Below, in pieces: positions 1 through 64,000 of a DNA stretch of 64,000 nt. Within the stretch, counting starts at the first letter, position 1. Each line of letters opens with the position of its first letter. Both the position numbers and the translations under genes were made by a program. Under the pieces are notes generated by a model, which was not told where the DNA came from, searched no databases, and worked only from the letters and a program-made list of their open reading frames with translations. The stretch is from Rhododendron vialii. Lineage: Eukaryota > Streptophyta > Magnoliopsida > Ericales > Ericaceae. The stretch is from positions 35,759,001 to 35,823,000 of the forward strand of contig NC_080563.1 of the NCBI RefSeq assembly GCF_030253575.1. Reading direction: 5' to 3'.

Positions 1-298
1 TAAATTTGGGTTGAAAGTTAACTACAGTCGGATAAATATGTTTTTAAGAAAAAAAATTAGGCGTACTGTAAAAAACTTAGTCAATTTTTTTATTTTTTAT
101 TTTGCCAAGAAAAGACAAAGGGAAAAAGAAGAGGAATAAGATACAAGGGTATTATAGTTAGTTCAACTTTACTGTTAACGGAGTTATGATTGCACTTTAC
201 TTCAACAGCATAGGGAGGCGATTTGGTCATTAATAAAATACAAGAGGGTCATCTGCCAAACGACCAAACTATAGAGAGATAATCCATAATTTGCCCTC
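1..298. other. AT-rich stretch without a gene
   Basis: No reading frame of note and no recognisable domain. The direct repeat shared with position 12005 starts immediately after it. Confidence 0.5.
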
Positions 299-426
299 GA
301 TACAAAATGCTGAAGGTTTTCATCTTTTCTTTTTTCTTTTTTCTTATAGTGTTATTTGCTTTCCTTGACGTACTTCCCAAGTCTTCGCTATACATTTGTC
401 AACTTTGCTACGATGAGAGAATATTT

Positions 427-550
427 AAGTTGCTAATTTTGTCACTTTTTTTTTTGTTAACGTCACTTTTCTGTAGGTGTATTTTTTGTACGAAAATATA
501 CTTACAGAAAAGTGGGGTTAATAAAAAAGAGAGTTGCAAAATTATTTCCC
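427..550. mobile_element. Hairpin MITE (family B), copy 1
   Basis: The two halves are near-complementary around position 490, with arms such as CACTTTTCTGTAGGTGTA against TATACTTACAGAAAAGTG. It is flanked by AATATTT at 420-426 and 551-557. The paralogous site near 12121 has the flanking sequence with only one AATATTT and no insertion, which is an empty site. A related hairpin is at 22702-22815. Confidence 0.8.
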
Positions 551-1453
551 AATATTTTTCCTAAAATGCACGAATTTCATTTGATTGTTATTCCCACGAA
601 TTGACCATTGAAATACCCTCCACAAAGGATAATAGATGCCATTTCCAATAGGCTATTGGACGTTCATATTTGACTTTCACCCCCGGGACTAATAGCCATG
701 TTGAATTTATGGACACTCTCTTTCCCTCCTCTGCGTGACTCTGGACCCCTATAATTTTAACCTACAAAACTCGAAGGCCTCTGGAAACCATTTTTAGGGT
801 GTCTTCCACCAACACAAATAAAGTATTTATTGTGAAAGAATGTTATGTCTCGTAAAACGAAAAAATAAGTACCTTAGCGGAACGGGACCTAACCGTTCTA
901 TCTACCTTACGGTAGGGTACCCTAAGGTTTAAACACTTTAAAGTTTTTTAGAATGCATTTTCCTATCATATGATTTTAATGATTTAGGCACTTTCAGAGG
1001 ATACCTTAAGGTTTTAGACACTTTCATAAAGTACCCTAAGGTTTTAGGCACTTTCACTAATTTTTTGTTATCAGTGAACTTTCACTATTTTTTTAGAAAG
1101 AGTATTTTAGTAATGGTTATGTAACACATTTGTCCTTATATTTGATTGATTGCAAAGGTGCATGTCCTTTGAGCTCAAAAAATATAAATATGATAAATAT
1201 TTTTGGCTATGTCATAATTCATACTCTTGTATTCTTTCTCCGATTAAAAAAGAAATTATCTTGAGTTTTCTTCCTCCAACGAATGAGAAACACGGTAAAT
1301 ACTTAATATTGACGAAAAGTCAAATAAAAAGGACAAAAAAAATTCAACAAAATCAATTATGCGACGTACAAGATCCAAAAGGTCAAAAAAAAAAAAAAAC
1401 TTCATAATCAAGAGACGTGTATAATCATGATCCAAAAGGTTAAAAAAAACTTC

Positions 1454-1669
1454 GGCTTTGTTTGTTTGCTAGTTTTGAGTATTTTAGTTTTGATAGTGGA
1501 TGGAGAGAGAAATAGATTAATAATTGAAGGGAGGAGTAATGACTAGAGAAAGATAGAGAGAAAAATAAAAGTAATAATTAAAGATATAAGATAATGATTG
1601 GAGAAAATAATAGAGTAATGATTAGAAAATTAAACTAAAACAAAGTTCAAATGCGAAACTAACAAAGCC
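1454..1669. mobile_element. Small terminal-inverted-repeat element
   Basis: It starts GGCTTTGTTTGTTTGC and ends with the inverse of GGCTTTGTTAGTTTCGC. It is absent from the equivalent place in repeat copy 2 (near 12860). A stretch of about 27 bp (CATAATCAAGAGAC and following) is found on both sides of it, so the exact insertion boundary is unclear. No coding capacity. Confidence 0.6.
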
Positions 1670-2264
1670 ATAATCAAGAGACATGTATAATCATGAGTCC
1701 AAAAACTACGTACAAGGCAACTTTAGAGGGTGTCTGGAGCTCTTATTTTACATGCAACTTTAGAGGGTGTCTGGAGCTCTTATTTTACATTTTTGGAGCG
1801 TGAGACGGTGAGAGTAATGCAATTTGAGAGCCAATTTTAGAATTTATTGTGTTAAAAGGCGTTCGGTAAAATAAATTAAAAAATGCAAAACTCAAATATC
1901 ACAATCTAGAGGACCTTTTTGAATTCCAATCATACTTTCACTCAATAAACTCTTCCGCAAAATTCGTTGTGCACGTATAATCCTACACTTTTAGCAGTTC
2001 TCACTGTATAGGAAAGAATTATAATTTACCATCTAAATTCCACAAATCTAAAATATGCACTTAAACACTTTATTGGTGGTGGAAGATCATTTATTGACTG
2101 CAAAAAAATTCAAAATAAAATCTTTTTGGATTTATTTTTGTACTAAATCAAGAAAATTTAATTTTGATCATAATACGAACCAATAATCCAATTTTTTTTA
2201 AAAAAAAACTAACAAATGCAGAATTTTGTTGAATAACGAAAGAAATAATACTCCATAACTATTA

Positions 2265-2547
2265 CTTTCTCCCTCATTTTTTAAGTGTCCAACTTCGTAA
2301 CTCCATTTTATTAAAAAAAAAACATCATCATTATACTTTTTACATCAATTTTTACCTCTACTTTCCCTACTTATCCTCTATGTAAATATTATCATTATAC
2401 TTTTACTCACTAACTTTTCAAAATACAATATAATTTTAGGGGCAAAATAAAAAATATATCAATTTTTATCCATTAAATTTACAAAATGGATATTTACTAG
2501 GTGACAACCCAAAATAGAATACTAGATTCTAAAAAAGAGACGGAAGG
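2265..2547. mobile_element. Stowaway-like MITE
   Basis: It is bounded by TA dinucleotides and has ends resembling the Stowaway consensus (CTCCCTCCGTCCC): CTTTCTCCCTC at the left, GAGACGGAAGG at the right. The same element in repeat copy 2 (13438-14297) keeps a better right end (GGACGGAGGGAG) and hosts a nested hAT-like insertion. It therefore predates the duplication. Confidence 0.65.
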
Positions 2548-3009
2548 TACGTGTATTAAACCAAAATAGGCCTAACGGTGCAAAAGCAGATCATATGATT
2601 CAGTATTTACTCAATAAAAATTGAGACAATGGATCTATAGAAGTTTATGAGGTCAGCTAAGCTGCATGCACGGACGCGGATATAAAAAAGGTGACACAAT
2701 AATTCGAGGAAAAGAAATGAGGACACCGACATGGCGAAAAGACAACACAAACATCAGAACCTAAAGAAAACTACTCATAAGGCAACTACCAAGACGTATC
2801 GGTGCTTCGTGGTACTTCAGCAACTTCAACAGGAATGATAACTTACCCCTTAGTTGCATGAAGCGAGAGCGGGTGCGTAAGCGGAAGTGGGGGCTGGAGG
2901 GAGGGAATACAGAAGCTCTCAAGATTGGAAGAGTGTACATATATTATGAAAATAATGTAACATAAAGTATTCACTTTAAAAATAAAATCATTTTATAGGT
3001 AGTAAAAAT

Positions 3010-3960
3010 ATGAGCTAAGTCCTCCATAATTAATCGAGGTATACATAAACTGATCCGAACACTTGAGTTATGGGAAGAAAAAGACACTATTAGTGCTTGA
3101 CGTATAGCGGTGCATTGGTCAAGTCTGCTTTCTAAATCAACCAGTGCTCCATCTTCTTGTTACGTTATTGACCCGATATACAAGGCCCACTATATTTCTA
3201 CCCCAAACACTTTTTTTCCAAAATTTCTATAAGGAAGTGAGTGATGTTTCTTGCAGAAACTACTGGGATGGTACTGTATGAGGTTCCCTTTGACAGATCA
3301 CTTTGAGCGTGCATTGAATGTAAACTAAACCAACTTACTCGAGTTTAATTTGTGTTCGACTCATAGTTGCTATCAACTTTTTTGGGGTTAGTCCATAGAG
3401 AGTTTTGCTCTGACTTTAATTGGGTCCTCCACAAGTAGGTGGTGGGATTGGTCCTCCAAGATTAATCTAGGTGTGCATAAACTGGCCAAGACACTTGAAT
3501 TATCAAAAAAACAAAACCCACTAAGAGTGCTTGACTTGGACTCTGGAGTGTATGGTGGTGCATTGGTCAAGTCTGCTTTCTAAATCAACCAGTGCTCCAT
3601 CTTCTTGTTACGTGATTGACCCGATATACATGGCCCACCATATTTCTAGCCCAATATACAAGGCGCTTCTTTCGAATCTTTGAAAAAACGCACATGACAC
3701 AATTATTTTTAGAATATAAATATTTTTTTCATATAGGTGCGCCTCTCTTTAAAAAGGTGCACGTCTCGGACCCAACAGAATTTTGCGCTTCGGTGCGCCT
3801 TTTATCCTTACAACTATGGAAGTGAGTGATGTTTCCAGCACAGAAACTACGGGGATGGTGCTGTATGAGGTTTGCTTTGACAGATTACTTTGAGCATGCA
3901 TTGAATGTAAACTAAACCAACTTACTCGAGTTTAATTCATGTTCGACTCGGTTTTTAAAT
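3010..3960 (+). repeat. Tandem duplication of a ~0.4-kb unit
   Basis: Unit 1 (about 3010-3370) and unit 2 (about 3440-3958) share long blocks in the same order, for instance GGTCAAGTCTGCTTTCTAAA and ACTAAACCAACTTACTCGAG. Unit 2 contains about 150 extra bases between 3660 and 3820. No coding function was recognised. The stretch after it to 4680 holds no gene that I can see. Confidence 0.8.
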
Positions 3961-4679
3961 ATTTATCAGGCCAGTACACTCATCTTAAAGCCGGTTAATG
4001 TTCTCCACTCAGTTCGTGATCGGCTCGACTGAAGCCTGGGATCGGAACGAATGCCAGTACAAATTTTTAAAGCTTTTTTAACCTGTCATATCAAAATGGA
4101 AAAATTCACTGCTTGACTCGACTGAGATTGTTTGCCGTTCTAAATGAATCGAACCCCTCCTGTACGTTTAGGTGAACGAATTATATCTTGCATATCGCGT
4201 GACATAAAGTTATTTATCTAGACACCTCTCTACGTTTATCCGTTTTCCATGGTCATCCCCTCTACGAATTTTTGCTAAGACAAGACCCCACATTAAAATT
4301 TATTTTTCCCCTAGACTCCTTCCGTCAGCCTTCCGTTTAGAACCGATAGTTTTTTCACCTAAAAGTGGTAAAATTTTCCAAAATTGCCCCCTACTTTTAT
4401 TTTTGCCCCACTTTGGCAGAGACCACCACCCACGCCACCCTTCCCTCACTGCAACCACCACACCGTCGGCCACCACCCTTCTCTCTCTCTCTCTCTCGGA
4501 GTAACAAATTGGCAAATTCTACCATTTTTTAATTAGGTAAAATGAACTATCATTTTAAGAAAACCATAGGAAAGGCGGTTGAAATTACTTGCACTTCATT
4601 CACCTCACACACGATTACATGATAGTATGTGCTCAGAAAATAAAGAATAGAGAAACCCACCCCACCCCTTTAACATTAC

Positions 4680-5065
4680 CTTTCATACAAGACTTGAGTA
4701 CCTCCCATTGGGTGCCCTCAATCACTTTATAGACCAACGAGTTCTTGGCGACAACGAGATTGGTACTTTCCGGCAACGATTTGCGGAGGTCTTGGAGCTG
4801 TTTGACGGTGAGGCCTTTGTATTTGATGCCGGCGAGGAGGTGGCAGTCTTGGAGGCGGTGTTTGACGGTTTCGACAGTTTCTTCCTTCTTGGTTCGGCTG
4901 ATAGCGGAGCGGATTGTGGTGCGGCGCCGGCGCCGACGAGGCGGAGGGGAAGTGGGAATAGGGAAGGGATGGAGGGTTTTGGACGTGGGATTTTATGGAT
5001 AGGGTTTGAGAGGGAGAGGAGAGTGGTGGTTTTGAGGAGGGGAAGGTGAAGAGAGTGGCTTCCAA
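4680..5065 (-). pseudogene. Exon-1 remnant of plastid ribosomal protein uL10 (RPL10)
   Basis: Reading the minus strand from about 4925 to 4680 gives an unmistakable uL10c core: TIRSAISRTKKEETVETVK, then LLAGIKYKGLTVKQLQDLRK, VVAKNSLVYKVIEGTQWEV and KSCMKG. It stops at a good splice donor (GTAATG at 4679). Intact uL10c continues with a second half of the protein in later exons; I could not find it between 1 and 4677. The N-terminus is broken. The transit-peptide-like stretch (EATLFTFPSSKPPLSSPSQT) lies in a different frame, its expected start codon reads TTG at 5065-5063, and the core frame is closed upstream by TAA at 4995-4993 with no ATG after it. I read this as a nuclear gene fragment carrying a frameshift, a lost start and lost downstream exons. 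A long intron running off the left edge is possible but would not repair the start. Confidence 0.8.
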
Positions 5066-5344
5066 GGTGAAGGATGAGAGAGGGATTTTCCGATTGTGGG
5101 GAGAGGGAGAGGGAGAGAGAGTGGTGTATTCGGTGGCGCTCGGCTGCGTGACGGTGATCGTGAAGGGAGAGTTCAGGATTTGGGGCAAAATTTTGGAGAG
5201 AGAGAGAGAGGTGCGTGGGATGAGCTGGTATATTGGAAATAAATACGTAAGGGCAAAATAGTCTTTTCATTTTTTCCATTCAACGGAGCTGCGTTCTTCA
5301 AATGGAAACTTCAATGAGGGGTCTTGCCGTGGAGCAAATTCGTA

Positions 5345-5542
5345 GAGGAATGTTAGGGACAAAGAAAATGAATAAAGAATTGATCCTTAAAGTGTACTTG
5401 AACGGTTTAGATGCACTGTGCAGTGCATCTAAACCGTTCAAGTACACTTTAAGGGTCAATTTTTTGCACAGTGCATCTAAACCGTTCAAGTACACTTTAA
5501 GGGTCAATTCTTTATCCATTTTCTTTGGACGTAGCATTTCTC
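5345..5542. mobile_element. Mutator-type MITE with a very strong hairpin
   Basis: Flanked by the 9-bp duplication AAATTCGTA (5336-5344 and 5543-5551). Terminal repeats run GAGGAATGTTAGGGACAAAG at the left and the inverse of GAGAAATGCTACGTCCAAAG at the right. The centre is a near-perfect palindrome (about 40-bp arms meeting near 5420), and the right arm is then repeated once more in tandem (from about 5467). A transcript would fold into a long perfect stem, a plausible small-RNA source. Confidence 0.85.
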
Positions 5543-5892
5543 AAATTCGTAAGGGGAGTGACCGTAAAAAACGGATAAACATCTGTTCTTGCTTATGATG
5601 CCCTGCCGCAAATTTTGGACTCTGTTGGGCTTTTTCAATGGGCGTTTCCCAAACATTTGTTTGATGCTAATTGTGGCTCAGAATAGTCTTCTGCCCATAG
5701 CCCATATTGTGGTGCCCATAGCCCATATTGTGGTATCCCCATTGGAATGTTTTGATACTTTTTTGAGCATACAAACGTCTGAAAAAATATAGGAAACTCG
5801 TATTTTGGTTTGCGAATATAACTAGCTCAATCATTCTCTGCGTAGAGAAAATACTTGGAAGAGTTTCTACGACTTGTACTAACAGTAGCCTT

Positions 5893-8800
5893 TTATTGTA
5901 AAGATAAGTGTTCCAGATTGAATAGTTGCCCTAACGTTACCGAGAGGAACGACTCAGCCAATAGGTGATGCTTCTGAGTCGATAGCTCTTTGGAAACTTG
6001 GTTCATGAATGGCCGAGATTGCGGAGTAGAGCACAAGCATTCGAATGCAATTCTCATGGCGGAAACTACTTGTTGCGCAACTTGATCCGTTGGAGCCAAG
6101 AGACGTTGGTCCACGACATCCTTCAACAATATGTGATCGGCAGAGTTTGGTGATGACAACGATAGAAATGAGATGAAGGCACCCGGGTGACTTCCCAAGA
6201 TCACCTCCAATGTTACCACTCCAAAACTATAAACGTCGCATTTCTCGTTCACTTCCATTGTGTAAGCAAGCTCTGTCAAGAAAAGAAAAGTAAAGACACA
6301 AATAAAGTAGACTACTAAAATTGCTCGTTCTTCCTTGCATCAATGTTCAAATCACACTTTCCTACATGGGAGTATCACTTATCATTCAAGTTCTGTAACA
6401 ACATATATACCTTGAATCATATTTATCATTCACAAAAGTATTTGAACAAAAGCATTCCATCACTTACGTGTCTTTATAATCAATGAATTATCCTTCCTCA
6501 CACAAAAAATAAGATTTCCCTAATTTTTAATTAGAGCCTACTATTTTGTTTTAACACCCCGACTTGTTTTGCGAGTGTACGGAGAGTGTCCGGAACATTT
6601 TTTATAGTGTCCCCATAAAAAAAGATGTGAAAAAATAGGACACTTCGGATTTAAGTGTCGCACACTTATTCGGAGAGTATCAGTGTCCGGCAAGTGTCTG
6701 ATGCCGATACTTGACTTCCAAGAAGTGTCCGTGCTACACTGCTACATAGGATTGTAGAGTTGACCTAAAGGAACCTCCAAATCCAACAAGCACCTAATAT
6801 GCAAACCACAAATAGGCTTAGAAATTTGGATAAAAATAAACAATCTTAATAGAAGTTTACCTGGTGCAGTATATCCAAATGTCCCAGCAAATGAGGTCCA
6901 GTTAGAGGAATCAGGCTTCAAAAGCCTAGCCGTGCCAAAGTCCGAGACGTGAGCCTCATACTCTAAATCCAACAAAATGTTTTTGCTCGATACGTCTCGA
7001 TGAACCAGAGGAGGAGAGCAGTCATGGTGCATGTATGATAAAGCATTCGCCACACCTTTAACCACATTTACCCTCTCAATCCATCCGAATCCTACTGCCC
7101 GTTCGTTGTTGCTTAGTATCGCTCCCAAGCTTCCCTGCTCCAAGAACTCGTAAACCAAGAACGAGTGTCGTGTGTGGAAGCAGTACCCATAAAGCTTCAC
7201 AATGTTTCGGTGTCTTACTTGCGCCAACGCACGAATCTCAGCCGCGAAACATCTCAAGTTGGTTGCTGCTTCAGCTTCACTATCTTGCGACGAGTGAAGT
7301 TTCTTCACAGCAACAACTTGGCCGTTTGGCAGCTCAGCCTTATAAACGAGCCCTGTTGCTCCCTCCCCAACGTAGTATTTCAAGTTGAACTCTTCCGTCG
7401 ATTCGATTATGTTTTCATACAACATTTTGCCGTCGTAGCTCCAGATAGCAAACAAATTGTCCTGCTCCACTTCTCGCCCTGATCTGTTTTCTGCGCTCCC
7501 TTCGGTTCCCTCATGTCTTGCTCTTCCTCGACGAAGAGACAAAACTATAAGAATTACAACTAGAACACAAAGAACACTTAGAAAAGGAGTTATTATGCTT
7601 AGAATCAGTACTAAGTTGTGCTTCTTCCCGTCAACTTTGCTCCTACTCGTGGAAGGGCAAATCTTCAAACCGGGGGCGTTTCCACACAAGTTTCTGTTGT
7701 TCGCAAATGCCTCCCCTAGAGCTTCGCGAAAGGCTTTCGTGTTAGGAATAGGACCCTCCAACTGATTATAGGACAAATCAACATTCGTCAAGCTTAGCAA
7801 TCCATAAAAAGTGGGTGGAATGCGGCCGCGAAGCTCATTGTGGGAGAGATTCAACATTTCCAACCGAAGCATATCTCCAATCTGTGGTGGTATCTCTCCC
7901 GCCAGCAGGTTTCGACTGAGGTCGAGATTTTCAAGAGAGTGCAAATTGCCAATCTCAAACGGAAGGCCTCCCGTTAATTCGTTGCGGCTCAAATTCAAGT
8001 CTCTCAGTCTCGAGCAATTCCCCAGAAGCGATGGAATCGGTCCCGTTAAATTGTTAGTCGCGAGGTCAAGCCTTTCAAGGTTGCTAGAGAGCATCCCATT
8101 CCCGACAGGAATGTTACCTGAAAGTTTGTTGTTGTCTAAGAAAAGGACGCGCAACGAGGCCAAATCCACCAATTCCTTTGGAATAACTCCGGTGATGTGA
8201 TTCGATGAGAGGTCGATTTCTTGTAATTTTTGTGCTTCTGCAAGCTCAGCCGGTATCTCTCCGGACACTCGAGTATTGGAAATGCTTAGTTTCGTCAAGT
8301 TTTGTAACCGCCCCCAGTCCCAAGAAAGTTGCCCGTAAAAATCGTTATGACTCAGATCAATGTACTCTAATCTTGGGTATACGCCGAAATCTTCAGCTAT
8401 GTTTCCCGTCAGCCGATTCTTCTCAAGCCTAAGTCTCATCAGCTTGGTGCAGTTTTTCATGGTTTGTGGGATTGTACCAGAAAATTGGTTGCCAGGTGCA
8501 GTAAACTTCTCAAGTGATCCACCAAGGCACAATTCTTGTGGTAAATGGCCACTGAAATTGTTTTCACCTATAAATAGTCCCTTCATTTGTGTGAGATTGT
8601 TCATTTCTAGAGGAAGATTGCCACTAAGTTTGTTTGTAAATAACGTTAGCAGGACGAGAGAGCTTAGCTTTCCGATTTCAGCAGGGACGGAGCCAGAAAT
8701 TTCGTTATAGTGTAACCTCAAGTAGGTGAGCCTTGTCAAGTTCCCTATCGAGGGAGGAATGGTTCCCGAAAGATAGTTTGAATAGAGAAGCACAACGCTC

Positions 8801-9273
8801 AAGTTCCCGAGGAGACCAATCGAACTCGGGATTGGTCCGTGGAATTGATTTCTTGACAGAGATAGGAAACTGAGTTCGGAAAGGTTACTTATGGAGGAAG
8901 GAATGGTTCCGTAAAAGGAGTTGTCTTTCAGGTCAAGACCCTGCAAGTGAGGAAACAACGAGAAATCGAAATTCGAAAGCTTACCCTTTACGCCAAAATT
9001 CCTGAGGTTTATCTCGATGACCGTTCCGTGCTCGTTGCACTTAATTCCTTGCCATTGACATGGCGATGAAGAGGAATTTTTGGGTTCAGAAGATTTCCAG
9101 GATAGGAGAGGTGGGGAACTGGGTTTAGTATATTGAAGGGTGGATTTCCATTTGAGAAGTGATATTGTAGCAGCTTCTTCATTAAAGTTGAAAGCAGAGG
9201 AGGGGGTAGTGAAGAAAATAGGGAAGAAATCAAGAAGTAGAAAGAGGAGTGATTTTTTGAAGGAGGATACCAT
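5893..9273 (-). CDS. LRR receptor-like kinase, MIK2-like (LRR-RLK subfamily XI/XII type)
   Basis: Two exons, 9273-6861 and 6272-5893, joined at a GT-AG intron that falls inside the APE motif (GYTAP|ELAYTME), giving 930 residues, normal for the family. The start at 9273 (MVSSFKK) was chosen because a hydrophobic signal peptide follows it directly; the frame is open further upstream. Domains in order: signal peptide, LRRNT with the Cys pair around PCQWQGIKC, about 17 plant-type LRRs (LxxLxLxxNxxxGxIP), one membrane span near residues 553-580, and a kinase domain. Kinase motifs are complete: GEGATG loop, VAVKKL lysine, VHRDVSSKN catalytic loop, SDFGTA, APE and DVYSFGVV, so it is an RD-type and probably active kinase. 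Such proteins sit in the plasma membrane and sense extracellular peptides or damage signals; the ligand cannot be told from sequence. The 588-bp intron contains degenerate AGTGTC-rich repeats (6560-6735). Confidence 0.92.
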
Positions 9274-9777
9274 TATGGTTTTGCTTGTGTTTTGATTCAT
9301 TAGATGTGAAGTATTGAGTGAGCACTTATGTATTTGGAGATTGGGGGTGTGTTTTGGTTTCAAGTCAATTGTAGCTCTTTTAGGACGAGACCATGTGGGT
9401 TTGGCCAATTGAATATGATAAAGCAAGTAAGTGTTCGTTCTTTATGAGGTCGCATATTCGAATCTCATGAAAGCCAAACATTCAAAAGCTTGGGATCACT
9501 GGAGGTTTGCCCGGTCGTTAACTTTAGAATTTCAAAATGAGTTGAAGTGCCTACAAGCTGACCCGAATATCGAGTTATAGAAAAAAAGAGTCTTTTAGGA
9601 CCAAGGTTTAGAATAGGAGAGGGAGAGAGTGCTAAGTGGTGGGTTTCTCCTCCATCCTACTTCCCATCTCCTCTTTTTTCCCCATAATGTTCTCTTCCTT
9701 CTTCTCTTCCTCTCAGTCCCCTACCGTCTAGCTATCTCTCTCCTTTGAACGACAGAAACCCAAATTTGGAGTTCTAA
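9274..9777. other. Upstream region of the receptor kinase
   Basis: No separate gene seen. A tRNA-promoter-like B box (ATTCGAATCTC, near 9467) hints at an old SINE remnant. The pyrimidine-rich part near 9640-9740 is low complexity. Confidence 0.4.
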
Positions 9778-10259
9778 GAGCATCTTCAGCCTTGGTCCAA
9801 AATTTTACTCAAATTTGGGTCAAAATCCATTTTTGGTCAGGCTTTCAATGGCAAAATGATTTTTTTAGCCAAATATATTATTTTTTAAGTATTCAATGGC
9901 AATAATGTAAATAATAGAAAAGAACAAATTTGATTTAGGTTAGAAAGTGAGTGATTCGTTCTGGCGGCGGCAGCGGCAGCCATGAATGAGAGAGAGAGAG
10001 ATGTGCAGGTATCCAAGCTTGGAAAAGCCAACACCATGCTCTCAGAGTGGCATGGAAAGAGACATCGAAAAGAGAAAAGAGCCGTTGGAATATTGGGGGA
10101 AAAATGGGGAGAGACTTGGGTTGTCTCAAATTTAGGAGAAAAAAATAGGTAAAACCCAAAATGGGAAAGGATTTGGGTCAAAGATTAGAGAGAGTTTTTT
10201 GTGGGTTTTGCCCAAATTTTAAATTTGGATTTTGAAATGGGTCAAGGTTAAAGATGCTC
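9778..10259. mobile_element. Tourist-like (PIF/Harbinger) MITE, 482 bp
   Basis: It begins GAGCATCTTCAGCC and ends with the inverse (AAAGATGCTC), flanked on both sides by the 3-bp target TAA (9775-9777 and 10260-10262), as expected for PIF/Harbinger MITEs. Open frames inside it are not genes. Confidence 0.85.
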
Positions 10260-10844
10260 TAAATCTGAGTTCTGACTCTTGAATCGATTCTACTATATCA
10301 TTTTAAGTCAGTAACGCTATATCAATAGAGTAGGCCCCCTTTCGTTTTCTCCCAAAACCTTCTTTTTCAAAACGAATATAATTTCAAACTCAAATATAAC
10401 GAAAATGAAAAATGATTTTTCAATTTTTTGCACTGTTTAAAAGATCTCAATGAGATCTATCAAACAATATCCATATTGGTAGGAAAATTATTTGGATAAA
10501 CACATGATTTTTGACCTTGAAATTACCTTCTTTTTCTTAAAGTTCCTTTTTCTAAAATGTGGAACGGCGTCTGGGCCCTCTGGGGTCTTTGTTTTATTTG
10601 TACGTTTCCTCAATTAGAGTATCAGCGTAGTGTGTGTTCGATGCACGGAAACAAGGGGAAAAATCAAATATTTCCCTTTTTTTATAGTCTCTTACGACGA
10701 ATGGAAACAGGAACAAAGGACACTGTAGGACACTCTCTGTAGTGCATCCTGTAGGATGGATCCGGACCGTCCATTTTGACAATCAATGGTTGAGGTCAGT
10801 TCGGTTCAATTAAAGAGGTACATGAGTAGGCTGAGCTCGTTAAG

Positions 10845-10961
10845 GGCTCGGCTTGTTAAGGTTTGAGCCGAGCTCGAGCTCAAGCTTTTTTCTTCGTTTA
10901 GTAAACCAACCGAACTCGAGCTCGACAAAGCTCGGCTTAGCTCGACTCATTTGCAGCCCTA
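10845..10961. mobile_element. Truncated hAT-like element with GAGCTCGGCTC words
   Basis: Internal repeats of GAGCTCGGCT-type words end in TCATTTGCAGCCCTA, the same terminus as the full elements at 55527 and 13573. The left terminus is not recognisable. It directly abuts the target repeat of the MITE at 10971. Confidence 0.6.
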
Positions 10962-10970
10962 AAATTTTAT

Positions 10971-11101
10971 GGGAAAATGACGGCTAAGGACGTGTTTGAT
11001 AATTAATACCCGCCAATGACATTTTCAGCATTAACAAATATTGTTGGCTTGTCCTTGGCGGGTATTAATTATCAAAATACGTTCTGGGCCGTCATTTTCC
11101 C
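10971..11101. mobile_element. Mutator-type MITE (family A), copy 1
   Basis: Terminal repeats are GGGAAAATGACGGC and its inverse GCCGTCATTTTCCC, flanked by a perfect 9-bp duplication AAATTTTAT. The interior is nearly palindromic (GATAATTAATACCCGCCAA against GGCGGGTATTAATTATC). A second copy lies at 22577-22700. Confidence 0.88.
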
Positions 11102-11377
11102 AAATTTTATACTAATGGTGGTTGATTCTTGTTGCGCAAGAGTATAAGACGATCTGTCAATTTCCATCCCGAAATTCATCGCAGAGTACAACCTAAGCCA
11201 TGTGAAGCTGTCTACCTTTTTATGCATTTTCTAGTGAAATGGGCCCAAACCAAATCAGAAACATATAAAGTGGAATGTCTCCGGATGAAGAAAAATGGCA
11301 CACCTTCTACTCCATCTTTGCCATGCAATAATTTCGTACCTCTTTCTTTTTATTAGCAAATGGCTCGAGTAAACTGA

Positions 11378-11621
11378 GGGCCTGTTTGGGAGCTGAGATA
11401 CTATAGTGTGCTTTTGGATTATGAAGAATGCATTTTACATGTTTTGGAGCAAATTATAGAACTGGAGAATACATTCTGAGAAATGAACCAGAGAATTGAG
11501 AATTCAAGAATTATTACTCCCGGATGAGCTTTTTGATTCTCATTATAAATTCAAACACTGTACAGATTCTTATTCAATATGAAAACCAAAAAATTTCTAC
11601 TACAGTATCCCAAACACCCCC
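11378..11621. mobile_element. Tourist-like MITE, 244 bp
   Basis: Left end GGGCCTGTTTGGGA, right end the inverse of GGGGGTGTTTGGGA, flanked by TGA on both sides (11375-11377, 11622-11624). No coding capacity. I see no gene between here and 12004. Confidence 0.7.
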
Positions 11622-13437
11622 TGATTATACATCTTATTTGACATTTCTCTCTTTCTCCCTAGCAAATGTTAGGGTAGTTTTATTATAGGAGTATAAGTTT
11701 GTTCTAAAAAGAGATCGAAAATACATTAAAGGGTTAACGCTTTCTCTACTAACAAGATTATGGATAATGCACAACTCTGCATTGGATGTCAGAACGTAAA
11801 TCACATAATTCTGCAGTAGAAGTCTTCACTCTCAATCTTTGCTATATGCTATCGTTCGCTTTCAGATTACCGCTCCATTACTTTTATGTCTCATACGTGA
11901 TTTATTTCACGCTTCATTTTTTTTTTGTGGAATAGTCAGAAACAAAATTGCTTTTTTGGCTTTAATTAGATTTGCACAATGTTATGGAGCATGTCATAGT
12001 TATTGATACAAAATGCTCAAGGTTTTCATCTTCTTCTTTTTTCTTATAGTGTTATTTGCTTTCCTTGACACACTTCCCAAGTCTTCTCTATACATTTGTC
12101 AACTTTACTATTATGAGAGAATATTTTTCCTAAAATGCACGGATTTGATTTGATTGTTTATTCCCACGAATTGACCATTGAAATATCCTCCACCAGGATT
12201 AATAGATGCCATTTCCAATAGGCTATTGGGCCTTCATATTTGACTCTACAGAAGCCATGTTGAATTTATGGACACTCTCTCTTTCCCTCCTTTTCTGCGC
12301 AACTCTAAACCCTATAATTTATTGCGAAAGAATGTCATATCTCGTAAAACGAAAAATAAGTATCTTAGTGGAATAGGACCTAACCGTTCTGCCTACCCTG
12401 CGGTTGTAAAGGTACCCTACTATAGGGTATCTTAAGATTTAGGCATTTTCATAGAGTTTTAGAGTGCATTTTCTTATCATAGGATTTTAGTAATTTATGT
12501 ACTTTCAAAAGATGCCTTAAGGTTTTAGACACTTTCACTAATTTTTAGTTATTAGTGAACTTTCACTATTTTTTTAGAAAGATATTTTAGTAATCATGCA
12601 ACACACTTGTCCTTATGTTTGATTGATTGCAAAATGCGCATGTCCTTTGAGCTCAAAAAAAATAAATATGATAAATTTTTGGCTAAGTCATAATTCATAC
12701 TCTTGTATTCTTCCTCCGGTTGAAAAAGAAATTATCTTGAGTTTCCTTCCTCCAACGAATGAGAAACACGGTTAATACTAGTAACATTGACAAAAAGTCA
12801 AATACAAAGGACAGAAAAAATCAACAAAATCAATTATGCGACTTCCAAAAGGTCAAAAAAAAAATCATAATCAAGAGACATGTATAATCATGAGTCCAAA
12901 AACTACCAGGCAACTTTAGAGGGTGTCTGGAGCCCTTGTTTTACATTTTTGGAGCGTGAGACGGTGAGAGTAATGCAATTTGAGAGCCAGTTTTAGAATT
13001 TATTGTGTTAAAAGGCATTCGGAAAAATAAACTAAAAAATGCAAAACTCAAATATCACATTCTAGGGCACCTTTTTGAATTCTAATCATACTTTCACTCA
13101 ATAAACTCTTCCGCAAAATTCGTTCAGCACGTATAATCCAACACTTTTAGCAGTTCTCACTATAAAGGAAAGAATTATAATTTACCATCTAAATTCCACA
13201 AATCTAAAATAGGCACTTAAACACTTTATTAGTGGTGGAAGATCATTAGCTATATTATTGACTATAAAAATATTCAAAATCAAATCTTTTTGGATTTATT
13301 TTTGTACTAAATCAAGAAAATTTAATTTTGATCATAATACGGACCAATAATCCAATTTTTTTATTAAAAAAAACACAAATGCAGAATTTTGTTGAACAAC
13401 GAAAGAAATAATACTCCATAACTATTACTTTCTCTGT

Positions 13438-14297
13438 CCTTTTTTAAGTGCTCAACTTCGTAACTCCATTATATTAAAAAATATCATCATTACACTTTTT
13501 ACGTCAACTTTTACCTCTACTTTTCCTACTTACCCTCTATTTAAATATCATCATTATACTTTTACTAACTAATAGGACTATAAATGAATTGAGTCATTCG
13601 CGAACTGTTCGAGGATCGGTTCAGCAAGAACTCGTTCGAGTTCGATTCATCTACTAAATGAACTGAATCTGAGCCTCAATTCTAGGCTCGTTCCGTAAAT
13701 GAGCCGAACGGTATTCGGCTTGGTTAGGCTCGCGAACCTATACTTAAATTTAATTAATAATTCAATAGAAGTCTATATGTAAATATAAAAAAATTTAAAA
13801 TTGTATATATAATTCAATACTTATTTATCTCCCAAATTCTACAAGACCAATGAGAGAGTTTAGATTCGTTTGAGTTTAATGAGCCAAGCCGAACCAAACC
13901 CGAGTCTTGATGAGCTCAATTCGAGCTTAGATTCGGCTCAGCTCGATTTGTTTGAATTTAACGAGCCGAACTCAAGCCAGACTAGTACCTTAACGAACCC
14001 AATCGAGCCAAACCCGAGCCTTAAAAAATTTTAACGAGCCAAACTCGAGCCAAGTTGTTCAGGCTTGAATTGAACTCAAGCCAGACTAGTACCTTAACGA
14101 ACCTAAGCCGAACTTAACACAGTTCGACTCGATTCGATTCGTTTACAACCCTACTCCCTAACTTTTCAAAATAAAAATTTACTTTTAGGAGCAAAATGAA
14201 AAATATACCAACTTTACCCATTAAGTTTACAAAATGGACATTTATTAAGTAACAATCCAAAATAGAATACTAAACTCTAAAAAAAGGACGGAGGGAG
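13438..14297. mobile_element. Stowaway-like MITE split by a nested element
   Basis: TA-bounded; left end CTTTCTCTGTCC, right end GGACGGAGGGAG, close to the Stowaway consensus. About 279 bp once the nested insertion (13573-14153) is removed; the uninterrupted counterpart is 2265-2547. Confidence 0.75.
13573..14153. mobile_element. hAT-like element with GAGCCGAAC words, 581 bp
   Basis: Ends are TAGGACTATAAATGAA and the inverse of TAGGGTTGTAAACGAA. Flanks ACTAACTA and ACTCCCTA are an imperfect 8-bp repeat. The paralogous empty site at 2405-2412 reads ACTCACTA. The interior is a degenerate repetition of GAGCCGAAC/GAGCTC-like words around an AT-rich core, with no open frame of note. Confidence 0.85.
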
Positions 14298-14699
14298 TAT
14301 TAAACCAAAATAGGCCTAAGGGTGCAAAAGCAGATCATATGATTCAGCATTTACTCAAAAAAAATTGAGACAATGGATCTATAGAAGTTTGAGGCTCAGT
14401 CAGCTAAGCTGCACGGACGCAGATACAAAAAGCGTGACAATAATTCGAGGAAAAGAAATGAGGACACCAACATGGCGAAAAGACAACACAAACATCAGAA
14501 CCTAATGAAAACTACTCATACGGCAACAACCAAGACGTATCGGTGCTTCGTGGTGCTTCAGCAACTTCAACAGGAATGATAACTTCAACAGGTTGGAAGC
14601 GTATACATATATTATGAAAATAATGTAGCATAGAGTATTCATTTTAAAAGTAAAATCATTTTAGATAGTGAAAATATGGGCTAAATCCTCCATAAGTGT

Positions 14700-17600
14700 A
14701 AGAAATGGGCTAGTATTACAATATAGAATGATTTTCTTTTCAAGATCTCATGACTTGAGCTAGATATATGAGTTCATCAAAGACCAATTAATAAAGCCAA
14801 GTGATAAATCCCTGTTTTTCTATAACAAAGAACATACAATAGCTCCCATCTTTGTAAGGAGCGAGCTCCCATCTCAACGAAACCAGGCTCCCATCAAGCT
14901 CCTTAGTTGAGAGCAGCACCACTTTAGGAGCTCCTTGCAACTAAGACTTACCCTCCTTTCAATAGCATTCATGCACCAGCATAAACACCATCCCGTGATT
15001 TCCTTACGAAAATCAACTTCCTATTTAACAGCATTACCCAACTGAAATCCCATAATAGAAGTAATAGGTATTGTACTCAAATATCATAAAACCACAAGTG
15101 AGGAGGAAAAGAGAGATCAGTAACAGAGTTAACTATCCCGAAAGCCTGGCATTTAAAAGCTTCACCGGAGAAGAGAACGGTGGTACCATAACCTCAACTT
15201 TCTTGATCTCGTTGGGGAAACCTTGGCAATATTTGTTGGTGACGTGGGAAAAAAGTTTCATAAAAATGACAAGCATCATGAAAAAATGAAGCACAATCAG
15301 ACACCAAAATAATGCAAGTAAATTAGAAATCCTCCTGAAATAATCAGAAGACACAAGAAACAGAAAACCGACGTGCATGCCTACAGGAGGCATGAAGAAG
15401 ATGATGACTGCAAAAATACCTTCCCGACCAATGCAAATAGGAAAAGATACCAAGAGATGATACAGCATCTGCAAGATGTACTGGGAGGCAATGAAGTGAA
15501 CCAAAGCAACCAAAGCAGGTGCAAAAGAGGAAACAGCTTCCAAACCGAGCATCACTAATCAACACCACAAACGGACACCCGAACTAATAGCTATCAGCAA
15601 TAAGTACAGCAACAACTGATTTACAAAGATATCAGCTATCACTTCATACCAACACTGTAACAACATGCAACAGTTATTGTAAACTTAAAATCATATAACT
15701 ACTAGAGCATGTACCGAATTGTATTTCACACATGCTAAAGCAGGGTAGATTGAATACCTAATGGCCAAAAGTTAGAAAGCGCAACTACGTCTGTCCAACC
15801 TCATTTAACAATGTCCAGCACAGCATAGCAGGTTCATGTTAACAGTTTAGAACTGTCACTGACTCCTACCATCTTTTAGAAATGGGTGAAAATGAGTCGG
15901 AGAACTTGGAGTCAACTTCCCTCAAAAGGAATGGACATTGCCAACAGATTTTCCAACAAAAGCAATACACCTTCAAGTCTTCCAAATTCTCTACCATAGA
16001 GTGGAAGAATTGGGGGACATTGGTTAGGGACAAATGAAATCCACCAAGTTACAAGTCATTTGACATGGTTTTGGAACAATGTAATTTTGCTTGAGGAAAA
16101 CAACAGTTAACTATTTCTTCTATACTGAAAAGGTGAGGAATAGCGATCTACTTTAGAATTTAGTATTACGCAAAAATCAAGCAACCCAATTGATAAAAGA
16201 CCACAGAGCTTGTCCAAATAATTGGCACAAATGATAAATTGCAGTTCTAGCAATCGTCCCCACCAGTAAAAACATCCTTCCATGCTAACCATAAATAATT
16301 TCCCATGTAACAACATATACATGTATCCAATCATTATTCGATCACAAGTTAGTAGAGAAACCAAGAAATTAACTAGCCTTAGAGCCCAGGCATAACCAAG
16401 AGGTAAAAAATTAACAATTCAAACATCTACTACAATGCAAACCATGAACGTTACCAAATTATGGGATGATTTACCATAAATGTCATGAGAGGAAATAGGT
16501 AAGAAATATAAAACATCCGAACAATGAAGTACAAGAAATGCCTAAATTAACAAGAACTAATCATAAGATGCAAGACACAGGCAAACGACGTGCCTACAGG
16601 TGGGACAAAATACTGCCATGAATTTAAAAACACTTTGCAGTACGATCATACCAAAACCTCTGATTCAGCATCTTCAAGATGTGCTGGAAGGCAAGGAAGT
16701 GAAGTACAGCTACCAGAGCCAGGTGCAAAACAGGAAACAGCTACCAAACCAAGCATCACTCATCAACACCAAAAAAGGGAACACCCAATTCAATTGCTGT
16801 CAGCAATAAGTTCAGCAAAAAGCGATTTATGACGTATCGGCTCACATCATATCTACAGCCACGATCTCATGTGCTGTAACAACATGCAACTGTCATTATC
16901 AGCTCAAAACCATATCCGCTGGAGAATGTAAACAAACTGTATCTGGACATTCTACAACAGCGTAGTGTAAAACCGTAAGAGATAATGGCCAAAGAAAAAG
17001 GAGTTTTTGGTTTGCAGTTTCCAGAATAAGTCTTACAGAGCCAATAGGAAGAAAGAAAGAAAAAAAAGAATCAGTCTTACAGATGACTTCTCAAAACCCG
17101 TTTAAAAAAACATATAAATCACCAACATTTCACAATATCTAAGAAAAAATGATTTTCGGGAGTAAGACAACCGATTTCTAATGTTTCACAAAACAAAGTA
17201 TCTTTTACACAAATTATAAAACTTGTCTTCTAAAAAGTGTCAACCAAACAAGTCTCTGAAAAAAATTCAGTGAAACTGATTCTGAAAACTGTGAACAAAC
17301 AGTGGTGGAAAGTCTAGCCAAGTAAAAAACAAAAAGCATCTATGTCCGTCGTGTGTCCAACCTCATTCACCAATGTCCAGCCCAGCATAACAGGTTCTCA
17401 CTATAATTGGGTCTACGGTGGGTGGTTCAGCAGCTTAACAGCATCAGCCACACGTTAAGGCACGAGGACAGCTCCAACCATCTTTTAGGTCATCACAGCT
17501 ACTAAGACTCCTTTCCCAACCCAAATTTGATAATCAGCACAAAAAAGGATGGTCAGGTGAAAAGTCAGAATCCCAATGGGACTTCAGTCACATGTAAGTC

Positions 17601-17950
17601 GTAACCCTTACCAAAGATGAAATCATCAGAGAAATCTGTAAAACATCGTAATGTCCAACCAGCAAGAAATGACATCGACCAACCGGCAAGAAATCACATC
17701 GACCAACCGCAAAGTAAAAAACAGCATATCAACGGCTGCTACAGCATCAGCCATTCAGCTACATTCACTCTACCCCTGGATGCAATATAGAAGGCCAGAA
17801 CATGATCCATGACAAGTTTTAAAAATTTCAGTAACCTGAATTGACAATTACCCTACATACATTGGATTCAGAATAAGAGTGGCCAAACCAAGCAAAACCA
17901 TAGCACCAAACCCAGAAATATCAAAGTGCAATAATACCAGCAAACTTAAA
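14700..17950. repeat. Non-coding stretch with diverged direct repeats
   Basis: About 15370-15860 and 16570-17400 share ordered blocks in the same orientation (GCTATCAGCAATAAGT against GCTGTCAGCAATAAGT, and TGTCCAACCTCATT in both). I recognise no protein family in any frame; the longest open frame (140 codons, minus, 15555-15133) is hydrophobic but has no partner in the second copy. It lies downstream of the SR-protein gene and could include its 3' untranslated region or a non-coding transcript. Function unknown. Confidence 0.5.
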
Positions 17951-18139
17951 GGAAGCATCAAGTTCAAGAACAAAATAGTCAACCTTAAAAATCTTTCACG
18001 AACATACAATTCTAGCAATCAATAAACTGGTAGCAACATTGACACTCGATTGAAATGTCCTCTCAGGAATAGCCACAGACCACAGCTGAGTATGATATGG
18101 CATACGGGTAAGAGAAGCATCACATGGTATACCGCCCCT

Positions 18140-21100
18140 TCATTCCTACAAATACAAGAGAATACAAATGACAAACCAAGCCACAAACTTCCGGATGTGA
18201 TTAATCTAAAAAACAAGGTTCATTACTTACATCAGCATCAGAATGAGGAGATGGGCTACGAGAACCAGCACGTCTACCACCACGTGGTGAGACACTCTTT
18301 GGAGTAGGAGAGCTTGCTTTGCCATTGCGTCCGTCTGGACTGCCACCCCTAGATGGTGGGGTCCTGCGTGGAGAGGGGCTCCTCCGAGGACTAGGACTAC
18401 GACGAGCAGGGGACGCACTTCAGAACACCCACATAGCATTATACAACACTTCATAAGTTGAACATGTAGAAATTTAAAGAGTAACAGCAGAATACCTTCC
18501 ATAAGACCGACTTCGACCACGCCTTTCATCATCATATTTGCCTCTTCCACGTTCCTTGTGATAATCAGGACTTCCACTGAGGCTCCTGCTTCTACGACGA
18601 TAATCTCTTTCCCTTCCTCGAGGCTGGTCACGATCATATCTTCCCCTACTTCTGCTACGACTTCTCCTCCTGGAATCCCTACCCCTATATTCATCCCTAT
18701 ACCTGAAATTTTTCCCGACATGAAGATGTCCAATTATACACATACAACAGTATGCAAGACAACAACAAAAGTTAAACAATCAATGGTTATCAAACAACAA
18801 TAATTCAAAGGTATGAACGAACACCTGGTGATTAAACATGGGCTAATTAGTTTAAATACATGATTCTGCTCCCAAAACTTAGCAGAATCAATGGAAGGAA
18901 CCTTTGAAGATTTAACTACAACTCGTGAAAATAAACTTAAGTTCCAACAAACTGAGTGATCTTACTAACTACTATCTTCTTAGTGGTTAGTAGGAAATCA
19001 TCCATGATGCAGAAGAGAAAATAGAGTTCCCCTGCCCCCAACTAGGGATAGAAACTTGTCCCAGTTTGCCAAGTACCTGCCCATAAATTGATGGGACATA
19101 GCAAATTGCCTACAATAAGAATAAGACATCCAAAGGGTACACTTCCCGACTCTGAAAGTACACATAGGAGGTACCTCGGCTCCAACCATTCCCCTTGGAA
19201 GGAGTTACGTTTGCAGCTATCCAAATGCAGATAGCATGGAATTTGTTTTAACTCTATCTGTCAACAAGAAGTTATTTAAGTGTTGCTCTCAGTTATGGAA
19301 GTCTACACTCCAGACCAGCTCAGAACTTTTTGACTGGCTGGCCCATCCCATCAACAAGAAGTTATTAAGTGTTGCTCTCAGTTATGCAAGTTTACACTCC
19401 AGACCAGCTCAGAACCTTTTGACTGGCTGGTCCATCCCAACACAATCTTCTCTAATCTTCACCCGCCCCACCTGCAAAAGGTTCATGAGAAGCTATATAG
19501 GGGCACCCAATACAGGATATGAATCATACAAGGTTTACTAAGAGCAACACACCGGATAGCATCCTTAATCCTCTTACAAAACATATAAAGTTAATCATTA
19601 TTGTAGGGGAGATAAGCTGGTCGAATGTGAAAAGAAAATGTCCATGGGCACATCATTCCAAATGTAACACAAAATATGCAAATTAGAAAGGATAAGTAAT
19701 TCCGCACCCCCATAACCCAAACATTAAAAAGGAAAATACTAATAATGAAGTCCATACCTAGGCCGAGGACTGCGGCTTCTTGACCTTTCTTTTGACCTCG
19801 ATGCTGATTCCACTATCCTCCCTTTATGGCTGAAAACCAAAACCGTGCAAAACATCTAAGCTACAGTTAAAAAGCATCTACAAGAAACACTGCCAGATTG
19901 AGAGAAAGAGTGAGAGCCCCATTGGTTGGGGCGCTTGGGGCGTTTGCAACCATTTCCTCGAGTCTGGGGTTCGAGCCCCAGCAACTTCCCCCATCCCTTT
20001 CTTACCTACTGGCAAAAACAAAAGAAACTTTGGCACATAAGATAACAATCAGATATACAGGACTCAGCAAGTGCCTCAGAGGGATGTTTGAGCCAATTAT
20101 CTTTTAGATTCTGAATTGAAGTTCACAGATTTTTGGATTATAATCAGAATCTGAAAAAGTGTTTGAATCCCTAAACTGATTTATTAGGATAGGCCTAGGG
20201 TGACCTCGACTCACTGGCCGGTCATTAGACCTTTAACCCACGGGTTTGGATCGTGACATGGCGCGTGTCATGTTACATGCTAGAAAAGTAGCTCTTCAAT
20301 TTTGGGCTGAAGCCGTTTCCAACACGTGCTATGTCATAAATCGGGTTTATCTGCGACCGGTACCATGAACACTCCGTATGAGCTTTGGAAAGGGAGCAGA
20401 TGATGCATCAGACTCTAGCAGTCTAGCTCTACGACAATGAACAAGACAATAAAGAGCCAAAAAATGAGGAACAAGAAGGTGATGAGTAGGATAATGTGCA
20501 AAATAGGTTTTGCAGAGAGTGTGTGGATCTATAATGAGACTCTAAAGAAGCTCCTCTAGCGAATAGTACACTCAGCACATCACTTCGAATTAGTAACAGG
20601 CACATTGATAGTCAAATTACCAATTACATTAAGTACATTATAAAATGAAAGAGACCATCAATCACAATAAGGGACTCACATTTTTTCAGCACTGGGTCCA
20701 TACTTAGCAAATTGAACCATTATCTCTCTGCCATCAACCACTCGTCCTGACAAAGAAACGCAGATGCATAAACCACCAACCTCTCCACTTATCCAAAATC
20801 TAGAAATTCCTTCGTAAACTACATTATAAGTTCAGTACATACCATCGAGCTTCTCAACCGCCTTCTGGGCTTCATCAGCATACTTGTAGCGAACAAAAGC
20901 AAAACCTCGTGAATCACCAGTCCTAAGTGGTATTACATACCCACAGTTGCACGAACCAATGAGCCCAAATTAAAAACGATTAAAGAAATGCATCCTTACA
21001 ATTATGTACACTTAGTACTAATTGTACAACAAGGTACAACTGAAATCAGTATTGAATATTCGAAATGGTATTTAACACACTTCCAGAAATCTCCCTGGGT

Positions 21101-22376
21101 GCCCTTCCACATAGTTAATGAAACCATGCTCTCTTACAGTTGCAGAAATCACCTCTACTCTCCATAGTTTTTGCCCCAACAAACTTGGCTTCTATACTCT
21201 CCTCGCAGACTGTTGGCCTCTCTATATCTTTTGGTTATTTCCTATCAGGAGGAGAGTCACATCACCAGCAGTTTAATTGTGATTAGGGAGGGAAAAATCA
21301 CTCAAGTTCACTCTCCCCCTTCTAAAGTTCGCATATGCACAATTTGTATAGCATAGATACACTGCTTATCATACTGACATTCAAACACAACTCCAAAACT
21401 ATCTATTATTTATTGTGACTCTGATCTTCACTGGTACTGGGATATTTGATTGACATCATATCTAGAAATGATTCCATCATACATTTTAACCCTAGATAGA
21501 TTTCAGTTTTCCACTCTTTTCAATATAAAAACTCAATTACGGTTCAAGGGACATCTTGATCTAGAGAAAAATGCAAGCAACCTTTTGAGAGGGAAAACGT
21601 TTTTGCTTCCCTTTAAGCTGAGGCTGGGCAATAGGCAATAGCAGATAAGCCAAGATTATGAGGAACAATAAACCATTTCTTCAATTCCTCAACCTAATAC
21701 TAAAACAGGTGATTTTATCCTTGGCTTCAGATATCCCTATCAGACCACTTGTAATTAGGGGGGAAAACCTGGAATTTGAAGTAACACGTATCGAATATCC
21801 TTCAAATGAGATGGCAAACCAAGTATTTCTTTTCTTTTCTTTATTTCATTTTGTCTACATGCAAGAAACCTATCTACTCTAGCCTAATCAAAGAGGTAGG
21901 GAATGGGACCCTACAGTGAGAATCGAACCCCGGACCTTGTCCTGGTAAAGAATAAAGAGATCGCCTTACCACTTGGGCTACCCTTTGTTCTATGACAAAC
22001 CCTTTTGAAGTTCAAAAATTAGAAACCTAATTAGATGAAAAAGAAACAGGAAAAAAAGAGGGCAAAATACACAAACTAGTGTATATGGTATGCGTGTGAG
22101 TAGAGTATCAGACCTCCTGTCTCTGGGGATGAAAACGTCGACGACCTTCCCGTACTTTTCGAAGAGGGGGAACAAATCGTCTGCGCTGGTTCCTATCGAA
22201 ACAAAAATAAGATTAGATGAGAATTTCCAAAAAAATATCAAAAATCAAAACAATAAGTGTGCAACCGAAAATTGTTTGTGTGAAGATTGGGGGTAATTAC
22301 GGAAGGTGATGTTGAGGACGAGGAGAGAGTAGGTGTCTTTGATGTCTGGAGGGCCGGACCTTCCGAAGTGCGACAT
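18140..22376 (-). CDS. Serine/arginine-rich splicing factor, SC35-like
   Basis: Eight exons by splice consensus and family match: 22376-22301, 22192-22114, 20922-20843, 20746-20680, 19829-19758, 18702-18496, 18417-18231 and 18145-18140, totalling 774 nt and 257 residues. The frame is maintained at every junction. The start gives MSHFGRSGPPDIKDTYSLLV, the usual SC35 opening. One RRM covers about residues 16-94, with RNP2 (LLVLNI) and RNP1 (RGFAFVRY) intact. After AEKIHKGRIVES comes an RS domain rich in RS/SR and RR pairs, ending SPHSDADE. The last exon holds only the final Glu codon and the stop. SC35-type proteins bind exonic enhancers and recruit U1 snRNP and U2AF in the nucleus. Long introns (2-3: 1.2 kb; 4-5: 0.85 kb; 5-6: 1.05 kb) carry SINEs, a copia scrap and a tandem duplication. 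Such genes are usually themselves alternatively spliced. Confidence 0.9.
19258..19440. repeat. ~93-bp tandem duplication in an SR-gene intron
   Basis: Two units with few differences (TCAACAAGAAGTTATT, then GTGTTGCTCTCAGTTATG, then CACTCCAGACCAGCTCAGAA in each) lie in the intron between exons 5 and 6. No known regulatory role. Confidence 0.85.
19900..20035 (+). mobile_element. SINE-like, tRNA-derived
   Basis: It contains a perfect polymerase III B box (GGTTCGAGCCC), a plausible A-box region upstream and a C-rich tail (CTTCCCCCATCCC) leading to an A-rich end. The tail resembles that of the SINE at 41190-41320. It does not fold as a full tRNA. Confidence 0.6.
20254..20408 (+). pseudogene. Ty1/copia integrase fragment
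   Basis: About 50 codons read MARVMLHARK, QFWAEAVSNTCYVINRVY and LRP, then continue in another frame as NTPYELWKG. This is the conserved stretch at the C-terminal side of the copia integrase core. A 1-nt loss near 20350 breaks the frame. It is an old scrap in intron 4 of the SR gene, on the opposite strand; no other copia parts were seen nearby. Confidence 0.75.
21825..21990 (-). mobile_element. SINE in an SR-gene intron
   Basis: On the minus strand: GGGTAGCCCAAGTGGTAAGG (A-box region), GGTTCGATTCT (B box), then a tail that ends in an A-rich run (the T-rich 21826-21850 on the plus strand). It lies in intron 2 in the same orientation as the gene. Confidence 0.75.
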
Positions 22377-22576
22377 CTTGCTCGGAGGAGAGAGAGAGAG
22401 AGACGGCTAGGGTTTGGGTTAGGGTTGCTGTGGGGAATATGGGTGGGGGAAGAAAGGGGCTGATGAATTGAACGAATATACCCTGCGTTCGGTTAGAGAT
22501 AGATGGGCTGGGTCGGGTCTGCTTCACCCTATAAGTTGTGGACCACAGTCCCAACATGTTTGTTTTATGGGGAGAA

Positions 22577-22700
22577 AAAAAATGACGGCCCAGGACGTGT
22601 TTTGATAATTAATATCTTCAAGGACATACTAAGAATAATTGTTAATGCTGAAAATGTCTTTAGCGGGTATTAATTATCAAAATATGTCCTTGGCCATCAT
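22577..22700. mobile_element. Mutator-type MITE (family A), copy 2
   Basis: Same arms as the element at 10971 (AATGACGGCCCAGGACGTGT on the left, the inverse on the right) and the same palindromic GATAATTAATA core. Target duplication not clear here. It lies just upstream of the SR gene's first exon. Confidence 0.8.
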
Positions 22701-22701
22701 T

Positions 22702-22815
22702 TTGATTTTGATACTCTTTTTTTTTTTAACGTCACTCCCTTGTAAGTGTATTTTTACACTAAAAATACACTTATAGGGGAGTAGCGTTAACAAAAAAGAG
22801 AGTGGCAAAATCAAC
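22702..22815. mobile_element. Hairpin MITE (family B), copy 2
   Basis: Palindromic element related to 427-550 (TTAACGTCACTCCCTTGTAA against TTATAGGGGAGTAGCGTTAA). It adjoins the family A MITE with almost no gap. Confidence 0.75.
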
Positions 22816-23144
22816 AGCCTTATTCTTATTCTAGTTTTATTCAAATTTGTCAGTCTTGCGCGCAAACTTGTACTCCATATTATTGATTCGTCTAACTAGA
22901 GAAATCAGAAAAGTAAAAATTCTGACTTCATACAAGTTTTTTTTTTTAAATATTCAAAAAAATCCCAAAAATAACTTTATTGGGGTTTTCTTAGATAAAT
23001 GTGCGTAAATTCATAATTTTCTATTTTTCTAATTCCTCTTATTGAGACAAACCAATAATATATAAAAATTTGGCATAAAATTAACAAATGCAAAAAAAAA
23101 ATTTAAATAAGGACAAACAAAAAAAGTAGTAGTCTACAACTTAA
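22816..23144. other. AT-rich spacer
   Basis: Nothing recognised; A/T runs only. Confidence 0.4.
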
Positions 23145-23499
23145 GGCCACGTTTGATAAAGCTCTTAGGAGATGGGATTTGATTACTAAGCCGAAGGTAT
23201 TAACAATACTGCATTTGGTTTCCAAAATTGGTTCGGATTTGTAGTCCGTTGGGATGAGGAAGCTGGACTTTAAAGGGTATTAGCAATACCCCGTGGGACT
23301 TAGTATTCATAGTCTGAACCCAACCATTTCTCATTACCAATTTCTTCTATCAATCCAATCTCATCATCTAATCTCATCCCAAACAAACATACTCATTATC
23401 AATCCCTTCTCATTACCAATCCCTTCTCATTATGAATCTCAATCATAATCTCATCTCCTTACGAATCACATCTATCTATTACTGTTATCAAACGAGGCC
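23145..23499. mobile_element. Tourist-like MITE, 355 bp
   Basis: Ends GGCCACGTTTGATAA and the inverse TTATCAAACGAGGCC, flanked by TAA on both sides (23142-23144, 23500-23502). Confidence 0.85.
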
Positions 23500-23712
23500 T
23501 AAAAGTTAGCAAAAACGAGGCCTTAGTATTTGCTGGGTAAATCCGACCCATTAGTCATCCCTAAAATGAATCCCCAAGTCCGCCCGAGAGGAAAGGGATC
23601 TTCTACAACTACATACACAACACACTCACATAGCTTGTGGGGATATGTGAGTGAGTTGTGTGCGGTGTTTATGGTTATAATTAGGGGTGTGTGCGGTGTT
23701 TATGGTTATAAT

Positions 23713-23950
23713 TAGGGGTGTGCACGGGTCGGGTTCGGCCCCCGACCCCGACCCGACCAGTCGGTTATCACTTTTTTGGGACCCGAACCGAAGGAGGGGG
23801 GATACCCGTCCGTGTAACCGATTTTTTTGGTTGGGTCGGGTCGGGTAAGAAAAAAACAGCACCTTAAGCCCCGAACCGAAAACTGATTTTTTTGGAAAGG
23901 TCTACCCGTACCCGACCGAACCATATGTTCGGCCCCGCCCGAAACCCTCC
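23713..23950. mobile_element. hAT-like element with GGGTCGG/CCCGACC words (right end lost)
   Basis: Left terminus TAGGGGTGTGCACGGGTC belongs to the same end type as 45206 and 55527. The interior repeats GGGTCGG/CCCGACC/CCGAACC words. The right terminus is not found. A 31-bp tandem duplication at 23658-23720 copies the first bases of the element together with its left flank. Confidence 0.65.
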
Positions 23951-24430
23951 TTTACCTGCAAACTAAGGTAAAGGATGACCCCTCATTCTCATCCGGGCGC
24001 AACCCCCTTCCCCCTCTTTTACCTGCATCCAATCGGGACCTTTGTGAAGAGCTCCGAAAACAAAGAAACACAAGGCCCACTAAAACTAAAAGGCCAAATC
24101 CAAGTGGTCTCGTTGTTATCAAAGCTTCCAATAAAAAACCCACTTGCTAAAATCATATTTTATGCATTAAAAAAGTATATACCCTCAACTTGCAAAAAGC
24201 GATACAGAGAATCAGATGCGAGAAAATAACAGTTTAGTAAAAACTCCAAATTTCTCCTTTGCAAGTTCTAACATTGAACAAAATCCAAGTTTGTTTTTTA
24301 TCCCAGGGCTCTAGCCCAAGCAGTCATGGAGGTGGCCTTGGCACTAGGAAAGTTTGAAGATCGAATTGGTGGAGTAACAACGAGCCACAGTTTTAACCTT
24401 CTTTTTTTTTTTTTTTTTCCATTTGTTAAT

Positions 24431-26317
24431 GGAAAATTTTCAAAAAAACTCCTAAACTTTCAGGAACTTTACAAAAAAATACATGGACTTTAACTAATGA
24501 CAAAAAGACACTTGAACTTACTATTCTGTTAATAAAAAAGCCCCCGCCTTCCACTTCCGTCAGTTTATAACGGATGGAATTAACGGAAGGTGTAAACATC
24601 CCCCCCCCCCCCCCCCCCCCTCTTTTTTTTTTACTTTTTACTTTTAAAAATTACTTTTAACTCTTTCTGTTTTTAGTAGTAAATAAATAAGCAATAAAGT
24701 TTTTTTTTTACTATTGATAAAAAATTACTTTAACCTCATTTTTTACTATTTTTAACCCTCCCTTTTTTTTAACTTTAACCCTCAATTTTTTTTAGAAATT
24801 CAACTCCACCCCACTAATCAACCGCCAAAGCCCTAGCCCCCATTTCGAAAATAGTTAAAAAAACGATGATGAAAGTAATTTTTTAAAAATAGTAACAAAA
24901 AAACTTTATTGCATATTTATTTATTACTAAAAAAGAAAGAGTTAAAAGTAATTTTTGAAAATAAAAAATAAAATGAAGGTTAAAAAAAGGGGAGTGATTT
25001 TCACACTCCCCTTTTGATAGCCACACTCTTTTTTTTTTAGTATTAAAAGTGTATGAATTTTTTTTTGCTAAAAGACAAAAAGGGAGTATCAATGAAGGAA
25101 GCATGGTAATGTGCACAGAAATTGAATCGGGTCTCAGGGCCTGCCTTCTCTAATGCCATCTGGCTTTGATTTGAGAGCATAGTTTCGCGGCAAAGCAGGT
25201 ATAAGGGAGGCCACTGTTTCAGTGGTATTCTGAGAGCAGCCACTTTGTGTATATTGCCAAAAGTTATGTCTGTCTCCAATATATCCTCGCCTATACTCCC
25301 AATGATTGGAGATAGGCCTGTCAATGAACCGGATCCGATCCGAAAAATCCTGATTCGAATCCAGATCCGAATCCGATAATGTCGATCCGATAATCTGAAT
25401 CCGGTAATTCAAATACGGATCGGATCAGATTAAATCCGTTATCAATCCGAATCCGAACTTTATTTTTTTTAATTTTTTAAAAAAAAAGAGTAAATTTTTT
25501 ATTTTGAAAAAAAAATGTTTAAGAAGTTGTATTTTTTTTTTACATTTTTATTTTAATTTTTTAAAATTTTTTTCGGAAAATATATATTTTTTGAAAAAAA
25601 AATTATATTTTTTTGCTAAAATTTTTGAAGTAAAAAAAGTTTTCGGATTGGATCCGAAGTTTTCGGATTCGGATCCGGATTATCACTATCGGATTCGAGT
25701 CTTATCGGATTTGAATCGGATTTGGGTCTTATCGGATCCGGATTGGATTCGGATCTGTCGGATCCGGCCCATTGACAGGCCTAATTGGAGACTACATGGA
25801 TTTTGTTGTTGTTGTTGTTGTTGTTGTAAAAGATAAAAATGGAGTGTGGTTGTAAAACATAGGAGTGTGAAAATCATCTCCTAAAAAAAAAGTAATTTCA
25901 AAATTCTGAAATTGGGGCTAAGGTTTTGGCGGTTGGTTGTGGGGTTGATTGGTGGTGTGGGGTCGAATTTTTGGAAAAAAAAGTGGGGCAGAGAAAGGGA
26001 GGGAAATGTAAAATTTGAAAGTAAAAAAAAGGAGGTTATTTTTGTAAATAGTAAAAAATAGGGTTAAAATAATTTTTGATAAATATTAAGAAAAAAAGAA
26101 TTTTGTTGTATATTTATTATTACTTAATAAAAGTTAAAAGTAATTTTTTGAAGTAAAAAGTAAAAAAAAGAAGAAGGAAGGTTAATGTCTTCCGTTAGCT
26201 CCATCCGTTACAAATTAACGGAATTGGACTGTGGGGGCTTTTTTGTTAATAGAATGGTAAGTTAATGTATCTTTTGGTCATTAGTTAAAGTTCAGGGATT
26301 TTTTTGAAATTTTTTTT
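24431..26317. mobile_element. Fold-back (Mutator-like) element, ~1.9 kb, with a nested hAT-like element
   Basis: Long inverted arms: the left arm (AACTCCTAAACTTTCAGGAA, later CGGATGGAATTAACGGAAG) is mirrored by the right arm (CTTCCGTTAGCTCCATCCG, later AACTAATGACC in inverse). Inner parts mirror too (GCCAAAGCCCTAGCCCCCAT against GGGGCTAAGGTTTTGGC). A candidate 9-bp target repeat TTTGTTAAT is present at 24422-24430 and 26318-26326, although the right copy overlaps a SINE tail. No transposase. A run of 21 C lies at 24600-24620. Confidence 0.75.
25313..25783. mobile_element. hAT-like element with GGATCCG/ATCCGAA words, 471 bp
   Basis: Perfect 8-bp target duplication ATTGGAGA (25305-25312, 25784-25791). 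Terminal repeats TAGGCCTGTCAATG and its inverse. Both flanks of an AT-rich core are built from GATCCG-like words (GGATCCGATCCG, ATCCGAATCCG). It is inserted at the centre of the fold-back element. Confidence 0.92.
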
Positions 26318-26480
26318 TTTGTTAATCCTAATCTACTCTATCATAGGGGATTTGGGAAGGGAATATGTCCTTACGGAAATCGAACCCTGCTCATGTGCAT
26401 AAGAGTACAAGAGAGACACCAACTGTACTTCACTCTGTTTGCGAGCCCCTTTTTATCTTAGTATATAACCACTATTCTAT
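26318..26480 (-). mobile_element. Probable SINE remnant
   Basis: Minus strand: a B box GGTTCGATTTC near 26388 and a tail TAGAGTAGATTAGGATTAAC ending in the A-run (T-run on plus at 26308-26320). The A-box part is unclear. Confidence 0.5.
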
Positions 26481-27058
26481 TACTGGCAAAAAAAGAACAA
26501 AGAAAACTCCCAAGCTTTTGGCAATAGAGACAGTGTCAGCCAGGGTGCCCTTTTGTGTACAACTAAAATACACTAAAAAATATTTGAGAAGAAAATGCAA
26601 TCACTTTCAGATTGCTACAGTTAAGGAACATCAAGAGAGTGTTTCATTATTCAACTTTTCCAACCTATCAATTTTTCCACCCTATCAATGGAGGAATTAT
26701 GCATAACATGGTCTTTAGTCCAATGTGTAACTTGACTAGTTGTGAAATAGTAATAAAATTAAGGACCGAGCAATTTCAATAGCCCCAAGTGCTTTTTGCT
26801 ATTATAAAAGTTGAACATGCGAAATTTGAAGAGTAAACATCATATATTTGCTATCATACTCTCATTTGATCAGTCCTTCACGGATGTTCTAGAGACAATT
26901 TTTATGGTGAATTTTTTATTTTAAATTATGGAAAATTCACAATGAAAAATAGTGAAACATAGGAAAAACCATAAAAACTAGAATTTTGCACAACGGTTTG
27001 AGAGAGATTTCATGTATTTGAACGGTAAACGGTAAACCAAACACAAGCACGCCAGAGA
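26481..27058. other. Upstream region of CRY1
   Basis: No coding gene recognised. It is AT-rich and may contain distal promoter elements of the following gene. Confidence 0.4.
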
Positions 27059-27068
27059 CTATAAAAGG
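27059..27068 (+). promoter_or_regulatory. Candidate TATA box of CRY1
   Basis: CTATAAAAGG, an excellent plant TATA match, about 555 bp before the start codon. Transcription would start near 27090-27100 and give a long 5' leader that includes a CT-rich tract (27249-27272). Confidence 0.5.
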
Positions 27069-27442
27069 ATGGGAAAACCTTGACGGCTTGACACTTTTTG
27101 GGAAGGTAGCTTGGGTGAGATGTCTGCAGGGTTGCACAGGATGACAAGATAAGAAAAAGTAAAAAATCTAGAAAAGAAAACTTGTGGCTGCAAATTGCCT
27201 GCCTCAATTTCTTTATACCCACTCAGCTTCATCCAATCTCAAAATTCCCCCCCTCTCTCTCTCTCTCTCTTCCCATCATCTGTGAAGAAATCCTTCTGGT
27301 TGCCAACAATAAAAAAATCCCCAGAGATTCTCAAGCTCTTTCTTACCCAGAAAAGTGAAAACCATAGTGGAAAATAGATAAAAAAAAAATCATAAGATTA
27401 GTTACAATCTATTGCTGTTGTCTATGGTATTGGAGATTTTGG

Positions 27443-27612
27443 GCGAGAGAGATTGTTCAAATTTCAAATTTTGGGTGTCCTGGCATTTGGGTTTTGGAAA
27501 CTTTGGGTGAAAGATTGTTCAAAGTTCAATTTTGGGTGTTTTGGGATTTGGTTTTTTGAAATTTTGTGAGAGATTGTTCATAATTCAAATTTGAGTGTTT
27601 TGGGATTTGGGG
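27443..27612 (+). repeat. Threefold repeat in the CRY1 5' leader
   Basis: Three imperfect copies of a 45-65-bp unit (GAGATTGTTCAAATTTCAAA, then TTTTGGGTGT, then GGATTTGG), at about 27447, 27512 and 27570. The last ends two bases before the start codon. Confidence 0.8.
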
Positions 27613-27614
27613 AG

Positions 27615-30600
27615 ATGTCAAGTGGTGGGTGTACAGTAGTGTGGTTCAGGAGAGATCTAAGGGTAGAAGATAACCCAGCACTGGCGGCAGGAGTTAGGGC
27701 GGGGTCAGTGGTTGCAGTGTTCATATGGGCACCTGAAGAGGAAGGGCACTATTACCCTGGTAGGGTTTCTAGGTGGTGGCTGAAGCACAGTTTGGCTCAC
27801 CTTGATTCCTCCTTGAGGAGCCTTGGTACCTCTCTCATCACCAAGAGATCCACTGATTCTGTGGCTGCCCTTCTTGATGTTGTCAAGGCTACTGGAGCAA
27901 CTCAGCTTTTCTTCAACCACTTATATGGTCAGTCTCTCAATTTATTCCGATGGATCATGTTGATTATAAAAGTTGGCTTTAAAGTTAATTTATGGGGTTA
28001 TAAGTTGACCAGTTTTTCTCATTTAAACGTTAAAAGATATTCTAGATATGTTTGAGTGTAAGATACCTTGTTCTCATGATTATCTGTTATTAGTTAAGTG
28101 AAATTTCTGTAGTTTATTATCATGGTAGACAGTAGATGAGCTCAATGTCTATAAAATATATTAGTTATTTTAAATTTTTTGCAAATCAGTAAGAGAGATC
28201 ATTACATCATGTATGAAGTACAAAGTACAATCACGGGACACTACATCTGTTGTGTGAGAGTCCACGAGATAACAAATCCCAACAACCGAACTAACAGGAT
28301 AAATAAACCCATCAAAGGGGCCACAATCACTATAAACCCAACTCAACTATAAGCCCCATTAAGGGGAGAAATAGCCCCAACAAATACAAAGGAAAGAACA
28401 CCCACACGTAGATGGGAAGGCTTGAACTCCTGATCTTCTAGTGAGATACAAGAGTACTGACCAATTAAGCTAGCCCTAGTTGGTTTAGTTATTTTAATTT
28501 GCTAGACCATGATTATACAAGTAATTGTAAATGTTATTGAATATAATACCCTACATGAACACAAATTTTGACTAATCGATCTCTTTAATTCTTTAATTAA
28601 TGTATACTCTAAATCATAGATCATGTCAGGTCTTGGAGCCTCGGACCAACCCACTTACGCTGCCATATGAGCAAGTTTCTTACCTACTAGGCTACACAAT
28701 CATTGTTAGAAACATACTTTTGATTTTTAAGGCTAATTTTTTGTTGTGGTAGTGAATCTTTAATATCTATTTACATATCTTGTATTTTCCTTCGATGGCC
28801 GAATCTTTTACGATTCACGATTTGATGATCTTGCTTGCTGGAGACAAGGGAGACACATACAGGAACACGTCATTTCATAATGTTAAAAAACTTACTTTCA
28901 TAGTTACAATTTATAAGAAACATCTGTTGTCCTTTTGACCAATCATCTCTTAATATTCCTATTAATCACAACTAAAACTATTTGCCAGCATGTTTTTTCT
29001 TTTTTCTTTTTGTCCTGCCCCCCGTCTTGTCTATGTCCCTATTAATTTGGAAAGTGTCACATGTCAGTATTTGTGTCTGTGTCTGTGTCTGTGTGTGTGC
29101 ACGCGCTTCTTAGGCTATCTGTATATTTCCCATAAGACAATTGCAGTGTAATTTTTGCGTTTTGCTTCATTACTCATCACAGTAGAAACATATACAACTA
29201 CAATGAACGTAGCCAATATTGGGTGAACCGCTCGACTCCTATTGTGCTTTTCACATCTTTCTTTTTTCTGCATCCATACATCACTAAATCTTGTGTTAGG
29301 GTTCTGCAATTTCTACATGGTTTGCTATTTATTTTCCTTTTGGAATTTAGTTAATTCTTGGTGCTCATGCTGCTCCTCATGTAGGATGGAGTCGTATCTT
29401 CTAGATATTAATTTATTCTTTCATTACTGGTGTTTTCTTTCTCATTTCTCAAGGGTGATAGATAGTTAATTCCTGTGGTTGTCTGTTTTTGTTAACTTTT
29501 ATGAAGAGATTAACTCTTATTAATTCTACTTTGGGATTCTAGCATGTAAAAGCCACTTTCCTTTTAATGTGCATGTTAACTGTGTTCAACCCAAAGCAAT
29601 TTGGATTAAAGCTTGTGGAGTTGAGTGGCGTAGTTGACTAGTTGAGTTCTTGTGAGTTGTGACATTATTACTGCCATCTAGGTTACTTGGTTTGCTTTTC
29701 ATCTAATTATCTATGATGCTAAGCTAAGGTAACTTTTTTAAGCAATATGAGTCGATTTCCTGATTTCATAAGCTTTTGGTTGTGGTCAAATCCTTAGTAC
29801 CTTAGCCAGCAGAAGTTAATTTGTTATTTTTGTGGCCATGGTCTCAACCCCATTTCCTTTTCTTGTTGCGGCAGACCCCTTGTCACTTATTAGGGATCAC
29901 AGGGCAAAGGAGGCTTTAACTGCTGAAGGTATAGCTGTGCGTTCCTTCAACGCGGACTTGCTTTACGAACCTTGGAAAGTTCACGATGAAGAGGGTCGCC
30001 TGTTCACAACCTTTGCAGCTTTCTGGGACAGATGCCTTACCATGGCTTATGATCCTGAGTCTCCACTTCTCCCACCTAAGAGGATAACCTCAGGTTTGTT
30101 TTTCAAGTTTTCTCTTGAACATTCTCCTCTAGACCAATTGGATTGTCATATTTTATTTTGTTTTGTATGAGTAAAATGAATAGGAGATGGTGACATGCAA
30201 AGCAACAGAGACACTGGCAGGAATGTTGCAGACAGACTATTATCTATGCAACCATATAAAATGTTGCAGTATTATATGATGAGAAAACTTGTATTTTAAC
30301 TGTTAGTACTAATAATGAGATTCTTCCTGGGAACTAAATGGAGGATATTTCGTAAGGACTTCCTTTGGTAGATGGGGGAAGAGTATTTGCTAATCCCTAA
30401 CTCGAATTTTTTTTCCCGTTTAGTTTGTACAGCTGTGAATGTTGTAAATTTGTAATGAAGAGAATGTTGGTTATCAAGAGGTGAGAGGTGACGTCATGCC
30501 GGAACTAGATTCCTTGAAGACCTAATCTTTTTTAATGCGGCCTTTGACTTGGATATTATTGCTCTTGTTCAGTTCTGGTGTCATTACACTGTAGCAATTA

Positions 30601-32965
30601 AAACATCTTTCAATAAGGAAAATCGTTTCAGTTGGGAATAATTCAAGACAATAGGTACGAGGTTGGAATAAATATTCGAGAACTCTCACGCTAATCAAAT
30701 ACTATTTCAAAAAATTTGTCTTGTAGTCCAAGTTATCTAACACCTCTATGTTAGGTACTTCAACACAATTGTTCTTCTAGTAATAGCTCCTTTCAGAGTC
30801 TTACATTAACTTGTTTACATAGTTTGTACTGTCGTGCATTGATCACTTGCTTTCAGGTGAGGTGTTCAGATGCCGTCCAGATACACTAGTACTTGAGGAT
30901 GACTCAGAGAAAGGAAGCAATGCACTTCTTGCTCGAGCATGGTCTCCCGGGTGGAGCAATGCCGACAAGGCACTTACTACCTTCATTAATGGCCCACTTA
31001 TCGAGTACTCCAAGAACAGTAGGAAGGCCGATAGTGCCACAACCTCATTCCTCTCTCCCCATTTACATTTTGGGGAGTTAAGCGTGCGGAAGGTTTATCA
31101 TCTTGTTCGCATTAAGCAAGTTCTATGGGCCAATGAAGGGAACAAAGCCGGTGAAGAGAGTGTTAACTTGTTCCTTAAGTCTATCGGCTTGAGGGAATAC
31201 TCAAGGTACATAAGTTTTAATTACCCGCATAGCCATGAAAGGCCTCTTCTTGGTCACTTAAAGTTTTTCCCTTGGGTAGTTGATGAGGGATATTTTAAGG
31301 CGTGGAGACAAGGTAGGACTGGTTATCCGTTGGTGGATGCGGGCATGAGGGAGTTGTGGGCCACTGGATGGCTACATGATAGGATACGTGTTGTGGTGTC
31401 TAGTTTCTTTGTGAAGGTTTTGCAGCTTCCATGGATATGGGGAATGAAGTATTTCTGGGATACCCTTCTAGATGCAGATCTGGAGAGTGATGCTCTTGGG
31501 TGGCAGTATATCTCTGGTACTATCCCTGATGGCCGTGAGTTAGATCGTATTGACAATCCACAGGTACACTATTTTTGAGTTATTTTGGTTTATTTTGTGT
31601 TGGGTTTTCTGACACCTCTGGCTACAACATCTACAAAAAATCATCGTAACGAGTCATTTATTCATACTTCAGCTACCCTATCAATGAAAATGCTTGCAAC
31701 TTTGTTACTTAACCGATGAAAAGCCTTTTCGTATCTTTCCTTGTACGCTTTCAATGAAGTGCTTTGATTTAAATTCAATGGATTGCTGATAGTGATAAAA
31801 TGATCAGATTATCTCTTAATAGTTTCTGTATGTGCCTCATTCTGTTATGTCCTTTCTCTGAACCTTTGCATTTGAATGGCTGATTCATGTGAAACTGAAA
31901 CAAAATGGTTTCATTAGTAGCAATCACAATGTGTTTTATTGATAGATTGGTGATGGCTGCTGCTGGTTTTCAATACCCAAGATGGAAAATTTGGTGAACT
32001 TTTGTTTTCCTGGTAGCAATTGTTTGATGTTAGTGAAATCAGTCTGGGAAACAAATATGAATTCCATTGAACTACACTAAGCTGGTAACAGAAACTACAG
32101 TACAACAATATTAGTGAAACTTCACAAAGCTGACAGAAGTTCCAAATATGTTGGTTTTTTTTTTTTTTTTCTTTTACAGTTTGAAGGTTACAAATTTGAC
32201 CCTAACGGAGAGTACGTGCGCCGGTGGCTACCCGAGCTTGCTAGACTTCCTACTGAATGGATTCACCACCCTTGGAATGCACCGGAATCCGTACTCGAAG
32301 CTGCTGGAATCGAGCTAGGTTCCAACTACCCTCGTCCCATTGTAGGAATAGACGCAGCGAAAGCCCGGTTGGAAGAAGCACTTTTGGAGATGTGGCAACT
32401 AGAAGCAGCTTCTAGAGCTGCTCTTGAAAACGGAACAGAAGAAGGGCTGGGAGACTCTGAGTCAATGCCCATTGCATTTCCACCCGACATACATATGGAC
32501 ATGGACCATGAACCTATAACTACCAACCATAATACAGTTAGAAGGTATGAGGATCAAATGGTCCCAACATTGACTTCTTCTTTGTTGAGGGTTGAAGAGG
32601 AAGAATCTTCTCTGGATATAAGGAATTCCGTGGACAGTAGGGCAGAAGTGCCAACAAATATAAATCAAGCACCAAGGAGGGATGTATTTGACCAAGGAGC
32701 AGTGCACACTGTCCAAAACAATGTAAATTTGACACAAAATATTATGGTAGGGATACGGAATGCAGAAGATTCCACTGCAGAATCTTCTAGTAGTAGGAGA
32801 GAGAGGGACGGAGGTGTAGTTCCCGTGTGGTCTCCGTCTACTTCTAGTTACTCGGAGCAGTTTGGGGGCGAAGAAAATGGTTCCGGAACTAGTTCATCAT
32901 TTTTGCAAAGGCATCCACGATCTCATGAACTCATGAACTGGACGCGGCTTTCTCAAACTGGGTAA
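27615..32965 (+). CDS. CRY1: Cryptochrome 1 (blue-light receptor)
   Basis: Four coding exons, 27615-27927, 29875-30093, 30857-31563 and 32180-32965 (stop included), give 674 residues, close to CRY1 length in other plants. The start MSSGGCTVVWFRRDLRVEDN is the first ATG in frame. Residues 1-500 form the photolyase-homology region, with the usual FAD-pocket stretches (RAWSPGWSNADKALTTF, SFLSPHLHFGE, GRTGYPLVDAGMRELW, LDADLESDALGWQY). The C-terminal tail has all parts of the DAS signature: DQMVP, an acidic EEEESS run and STAESSSS, and ends RLSQTG as in CRY1, separating it from CRY2. The protein absorbs blue light through FAD and acts in nucleus and cytosol, inhibiting COP1/SPA and controlling de-etiolation. 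An extra intron may sit in the stop codon (32962-33471). Intron 1 (1.95 kb) carries a SINE. Confidence 0.96.
28183..28484 (-). mobile_element. SINE in CRY1 intron 1, ~300 bp
   Basis: Minus strand: A-box region TAGCTTAATTGGTCAG, B box GGAGTTCAAGCC. It is flanked by direct repeats beginning TTAGTTATTTTAA (28161-28182 and 28485-28502), the target duplication. Opposite in orientation to CRY1. Confidence 0.8.
28620..28705 (-). mobile_element. Second SINE-like remnant in CRY1 intron 1
   Basis: On the minus strand GTGTAGCCTAGTAGGTAAG resembles an A box and GGGTTGGTCCGAGG an eroded B box. Too short and worn to classify. Confidence 0.4.
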
Positions 32966-33471
32966 GCAAACAATGAATAGTGAATCGTAATGCTTGTGGT
33001 ATTGATTTTTGGCATTTTTGAATGTGATTGCAAATTGTTGTTTGTCTTAGTTGTTTCAAAGAAATTTGGCTCTGTTTCTTTCCCACAAATCTGTTCGTCA
33101 TTTTGGTATTTTGGCATGTCCCAGGTTGTTGGTCCTTTTTCTAAACAAACCAAACCAAACCAAACCGAGCCTTATGTCCCAATCACTTGGGGCCGGCTAC
33201 AAGTATACTGTTATTTAAGGTTTTCAAAACTTGGAATGCATTCAGAGTGAGAATAAAGGGGCAATATCGAAATTTGAATGCAATTTTTATAAAAAAAGAA
33301 TCTCAAAAGAGACATCTCTTTAAACATGCAGAAGAACTAGAGAAACTAAATACTAATGTCACTTTTTATAAATAGCTACACGGTTCTCGTTTTAATGTGC
33401 TAATTTATGTGCTTGCCTTTTGTGTGTCCATAATTTTCTGAAGAAGTTTGAAACTTTATGCCTGCTAACAG
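32962..33471 (+). other. Candidate intron splitting the CRY1 stop codon
   Basis: A donor GTAAGC at 32962 and an acceptor AACAG ending at 33471 fit plant splice consensus. The bases after the acceptor are GTAATG, so the spliced message reads ACT GG|G TAA, exactly the same Gly codon and stop as the unspliced one. The remaining 3' untranslated region would run from 33475 to roughly 34000. Confidence 0.6.
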
Positions 33472-33819
33472 GTAATGTTTCCACAATACAAAGACCACAA
33501 GCTGAGAGTTGGAGCAAATGCCGCGAAACCTGATCTTATACTGATTGGGATGGTGATCTATGCCATAATACATCGAAATCCGCCATTCCAGAAGACTAAC
33601 AGAGTGCCAGATACCTCAGGTGTGAACTGTTTGAGCTACACTGGACCTGCCCACGTCACGTGACCAATAGTTAGCTTTTCCATTGTAAATGGACTTGGAA
33701 TTGGTGCAGGTGCATCTCTACCCTCATCATGTATCCAGTGGAATCGTGTCTATAGCTCTGCTGTATAGTAGATGTTGTTCTCGTAAGGGGAGAAAAAAAA
33801 GTCAGATTATATGCTTTTT

Positions 33820-33912
33820 CATGTGGTTAAATAACAAAATCTGCAACCATGTTCATGTTATGTTCTTGGCTGATATACGACAAAGTGTCATGCTACATTC
33901 AGATTGTTTTTA
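33820..33912 (-). repeat. Remnant of a NIP gene 3' flank
   Basis: Matches the sequence just below the orphan NIP exon at 34255-34335 (TCTGCAACCATGTTCATG, GTGTCATGCTACATTCAGA). It marks the outermost trace of the NIP array, reaching into the CRY1 3' side. Confidence 0.6.
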
Positions 33913-34319
33913 ATGTTCGTAGAGGCGAGTATCTCTAGTTCAGACTAGTTTGTGACAGTCTTGTAGCAAATAATTTCCTCTTTCATACGTTTTCATGCAT
34001 CTTGTTCTCTCTTTTTTCTTGCCTTTTCTCCTTATCCTGGATAGGTTGGCCTCTTAATTTTTTAACTTCCATTTTGAAGATTTTCTTTTCTCGCGGTATG
34101 CAAATATTAAGGTATCCTGTCCTACTTATAGTGATATAGACTATTTAGTTAGATTGAGGGAAAAGATCTACTTGCGTACTGGAAAGGAAAAAGTATAGAA
34201 ATCAAATAACAAATCTGCAATCAAATAGGATAGTAAACTGCAGCGGAAGATGGGAAATTAAATAATGAATCTGCAATCATGTTCATGTTCTTGGCTAATA
34301 TATACCACAAGGCGTCATG

Positions 34320-34579
34320 CTACATTCAGAATTCTGTTAATTTTCCCAAGTTTACTGGTTTCAGAAGAGGCCTCATTATACAGATCATTGTATTTGATTT
34401 TGGTGCTTTCCTTTCATTTCTCTGGCGCTGGTACCCGGAGAATATTGTATGTCAAGGTCGCAGCTGTGGCTCCGAGAGTAGGGCCTACGACATAGACCCA
34501 TAGGTCCTTATATACCCCGGAAACAATAGCAGGGCCTATGCTCCTCGCGGGGTTCATCGAAGCTCCCCAGTAATTTGCC
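34320..34579 (-). pseudogene. Orphan terminal exon of a NIP aquaporin
   Basis: Homologous to the last exon of the two NIP copies downstream: [47 protein letters not shown] then stop. Compared with them there are 2 extra bases just after the acceptor (ACTGGGGAGCTT against ACTGGAGCT), so the exon cannot join in frame, and the C-terminal part ends early at TGA. The intron side up to about 35270 still matches intron 4 of the 43563-49231 gene (GCTAGGATAAGTCAAAGTAA in both). No upstream exons remain before the next copy. The 9-nt acceptor region is intact. Clearly a partial, dead duplicate. Confidence 0.88.
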
Positions 34580-34902
34580 TGCAACATTGGGAGGGATTAA
34601 CTAACTTGGTATCCGCACTTTTATCCCGTCCGGGTGAACAGATCTTGAGCTAGATTACTGTCAGTCGATGGTGATGAAAAATTATAATGATGAAAACGTA
34701 GATATACTTATTTTTCTAAGACATGCATGGGCAGGCTGTGAAGCATGAATACGGATACATATACGATATAAAGACACATAAATATTGATATGGCGATGTG
34801 AGAAAATATACTGAAAAGTAGGATATGGGTAGAGCTAGGATAAGTCAAAGTAAAAATATTGTTCTAATTTCTAGCATATTAATTATTACATGTAATAGCA
34901 AG

Positions 34903-35121
34903 GAGAAAATCTTTTTCACGGCGGAGTTGTTTACGGCCCTAATCGTGGCCGTCCAAAAGTATTTTGGAAGGTTCGGATGTTAATGAAACTTTTTCTAGAT
35001 CAGAAAAGTCCCTAGAAAAGTTTTATTAAAATTCGGACCGTTCAGAACACTTTTGGACGGTCGCGATTGATTGTTGCTGTAAAGAAGTTGTTCATGGTTA
35101 AGCCGTGAATAAGTTTCTTTC
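34903..35121. mobile_element. Mutator-type MITE, 219 bp
   Basis: Perfect 9-bp duplication AATAGCAAG (34894-34902 and 35122-35130). Ends GAGAAAATCTTTTTCACG and the inverse of GAAAGAAACTTATTCACG. The same intron site in the intact NIP gene (near 44886, AATTGCAAGAATG) is empty. Confidence 0.9.
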
Positions 35122-35307
35122 AATAGCAAGAATTGTTGAGAAACCTTTTTACTTTTAAATTTTTATTTTTATTTTTATGGATAAGTGTTGTACGTAAATT
35201 TACCTTGGCTTAGCTTATTTAAAATAAACTTCATGGGACGCAAGTATGACATTTTTTTGGAGAAATTCAAGTAAGCTTCTGTTCTTCCGATTATGGCTAT
35301 CAACATT

Positions 35308-35537
35308 GAGAAAATTTTCAGTGCCGGGTGGGCACGGGCCACGTGGTGCCGAGCACGTATCTCAGTCGTCCAAACGTATTTTGGACGGTCCAGATTTGTT
35401 GGGCTTGAGGGGTGTTTTGGTAATTTTATACTAAAAAATTACCCAAACAGATGTGGGCCGTCCAAAGCATGTTTGGAAGGCCGAGATCGTGATTGGCATC
35501 ATGCGGCCCGTGCCCACCCGGCACTGAAAAACTTCTC
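35308..35537. mobile_element. Mutator-type MITE, 230 bp, GC-rich ends
   Basis: Perfect 9-bp duplication ATCAACATT (35299-35307, 35538-35546). Ends GAGAAAATTTTCAGTGCCGG and the inverse of GAGAAGTTTTTCAGTGCCGG. It shares GAGAAA termini and an internal GTCCAAA..ATTTTGGA motif with the element at 34903, so both belong to one family. Confidence 0.9.
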
Positions 35538-37007
35538 ATCAACATTTCTCCAAATCATTCATACATAATGACGTATTTGGTGAGGTTTTCAACTCCATGC
35601 ATGCAGCAGCACAATCAGAGTTTCAAAAAATATCACAGGGGCGTCAAGATAGTGACAATATTATCGATCTCTTTCTTTCTTTAGAGTTGTTGCAGTAGCT
35701 AGCTGCTCTTAATATATTAATAATTACATAACACCTATTTTCTCTTTTGGTCTTAATCAGCTAAAGAATTACATCCGCCTATTCTATACTATATAGTATT
35801 GCAGAGAACTCTGAGAGCACCAAGTGGTGTGAATTGATCAGGTTGTTATGAGAATCGTAAGTAAAACACGTGACATTGTTAGATGACATCAAAGATATTC
35901 CATAAGTCTTGTCGCCTGTGAAATCATCATGATTTGAAGTTATTATATTTCCATCGTCATAGAAACATGATCGCATTAGTGAGATCTCTGTGAACCCTAA
36001 ATGCCAAAAACGGCATCAACGAATGATCTGTCGTTTCTGTACCAAAAATGTAATTTATAAAACAACGAATTAACTATTATTCCAAAGAATAACGGTTAGG
36101 TCCAGGATCGTTTGCGGGGAATAAAAAGCTAAGTTTCCAAACTAGTCTAAACTACAAGGGGTGCGAGTTTTTAAAAATGAAGCGAAGGGGGTGTAGTTGA
36201 AAAACGGGCAAAGTACAAAGGGTGTCTCTGAAATTTACGCTAATTTTATCCAAGAGTGTGCAAGAACCAAGAAGTGCCACCATCTTAATGTGATAATAGT
36301 GCACTAAATTTGATTATTGTTGAAAGAGAAAAGATTGGTTCTTGATTATTCAAAAGCCAAAATTTAGTTATTGGTTAAAGGGTTGCTAAGCTTGACTATA
36401 CCATTGTGAGTCATATTTTAGACCAACACTTGCTAATTTTAGAAATCTTTAGTTATGGTTATGCAATTGGAGACACACTAAAGTCTAAGGAACACCAGCT
36501 TAAGAGATCATCAAGAGAATGGTACGTGGGAATTAAAACAAAACAGTGAGGGTGGTAATCCGAATAAGAAGACGTTTCTGTCAGCACAGTCAAATGAGGC
36601 TTGTTCGTTTTGGGTTTTAAAGGAGGTTTGAGTGGAGAGAGATAGATAAAATGTATTGGGAACCGTGCACAGAGATTTTAAAGCCCCCAACCGAACAAGC
36701 TCATGGTGATATCAGACAATGGAAAAGTACTGTATTGCCCAAGGAGCTGCGGTCAACCAGGACATATAGCAAAGTACTGTATTGCCCAAGGAGCCAGAGG
36801 AAATCATGAGTACAGCAAATATTTTTGGGATAAAAGAAATACCTTTTGTAATTGGTAATTATGTGCATATGAGAAACATCGTTTAGAACGGACTGTACTT
36901 TCAATTTGTTAATTCGATAACTGTTCATATTGTAGCTCATCTTTCTATCGTTATTTTTTGTATGCGTATTCATCGCCAATAGTTTAAAATCCTGGCTCAA
37001 CCCCTAG
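35538..37007. other. Spacer between NIP copies
   Basis: No gene recognised. A short zinc-knuckle-like stretch is noted separately at 36716-36830. The rest is AT-rich unique-looking sequence. Confidence 0.4.
36716..36830 (+). other. Possible retrotransposon zinc-knuckle scrap, internally repeated
   Basis: One frame reads YCPRSCGQPGHIAKYCIAQ, close to the CCHC knuckle of gag (one residue too many between the first cysteines). The words TACTGTATTGCCCAAGGAGC occur twice (36729 and 36776), as if a part was duplicated. No other gag or pol sequence is near. Confidence 0.35.
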
Positions 37008-39017
37008 TCATACTACATTCAAAATGTTCTTAATATTCCGAAGTCGAGTGGTATCATAAGAGGGCTCAGTATACAACTCATTAACGTATATGATTTTAGT
37101 GCTTTCCTTTGATTTTTTTGGCTTGGGTACCCGGAGAACACCATAAACCAAGGTCGCAGTTGCGGCTCCAAGGACAGGGCCTACGACATAGACCCATACG
37201 TCCTTATATTCATCGGCAACGATAGCAGGGCCTATACTCCTCGCAGGGTTCATTGCAGCTCCAGTAATTTCCCTGCAAACATTTGGATGAAATTAACTTA
37301 GTTGTATCCACTGTCGTTCTCCTATCTGGCCGAACAAATTTGAGCAAGATTATTGTTATTCGATGGTTATGAAATGCCTTGATGAGAAAGAAATTGTCGT
37401 GGAAGTTCATTTACCCGGCAACGATGATATTAAACGCCAGTGTAGCTCCAATTGCAACTCCTGAGAGCGTTTTGTGCTGTTTTTATCATTTTCAAGATGG
37501 AAATCAATGTACATATATATATGTAATTCCACGAAGAGGGTGTAAGATCATACCGCTCTGTGATCAGTGGCGATCCCGGAAGAAGTGAAAGTTAGGAGAA
37601 AAGTGATGATGTACTCCCAAGCAACAGCTTGTAGAGGAGTAGTTGAGCTGGAGTACTGAGTAGAGCGGGCTTTATATCGGGTTGGTGATGGAACGGTACT
37701 CTAAGGTTTAGGCATGCTAGTGTCGAACCAATCAGCTGGGCCAAAATATACGAGGGCGCCTGCATCCCAATTCCAACTTGTTAAGACTATGTCCTTCATC
37801 CACTCTAGTAGTCGAGTTTTCACCCACTCTCGTAGCCAAAATATATACTCGAAAAACTTCATAGAAAAACGTTCACAATCTAGCGTTGGTAGAACTATAT
37901 TCGTCGTGCATGGGCCGAAATTAAATGAATACAGTGATGTCAGTAAATTGCACTACAATCTGTAACGTTTTTTGTGCTTAGGAAACTACTTACAGTGATT
38001 TATATATGGATGAGATTAATTCCTAATGTGACCCACGAGACACCGTCGTCGTTGAATGGATACTGTACCCTTCAACTTTGAATCTTTATATTGATGATGA
38101 CATTCTCTGTGAGAACTACGAAATGAACGTTAATATCCCAAAACCGGACAAAATTGGACCAAACTGGATAGGTTCACGCTGGACCTGAGCTCCGTCCCTT
38201 CATATTTTTTTTTGCACTCTTTGCTAACCTAAAGAGGTTATCCTTCTTCAAAGATCAATAGACAATAGAAAATTTACCCGCCCCAAAAAAAGAGAGTGGA
38301 TAATGGAAAAAAATGTTACATGTTTCCATGGTAACCTCCCAGCAACAGCGAAGCCGATGGTGGCTGCAGGGTTGACATAGGCACCCGAGATATGCCCAAG
38401 AGAATATTTAACCACCATCAAAGCCAGACCCCAAACCATTGCTGTTCCCACAATTGTAAGCGGGTTTTCTCTGTAGGCGAGGGCCGAGGCGCAACCCACA
38501 AACACGAAAATGTAAGTTCCCAACATCTCTGCAACAATCTGTTTACACAAACCAATAACTCTGTTGTTAGTAGATGGACATATAGTAAGAAGTTGGTTAT
38601 AGATGTGTAATGGATTTGGCTTCTCGACGGTCTGGGTTTGGGCTGCAGAGAGCAGTAGTTCTTGTAAATCTTGATCCTCCAAAAGTGTTTTCAATGGTTC
38701 AAATTTGTTTTATGAGTCTTTTAACAAATCTGAATCATTGATTGCCGAGATGGACAACCGAAATGCAACTTTTTCCTGTAGACCGCAGAAAAGTTGGATC
38801 TATTTGTAATCAATGCTGAGTTTTCGAGACAAACCTTCTGGAACATACTCAGAGAAACGGCGGTACTGTGAGTGGCTGATTCTTGGGCATTTCTTGGTTT
38901 TCCTTCTTCTTCGAAAGAGAGTTCACTAAACCAACTGTTTTTCAGGGGAAGGGTAACGATTTCAAATGAAAGTGCTCGATCCATGAGTGGTGTTGGAACT
39001 ATTCTGGAACTTTCCAT
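37008..39017 (-). pseudogene. NIP aquaporin copy with a 1-bp frameshift
   Basis: All five exons are present with good splice sites: 39017-38835, 38538-38320, 37759-37554, 37476-37415 and 37272-37008. Exons 1, 2, 4 and 5 encode normal NIP parts: TM1-TM2 ([32 protein letters not shown]), first loop ISGAYVNPAATIGFAV, TM5 (GVAIGATLAFNIIVAG), second loop [12 protein letters not shown] and TM6. Exon 3 is 206 nt where the neighbouring copy has 207. One base is missing in 37636-37662, between the CCCGCTCTACTCAG block and CAAGCTGTTGC, so the frame is lost in the TM3-TM4 linker and the second NPA box would not be made. Otherwise very similar to the intact copy. It may be a recent pseudogene; a sequencing or assembly error is the alternative. 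Confidence 0.8.
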
Positions 39018-39320
39018 GAGGCTTTGCCTTTTGAAGTGCTAGCAAATTAAAGTACTTTTTAAAGAGAATTAACAGTTCAAAATATTGTACCATTACCAGG
39101 TCAAAATATTCTTCTTTTGGTTCGCTCCTTGCCATCCCTGGTTTTTGTTCTCTCTCGGATTCTACGTGGCAAATGATTATCTCGTGGCTTTGCTTTCGTT
39201 GTGATGCCGTCTTTTCTAGAATCCGTTTAAACTCTGTATTATGTTTCAGAGGTTATTAATTTTTTCTTCACCGCTAAAAAAAACAGGTCAAAAGTACTTA
39301 ATTAAATGTTAGGGAACCTC

Positions 39321-39353
<33 letters not shown>

Positions 39354-41189
39354 TGTTTTTTTTTGGGGGTGGGGGGTGGGTTTGGAATGTGATTTCTGAT
39401 TCTGATGCCTTTAGATACCCATTAATAATTTCTAATGTTTGGACTAGAAAATCAGTGCTGAGAAATAGTAAGAAATGCTGATAGATAATTTCTCTTAATG
39501 TTTCCTATCAAGTCAAAATCTTTTGAAGAGGATTCTCTTAATTCAACCATGTTCTGTTTCTCACAGAAAATGGCGAGATTGGGTTAAAGTCGGCGAGGAC
39601 CGAACTTTATTTGTTGCGTACCTTTAAGAACACAGAAATTATCCTTCAGAATACAAACAATTATATCACCCATTTCACAAACACTCTTACGCAACGGTGT
39701 GCTTGGGTTCTACTATACACTTATGTCTTTATGTATAAAAGCGGGCGTGGTTATAGATTTATTCATAATCTGCCATAGTCAAGGATCATCATGCACTTTC
39801 TACGATTACAAATGCTGATGGCCGGTGATATGGAGACGTCGCATATTTATCAGGAAAGTAAGCGATGTAGTCTACGAGTTAGCAACTTATGTAGTTTGTA
39901 ACGCTTTCGATTTTTTCTCTAGTGTTCCTTCTCATATTTTTACCACTTTTATCTGAAAGACTGCAGTACCCCAAGCTGTGATGACAACTCTGATCAGTAT
40001 AAATAATCTAGATTCCCTGTGAATTTAAAAATAAATGAAGATAACAATTTCATACTCTATAAAAAAGAAATAGGGCAATTTCATCTGTTGCCGGGTAACG
40101 TATTACATTTCCAGCGACAGGGATAGATTATTCTGTTATGATGCAAGGCTCAATTTAGATTTTAATTTCACATTCAACGCTGGTCATTTGAAAGAAACTA
40201 TCTAATACAGGTACTACTCCTATAATATTTGGGAAGATTAGTTTAGTTTTAATTTAACTTAATTCAAATTGGCTCATATTTGTCTTTTTACTAAGTTTCA
40301 TAGTTTTGGGTCTAAATATTTGACTAAAAACTAAAAAGAGTCACTGACAAACCAACTAGGCAACTTTTTTTTTTTCTCTCTGCTCAACAAAGATTTTTTT
40401 TATTAATCATTAAAAGGATTTATAATGATTAAAAGGAACGCGGGCACAACAGCATCACAACCAAAGCCAAAAATCCCAACTAGGTTGACACCAAAAGCAA
40501 GGATAATCATATGCCACCCATGCCCCCGAGGAAAGAACAATAGGTGGCAGGATGCCAACCAAGGAAGCAAAACCAAAATCCAATAAATAATGAAGTAAGA
40601 TTACATGAACAAAAACTCCCAGCTAGCTAGCCACAGAATATGTAAATATAGGACCAGCAACAGCAGTCAGTACGTGACATCTCCAATGTAGGTAGCAGCA
40701 ACCAATCTGGAACAACAAAACCATCGAGTACTTGACATGGTGACATCAGAATACAGATATAGATCCTCCTCATCAGGTAAACCAAAGAAAACTCACCCAA
40801 GTAGACCCAAAGAGCCAGCCCAAAACTAGAAAACTAGCAACATGTGGAATGAGAGGGGAAGAAGAGAAAAAAAAAAGAAGGGGTGGAAGAGATGGACGAG
40901 ATCTTTAACGAAGAACGTGAAGGCAGAAGGGCAGTAGAGATGGACCGGAGGTGAGGGATAAAATCAACAGACGGTGAAAGGGAGCGAAGGTTCAGAAGAG
41001 AGGAGACAACGAAGGGCCTGAATCTCTTTTGTTTTGTTTTGGTAACTTAAGATTTTATTAAGCAACCATTACAGGATCAAAGGGGCATACCCCAGCAAAA
41101 ACAACCAAACAAGACACAGCCTTGTTGACTGCCATAGTCCAACCACAGCGACTAAGAAAAATAGAAACTAACAACCAATTACAACTGAA
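39018..41189. other. Spacer, partly repeat-derived
   Basis: No gene recognised. It contains a TTTTG-type simple repeat (39328-39362) and, at 40390-41060, A-rich sequence with repeated themes (TTTATTAATCATTAAAAGGA; AAGATTTTATTAAGCAACC) that look like 3' parts of non-LTR elements in minus orientation. This assignment is weak. Confidence 0.35.
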
Positions 41190-41320
41190 GACCAAGGGGT
41201 TGGCCTAGTGATTGTGGCATCCTTGACTAGGAAAAATGCTTGGGTTTGAGTCTTATCGCTAGCTATGAATTGCAGCACCCCTTCCCCTATCCCTTCCTAT
41301 CGATTAACAAAAAAAAAAAT
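41190..41320 (+). mobile_element. SINE, 131 bp, complete
   Basis: A-box region GGTTGGCCTAGTG, B box GGGTTTGAGTC, a C-rich tail and a final run of A. Flanked by the 15-bp duplication CCAATTACAACYGAA (41175-41189 and 41321-41335, one mismatch). Confidence 0.88.
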
Positions 41321-41739
41321 CCAATTACAACCGAATCACAACTAAACTAGGCACAAGAAGAAGATCAAGGCCCAACAAATGTTTTGAAGAAAATAAAGAG
41401 AAGAGGACTCCGGGAAAAGAACAGAATCACTTTATATCCACTATCCAAAGCAAGGTATTTCTCATATTTACATTGCACTGAAAATTTTTCATCTACGTGT
41501 TGGGAAGAAGAAACTCCTCAATAAATAATCTTGAGAAGTTTTTAAAACAGTTGATTACTTGCTAATTGAGTTTGGGGATCATCCAAAATGCTGCAAATTC
41601 TGTAGGCAGTCCATGCAAACTAACGTGCTGTATTTCACTATGGGAAATCTGGACTTAGATTCTGGATTGGCAGGGCTGCAGGGTGTACAATGAGTGGCCC
41701 AACTAGACCTACTGAAGTGGCGGATGGGTTGGCAATTCA

Positions 41740-41925
41740 AACCTCGGAAACAAGTGATTTGGGACTGTATACCTTTTGCCGTCATGTGGACTGTGTTGAA
41801 TAAAAGGAATGCTTATGTTTTTGAAATGAAAATTTCCTAATAGGGAGGAGACTTTGGAACTGATCAAACTCGGAGTGGCTTTTTGGGTTAGAGCCAAGTG
41901 GGGGTCGAGCGATTATTCAGTCAAT
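41740..41925 (+). pseudogene. LINE fragment (region after the reverse transcriptase)
   Basis: Frames read WDCIPFAVMWTVLNKRNAYV and, after stops, LELIKLGVAFWVRAKW, typical of the stretch between the zinc-binding domain and RNase H of plant LINEs. Broken by several stops. No end structures found; the rest to 42640 has no recognised function. Confidence 0.6.
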
Positions 41926-42734
41926 CTTTTTATATTTAGGCTGAGCAATATCATAGAATCTGTTCAGTCTAGTACTCTGGTGGGTTGTGATTAAGCCAAG
42001 GTTGTGAACGGTTGGAGGTTGCTCCGATGCTGCTGTTGCTGCTATCAAAACTACATTCATTTTGGTTCGATATTACTACTGCTTTAGTCAATTCATCGTG
42101 ATACACTTGAATTCTTGTGGCTATTTTTGTTCTTTGATATTCCTGATACGTATATGTTAGTTCATGGAAACACAATTTTGTGATATCCTTGCTACTACTA
42201 CTGATACCAAATCAGAGGGTGCAGCTGCTGCTTGTGAAGCGGTGTTGTTTTTTATGAAGGTGTTTTTACCCGTCGAGATGTATGTGTTTCTACTAAAGAT
42301 GCTGCAAAGTTAACATTACTTTTGAGTCTGGACTCTGGGATCTGATTTGTTGCTTATGCTGGGGTTGTCTTCTCTAAATTCTGTTGCTTTTGACAAAATC
42401 TATACAGTGGTGTTCTATAATTCTATTGGTTATGTATCAGCTGCTACTTTGCTCCATTTCTGTATTTCTAGGTTGGCTTCTCACCAACCTATTGTTTCTT
42501 TCCAGGCTTTGGGCAGCATGCTTCTCGCCCGTGCTCCTTTTAGTCTTTGTATAATTCATATTCTATTGATTAACAAAAACACGAAAATTATCAATCAACA
42601 ACTATGAGAAGTTTTCAATCTCACGAAAACACAAAATCCTCATACTATGTTAAACTTGGAGAATTCTCAAAGTTACAAACAACATTTATTACACAAGCGT
42701 CTCTATGACGAAAATGAACGAGTAATGTGGCGTA

Positions 42735-43165
42735 TCACTATTAAATCATTACCCCCCAAGTTAAACTGGTGCTTGTTATTGCACCAGGAGCTGTTGCACC
42801 AGGTGCCAAAGCATGAGTGTTTTGTATCCATTGAGAAAAGATGGGTTGTAATTGTATAGCGGTATCTGGAAATATATCTTGGAGACGCCTTGAAGCGCTC
42901 ATGGTATCATTATGAATATACAAATCAAAACTGTGAAAGCCTAAAAATATACATATCCAGTTGAGGTGTGATATGATTGCATCGCGATGTCTAAGGACAC
43001 AATCTAACAGATCGTTGTATCGAGTAGTTGGATTATAGTCTCTTACCATAAAAATGGCTGCATCATCTTTGCATAAATTAATGAGATGTCGTGGCCGAGC
43101 CCTATACTCACAACGATAGTTGAGTCCCATAGATGGCTCCAACAATGGTCCTAATCCCCATATAT
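42735..43165 (-). other. Nuclear plastid DNA insertion: piece of psaA
   Basis: Minus strand gives [58 protein letters not shown] and TSLTWG, the photosystem I A1 subunit. Just upstream a second piece (TIVGA next to YGTQLSL) is also psaA, with about 50 bases missing between the blocks. Several differences look like C-to-T decay (LLDR to LLDC, HSFG to HSFD, WVC to WIC). The open frame is a relic, not a gene. It sits just beyond the last exon of the intact NIP gene. Confidence 0.88.
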
Positions 43166-43261
43166 ACGAACATGCCAGGCAAAGCACAAAACACAGAGGG
43201 GTTTAGATTTGGATTTTCCCTAGCTATGGTAGAGACTGAGGATGGATATATAACATGTCGC

Positions 43262-43262
<1 letters not shown>

Positions 43263-43299
<37 letters not shown>

Positions 43300-43485
43300 T
43301 AAACAAACCAAATCACGCAAAATCCGCGAATCATGATACTCCATATCCCATTAAACGTAACTTGTTTTTAAAAAGCAAGGGTATAAAAGTAGTTTATGGA
43401 GTGGTGATCTCAGGCATATGGTTTTAATAGATGTTTGGGCTGATATACAAAGAGGCATGGTTTTATCTACTAAAAGTTGAGCCTT

Positions 43486-43529
<44 letters not shown>
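43263..43529. repeat. Paired GA and CT microsatellites
   Basis: (GA)n at 43263-43296 and (CT)n at 43487-43529, about 190 bp apart and inverse to each other, immediately 3' of the intact NIP gene. They could pair as a stem in a transcript that runs on. Confidence 0.85.
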
Positions 43530-43534
<5 letters not shown>

Positions 43535-43562
43535 TTTGGCTGGTACACAACGAGGCGTCAGG

Positions 43563-46500
43563 CTAAACATTCAGAACTTTTCTAAATTTCTCAATATGAG
43601 AGGCTTGTTGATAAGAGGGATATTGATAAGATGGGTTCGGTTCAGTATAAAGATTATTGAATATGACTTTGGTGCTTTCCTTTGGTTGCTGATCCGGCTC
43701 CGGTAACCGGAGTGTACCGTATACCAAGGTTGCAGTTGTGGCTCCAAGGAGAGGGCCTACGATATAGACCCATAGGTCCTTATATTCGCCGGCAACAACG
43801 GCAGGGCCTATACTCCTCGCAGGGTTCATCGCGGCTCCAGAAATATCCCTGCAACATTTGGATGAATTAGCTAGTTATAAACACTAGGTTGTTATTTCAA
43901 TGCGATCAAAATATGGTAAGGATGACAAATGTAGGTATGTTTACTAAGACACACGGACTGTGAAGTATGTTGGAGTTTTTCAAAATAAAATTGGATTTTA
44001 GTTTGGAATTTTTGGAAAAGTACTAAATGAGGATATTGTGAAAGGTTGCTACACTTTTTCGCATGAGTTGTGACTTTATGTAAATGATTGTAACACCCAT
44101 TAAATTGGGGTGTGTTCATTTGGAAAGATGTGATTGTTAGGAAGGGATATGAATCATAGGATGCCTCCAAGAGGCATGACCCTTCCTAATTAATTGTTTA
44201 AAGGATGTCTACTAATAGGCATGCTCCTCTCTATTAATTGTCTTTGAAAGACATGATCTTTCCTAATTGGTGTCTTCAAAGGACATGACCATTTCTTATG
44301 GTTGTTTACTAGAGTAACAACCTTTCATACAAGGGTGCTTATAAGTTTATAAATAGGCCATTTGTAAAGTCATTCAAGGGGCTGAAAATTTCATACTGAA
44401 TTGCTCTCTTTTTCTCTACACATTCTCTTCCTAGAAATGGCAAATTGATATTCTGTTATATCTCAAAATAGAGTATCAATTCTTGGTTCTTCTACATTTG
44501 CTTAGCGGATATTCTGTCTGTCTTCGTTTGTGCAAACGCGGACAGAAAGAACCTAGAGTTCGGATTCGATTTATCTTGAAGGCGGATTTGCTGTAACTCG
44601 GTGCACACTTATGGTGGGGGCAAATACTGTCTTTAGGAAAGCGTTTTCTTAACGTGACTCGAATGCTTCTACCGTTCCAAATCTCTCAAGCGATGCCATC
44701 ACTTTCATCATTTTGAAGACCGGATTTCCAACAAAGTACGGATACGGAATATGAGCACATTAAAATATATATACAGTGAAACGGAGAAAGTCGGGAAAAA
44801 AAAATGGATACGAGGACACAGCTAGGATAAGTCAAAGTAAGAAAATATTTTTGTAATTTTTGGGACTGTATTAGGAGTATTAATTGCAAGAATGTTGAGA
44901 AACTAAATTTTTTTTTGTCGAAAAGTGTTGTACACAAATTTACTTGGTTGTTGAAATTCAATTTTATCGAACATGTGTATAACATAAGAAGGAAATTAGA
45001 AAGAGATTCAAAAAAAAAAGATGATCATGTTATTCTCATCTAACTATATTTCCTCCCTGGAACACAAGTGAAGTATTCGATATCTGTACTTATTCGTATT
45101 TGTCAATTTTACTCGAATATTTGCCACCATCTTAATTCTATAAAGGTTTTGACTTTGTCATAAGCCAGTTATTCTTGCGACCGGTATCTTTTTTGACATT
45201 TCTAGTAGGGGTGTATACGGTCCGAATTGGTCCGGTTCTCTAGAAAACCAGTAACCAGACCATGCCATTTCAAACGGTTTTAAAAAATTGGGAACCAGAA
45301 CCTAATCAATATATGCATGGAACCTAACCAAAACCAAACCACAAGACCGGTTCGGTTTTGGTTTGGTTCCGGTTCTATCCAATAAGCATCCAAACACTTA
45401 TTCACAAAATATGAACTCATAAAATTAAAAAAATAGGAAGATAATCTGTTGGAATAGGAAAGGAAGGAAGAAAATAAAAGCTTTTCTAATAAATGAAATT
45501 TCATCTCTAAATAAATTAAGTTTAGCAAGGAAAATATTAACCTACCAAATTCAAATACATATTTAATTACACACACATATGTATATCTATATTTATCTTA
45601 GTTTTAAACGGTTCAGTTCGGTTCTAACTACGGTTCATTAATTGAGAATCAGTAACCGAATCAAAATTAACGGTTTTTATTTTTTTGGAACCATAACCTG
45701 ACCGTAAAACCGCAAAACCGGACTAAATAGGACGGTTCGATCAGGATCGGAATGATTTTACTATTCGGACGATTTTTTTGAACACTCCTAATTTCTAGCT
45801 TTAAATTCTGAAGGTCTAAAGGATCGTTAGGCCACGGGACATACATTATTCAAAAAATATCTGATACTTCAAAAATAATAAAACAAAGTCAATATTGTCA
45901 ATACTTCTAAGATACGTTTTTGCGAATATTCGAGGAGTATCAATAGCATATGATGTAGAAGTATCTATGCATCACATCAACCAGATATGTCTGTATAACT
46001 CTCTCGTATTGGTGTTTGACAAGTGTCAGACTTATATACGCTCCAGATACATGTTGTACATGCCCAAAAACGTGTTATTTGATTTCTTTAGCCAAATATG
46101 TTAGGAACATATTAGGAGAACAAGCTAGAATACTAAAGATTTGGAAAAGTCAAAAGAATGCGTTTTTAAAAAGTGGCGGCATTGTATAAATCGTTAGGGA
46201 AATGATTTTCACATTCTCTTTTTTAATTAGAACACTTTATTTTTTGTCTTTTAGTGAAGTTTTTGTATTCATTTTTTCACTAGAAAATGAGTGCCATAAT
46301 AAATAAAAAGGTGTGAAAATCATTTTCCGTTTTATCTGCACTAAAAGTTCTTGAAAAATTACTTGGCAAATGTTGATTTTATGTTTAGGTTAAATTATCT
46401 GCATTGTTGTCCTCAATTTCACAGAAATTAAATTTTCGATTTTATATGAATTTTTTATATATCTGTTTACACCCGTTTTTGGCACCAAATCTTGGACTAG

Positions 46501-49231
46501 CGTTGGAGGACCATTTAATTAAGTATTGATTAAATTGGGCCGATGTCTATTGCTTTCTTGGGCTAAAAATTAATGGGCCGCATTAATTTTGTGATTTGGA
46601 GTAAGGCCCAATTAATTTTAGTCTTAAAGCTTGGTCCATGTTTTATTTTGTGAGAGTTGGCCCATGATTTATGGATGAACGGTTGTGGATTGACTCCAAC
46701 CGTTGGGAACAAAGAAGATTGTGGGCCGTGATGCATGGAATAATTGTTCCAAAGTCATGTGGTTAACTGACCCATTATTCTATGGTGCCCACGAAATGGG
46801 GAAATGGAGTACCCCATTATCTCCGGTAACTTCCCATGATGAGGAAAAAACATGTGGATAATTTTATTAACTTCTAGCAACCGCCCATTATCCCATGAAA
46901 TGTACAAGTGGAGGAATTACATGAGACACTTGTCATCACGAGAAGCAAGGGCGGGAAATCCATCTCATGCAGAAAATCGAAGACGCTTGCCTATAAATAT
47001 TAGTTCACAAGATAAAAAACGGGTTCACACACCAATCAAGCCCAGCGCATAAAAAATCAAAGTCTTCCTAGCGAAGCAATTATCTCACTTTTCTCATTTT
47101 CACTCAGTTACTTCTTCAAGTAATTTGGATTTCTATCTCTCTTGTACCCCCAACTTTATTATTATGACATAATAAAGTTATTCTACGTTGTTACTTCTTT
47201 TCTCACACGGTTGGGAAATTTTAATCCACTTCGTTGTGGCAAACCACAAACCTAGCTCATTGTGGCATCACCCTTTGGGTCACACGCAGTCGCACTACAT
47301 ACGAAGTCAGATCGAGACGCTCACGCCTTTTATACGTTGGACTACGACAAGTGCTCACGCCTACCTGGCGGAAAAGTGGGAAACAATACTCGTAACTAGA
47401 AACCCACTAAGGCTCCGTTCAGTTGTCGAAAATGTTGTGTGAAAAATAGATTCTCGAAAAAAGTGAAATAAGGTGAAGTAAAAAATATATATTCCTGTGT
47501 GTGTTCTCTTGAATTCCTTGGTGTTCATTTCTTTAGCAAGACGACAAGACCTATTTTGCAGGAAAATGTTTTTCAATAGAAAAGTTGAAACTGTGAGTCT
47601 TATAATTTTTCAAGTAATTGAACACACATAAAGCTACGTGAAAGTTGAGTTTTCTATCTTTTCTCATCATTTCCGTGCAACTAAACGGGGCCTAATAAGT
47701 GTCTTGGTGTTCTAACTTTTTTATTTGGAAATTAATAATATTGTGTCCGATAAGTGTCCATGCTGTGTCATTTATCATTATTTCGTGTTTATATATACGT
47801 GCTTCTTTGTATGCCTTTTTTGTTGATGAGAAGAAAATTTGATAGGAAGTACTCATTTACCCGGCAATGATGACGTTGAACACCACCGTAGCTCCAATCG
47901 CAACTCCAAAGAGCATTTTGTGCTGTTTATTTCATCATTTTCAAGACGGAAATCAGTAGCCTTGTATACGTACGTACGTACATAAACACATACGTGCATG
48001 TATTTAATTTCGGGAAAAAGGGTTCATACGTATCATACCGCTCTGCTATCAGTGGCGACGCCAGAACTGGTGATAGTGAGGATGAAAGTGATGGTGTACT
48101 CCCAAGCAACAGCTTGAAGAGGAGTATATGGCCTGACAACCTGAGTGACGGCGGGCCTTATATCGGGTTGGTTGTGGAACAATACTCGGAGGTTGAGGGA
48201 TGCTAGTATCGAACCGGTGATCTGAGCCACAATAAATATGGGCACCTGCATCCAAATTCCAGTAAAAAATTTTAAAATCCCGCAACTGGAGTGGTAACCC
48301 AATGATAAACATCATGTACTATAATGCATTTAAGTGGGGTTCAAACCTCATTAACTACAATTAACACTGTTTCCGTCGAGAAAAAGAAAAAAAGTGTTAA
48401 AATCCTGGAAAAGGAAGAACCAACGATTGGGGCGAGTAAACGTGAATGCTAGCTACACGTTAATGGATAATGGAAAAGGGATGTTTTACGTACGTTTTTC
48501 CATGGGAGCTTCTTGACAACAGCGAAGGCAATGGAGCTTGCAGGGTTCATAAAGGCGCCCGAGATATGCGCGAGCGTATACTTGAGCACCATGAAGGACA
48601 GACCCCAAACCATCGCTGTTGCTTCAATTGGAAGCGGGACGTCTCTGTGGGCAAGGGCCGAGGCGCACCCCACGAACACGAAAATGTAAGTTCCCATCAG
48701 CTCTGTAATGACCTGTTTACACCAAACCAATAAATCTGTTGTTAGTGGAATATTGAGATGGATGTATACCAAACAATTTTCTTATAGGTTCGTATTGAAT
48801 ATGGTTTCTCTGCGATCTGGTTTAATTCGGACGATACAAAGAGCATGCAGCTCTTGTCATCTCGGCTGTCCAAAAAGTGTTTTTTAATGACTGAAATTTG
48901 TTAAAAGACTCAGACCTCGGTTAGAGTCTTTACAAAACTGAATCATTGATCTTCAAGATGGGCGGCCGAGATGGGACTTCTTCCTATATATAGTACGGGT
49001 TTGGACTGCAAAGATCGAAGTCGATCGGGTCCATTTGTAATCTATATACCGAAGATATGAGAGACAAACCTTCTGGACGATGGTCGGAGTTGGAGTAGCT
49101 GGCGGGGGGTTAATGACTGCTTCTTTGGGATTTAAGAGCTCTACATCTTCTTTCAAAGAGAAATCACTGGGAAAACTGAGCATCCGTTTGGGGGACAAGG
49201 CATCTGCTTCGAATGCAAGTGATTGAGGCAT
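43563..49231 (-). CDS. Nodulin-26-like intrinsic protein (NIP aquaporin), intact copy
   Basis: Five exons, 49231-49070, 48712-48494, 48245-48039, 47922-47861 and 43848-43563, total 936 nt and 311 residues, with phases that fit throughout. The start is the first ATG ([16 protein letters not shown]). Six membrane spans and two NPA half-helices are complete: TM1 [19 protein letters not shown]2 [34 protein letters not shown]3 [16 protein letters not shown]4 [16 protein letters not shown]5 [32 protein letters not shown] and TM6 [16 protein letters not shown]. The Trp in TM2, Ile in TM5, and Ala and Arg of the second NPA region suggest the W-V/I-A-R filter of NIP subgroup I, which passes glycerol, ammonia or arsenite rather than much water. 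Intron 4 is 4.0 kb and full of transposons. This is probably the only functional member of the local array. Confidence 0.9.
45206..45790. mobile_element. hAT-like element with CCGGTTC/GAACCGG words, 585 bp
   Basis: Perfect 8-bp target duplication ATTTCTAG (45198-45205, 45791-45798). Left end TAGGGGTGTATACGG, right end GAACACTCCTA. The interior is built from GGTTCGGTT/AACCAAACC-type words around an AT-rich core. It lies in NIP intron 4. Confidence 0.92.
46466..47382. mobile_element. Possible solo LTR
   Basis: Starts TGTTTACACCCG, may end GGGAAACA, and has AATAAAG-type signals (near 47170) like an LTR poly(A) region. Flanks ATATC and ATACT match at only four of five bases. No primer site or coding region. 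Weak call. Confidence 0.3.
47411..47692. mobile_element. Tourist-like MITE, 282 bp
   Basis: Ends GGCTCCGTTCAGTTG and the inverse CAACTAAACGGGGCC; TAA on both sides (47408-47410, 47693-47695). Located in NIP intron 4 close to exon 4. Confidence 0.85.
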
Positions 49232-50866
49232 TTGAAACTATTCTGGAATGGAAGAAGTGGCTGCTGCCTCTTGCTTATATGTGTGTGCCCCCTTTGTAGT
49301 GAGTTCTTGCCTTGAAAGTGTTGGCAACTTGAAGGGCTTCTTAATATATAGAGACTTAACATTTTAGTATTTATATATAGTTATAAATTGTAGTATCATT
49401 ACCAGGTCAAAACATTAAATTAACGATTAGGGAACCTCTTGCGTTTAAAATTGCAACCACCTATCGTAGTGCAAGCTACAATCATACGTTTTTACACTGT
49501 ACAAATCTTTTGAAAGATTGCGTATCTCGGAATGCATGAAAACATCGATATAGGGAGATTCTTTCTTCTTCTTTTTAAGAATGGGATTGGCATATTTTAC
49601 AACCCATTTGGGGTGAGTGATTTTAGACAGGAATTACTAGAAATTATAATGAGAAAGAAAAGTCTTTCTAATGTTTGGATACTAAATTGGATAAAATGCA
49701 ATTTCAGCTCTTGTGCTTTAAGCAATTTTCAATGAAACCCGAAAACTATTACAGTAGACTCATGCAACCCAAGAACTATCAAGTAAAGTAAAATTATTAG
49801 CAAAAGGAAAGTGGGATGAGAAAAAATAATTTAATTGAAACTTAAATTAACTGTCAGTTTTTCGTTACAAATCTGTTTTCTTCATTTGCGCATCGATGCT
49901 GAATCAAATTGGAGTAATTCTTTATGTAGATGACATACCTGACAAAAGTCTTGAATAATTTATTCGTGCAAAGAAAGCAATTCATTGGCAAATTCTCAGA
50001 TCTATATAATTGGTGGTTTACGTCATGTGTGAAACAAAATATCTTTTTAATTCAGTCTTGCATTGAAGGTTTGGACAATGTATTTGCCTCTGACAAAAAG
50101 ATTCGACAGAGGCATTGTGACTATTTGCATCACATTGTAATCAATTTTGTCTTTTTTTGGTAAATTCAATTTTGTCTTTGCCTCTTGCTAAAATATGTCT
50201 TTTATGAAGGTTGGCCATTAATTAGTGTAGGTTAATGGAAGAATCTCTTTCGTTCGTTTTCAATTTTGTTCTTGCTATCAACTTCGCATTTGATTCAACT
50301 GTAACTTCACATCTAGCAAAGTCCAAACATATGGCGAGGAACCATGGACTCCCCTTTGGAGACAAGCGGCATTGCCCTTGTTTGTGTTGTTGACTTTGTT
50401 TCCCAAAATCCCTGTTGATATTCAAAAAAGAAGAAGAAGAAGACGACATGCAACTCTGATGGTATAAACTAATTAATCTAGATTAATCCCTTTGAATTCA
50501 AAAAATAAAATAAAATAAAATAAAATGACGATTCGAAAAGATTACTAATTTACTATAGTATTCCATAAAAAATGAATAGGACAATTTCGTCAGTTGCCGG
50601 GTGGTAGTATATATAACATGATGTAATTAGACCCAATTTAAATTCGATGCCGGTCATTTTGGTCTAGACTTTTGGATAGATGAATCATGCGTGAATGTAA
50701 TTGCATCTATTTATTTATATTATTTTTTCGTTTTTGTTGTAAATAAATTAATGTGTTGCATCTAGGGCGATCGATGTTTACTGTCGATCACCTAACTAGG
50801 ATGATGCAAACCAACTACACGATTACGTACATGTATACGAATGTACGTATGTGTAGTTATGTACGT
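49232..50866. other. Upstream region of the NIP gene and spacer
   Basis: No gene recognised. It should include the NIP promoter. Contains a short AAAAT repeat (50498-50525). Confidence 0.4.
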
Positions 50867-50945
50867 ACGGTTGGCCCTCGGCCCCCAAGTTCGCAAACAT
50901 TCTTACCTCGGCCCCCTAGTTCGCGAACATTCTTACGAGGAAACA
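50867..50945 (+). repeat. Short tandem duplication, ~35 bp
   Basis: CTCGGCCCCCAAGTTCGC and CTCGGCCCCCTAGTTCGC, each followed by AACATTCTTAC. No function known. Confidence 0.8.
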
Positions 50946-51267
50946 CTTATGAATGATAGTAGTAATATTAGATAGCATACCTCATCAAGCATCTTAATAA
51001 GAGTACTCCAGTATTTGTTCTTTCTTCTGGTTGCAAAATTTTTACGTATTGGTCTTTTCGGCAACGCATAGACCCACCGGTCAAGGCAACACAAATTGCT
51101 GATGTCAGCTAAATTTACAAAAAAAATTACACAAATCCACTTACATGCACACTAGAACCCACACATACTATACCTCCAGTGAATATAGTATGAGTGGTAT
51201 CCATCAAAAGATGTGAGTGAGTATGTGTGTAAAGTGTTTGTGTGAGTGTTTTCGGTTATATAAAATA

Positions 51268-51676
51268 CTCCTTGCGTCCCAATTTAAGCGTCCTCTACGG
51301 AAAATAGAGCTTTGTAAGATTTCAAAAATTTTGCTCTATATTTCCAAAATTAACCTTAAAATTTGTGAAGTTAATATTATGTATTTAAATTGCTTATATC
51401 TTTCGATATGTATATCAAAAAATATGGATATAGATCTTATTTGATAGATTTCAATTAGCTTTATTATACCAAGTTTTCAAAATCATGAAAAATATTTTAA
51501 ATTGAAAGATTTTGTAAATCCTAAAATAACACAAATATCAAAATCTGTCAAACAAATTAGGAAGAAAATGATACTATTAGGGGTAATATTATAAGTTTGA
51601 CATGTTTGAATAGTTATTTTTAGAAAGTGGACACTTATTTTGGAACATCCCAAAATTGAAACATGGACGGAGAGAG
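51268..51676. mobile_element. Stowaway-like element, 409 bp
   Basis: TA-bounded, left end CTCCTTGCGTCCCAATTTAA, right end the inverse (TTGAAACATGGACGGAGAGAG without its last base). No open frame of note. Confidence 0.75.
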
Positions 51677-51997
51677 TAATTGATTTTTATTCCTTGTTGC
51701 CCTTTTTGTGTTTTGTGTTCTCTACCAAGTACCAACAGACCCACCATTGCCTCTTAACTTCAAAATATCATCATCACTCAAAATATATACCAACAACTTG
51801 CCCCCAAAAAATTATTTCACATTATTTTTGTGTTATAATTTTTTAAAATTTTTCTATTAAGTTTGTGGAAATGGTATATTTATCAATTCGTCTTAAAAAA
51901 AAAAAAGTATGACCAATTCTTAAAGAAAATACTCTAAAGCCAAAAATAGTTTAACAAGGACAATTTCTTAGCCTTATCTTTGTCGTTTATTTTTTTC

Positions 51998-53150
51998 AGA
52001 TGCTGGTCTATTTTTTCCTTATTTCTCTTATTCAAAAAAATCTAAAAAGTCGATGCTGGTCTATTTTTTCCTGATTTCTCTCATTCAGACAAATCTAAAA
52101 AGTCGAACATTTTTACCAAAAAACTAGAAAAAATTCACTAACCACAAAAATAAATCATCTTTTGAAAAATGATTAACTTAATAGACATTCATAAAATTAT
52201 ACACATAAAAATGTTACACAAGTACAACCACTTAATCCAATAACAAATTGGATTTATTTTCAAGGCTATCTTAACCAATGGAATTACAAAATGAACGAAC
52301 AAAACAAAGAAATCAGAAATAGGCAATCACGATATTAAAAAATATCTTAAGCCACAAACTAAATGTTAGTTTTAAAATTTATTTCAGTATATTTCTACAA
52401 TTTTTATATGAAAGTAATAGTAACAAAGCACCAACAACTGTGACATAAGTCTTAATATAGCTGGTACACTAAAGGACTAGTATACCGTGGCGGATTAGAG
52501 TTTGTCATTTGGGTTGATGGGTACACCGTACACTCATGAAGAAATAAACCCATAAAAAATTATTTGTGTTCCTATCTAGGTACGTACTGCAATGTATATT
52601 TCTTGTTTTTTCTAATCTTTTTTTCAAAAAAAAAATATATATATATCCTTGACGATGCAACTAAGCCACACGGTGGTCGTAGAAGCCTAACTGTAGAAGT
52701 TGTTAATTGGAGTAAATGTCTATATTAATTGTCGCGGAATATCGTACGAAATCGTGAATAACACAAATGAATCGCTAGTTCACAAATATCATAAGAATTA
52801 TAATACGGGAACGCTTACATCTTTCATGCGACAACTAAATCGAATCCAATAAAGAACAAACTTAAAGAAATATATTACTCCTACCTTTGGCGAAATTCGA
52901 CCCATTGGCTTCTACTCCTCTCTTGATGGAACATTGACTTTGAAATTGAAAATGTACAAGAGGTTCCGATACGACACCTCTCATTAGTATATATCCACAA
53001 TCTTATGCTACGTGAAATTATCTTTCCAACAATATAAAAAATTGAGCCATTGACTCTTAAAATTGAGAATATATAATATTGGCGACCAGTACGATACATC
53101 TCATTAATATTCACAATCTTTATGTTACGTAGGATTATTTTCCAAAAATA
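51998..53150 (+). repeat. Two separate small tandem duplications in a gene-free stretch
   Basis: A 56-bp unit (GATGCTGGTCTATTTTTTCC) is doubled at 51998-52105. A more diverged unit of about 120 bp (CATTGACTTTGAAATTGAAA / CACCTCTCATTAGTATAT) is doubled at 52930-53150. Otherwise 51677-54629 holds no recognisable gene. Confidence 0.7.
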
Positions 53151-54629
53151 TGCATGACTACCATGACCAATTGTTGCATTTAAAAGCCAGAGTTGAAATT
53201 AATGAGAAAATTAAGTAAAATAACAAGATTTGGTGATCTCACTTAATCAACCTTGTTCGGAGAGAACCAATTAAATTAATGGATAAAAACATATTCCAAG
53301 ATTTGATGAAATCACTTCATCTCTTTCATCGGCTAGATATCTGCTCACTGTTGTTTTATCCATTTTTTTTTAATTTCTGAATCAACTTTTTTTTTAATTA
53401 ATCATTCATCCCGACAAGAGGCCGAAAATATCAAGCTTTTTAATAAGCGCAAATCAGCAAATATGCTTAAGCAATTCATATTTCGATTGGCTATCATCCC
53501 TATGTATATTAAATTACCAAGTCAGTGTCTCATAATGTATTTTATTTTGGCTACCAAATGTAAGGAAGATGCTAATACTCTCTCGTTCTTTTATTCTTGT
53601 ATGTCGGAGTACAATTACTTTTCTGAAGAGAGGAAAAATGAGGGGGGAAAATGTGATAAAAGTAAATTATTTTTTTTCCGGACGGCAAACAAAATATTAA
53701 TATTTGAAATTGTTACAAAGACTAAATGAATAAGGATTTGACCGTATCATATCCCTAAGAACAATCCGTGACCCAATTTGAAATTGATAAGATGCCAACC
53801 AAGAAAACACTCGTTTGGTCAAGTCTACACCAATTGAGCCAAACCCAAAACACCTATTGTGACAAGCCCATAATCGCCAAATGGCCAAAATTCAAACACC
53901 TAAAAAGGCAAACCCCGTACAACTAATGGGCCAAGCCCAGAACCTAAAAACCTAAAAACCCAAAAACCCAAGTCAGTAACCTTAGCCTCTGCTGACCCAA
54001 GACCCGCACCTCCGCACGTTGACCCACAGCCGCCGCAATCACCCAGAAGCCATCACCACCTCCAGAACCTACAAGAGCGCGCGGCAGCCACTCTTGTGAA
54101 CTACTAGTACTTAAATATATGTTGCTTGCTACTATAGCCGAGGACATTTTTGGTAGCCCCTATTAAAGTGTTTCAGGGTCACTTCTTTTTGCTATCAAGA
54201 ATGGCTAAAATGTTCATTGAGCTGATACATTAATATTTGCATATGTACCGTGAAACGAATATTCCAAATCTAAAAAAAAAGATTCGGAGGCCGTTGATGG
54301 TCTCCGGGATAACGAGAAAAAGGCAAGAAAAAAGAAAGAACATGAGATCATGAACATGAATACGATGACAAATCTGTTATGTAAACTTCATACATAAAAA
54401 ATGACACGCCAATCAAATTGTGACACGTGGCATTTATTTGAAGTTCCGCGAAAAGCCGAAGTCCATTAAAGCCTAATCAACGACTGGGTCAAGACTACTC
54501 CAGGAGTTGTATGGAGATCAATAGACATCTCACTCTTCCAACCAGCTCAAGAGTTGTATCAATAGGTTTTTTGCTCTTCCAACAAGGGACGGAGCCAGGA
54601 ATCTCGGGCAATGCGGTCAATATATAAAA

Positions 54630-55190
54630 GGGCAAATTTTCGTAGTCGTCCCTCTAGTTTTACGGTTATCTCAATTTCGTCCCTCTAATTTGTTTTATGT
54701 CTCAAATTGGTAAAATCGTTAACACCGTTAATGAAACTAACGGAAAAAATATAATTAAAAAATTAAGTGCTCCAATTTTCAATCCAATTGAATCAGTGCG
54801 AAGATCTTATTTTTTTGATCATTTTATCCTAGTTGGTCGTAATGAATTTTTGGCTCTAAGGCCTTTCAACGAGCACTCGAAAACTCCTTATTTAGTTTTA
54901 GGACTCTCTTAGGATGCTTATTGAAAGGCCTTAGAACCAAAAATCCATTATGACCATTTAAAATAAAATGATCAGAAAAATAAGATATTCGCACTGGTTT
55001 AATCGGATTGAAAATTGGAGCACTTAATTTTTTAATCATATTTTTTTCCGTTAGTTTCATTAACGGTGTTAACGATTTTACTAATTTGAGACGTAAAACA
55101 AACTACAAAGACGAAATTGAGACAATTGAAACTAGAAGAACGAAATAGAGACAGCCGTAAAACTAGAGGGACGATTACGAAAATTTGCCC
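54630..55190. mobile_element. Fold-back Mutator-type element, 561 bp
   Basis: Perfect 9-bp duplication TATATAAAA (54621-54629, 55191-55199). Almost the whole element is an inverted repeat: GGGCAAATTTTCGTAGTCGT at the left is mirrored at the right, as are inner blocks such as AGGCCTTTCAA. The small loop lies near 54905. Confidence 0.92.
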
Positions 55191-55526
55191 TATATAAAAA
55201 CATAGTTGATCTTTTTCTCATTTACTAACAAAACCTGACATGCAATACTACTATAAAATAATTGGTGATTGATCAAGCATGGGGTAACGGTTAATGTGGA
55301 AATAATATCTCGATATTGGTAATTGTTAATGTTCACAGAAGCTTGCAAATGCTTATTCACACTTAGTGGCCTATGGTTATCAAAATTCCAGTATTAAAAG
55401 ATTGGCAAATTTATAGTTTTGGTGGGGTTGCTCGACTTGCTTCATATGTGAGCAATTCTATTAGAATCGTGGGCTCAAATTCACAAAATGTTTTAAAAAT
55501 TAACCAATTAACTTCATGGGTAAATC

Positions 55527-56089
55527 AGTAGGGCTGCAAATGAACAGAGCCGCTTGAGACTCGGCTCGGTAAAAGCTCGTTTGAGCTTGCTCGAGACATA
55601 AATAAACAAACTCAAGCTCAAATTCTAGACTCGTTTCGGTATCAAGCCGAACACAAGCTAGTAGAGGCTTGGCTCGAGTTGTCTCGCAAGCCAAGACTTA
55701 ATAGACTTTTTACGTTAATTATTACAATTAACATTAGCATTTTGACATCTTGATGCAGAATTCTTACAAAAATATATTACATATTATTATTCTAAAATTG
55801 AGATTATTTTCTCGTAGAATATAGGAAAATAAAAGATATATACGTTCACAATCAATGTATTTTTGGTTGTATTAGGCCTATGCGATGATATATATATATA
55901 CACGTTTTTTGTTGGCCCGCTAAGACCTGTGAACAAGCTCGAGCTTGAGTCAAACCAAGGTCTACTTGGCTCAAGCTCAACTCGTTAAGTTTTCACTAAG
56001 CTCAAGCTCGAGCTCGAGTTCGTTAAAAACTTAATAAACAAGTTTGAACACAGTAAAGCTTGACTCGGTTTGGCTCATTTGCAACCCTA
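55527..56089. mobile_element. hAT-like element with GAGCTCG/CTCGGCT words, 563 bp
   Basis: Ends TAGGGCTGCAAATGA and TCATTTGCAACCCTA; flanks GGTAAATC (55519-55526) and GGTAAATG (56090-56097), 7 of 8 matching. Word-like GAGCTTGAGC/CTCGGCT repeats on both sides of an AT-rich core. Confidence 0.85.
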
Positions 56090-56330
56090 GGTAAATGTGA
56101 AGGTCGGTGGGGTCCTTAAGTGGATCCCACCTGACCAGCTTCCATCTCTTTGTTTTGAGAATAACTCACTTAAATGATATAGGTCATATTGGATCCTAAC
56201 ACAAATCTGTCGCGTTGGGTACGAATAAAGATTACCTAGCTAATTGGGTTGTAGATGAGTAAATATAACCCAATAAAAAATCAAACCCATATATAAAAGC
56301 CGCCAAAATTCACCCAAACCCGGCGGTTTA

Positions 56331-57465
56331 AACCCCTATTCCCAAACTGATAAGCATCTCACAGGCAGCTCTAATGGCATGGAGCTCCCCTCCAAGACTG
56401 GTCCTAACATGAACTGACTTTGCAAGGCCATCCACAATCTTTCCTTTCCAATTTCGAAGCACAACAGCAGCGATACTCCTAAGCCCGGAGGCAGGAATGG
56501 CTGCGTCACAATTTGCTTTAAATCTGCCCTTGTTCGGAGCCCTCCAGGTGGATAAATCCTCCTGATTAGCTGGGTTATCCATCTGGACTTTAGGAATCTC
56601 AAAAGCTTTTAAAAACTCCATCTCAGCATGGAGAAATGATGTTATTGTATGCTGTGGGTTAACCTTCGTTTTGTTAAAGACAAAATCATTCCTTGACTTC
56701 CATATGTTCCACGCTATTAGAGCCACTCTGCCCATGAGATTAATTACCTCCTTTACTGTCAAGTTTTCCATCATATCAGCTACCCATTTGATCACAGAGC
56801 CATTACCACCCAAATCCCCCAGCGGTTTAATGTTGCACCCAAACCATACCATTTTGGCCCATGGACACAGAAAAAACAAATGTTCCGTAGTTTCTACTTC
56901 CTTCTCGCAGATGGGACACAGATTGTCTACTGAACATCTCCTCTTGAACAGATTTTCTTTTGTTCCTAAAATGTTCTTGCAAGCCCGCCACCAAAAACTC
57001 CTTATCTTATTAGGCACTTTCATTTTCCACATAACTTTCCAAGCTTCTTTTTTCAGTTTGAAAGACGATTCAGGCTTCTCTCTTTGACTCTCCAAAATCG
57101 CTTGTTGAGCGATATGGTAACCAGATTTGACAGTGTAGATTCCTGAAGAGTTAAAATGCCACACAAGATGATCCGGCCTTTTCACATGAGGTAAAGGGAT
57201 TTTCAAAATAGCATCAACAACTTTTTGAGGAATCTCCTTCACCATCTTTGAGATATCCCATTGTCCTGACCGATCAATGACATCCGCCACCAAGTTTATT
57301 TCACTGTTAACTGATTTGGCCACAGGAATTTTGAAGTTTGGCAAGGATGGGATCCATGCATCATTCCAAAAATTTATGTTTTTACCATCCTGGACCTGCC
57401 ATCTCAAACCCTTAAAGAGCAGATTTCTCCCATGCAAAAGGCTCAACCATGCCCAAGATGCTCGA
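56331..57465 (-). pseudogene. LINE ORF2 fragment: zinc-binding domain and start of RNase H
   Basis: Open for about 380 codons. It begins with the reverse-transcriptase-tail stretch (SWAWLSLLHGRNLLFKGLRW, WNDAWIP), then the zf-RVT domain (WKMKVPNKIRSFWWRACKN, CPICEKEVETTEHLFFLCPWA), then the first part of plant-type RNase H with its catalytic Asp (KANCDAA) and Glu (GELHAIRAACEML). It ends in the target repeat. The reverse transcriptase itself is missing (5' truncation). Confidence 0.88.
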
Positions 57466-57769
57466 CTGAGGTGGAGTCCGATAGCCAGCAGGCAATCCAT
57501 CTAAGTGTGTCGGAATTAGTGCCTCCTTGGGATGTCAGAGCTTTGGTGATGGACATTAGACATTTTGCAAAGGAAGGAAATCTTCTTTTTAAGTGGGTTC
57601 GAAGGGCCGCAAACAGAGTGGCACATAAAGTTGCTTTTTTAGCTTCAAGAAACTCTCTTCCATGTAATTGGATTGTTAATCCTCCCACTTCTCTTGTACC
57701 AGTTTTGGAAAAGGATGTTAATGAAAGCCCTTAAGGTGTGTTTTGCGGATCAAAAAAAAAAAAAAAAAA
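56345..57769. mobile_element. LINE insertion with 5' inversion (twin priming)
   Basis: Two oppositely oriented pieces of one LINE abut near 57465: the more 5' piece on the minus strand (57465 to about 56345) and the 3' piece on the plus strand (57466-57769) ending in 18 A. The 5' piece stops inside RNase H exactly where the 3' piece takes up. Direct repeats AACCCCTATTCCCA (56331-56344) and AACCCCAATTCCCA (57768-57781) flank the whole as target duplication. Confidence 0.92.
57466..57734 (+). pseudogene. LINE ORF2 C-terminus: end of RNase H
   Basis: Continues RNase H with the third catalytic Asp in VESDSQQAI, then DIRHFAKEGNLLFKWVRRAA, NRVAHKVAFLA and a normal stop at 57732. A 17-bp 3' untranslated region leads into the A-run at 57752-57769. 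This is the non-inverted 3' half. Confidence 0.88.
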
Positions 57770-57781
57770 CCCCAATTCCCA

Positions 57782-60364
57782 GCCAACCACAATAAGTATC
57801 AAATTCTTCTCCTCACAGCACTTAACACTGCAACGCAATCACTAAGCCAACATGATATCATCTTGCATGGAATCAGAAGAGTGAGTCTAGTCTAGGGTTT
57901 AAAACCACAAGCAAAACAACATAGCTAACAGAAAGCAAATTAATAAGATAGCATGTTTTACCAAAGCAGATTCAAAAAAAGGTTGAACCAATATCGGTAA
58001 TCACACTGAGTTCACCAACACAACTGCATACGACTGTCTAAAATACATGACAGTGAGGATCTTCAAACGCATTATGAGACTCATGAGATATGATATTCCT
58101 CACTAGTCATGCCGGTCAGCCCACCACCTAAACACTTCGGTCTTCTATTCCAACTAGCTCTGCAGAATTCGTGCACTAAAGAGGTTGATGGAAGGAATTA
58201 ATTCACCATACCAAGCTATATATATTACTTGTGTCAAGTCCTCGATTTTCAATATAAATAAATAAAGCCTTTCCTTAAATAAAATGCTCGCAATACATAA
58301 CATAATACTCCAAAAGAGTCTACCATTCCCATGTTAACGTATTACGGTTCCAACTCCAGTTGTTTCCAATATTTACATCTTTGGCACAACGGCCCAAAAG
58401 CATAAGTACTTGATACGAAGAGTTAAGAGTTTACAGTTACCCATAGTCAAAAGAATATAATTAAAGTTACAATTACATCTTCAAAACGTGATTTACAAGA
58501 GATGCGAAAGTAACTCCTCAAGTCAGGTTTCAAAAGTATGATCAGTCCATGCACATCAAGCACGCAATGCTATTTCCCGAGATTTACACCTGAAATGAAT
58601 GAAGGGTTGAGCTACACTAGCCCAGTAGAGAGTTCTACACTAGCTTTATATGCTCATGAGATGACAAGAAGGATGTACAGTGGAAGCAAAACACGAATTA
58701 TCAGATGAGAACATGAGCATAACACACATCTTTCATAGTTCCAACATATTCCCAACATGTCTTTCGTTTCATATCATTGTCGTTTAATCGCGTTCATATC
58801 ACATCATCTTTTCATCATCAAGTAACCTAAGCGAATGCTCAGGTCAGGCATTATGGATCACGTGGTTCCTACCTAGCATCCTCACCCGTCGGCTGGTCTA
58901 TTGCGTGTCATGAGCGTCAGCTTCTGCCGGGCATTATGGATCCCACGGTCCTTGCCTAGCATCCTCACCCGTTGGTGGGTCTAGTACGTGTTCACAACTC
59001 TTTTCATATGTTATCATCTCGCAGTTCATTCATTATTCATCCACATTGTTTAACAAACTCATCTATCAATCATAATCATACAATTCGCGTTCAATCGATC
59101 AAGTACCAAGTATGAATCATGTAATATTACCATTAAACACGTCAACATGCATAAATTCACTCATTAGGATGGACCAAAGCTTTAGAATATAAAATTGGGA
59201 TGATATATGAAAAATTTCTATGAGACAGGAGTCCTACCGGTAGGGAATTGGGTCCTACCGGTACAAACTGGAATCATAAGAGCCAAAAATTTGGACACGG
59301 AGAAATATCAAACGTTCTACGGGTAGGAAAGGAGTTCTACTAGTAAGACCACTACCGGTAGGGAAAAAGTTCTGGTAAGACTTGGGCAGAAATGGCAATT
59401 TTCACAGCTTTTGCAGCCAAAAACAATAATTTAGGCTCCATTTATGGCATCAAAACACTAATAAAACATATAAACAGCGGTAGAAATCCCTACCTCAAAG
59501 ATTTGAGAGTCAAACCCAAGATTTCCTAAGCCCTAAAACTCCAAATTTGAAATCCTCCAAGAACGATTCTCTCCGAGCTTGAGCGAGCGAAACCCGAGGT
59601 CTAGAGCAAACAGCAATGGACATAGCTAAACCATAGCTTTACCATAAGCACACGTTCATGTAATTGGCTAATGAAGCAACAGAAAGCATAACTTGTACTT
59701 TGTTTTCAATGACATAGAATCTATTGTGTCAAGGGTGTGAAATGTTATCATGCAGTGATGGAGGTGAGGCGGTGGTAAGAATTGATTTCGAGTCTAACTC
59801 CAAAAAACAAATAATCAAAGACTGAGAAGATCAATGTTGGACCTGTTGCATTGTCGATTGTCAAATAGGCAATGTGGTAGACACGTGCACGTGCACAAGC
59901 CAGACTATTGGCAACAAAAAATAGTCACCAAAAAAAATCATCACCAAAGAAGAAAAAGGTTCCAAATAGGTTTATCAAGTCTACTAAGAATCAAACTAAC
60001 AGGTAAGAGTGAGAGAGAAGTAACGAACGATATTTACTTCCCTCTTCTGGCAGATTTTGTTGGAAAGGGGAAGCGAAAGGTATCAATTACACACACAACC
60101 AAACACTACTCTTTTAATAATCTTGAACACAAAACACAAACACAAACACAATTACTCATCTCACTCATTCTCTCTCTCATCAATTTCCCTTCCACTGGTG
60201 GTGGGGGAGGCCCCCCAAAGGGGCTGCCTCTTTCTCACATCTCTCCTTCTGTTTCTCTCTTTTACTTCACACTCTTCCTACTTGTACAATCAGAACTCCT
60301 ATGTATATATAGACATAGATGGGGGAAGCAGACAAAGGGTTTTGGATAACTTGTAATCCCAAAC
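57782..60364. other. Gene-free stretch with a two-copy repeat
   Basis: No coding gene recognised. Short CTACCGGTAGG-like words recur at 59235-59365. It may be part of an unrecognised LTR element or just spacer downstream of the 14-3-3 gene. Confidence 0.4.
58847..58990 (+). repeat. 82-bp period direct repeat, two copies
   Basis: Each 62-bp unit has GGCATTATGGATC, then CCTAGCATCCTCACCCGT and GGTCTA. The second starts at 58929. Confidence 0.85.
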
Positions 60365-62525
60365 TCAATCAAGCAACTTCAAAAAGTCTTTTTTGGCTGC
60401 AACCCGAGATTGGAATAGTACCCATACGTTTTTCTTATTCAAATCAAGCTTACATTTCAACAGATTTGAGGTCCATAACGTGATGTTATCTCTGAAAAGC
60501 TGCATAGTAAGAGTGCTATCCTTTTTGGATTCTTCATTGAGGCTATCAAGTTTCGCAATGGCCTCATCAAATGCTTGTATAGCCAGGTGGCAAGCCCTAC
60601 GCCAAACAGACAACTTTTAAGATAGAACAGAATATGGGGTATGCAATAAAATTAGACAAAATAACAACAGCTGAAAAAGCGTTAGAAGGGAATCCAAGAT
60701 GAAGAGGAAGAAAACGAAGGCCACGAAATCCAAAATGACCAAAACCATGAGAGAGAGATCCACTTCTTAGGGGAGTTCAAAATCAAGTAGTAAAACACAG
60801 AATAGTTCAAAGCCAGGCCAAGTTTGGTTGGATGAGTGGGGGGCAGATCTGTTGCAGCAGCGCTAGTGGCAGCCTGCAGCATAAACAAAATGCCCAGTTC
60901 ATATTCTAAGCTTGATAACCAAATATAACCAAATATAAACAACAAAATGTTGGATGCTGGTAAAATATTAGTCTTAGAAACGGAGGGGTATGTCAAAAGA
61001 AAGTAGAAGGGAGATACCTTATAAGCTTTAAGGGACTTATCTGCAGCTTCTTTGCGATCATTTCCAAACTTGAGCTTGGCCAAATAACGGTAGAAATCCT
61101 CCTTCCTGGAATGAGAGAAATAGGGGGTCACCAATGAAAGACGCACATTTTATCTATATAAGTAAGTATATGCAAGTATTCAACAAAAACATGCACAATT
61201 TATGGAAGACAAGACCAGACTACATGCTCAAGTCAAATGCAAGATCCTATGATAATTCCAATTGAATGTGATCAGTCATAAATCATGCGCCTTGTTTTCA
61301 AATATTCCATCCCACCAGAAAGAAACTCGATTGTTACTTTGAGAGCCGGAGATGCATTCTATTGTTCTCAACTTAATCAAGTGTTCCACAATAATTAGCC
61401 CCTCAAATTGCAGAAGTCTAGAAATGCCATGGATTCTGATACAATGTTGGATGTGGGCATCGGGATTCAAAGCTGAAAAATTCTCATGTCATAATATACT
61501 TCTTTATTTCCTAAGGTAAAAACAAGTGCTACATTTCTCATAAATCATTTGATGCATAACAAATAAGTTCCATACGTACTTATAGTGAAAATTTTGATTC
61601 CAATACATGCTTGCATATGAGTATCAGAACACTAAACAACACCGCATGGAACCCACTTTGTCAGCCATGTTTTGAGTGTAATCACACATTTACTTAAATT
61701 GTATAAAAGAAAAGATACAATGAGACTTTACCAGAAAGGGAAAAAATCACTTACATTTTATAGTAGAAGACAATTGATTCTCCAGTTGAGGATGATGGCA
61801 TGAGGTCATCATCAATCACAAATAATATATCATTGCATATCTTTGTGAGTTCATCTTCAACCCTCTGTCGGTAATCCTTTATCCTCTTCACATTTAGTTC
61901 ATGCCCCTTAGCCTCTTCTTTTTGTTCAATAGAAGGCAATATCCGTCATGCTGCCCTTCTGGCCCCAATGACATTCTTATACCCAACAGACACCAGATCC
62001 CTCTCCTCCACAGTCAGTTCCACATCCATCTTGGCAACTTTCTTCATTGCTTCAACCATCTCTGCAAACAAAAAATTTGGGACTAGATAATGTGTGCCAA
62101 AAAAATCGCAAGATTAATTAAAACTGTATGAATGCTTAGAAAGACCGCTTAGACTGATGCATCTAATTTGCCCGAATATGAGAACATTGAGGCGATGCAA
62201 CAATGAAGGATGAGACTGTTGAAAGAAAGATTGCAAAGAATGAAACTAAATTCTGGAATCAGATCATTCAAATAACTGTCCTTTACGACTTCTATGGTAC
62301 CACTCAACACTCCCTAACAGAAATAAGTATCTCGTTGGTCAATCCAGCCCCCAAGCATATCAGCATGCCCCAAAAAGTTAAAAGCAATTATGAGTTCATT
62401 TATTTAGTGATACGAAGCAGAGTCGACAAAGTGTGCCTGAGTGCCTCCTGGATACAACACCCTCCTCATTTGGGACCGTCGGATGGTAGGCCATCCCATT
62501 GCAGAAAGCAACATGACAATGAAGT

Positions 62526-63275
62526 TGCTAGGCGCTAGACGGGCAGAAGAGGGGCGCCTCGCGCCTGGGCCGACTAGTCACCGATTAGTGAACACCTAGA
62601 TATTAGTCGGGTTTTTTTTATTATATTTTTAATAATAGTCCCCATTTCCCAAAGTTTGAGAAAGAAGAACAAAACATCAAATAACATGCAAAATGAAACC
62701 ATCAAACATTCATCCATCTATCCATCCATCAAAACCAAAAGTTTTAACGATTAGTTTTGCACCCATAAACTATTTGGAAATTGATATTCGCGCTCCCTTC
62801 ACGTTGAAGGTGGAGCGCCTGCATCAAAAAAGGGAGCGCGAATATCAATTCCCAACTATTTTTTGGTCCTTGACTTTCATCATAGAACAATCCATCAGAC
62901 ATTAATTTGTTGCGCCACTTCCTTCTTTTCAGTCATAATTTTTCTGGAACTTATGGTTTTTTTTGCTGCGATTTAGGGATGTTGATTGTCGAGAGAACTG
63001 AAGTTATTACATATGATTTTGATAAAATAACACTTGACTCTCTGTACTTTTTACTACTGCATATTTAAACAACCAATTCAAAATGAAAGTTACAAAATAT
63101 ACTAGCCGGTCGCCGACTAGTCCCCGCCTACCCAACGAATGCCTCCTACTCGACTAAATGCCTAGCGGCTGACTAGTCATCTCGTGCAATGCCGGCTAAT
63201 GTAATGCCCACGACCTAGTCAAGGCAGCGGACCACCGCCCAGTAACGGCTGCCTAGGCTGACTTTCAAAACACAG
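62526..63275. mobile_element. Element with GCGCC/CTAG-rich ends in intron 1 of the 14-3-3 gene
   Basis: GC-rich, CTAGGCGCTAG and GACTAGTC words at 62526-62615 and 63105-63258 enclose an AT-rich core. This is the same architecture as the hAT-like 'word' elements, but the terminal repeats and target duplication are not clear. Confidence 0.45.
62776..62852. mobile_element. Tiny MITE, 77 bp
   Basis: Ends GGAAATTGATATTCGCGCTC and the inverse GAGCGCGAATATCAATTCC; near-perfect 9-bp flanks AAACTATTT (62767-62775) and CAACTATTT (62853-62861). Confidence 0.8.
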
Positions 63276-63280
63276 GGACA

Positions 63281-63299
63281 CCCCCCCCCCCCCCCCCCC
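63281..63299. repeat. Run of 19 C
   Basis: Homopolymer in 14-3-3 intron 1; a similar 21-C run is at 24600-24620. Length is uncertain in any assembly. Confidence 0.9.
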
Positions 63300-63761
63300 A
63301 AACCCAAATTTATGAGTTCTAACTACTAATCTCAAAAAAGAGGCGGGAAATCTCCACCAATGCTTTCAATAGCTCAAACAGCAAGTACAAAAACAACAAA
63401 TGACATGAAGCCACAACTCTTGCCCAGAAAGGCCACGCTTTTGATCATCCCTTGGACTCTGTTAGCCACATAACACAGTAAAAAAATCTAGTCCAGTAAT
63501 AGAACACGGTAGTATTTTGCTATATCAATTGTAGAAAGACAAAACAACACACACTAGAAAAGGGACAAAACACTTACTATAAAGCTTATTATAAAACAAT
63601 GTTAGTGACGCATCAAAGTTTACTTTCATTTTTATATCTTTTTCACAAGTAATGGTAAAACCCTATTTAAAGGGCCGCAATCACTCGCATGAGAAGATGT
63701 ATAAATTAATGTGTTACTTACATTTTTTATGCCAATATACATATACGGATACGTATATACA

Positions 63762-63762
63762 G

Positions 63763-63840
<78 letters not shown>
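63762..63840. repeat. Compound microsatellite (AC)n(AT)n(AG)n
   Basis: Directly follows the last base of 14-3-3 exon 1 on the minus strand and occupies the place of its splice donor. Confidence 0.95.
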
Positions 63841-64000
63841 CATCGTATCTCTCAGCTTGCTCTGCAAGCCTGGCCAAGTAAACCTGCTGCTCTCTCGCCT
63901 TCTCCATCTCCCTCCCCTCTCTCTCTCTCTCTGGACAGACTTTTTTAGTAACGGTTTTTGCGACTAGGGGTGCGTTCTTTTAAAAAGCGTTGGTTTGTAA

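Follow-up and report, generated by a model that had tools for sequence, protein, structure and literature searches.

Ostertag and Kazazian are said to have described twin priming for 5′-inverted human L1 insertions in 2001, and it is for human L1 in human cells that 5′ inversion has been studied best. In the accessible portions of the papers cited here, to which all figures taken from them refer, 639 of 2068 human and chimpanzee L1 insertions are 5′-inverted; about 70% of such copies have 2–5 bp of microhomology at the outer junction of the inverted arm, and 28 of 605 have none there (PMC2912911). Microhomology at the inner junction is frequent in published inversions (PMC2912911) but sometimes absent (PMC2837659). 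In cultured human cells, the target repeats of 5′-inverted L1 copies are mostly 10–20 bp long, with a peak at about 15 bp, and a comparison in cell culture found 5′ inversion only with L1 in human cells, with one exception, a single insert of zebrafish Nimb-2_DR in chicken cells (PMC4245944). Because inversion in culture is nearly confined to L1 and human cells, it may depend on the host or the element. The plant LINE Celine of poplar has many truncated copies, with target repeats (counted from 10 bp up) of 10–30 bp and 15 bp on average; the main text of that article, so far as accessible, contains no word starting with ‘inver’ or ‘twin’ and describes no copy as inverted (PMC11288735). The accessible text of a paper on Arabidopsis Sadhu does not describe an inverted copy either, its sole ‘inver’ word concerning an arrow in a figure (PMC2848041). 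A limited search of open-access literature returned no report of twin priming in a plant, and the subscription literature may hold earlier ones. To judge by title and opening abstract, the papers it gave on twin priming deal with human, mouse, mammalian or general topics.

The LINE copy described here resembles 5′-inverted human L1 in its inverted 5′ arm, normal 3′ arm and A-tail, in a TTT/AAA-like nick, and in a 15-bp duplication, 4 nt of outer microhomology and a small internal loss. Its 15-bp repeat and 4-nt microhomology are within the ranges common for 5′-inverted human L1 in the portions of the papers cited above. Unlike human L1, the element encodes an RNase H of the RVT_3 type at the end of ORF2, and its host is presumably not a mammal; unlike many human L1 inversions, the copy has no microhomology at its inner junction. 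Its repeat and its truncation also resemble those of poplar Celine as described in the accessible text (PMC11288735). The mechanism is already well known, and the present copy is a clean individual case of its known outcome, seen outside mammals.

The copy occupies positions 56330–57781 of the window, the whole stretch of 64,000 nucleotides that was analysed, which is part of contig C7 in a genome of 532.6 Mb and 13 contigs. Read directly in the sequence, it is a single 5′-truncated LINE copy in two arms. The inverted 5′ arm (56345–57467, minus strand) contains the C-terminal part of ORF2, with zf-RVT and the first half of RNase H; the non-inverted 3′ arm (57468–57751, plus strand) contains the second half of RNase H, a stop and a short 3′ end, and is adjoined by a run of 18 A (57752–57769, plus strand). 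The sequence-only reading of this stretch had noticed the same order of inverted 5′ part, normal 3′ part and A-run, and had explained it as 5′ inversion by twin priming; the observation is confirmed as real and the interpretation is supported. Refinement of the edges upheld the split but shifted its border from 57465/57466 to an inner (inversion) junction at 57467–57468.

One kind of plant LINE carries RNase H at the ORF2 C-terminus, with zf-RVT followed by RVT_3. Pfam searches recovered this order at the ORF2 C-terminus of the window copy, with zf-RVT on the minus strand (E = 1.4e-18) and one RVT_3 domain divided between the strands: profile positions 1–60 matched the minus strand (E = 0.0075, under the curated cut-off) and positions 62–120 the plus strand (E = 0.00011, over the curated cut-off). 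Three residues, which we take to be the catalytic ones of RNase H, are distributed in the same way. The codons of the first Asp (NCDAA; 56505–56507) and of the Glu (GGELHA; 56385–56387) lie on the minus strand and that of the third, Asp (ESDS; 57480–57482), on the plus strand, as the sequence-only reading had it. In an intact frame of 1374 aa from the same genome (L080), residues 908–1285 align to 57467–56337 on the minus strand and residues 1287–1371 to 57462–57716 on the plus strand, with identities of 58% and 62%, so that the split of the domain is seen independently of Pfam. No reverse-transcriptase domain was matched by Pfam in the window copy, which starts at residue 908 of L080, and a search of solved structures gave one match only (E = 0.34). 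A gene on the minus strand was considered for the 390-aa open frame and rejected: this frame reads LINE ORF2 along the inverted arm, its first 11 residues coming from the plus arm in antisense and its last few from the target repeat.

One target repeat of 15 bp, identical at 14 of 15 positions, encloses both arms at the outer edges of the element. Its left copy, AAACCCCTATTCCCA, lies at 56330–56344 and its right copy, AAACCCCAATTCCCA, at 57767–57781, where its first AAA is also counted as the last three bases of the A-run. The duplication had been put at 14 bp with 13 identical; its presence holds and its length is corrected. A general repeat finder missed it because the longest exact run, 7 bases, is shorter than the 9-base seed. 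When pairs of places were drawn at random from this window, 41 of 200,000 matched at 14 or more of 15 bases in any of 11 registers; the observed match falls exactly on the two ends of the element. TTT are the last bases of the left flank and point to a first-strand endonuclease nick of TTT/AAA where the left target copy begins (56327–56332). This putative site resembles the cutting preference of the L1 endonuclease, which is described as cutting preferentially between TTTT and AA (PMC2912911). The target before insertion would have been a single AAACCCCWATTCCCA. We found no empty site within the genome: among the best 40 of 456 and the best 40 of 52 candidate matches to the left and right flanks, none apart from the window extends as far as the point of insertion.

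Examination of the junctions for short microhomology, which had been proposed as a check, gave 4 nt where the inverted arm meets the target and 0 nt at the junction between the arms. Relatives read through the break as ...GATCAGTT-TGGGCCTAAAGGAAGTG-GAGGTGGAGTCC... (C7b is the example given). Read in LINE sense, the last bases of the inverted arm are ...ATCAGTT; next comes TGGGAATAGGGGTTT, which is complementary to the left target repeat, and the plus arm starts at GAGGTGGAGTCC (57468). Between the arms, 17 nt of family sequence are accounted for as four bases (TGGG) supplied by the target and 13 that are absent. The outer match is one of target CCCA (56341–56344, the presumed site of second priming) with its complement, LINE TGGG, which stands at the break in 7 of 8 relatives and is replaced by TGGA in C9; among pairs drawn at random from this window, 0.5% show a four-base match. 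The inner junction, ...CTCGACT/GAGG, has 0 nt in common with the continuation of either side when compared with C3 and C7b; on the inverted side, C3 is the only one of the eight relatives that reaches the junction, and it is 7–8% different.

Eight close relatives from the same genome (C11, C7b, C9, C7a, C13, C4, C6 and C3) have 89–98% DNA identity to the plus arm, and 16 further matches to this arm are more distant (66–77%). The sequence-only reading had allowed that intact members might share the head-to-head layout, or that the two parts might come from different LINE families. Neither applies. All eight close relatives are collinear through the break, and the inversion was rejected as the normal layout of the family. 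The best matches of both arms are the same three copies, C7b, C11 and C9, differing by 1.1–1.3% from the inverted arm and by 1.4–3.2% from the plus arm; both arms belong to one subfamily, and a fusion of two families was rejected as well. Their matches to the inverted arm start at different points: within its 1123 nt, at position 96 in C4, 242 in C7b, 347 in C11, 513 in C9, 977 in C6, 1075 in C7a and 1091 in C13, whereas C3 matches from the very beginning of the arm. Shared strings adjoining the edges suggest target repeats in C7a (16 nt), C9 (12 nt), C7b (11 nt) and C4 (8 nt), and an automatic search gave no convincing repeat for C11, C13 and C6.

A search with the plus arm yielded 25 loci, 20 of them with both arms, and the arms were on opposite strands only in the window copy, which served as a working positive control of the comparison. 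Protein matches placed both arms on the same strand at 19 loci, seven of which are among the eight close relatives; at the other five the protein search gave no upstream piece, although 36 nt of DNA show L020, one of the five, to be collinear. The intact L080 frame gave matches in 71 of 80 loci, many of which overlap, and matches on both strands in four, all of them the window locus. For other LINE families, no opposite-strand neighbours occurred among 87 matches (best 81 of 3637 candidates scored), but the list also misses the plus arm of the window copy, so that it carries no weight as a negative. These family counts are lower bounds, because only the best candidates of the genome search were scored.

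One relative has a peculiar 5′ end. In C7b (locus L009, G000:C7:36461000-36466500), just upstream of 36463983, 21 nt precede the collinear part and stand between its start and the target repeat CCTAATCCTGT. Taken with TGT, the final three bases of that repeat, these 21 nt contain LINE sequence from 60 nt downstream, copied in sense over 15 nt, and then 11 nt of antisense LINE sequence, AAAATAGCATC, which overlaps the sense copy by two bases. To judge from these matches, the 5′ junction of C7b looks like a templated patch.

The window copy is a recent insertion. In the inverted arm it differs from C7b at 10 of 881 sites, from C11 at 10 of 776 and from C9 at 7 of 610; in the plus arm the differences are 4/283, 6/285 and 9/285, respectively. 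Among these four copies, changes private to the window copy number 4 of 760 sites in the inverted arm and 2 of 272 in the plus arm, or 6 of 1032 in total (~0.6%), and it is because of this small number that we regard the copy as young. Youth had also been read earlier from the long open frame. The age stands; the frame alone is weak evidence of it, because C7b, C11 and C9 also have only 0–1 stops in the matched part.

Twin priming very probably produced the 5′ inversion of the window copy. We infer the order of the cuts and both priming events as follows. A first cDNA would have been started from the poly(A) tail at the TTT/AAA nick, and the top strand would have been cut 15 nt away before this cDNA was complete. 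The 3′ end of the top strand (...TTCCCA) would then have annealed to an internal UGGG of the RNA already being copied, at a site 13–17 nt upstream (5′) of the point where the first cDNA stopped, and this CCCA-3′ end would have primed a second cDNA of ~1.12 kb. Joining of the two cDNAs without overlapping bases would have cost 13 nt of element sequence (17 with the four target-derived bases) and left a dead, 5′-truncated, 5′-inverted copy flanked by a 15-bp duplication. Several features count against twin priming: the inner junction has no shared bases, though published inversions often have a few; one base of the target repeat differs; the fourth microhomology base is missing in C9; and no empty site is among the flank matches listed.

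The alternatives each need extra coincidences. Small inversions occur in genomes, and an ordinary 5′-truncated LINE insertion could have had its 5′ part inverted locally at a later time by a double break and rejoining; the blunt inner junction and the loss of 13–17 nt would also fit end joining. One of the breaks must in that case have hit the exact edge of the target repeat and also yielded a 4-nt match of target and LINE just where twin priming predicts it, and we consider a later inversion very unlikely. Still less likely is dual priming, which has been put forward to explain human loci and in which two different family RNAs would have been copied from the two target ends. The absence of inner-junction microhomology would suit it, and the derivation of both arms from one RNA molecule is itself only probable. 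However, the model, as set out in the accessible text, has the second RNA anneal via its poly(A) tail (PMC2837659) and leads one to expect a poly(T), absent here, where the inverted arm borders the target; in addition, the arms belong to one subfamily and stop 17 nt apart on one coordinate. Finally, two independent head-to-head insertions, or an assembly misjoin of two copies, could draw on the other copies of the family, three of which match the inverted arm at 99%, but a single target repeat round both arms, a single A-run and arms that end at nearly adjacent family positions make this the most improbable account of all.

Returning to twin priming, we are evenly divided on a broader proposition, namely that plant LINEs invert under the rules of human L1 (a duplication of about 15 bp and short pairing of target and RNA) and that, in this small family, the 5′ end of C7b shows a templated patchwork that looks primed by the top strand. 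If it is true, the host and element factors that permit 5′ inversion would not be peculiar to mammals. Young plant cases with collinear relatives offer material for a survey; one copy sets no rate.

The flanks of the insertion contain other repeats. At 54629–55191 there is a long fold-back element in which inverted arms of 132, 84 and 63 nt are nested, with 89–92% complementarity. Apparent terminal inverted repeats, seen by eye near 55533 and 56091, were not listed by the repeat finder. The segment 55902–56092 is part of an abundant dispersed repeat, found in at least 39 other places at 82–88% identity (best 40 of 456 candidates). On the right, up to ~80 bases of 58219–58300 recur in the genome at 77–95% identity, with at least 39 further matches (best 40 of 52 candidates).
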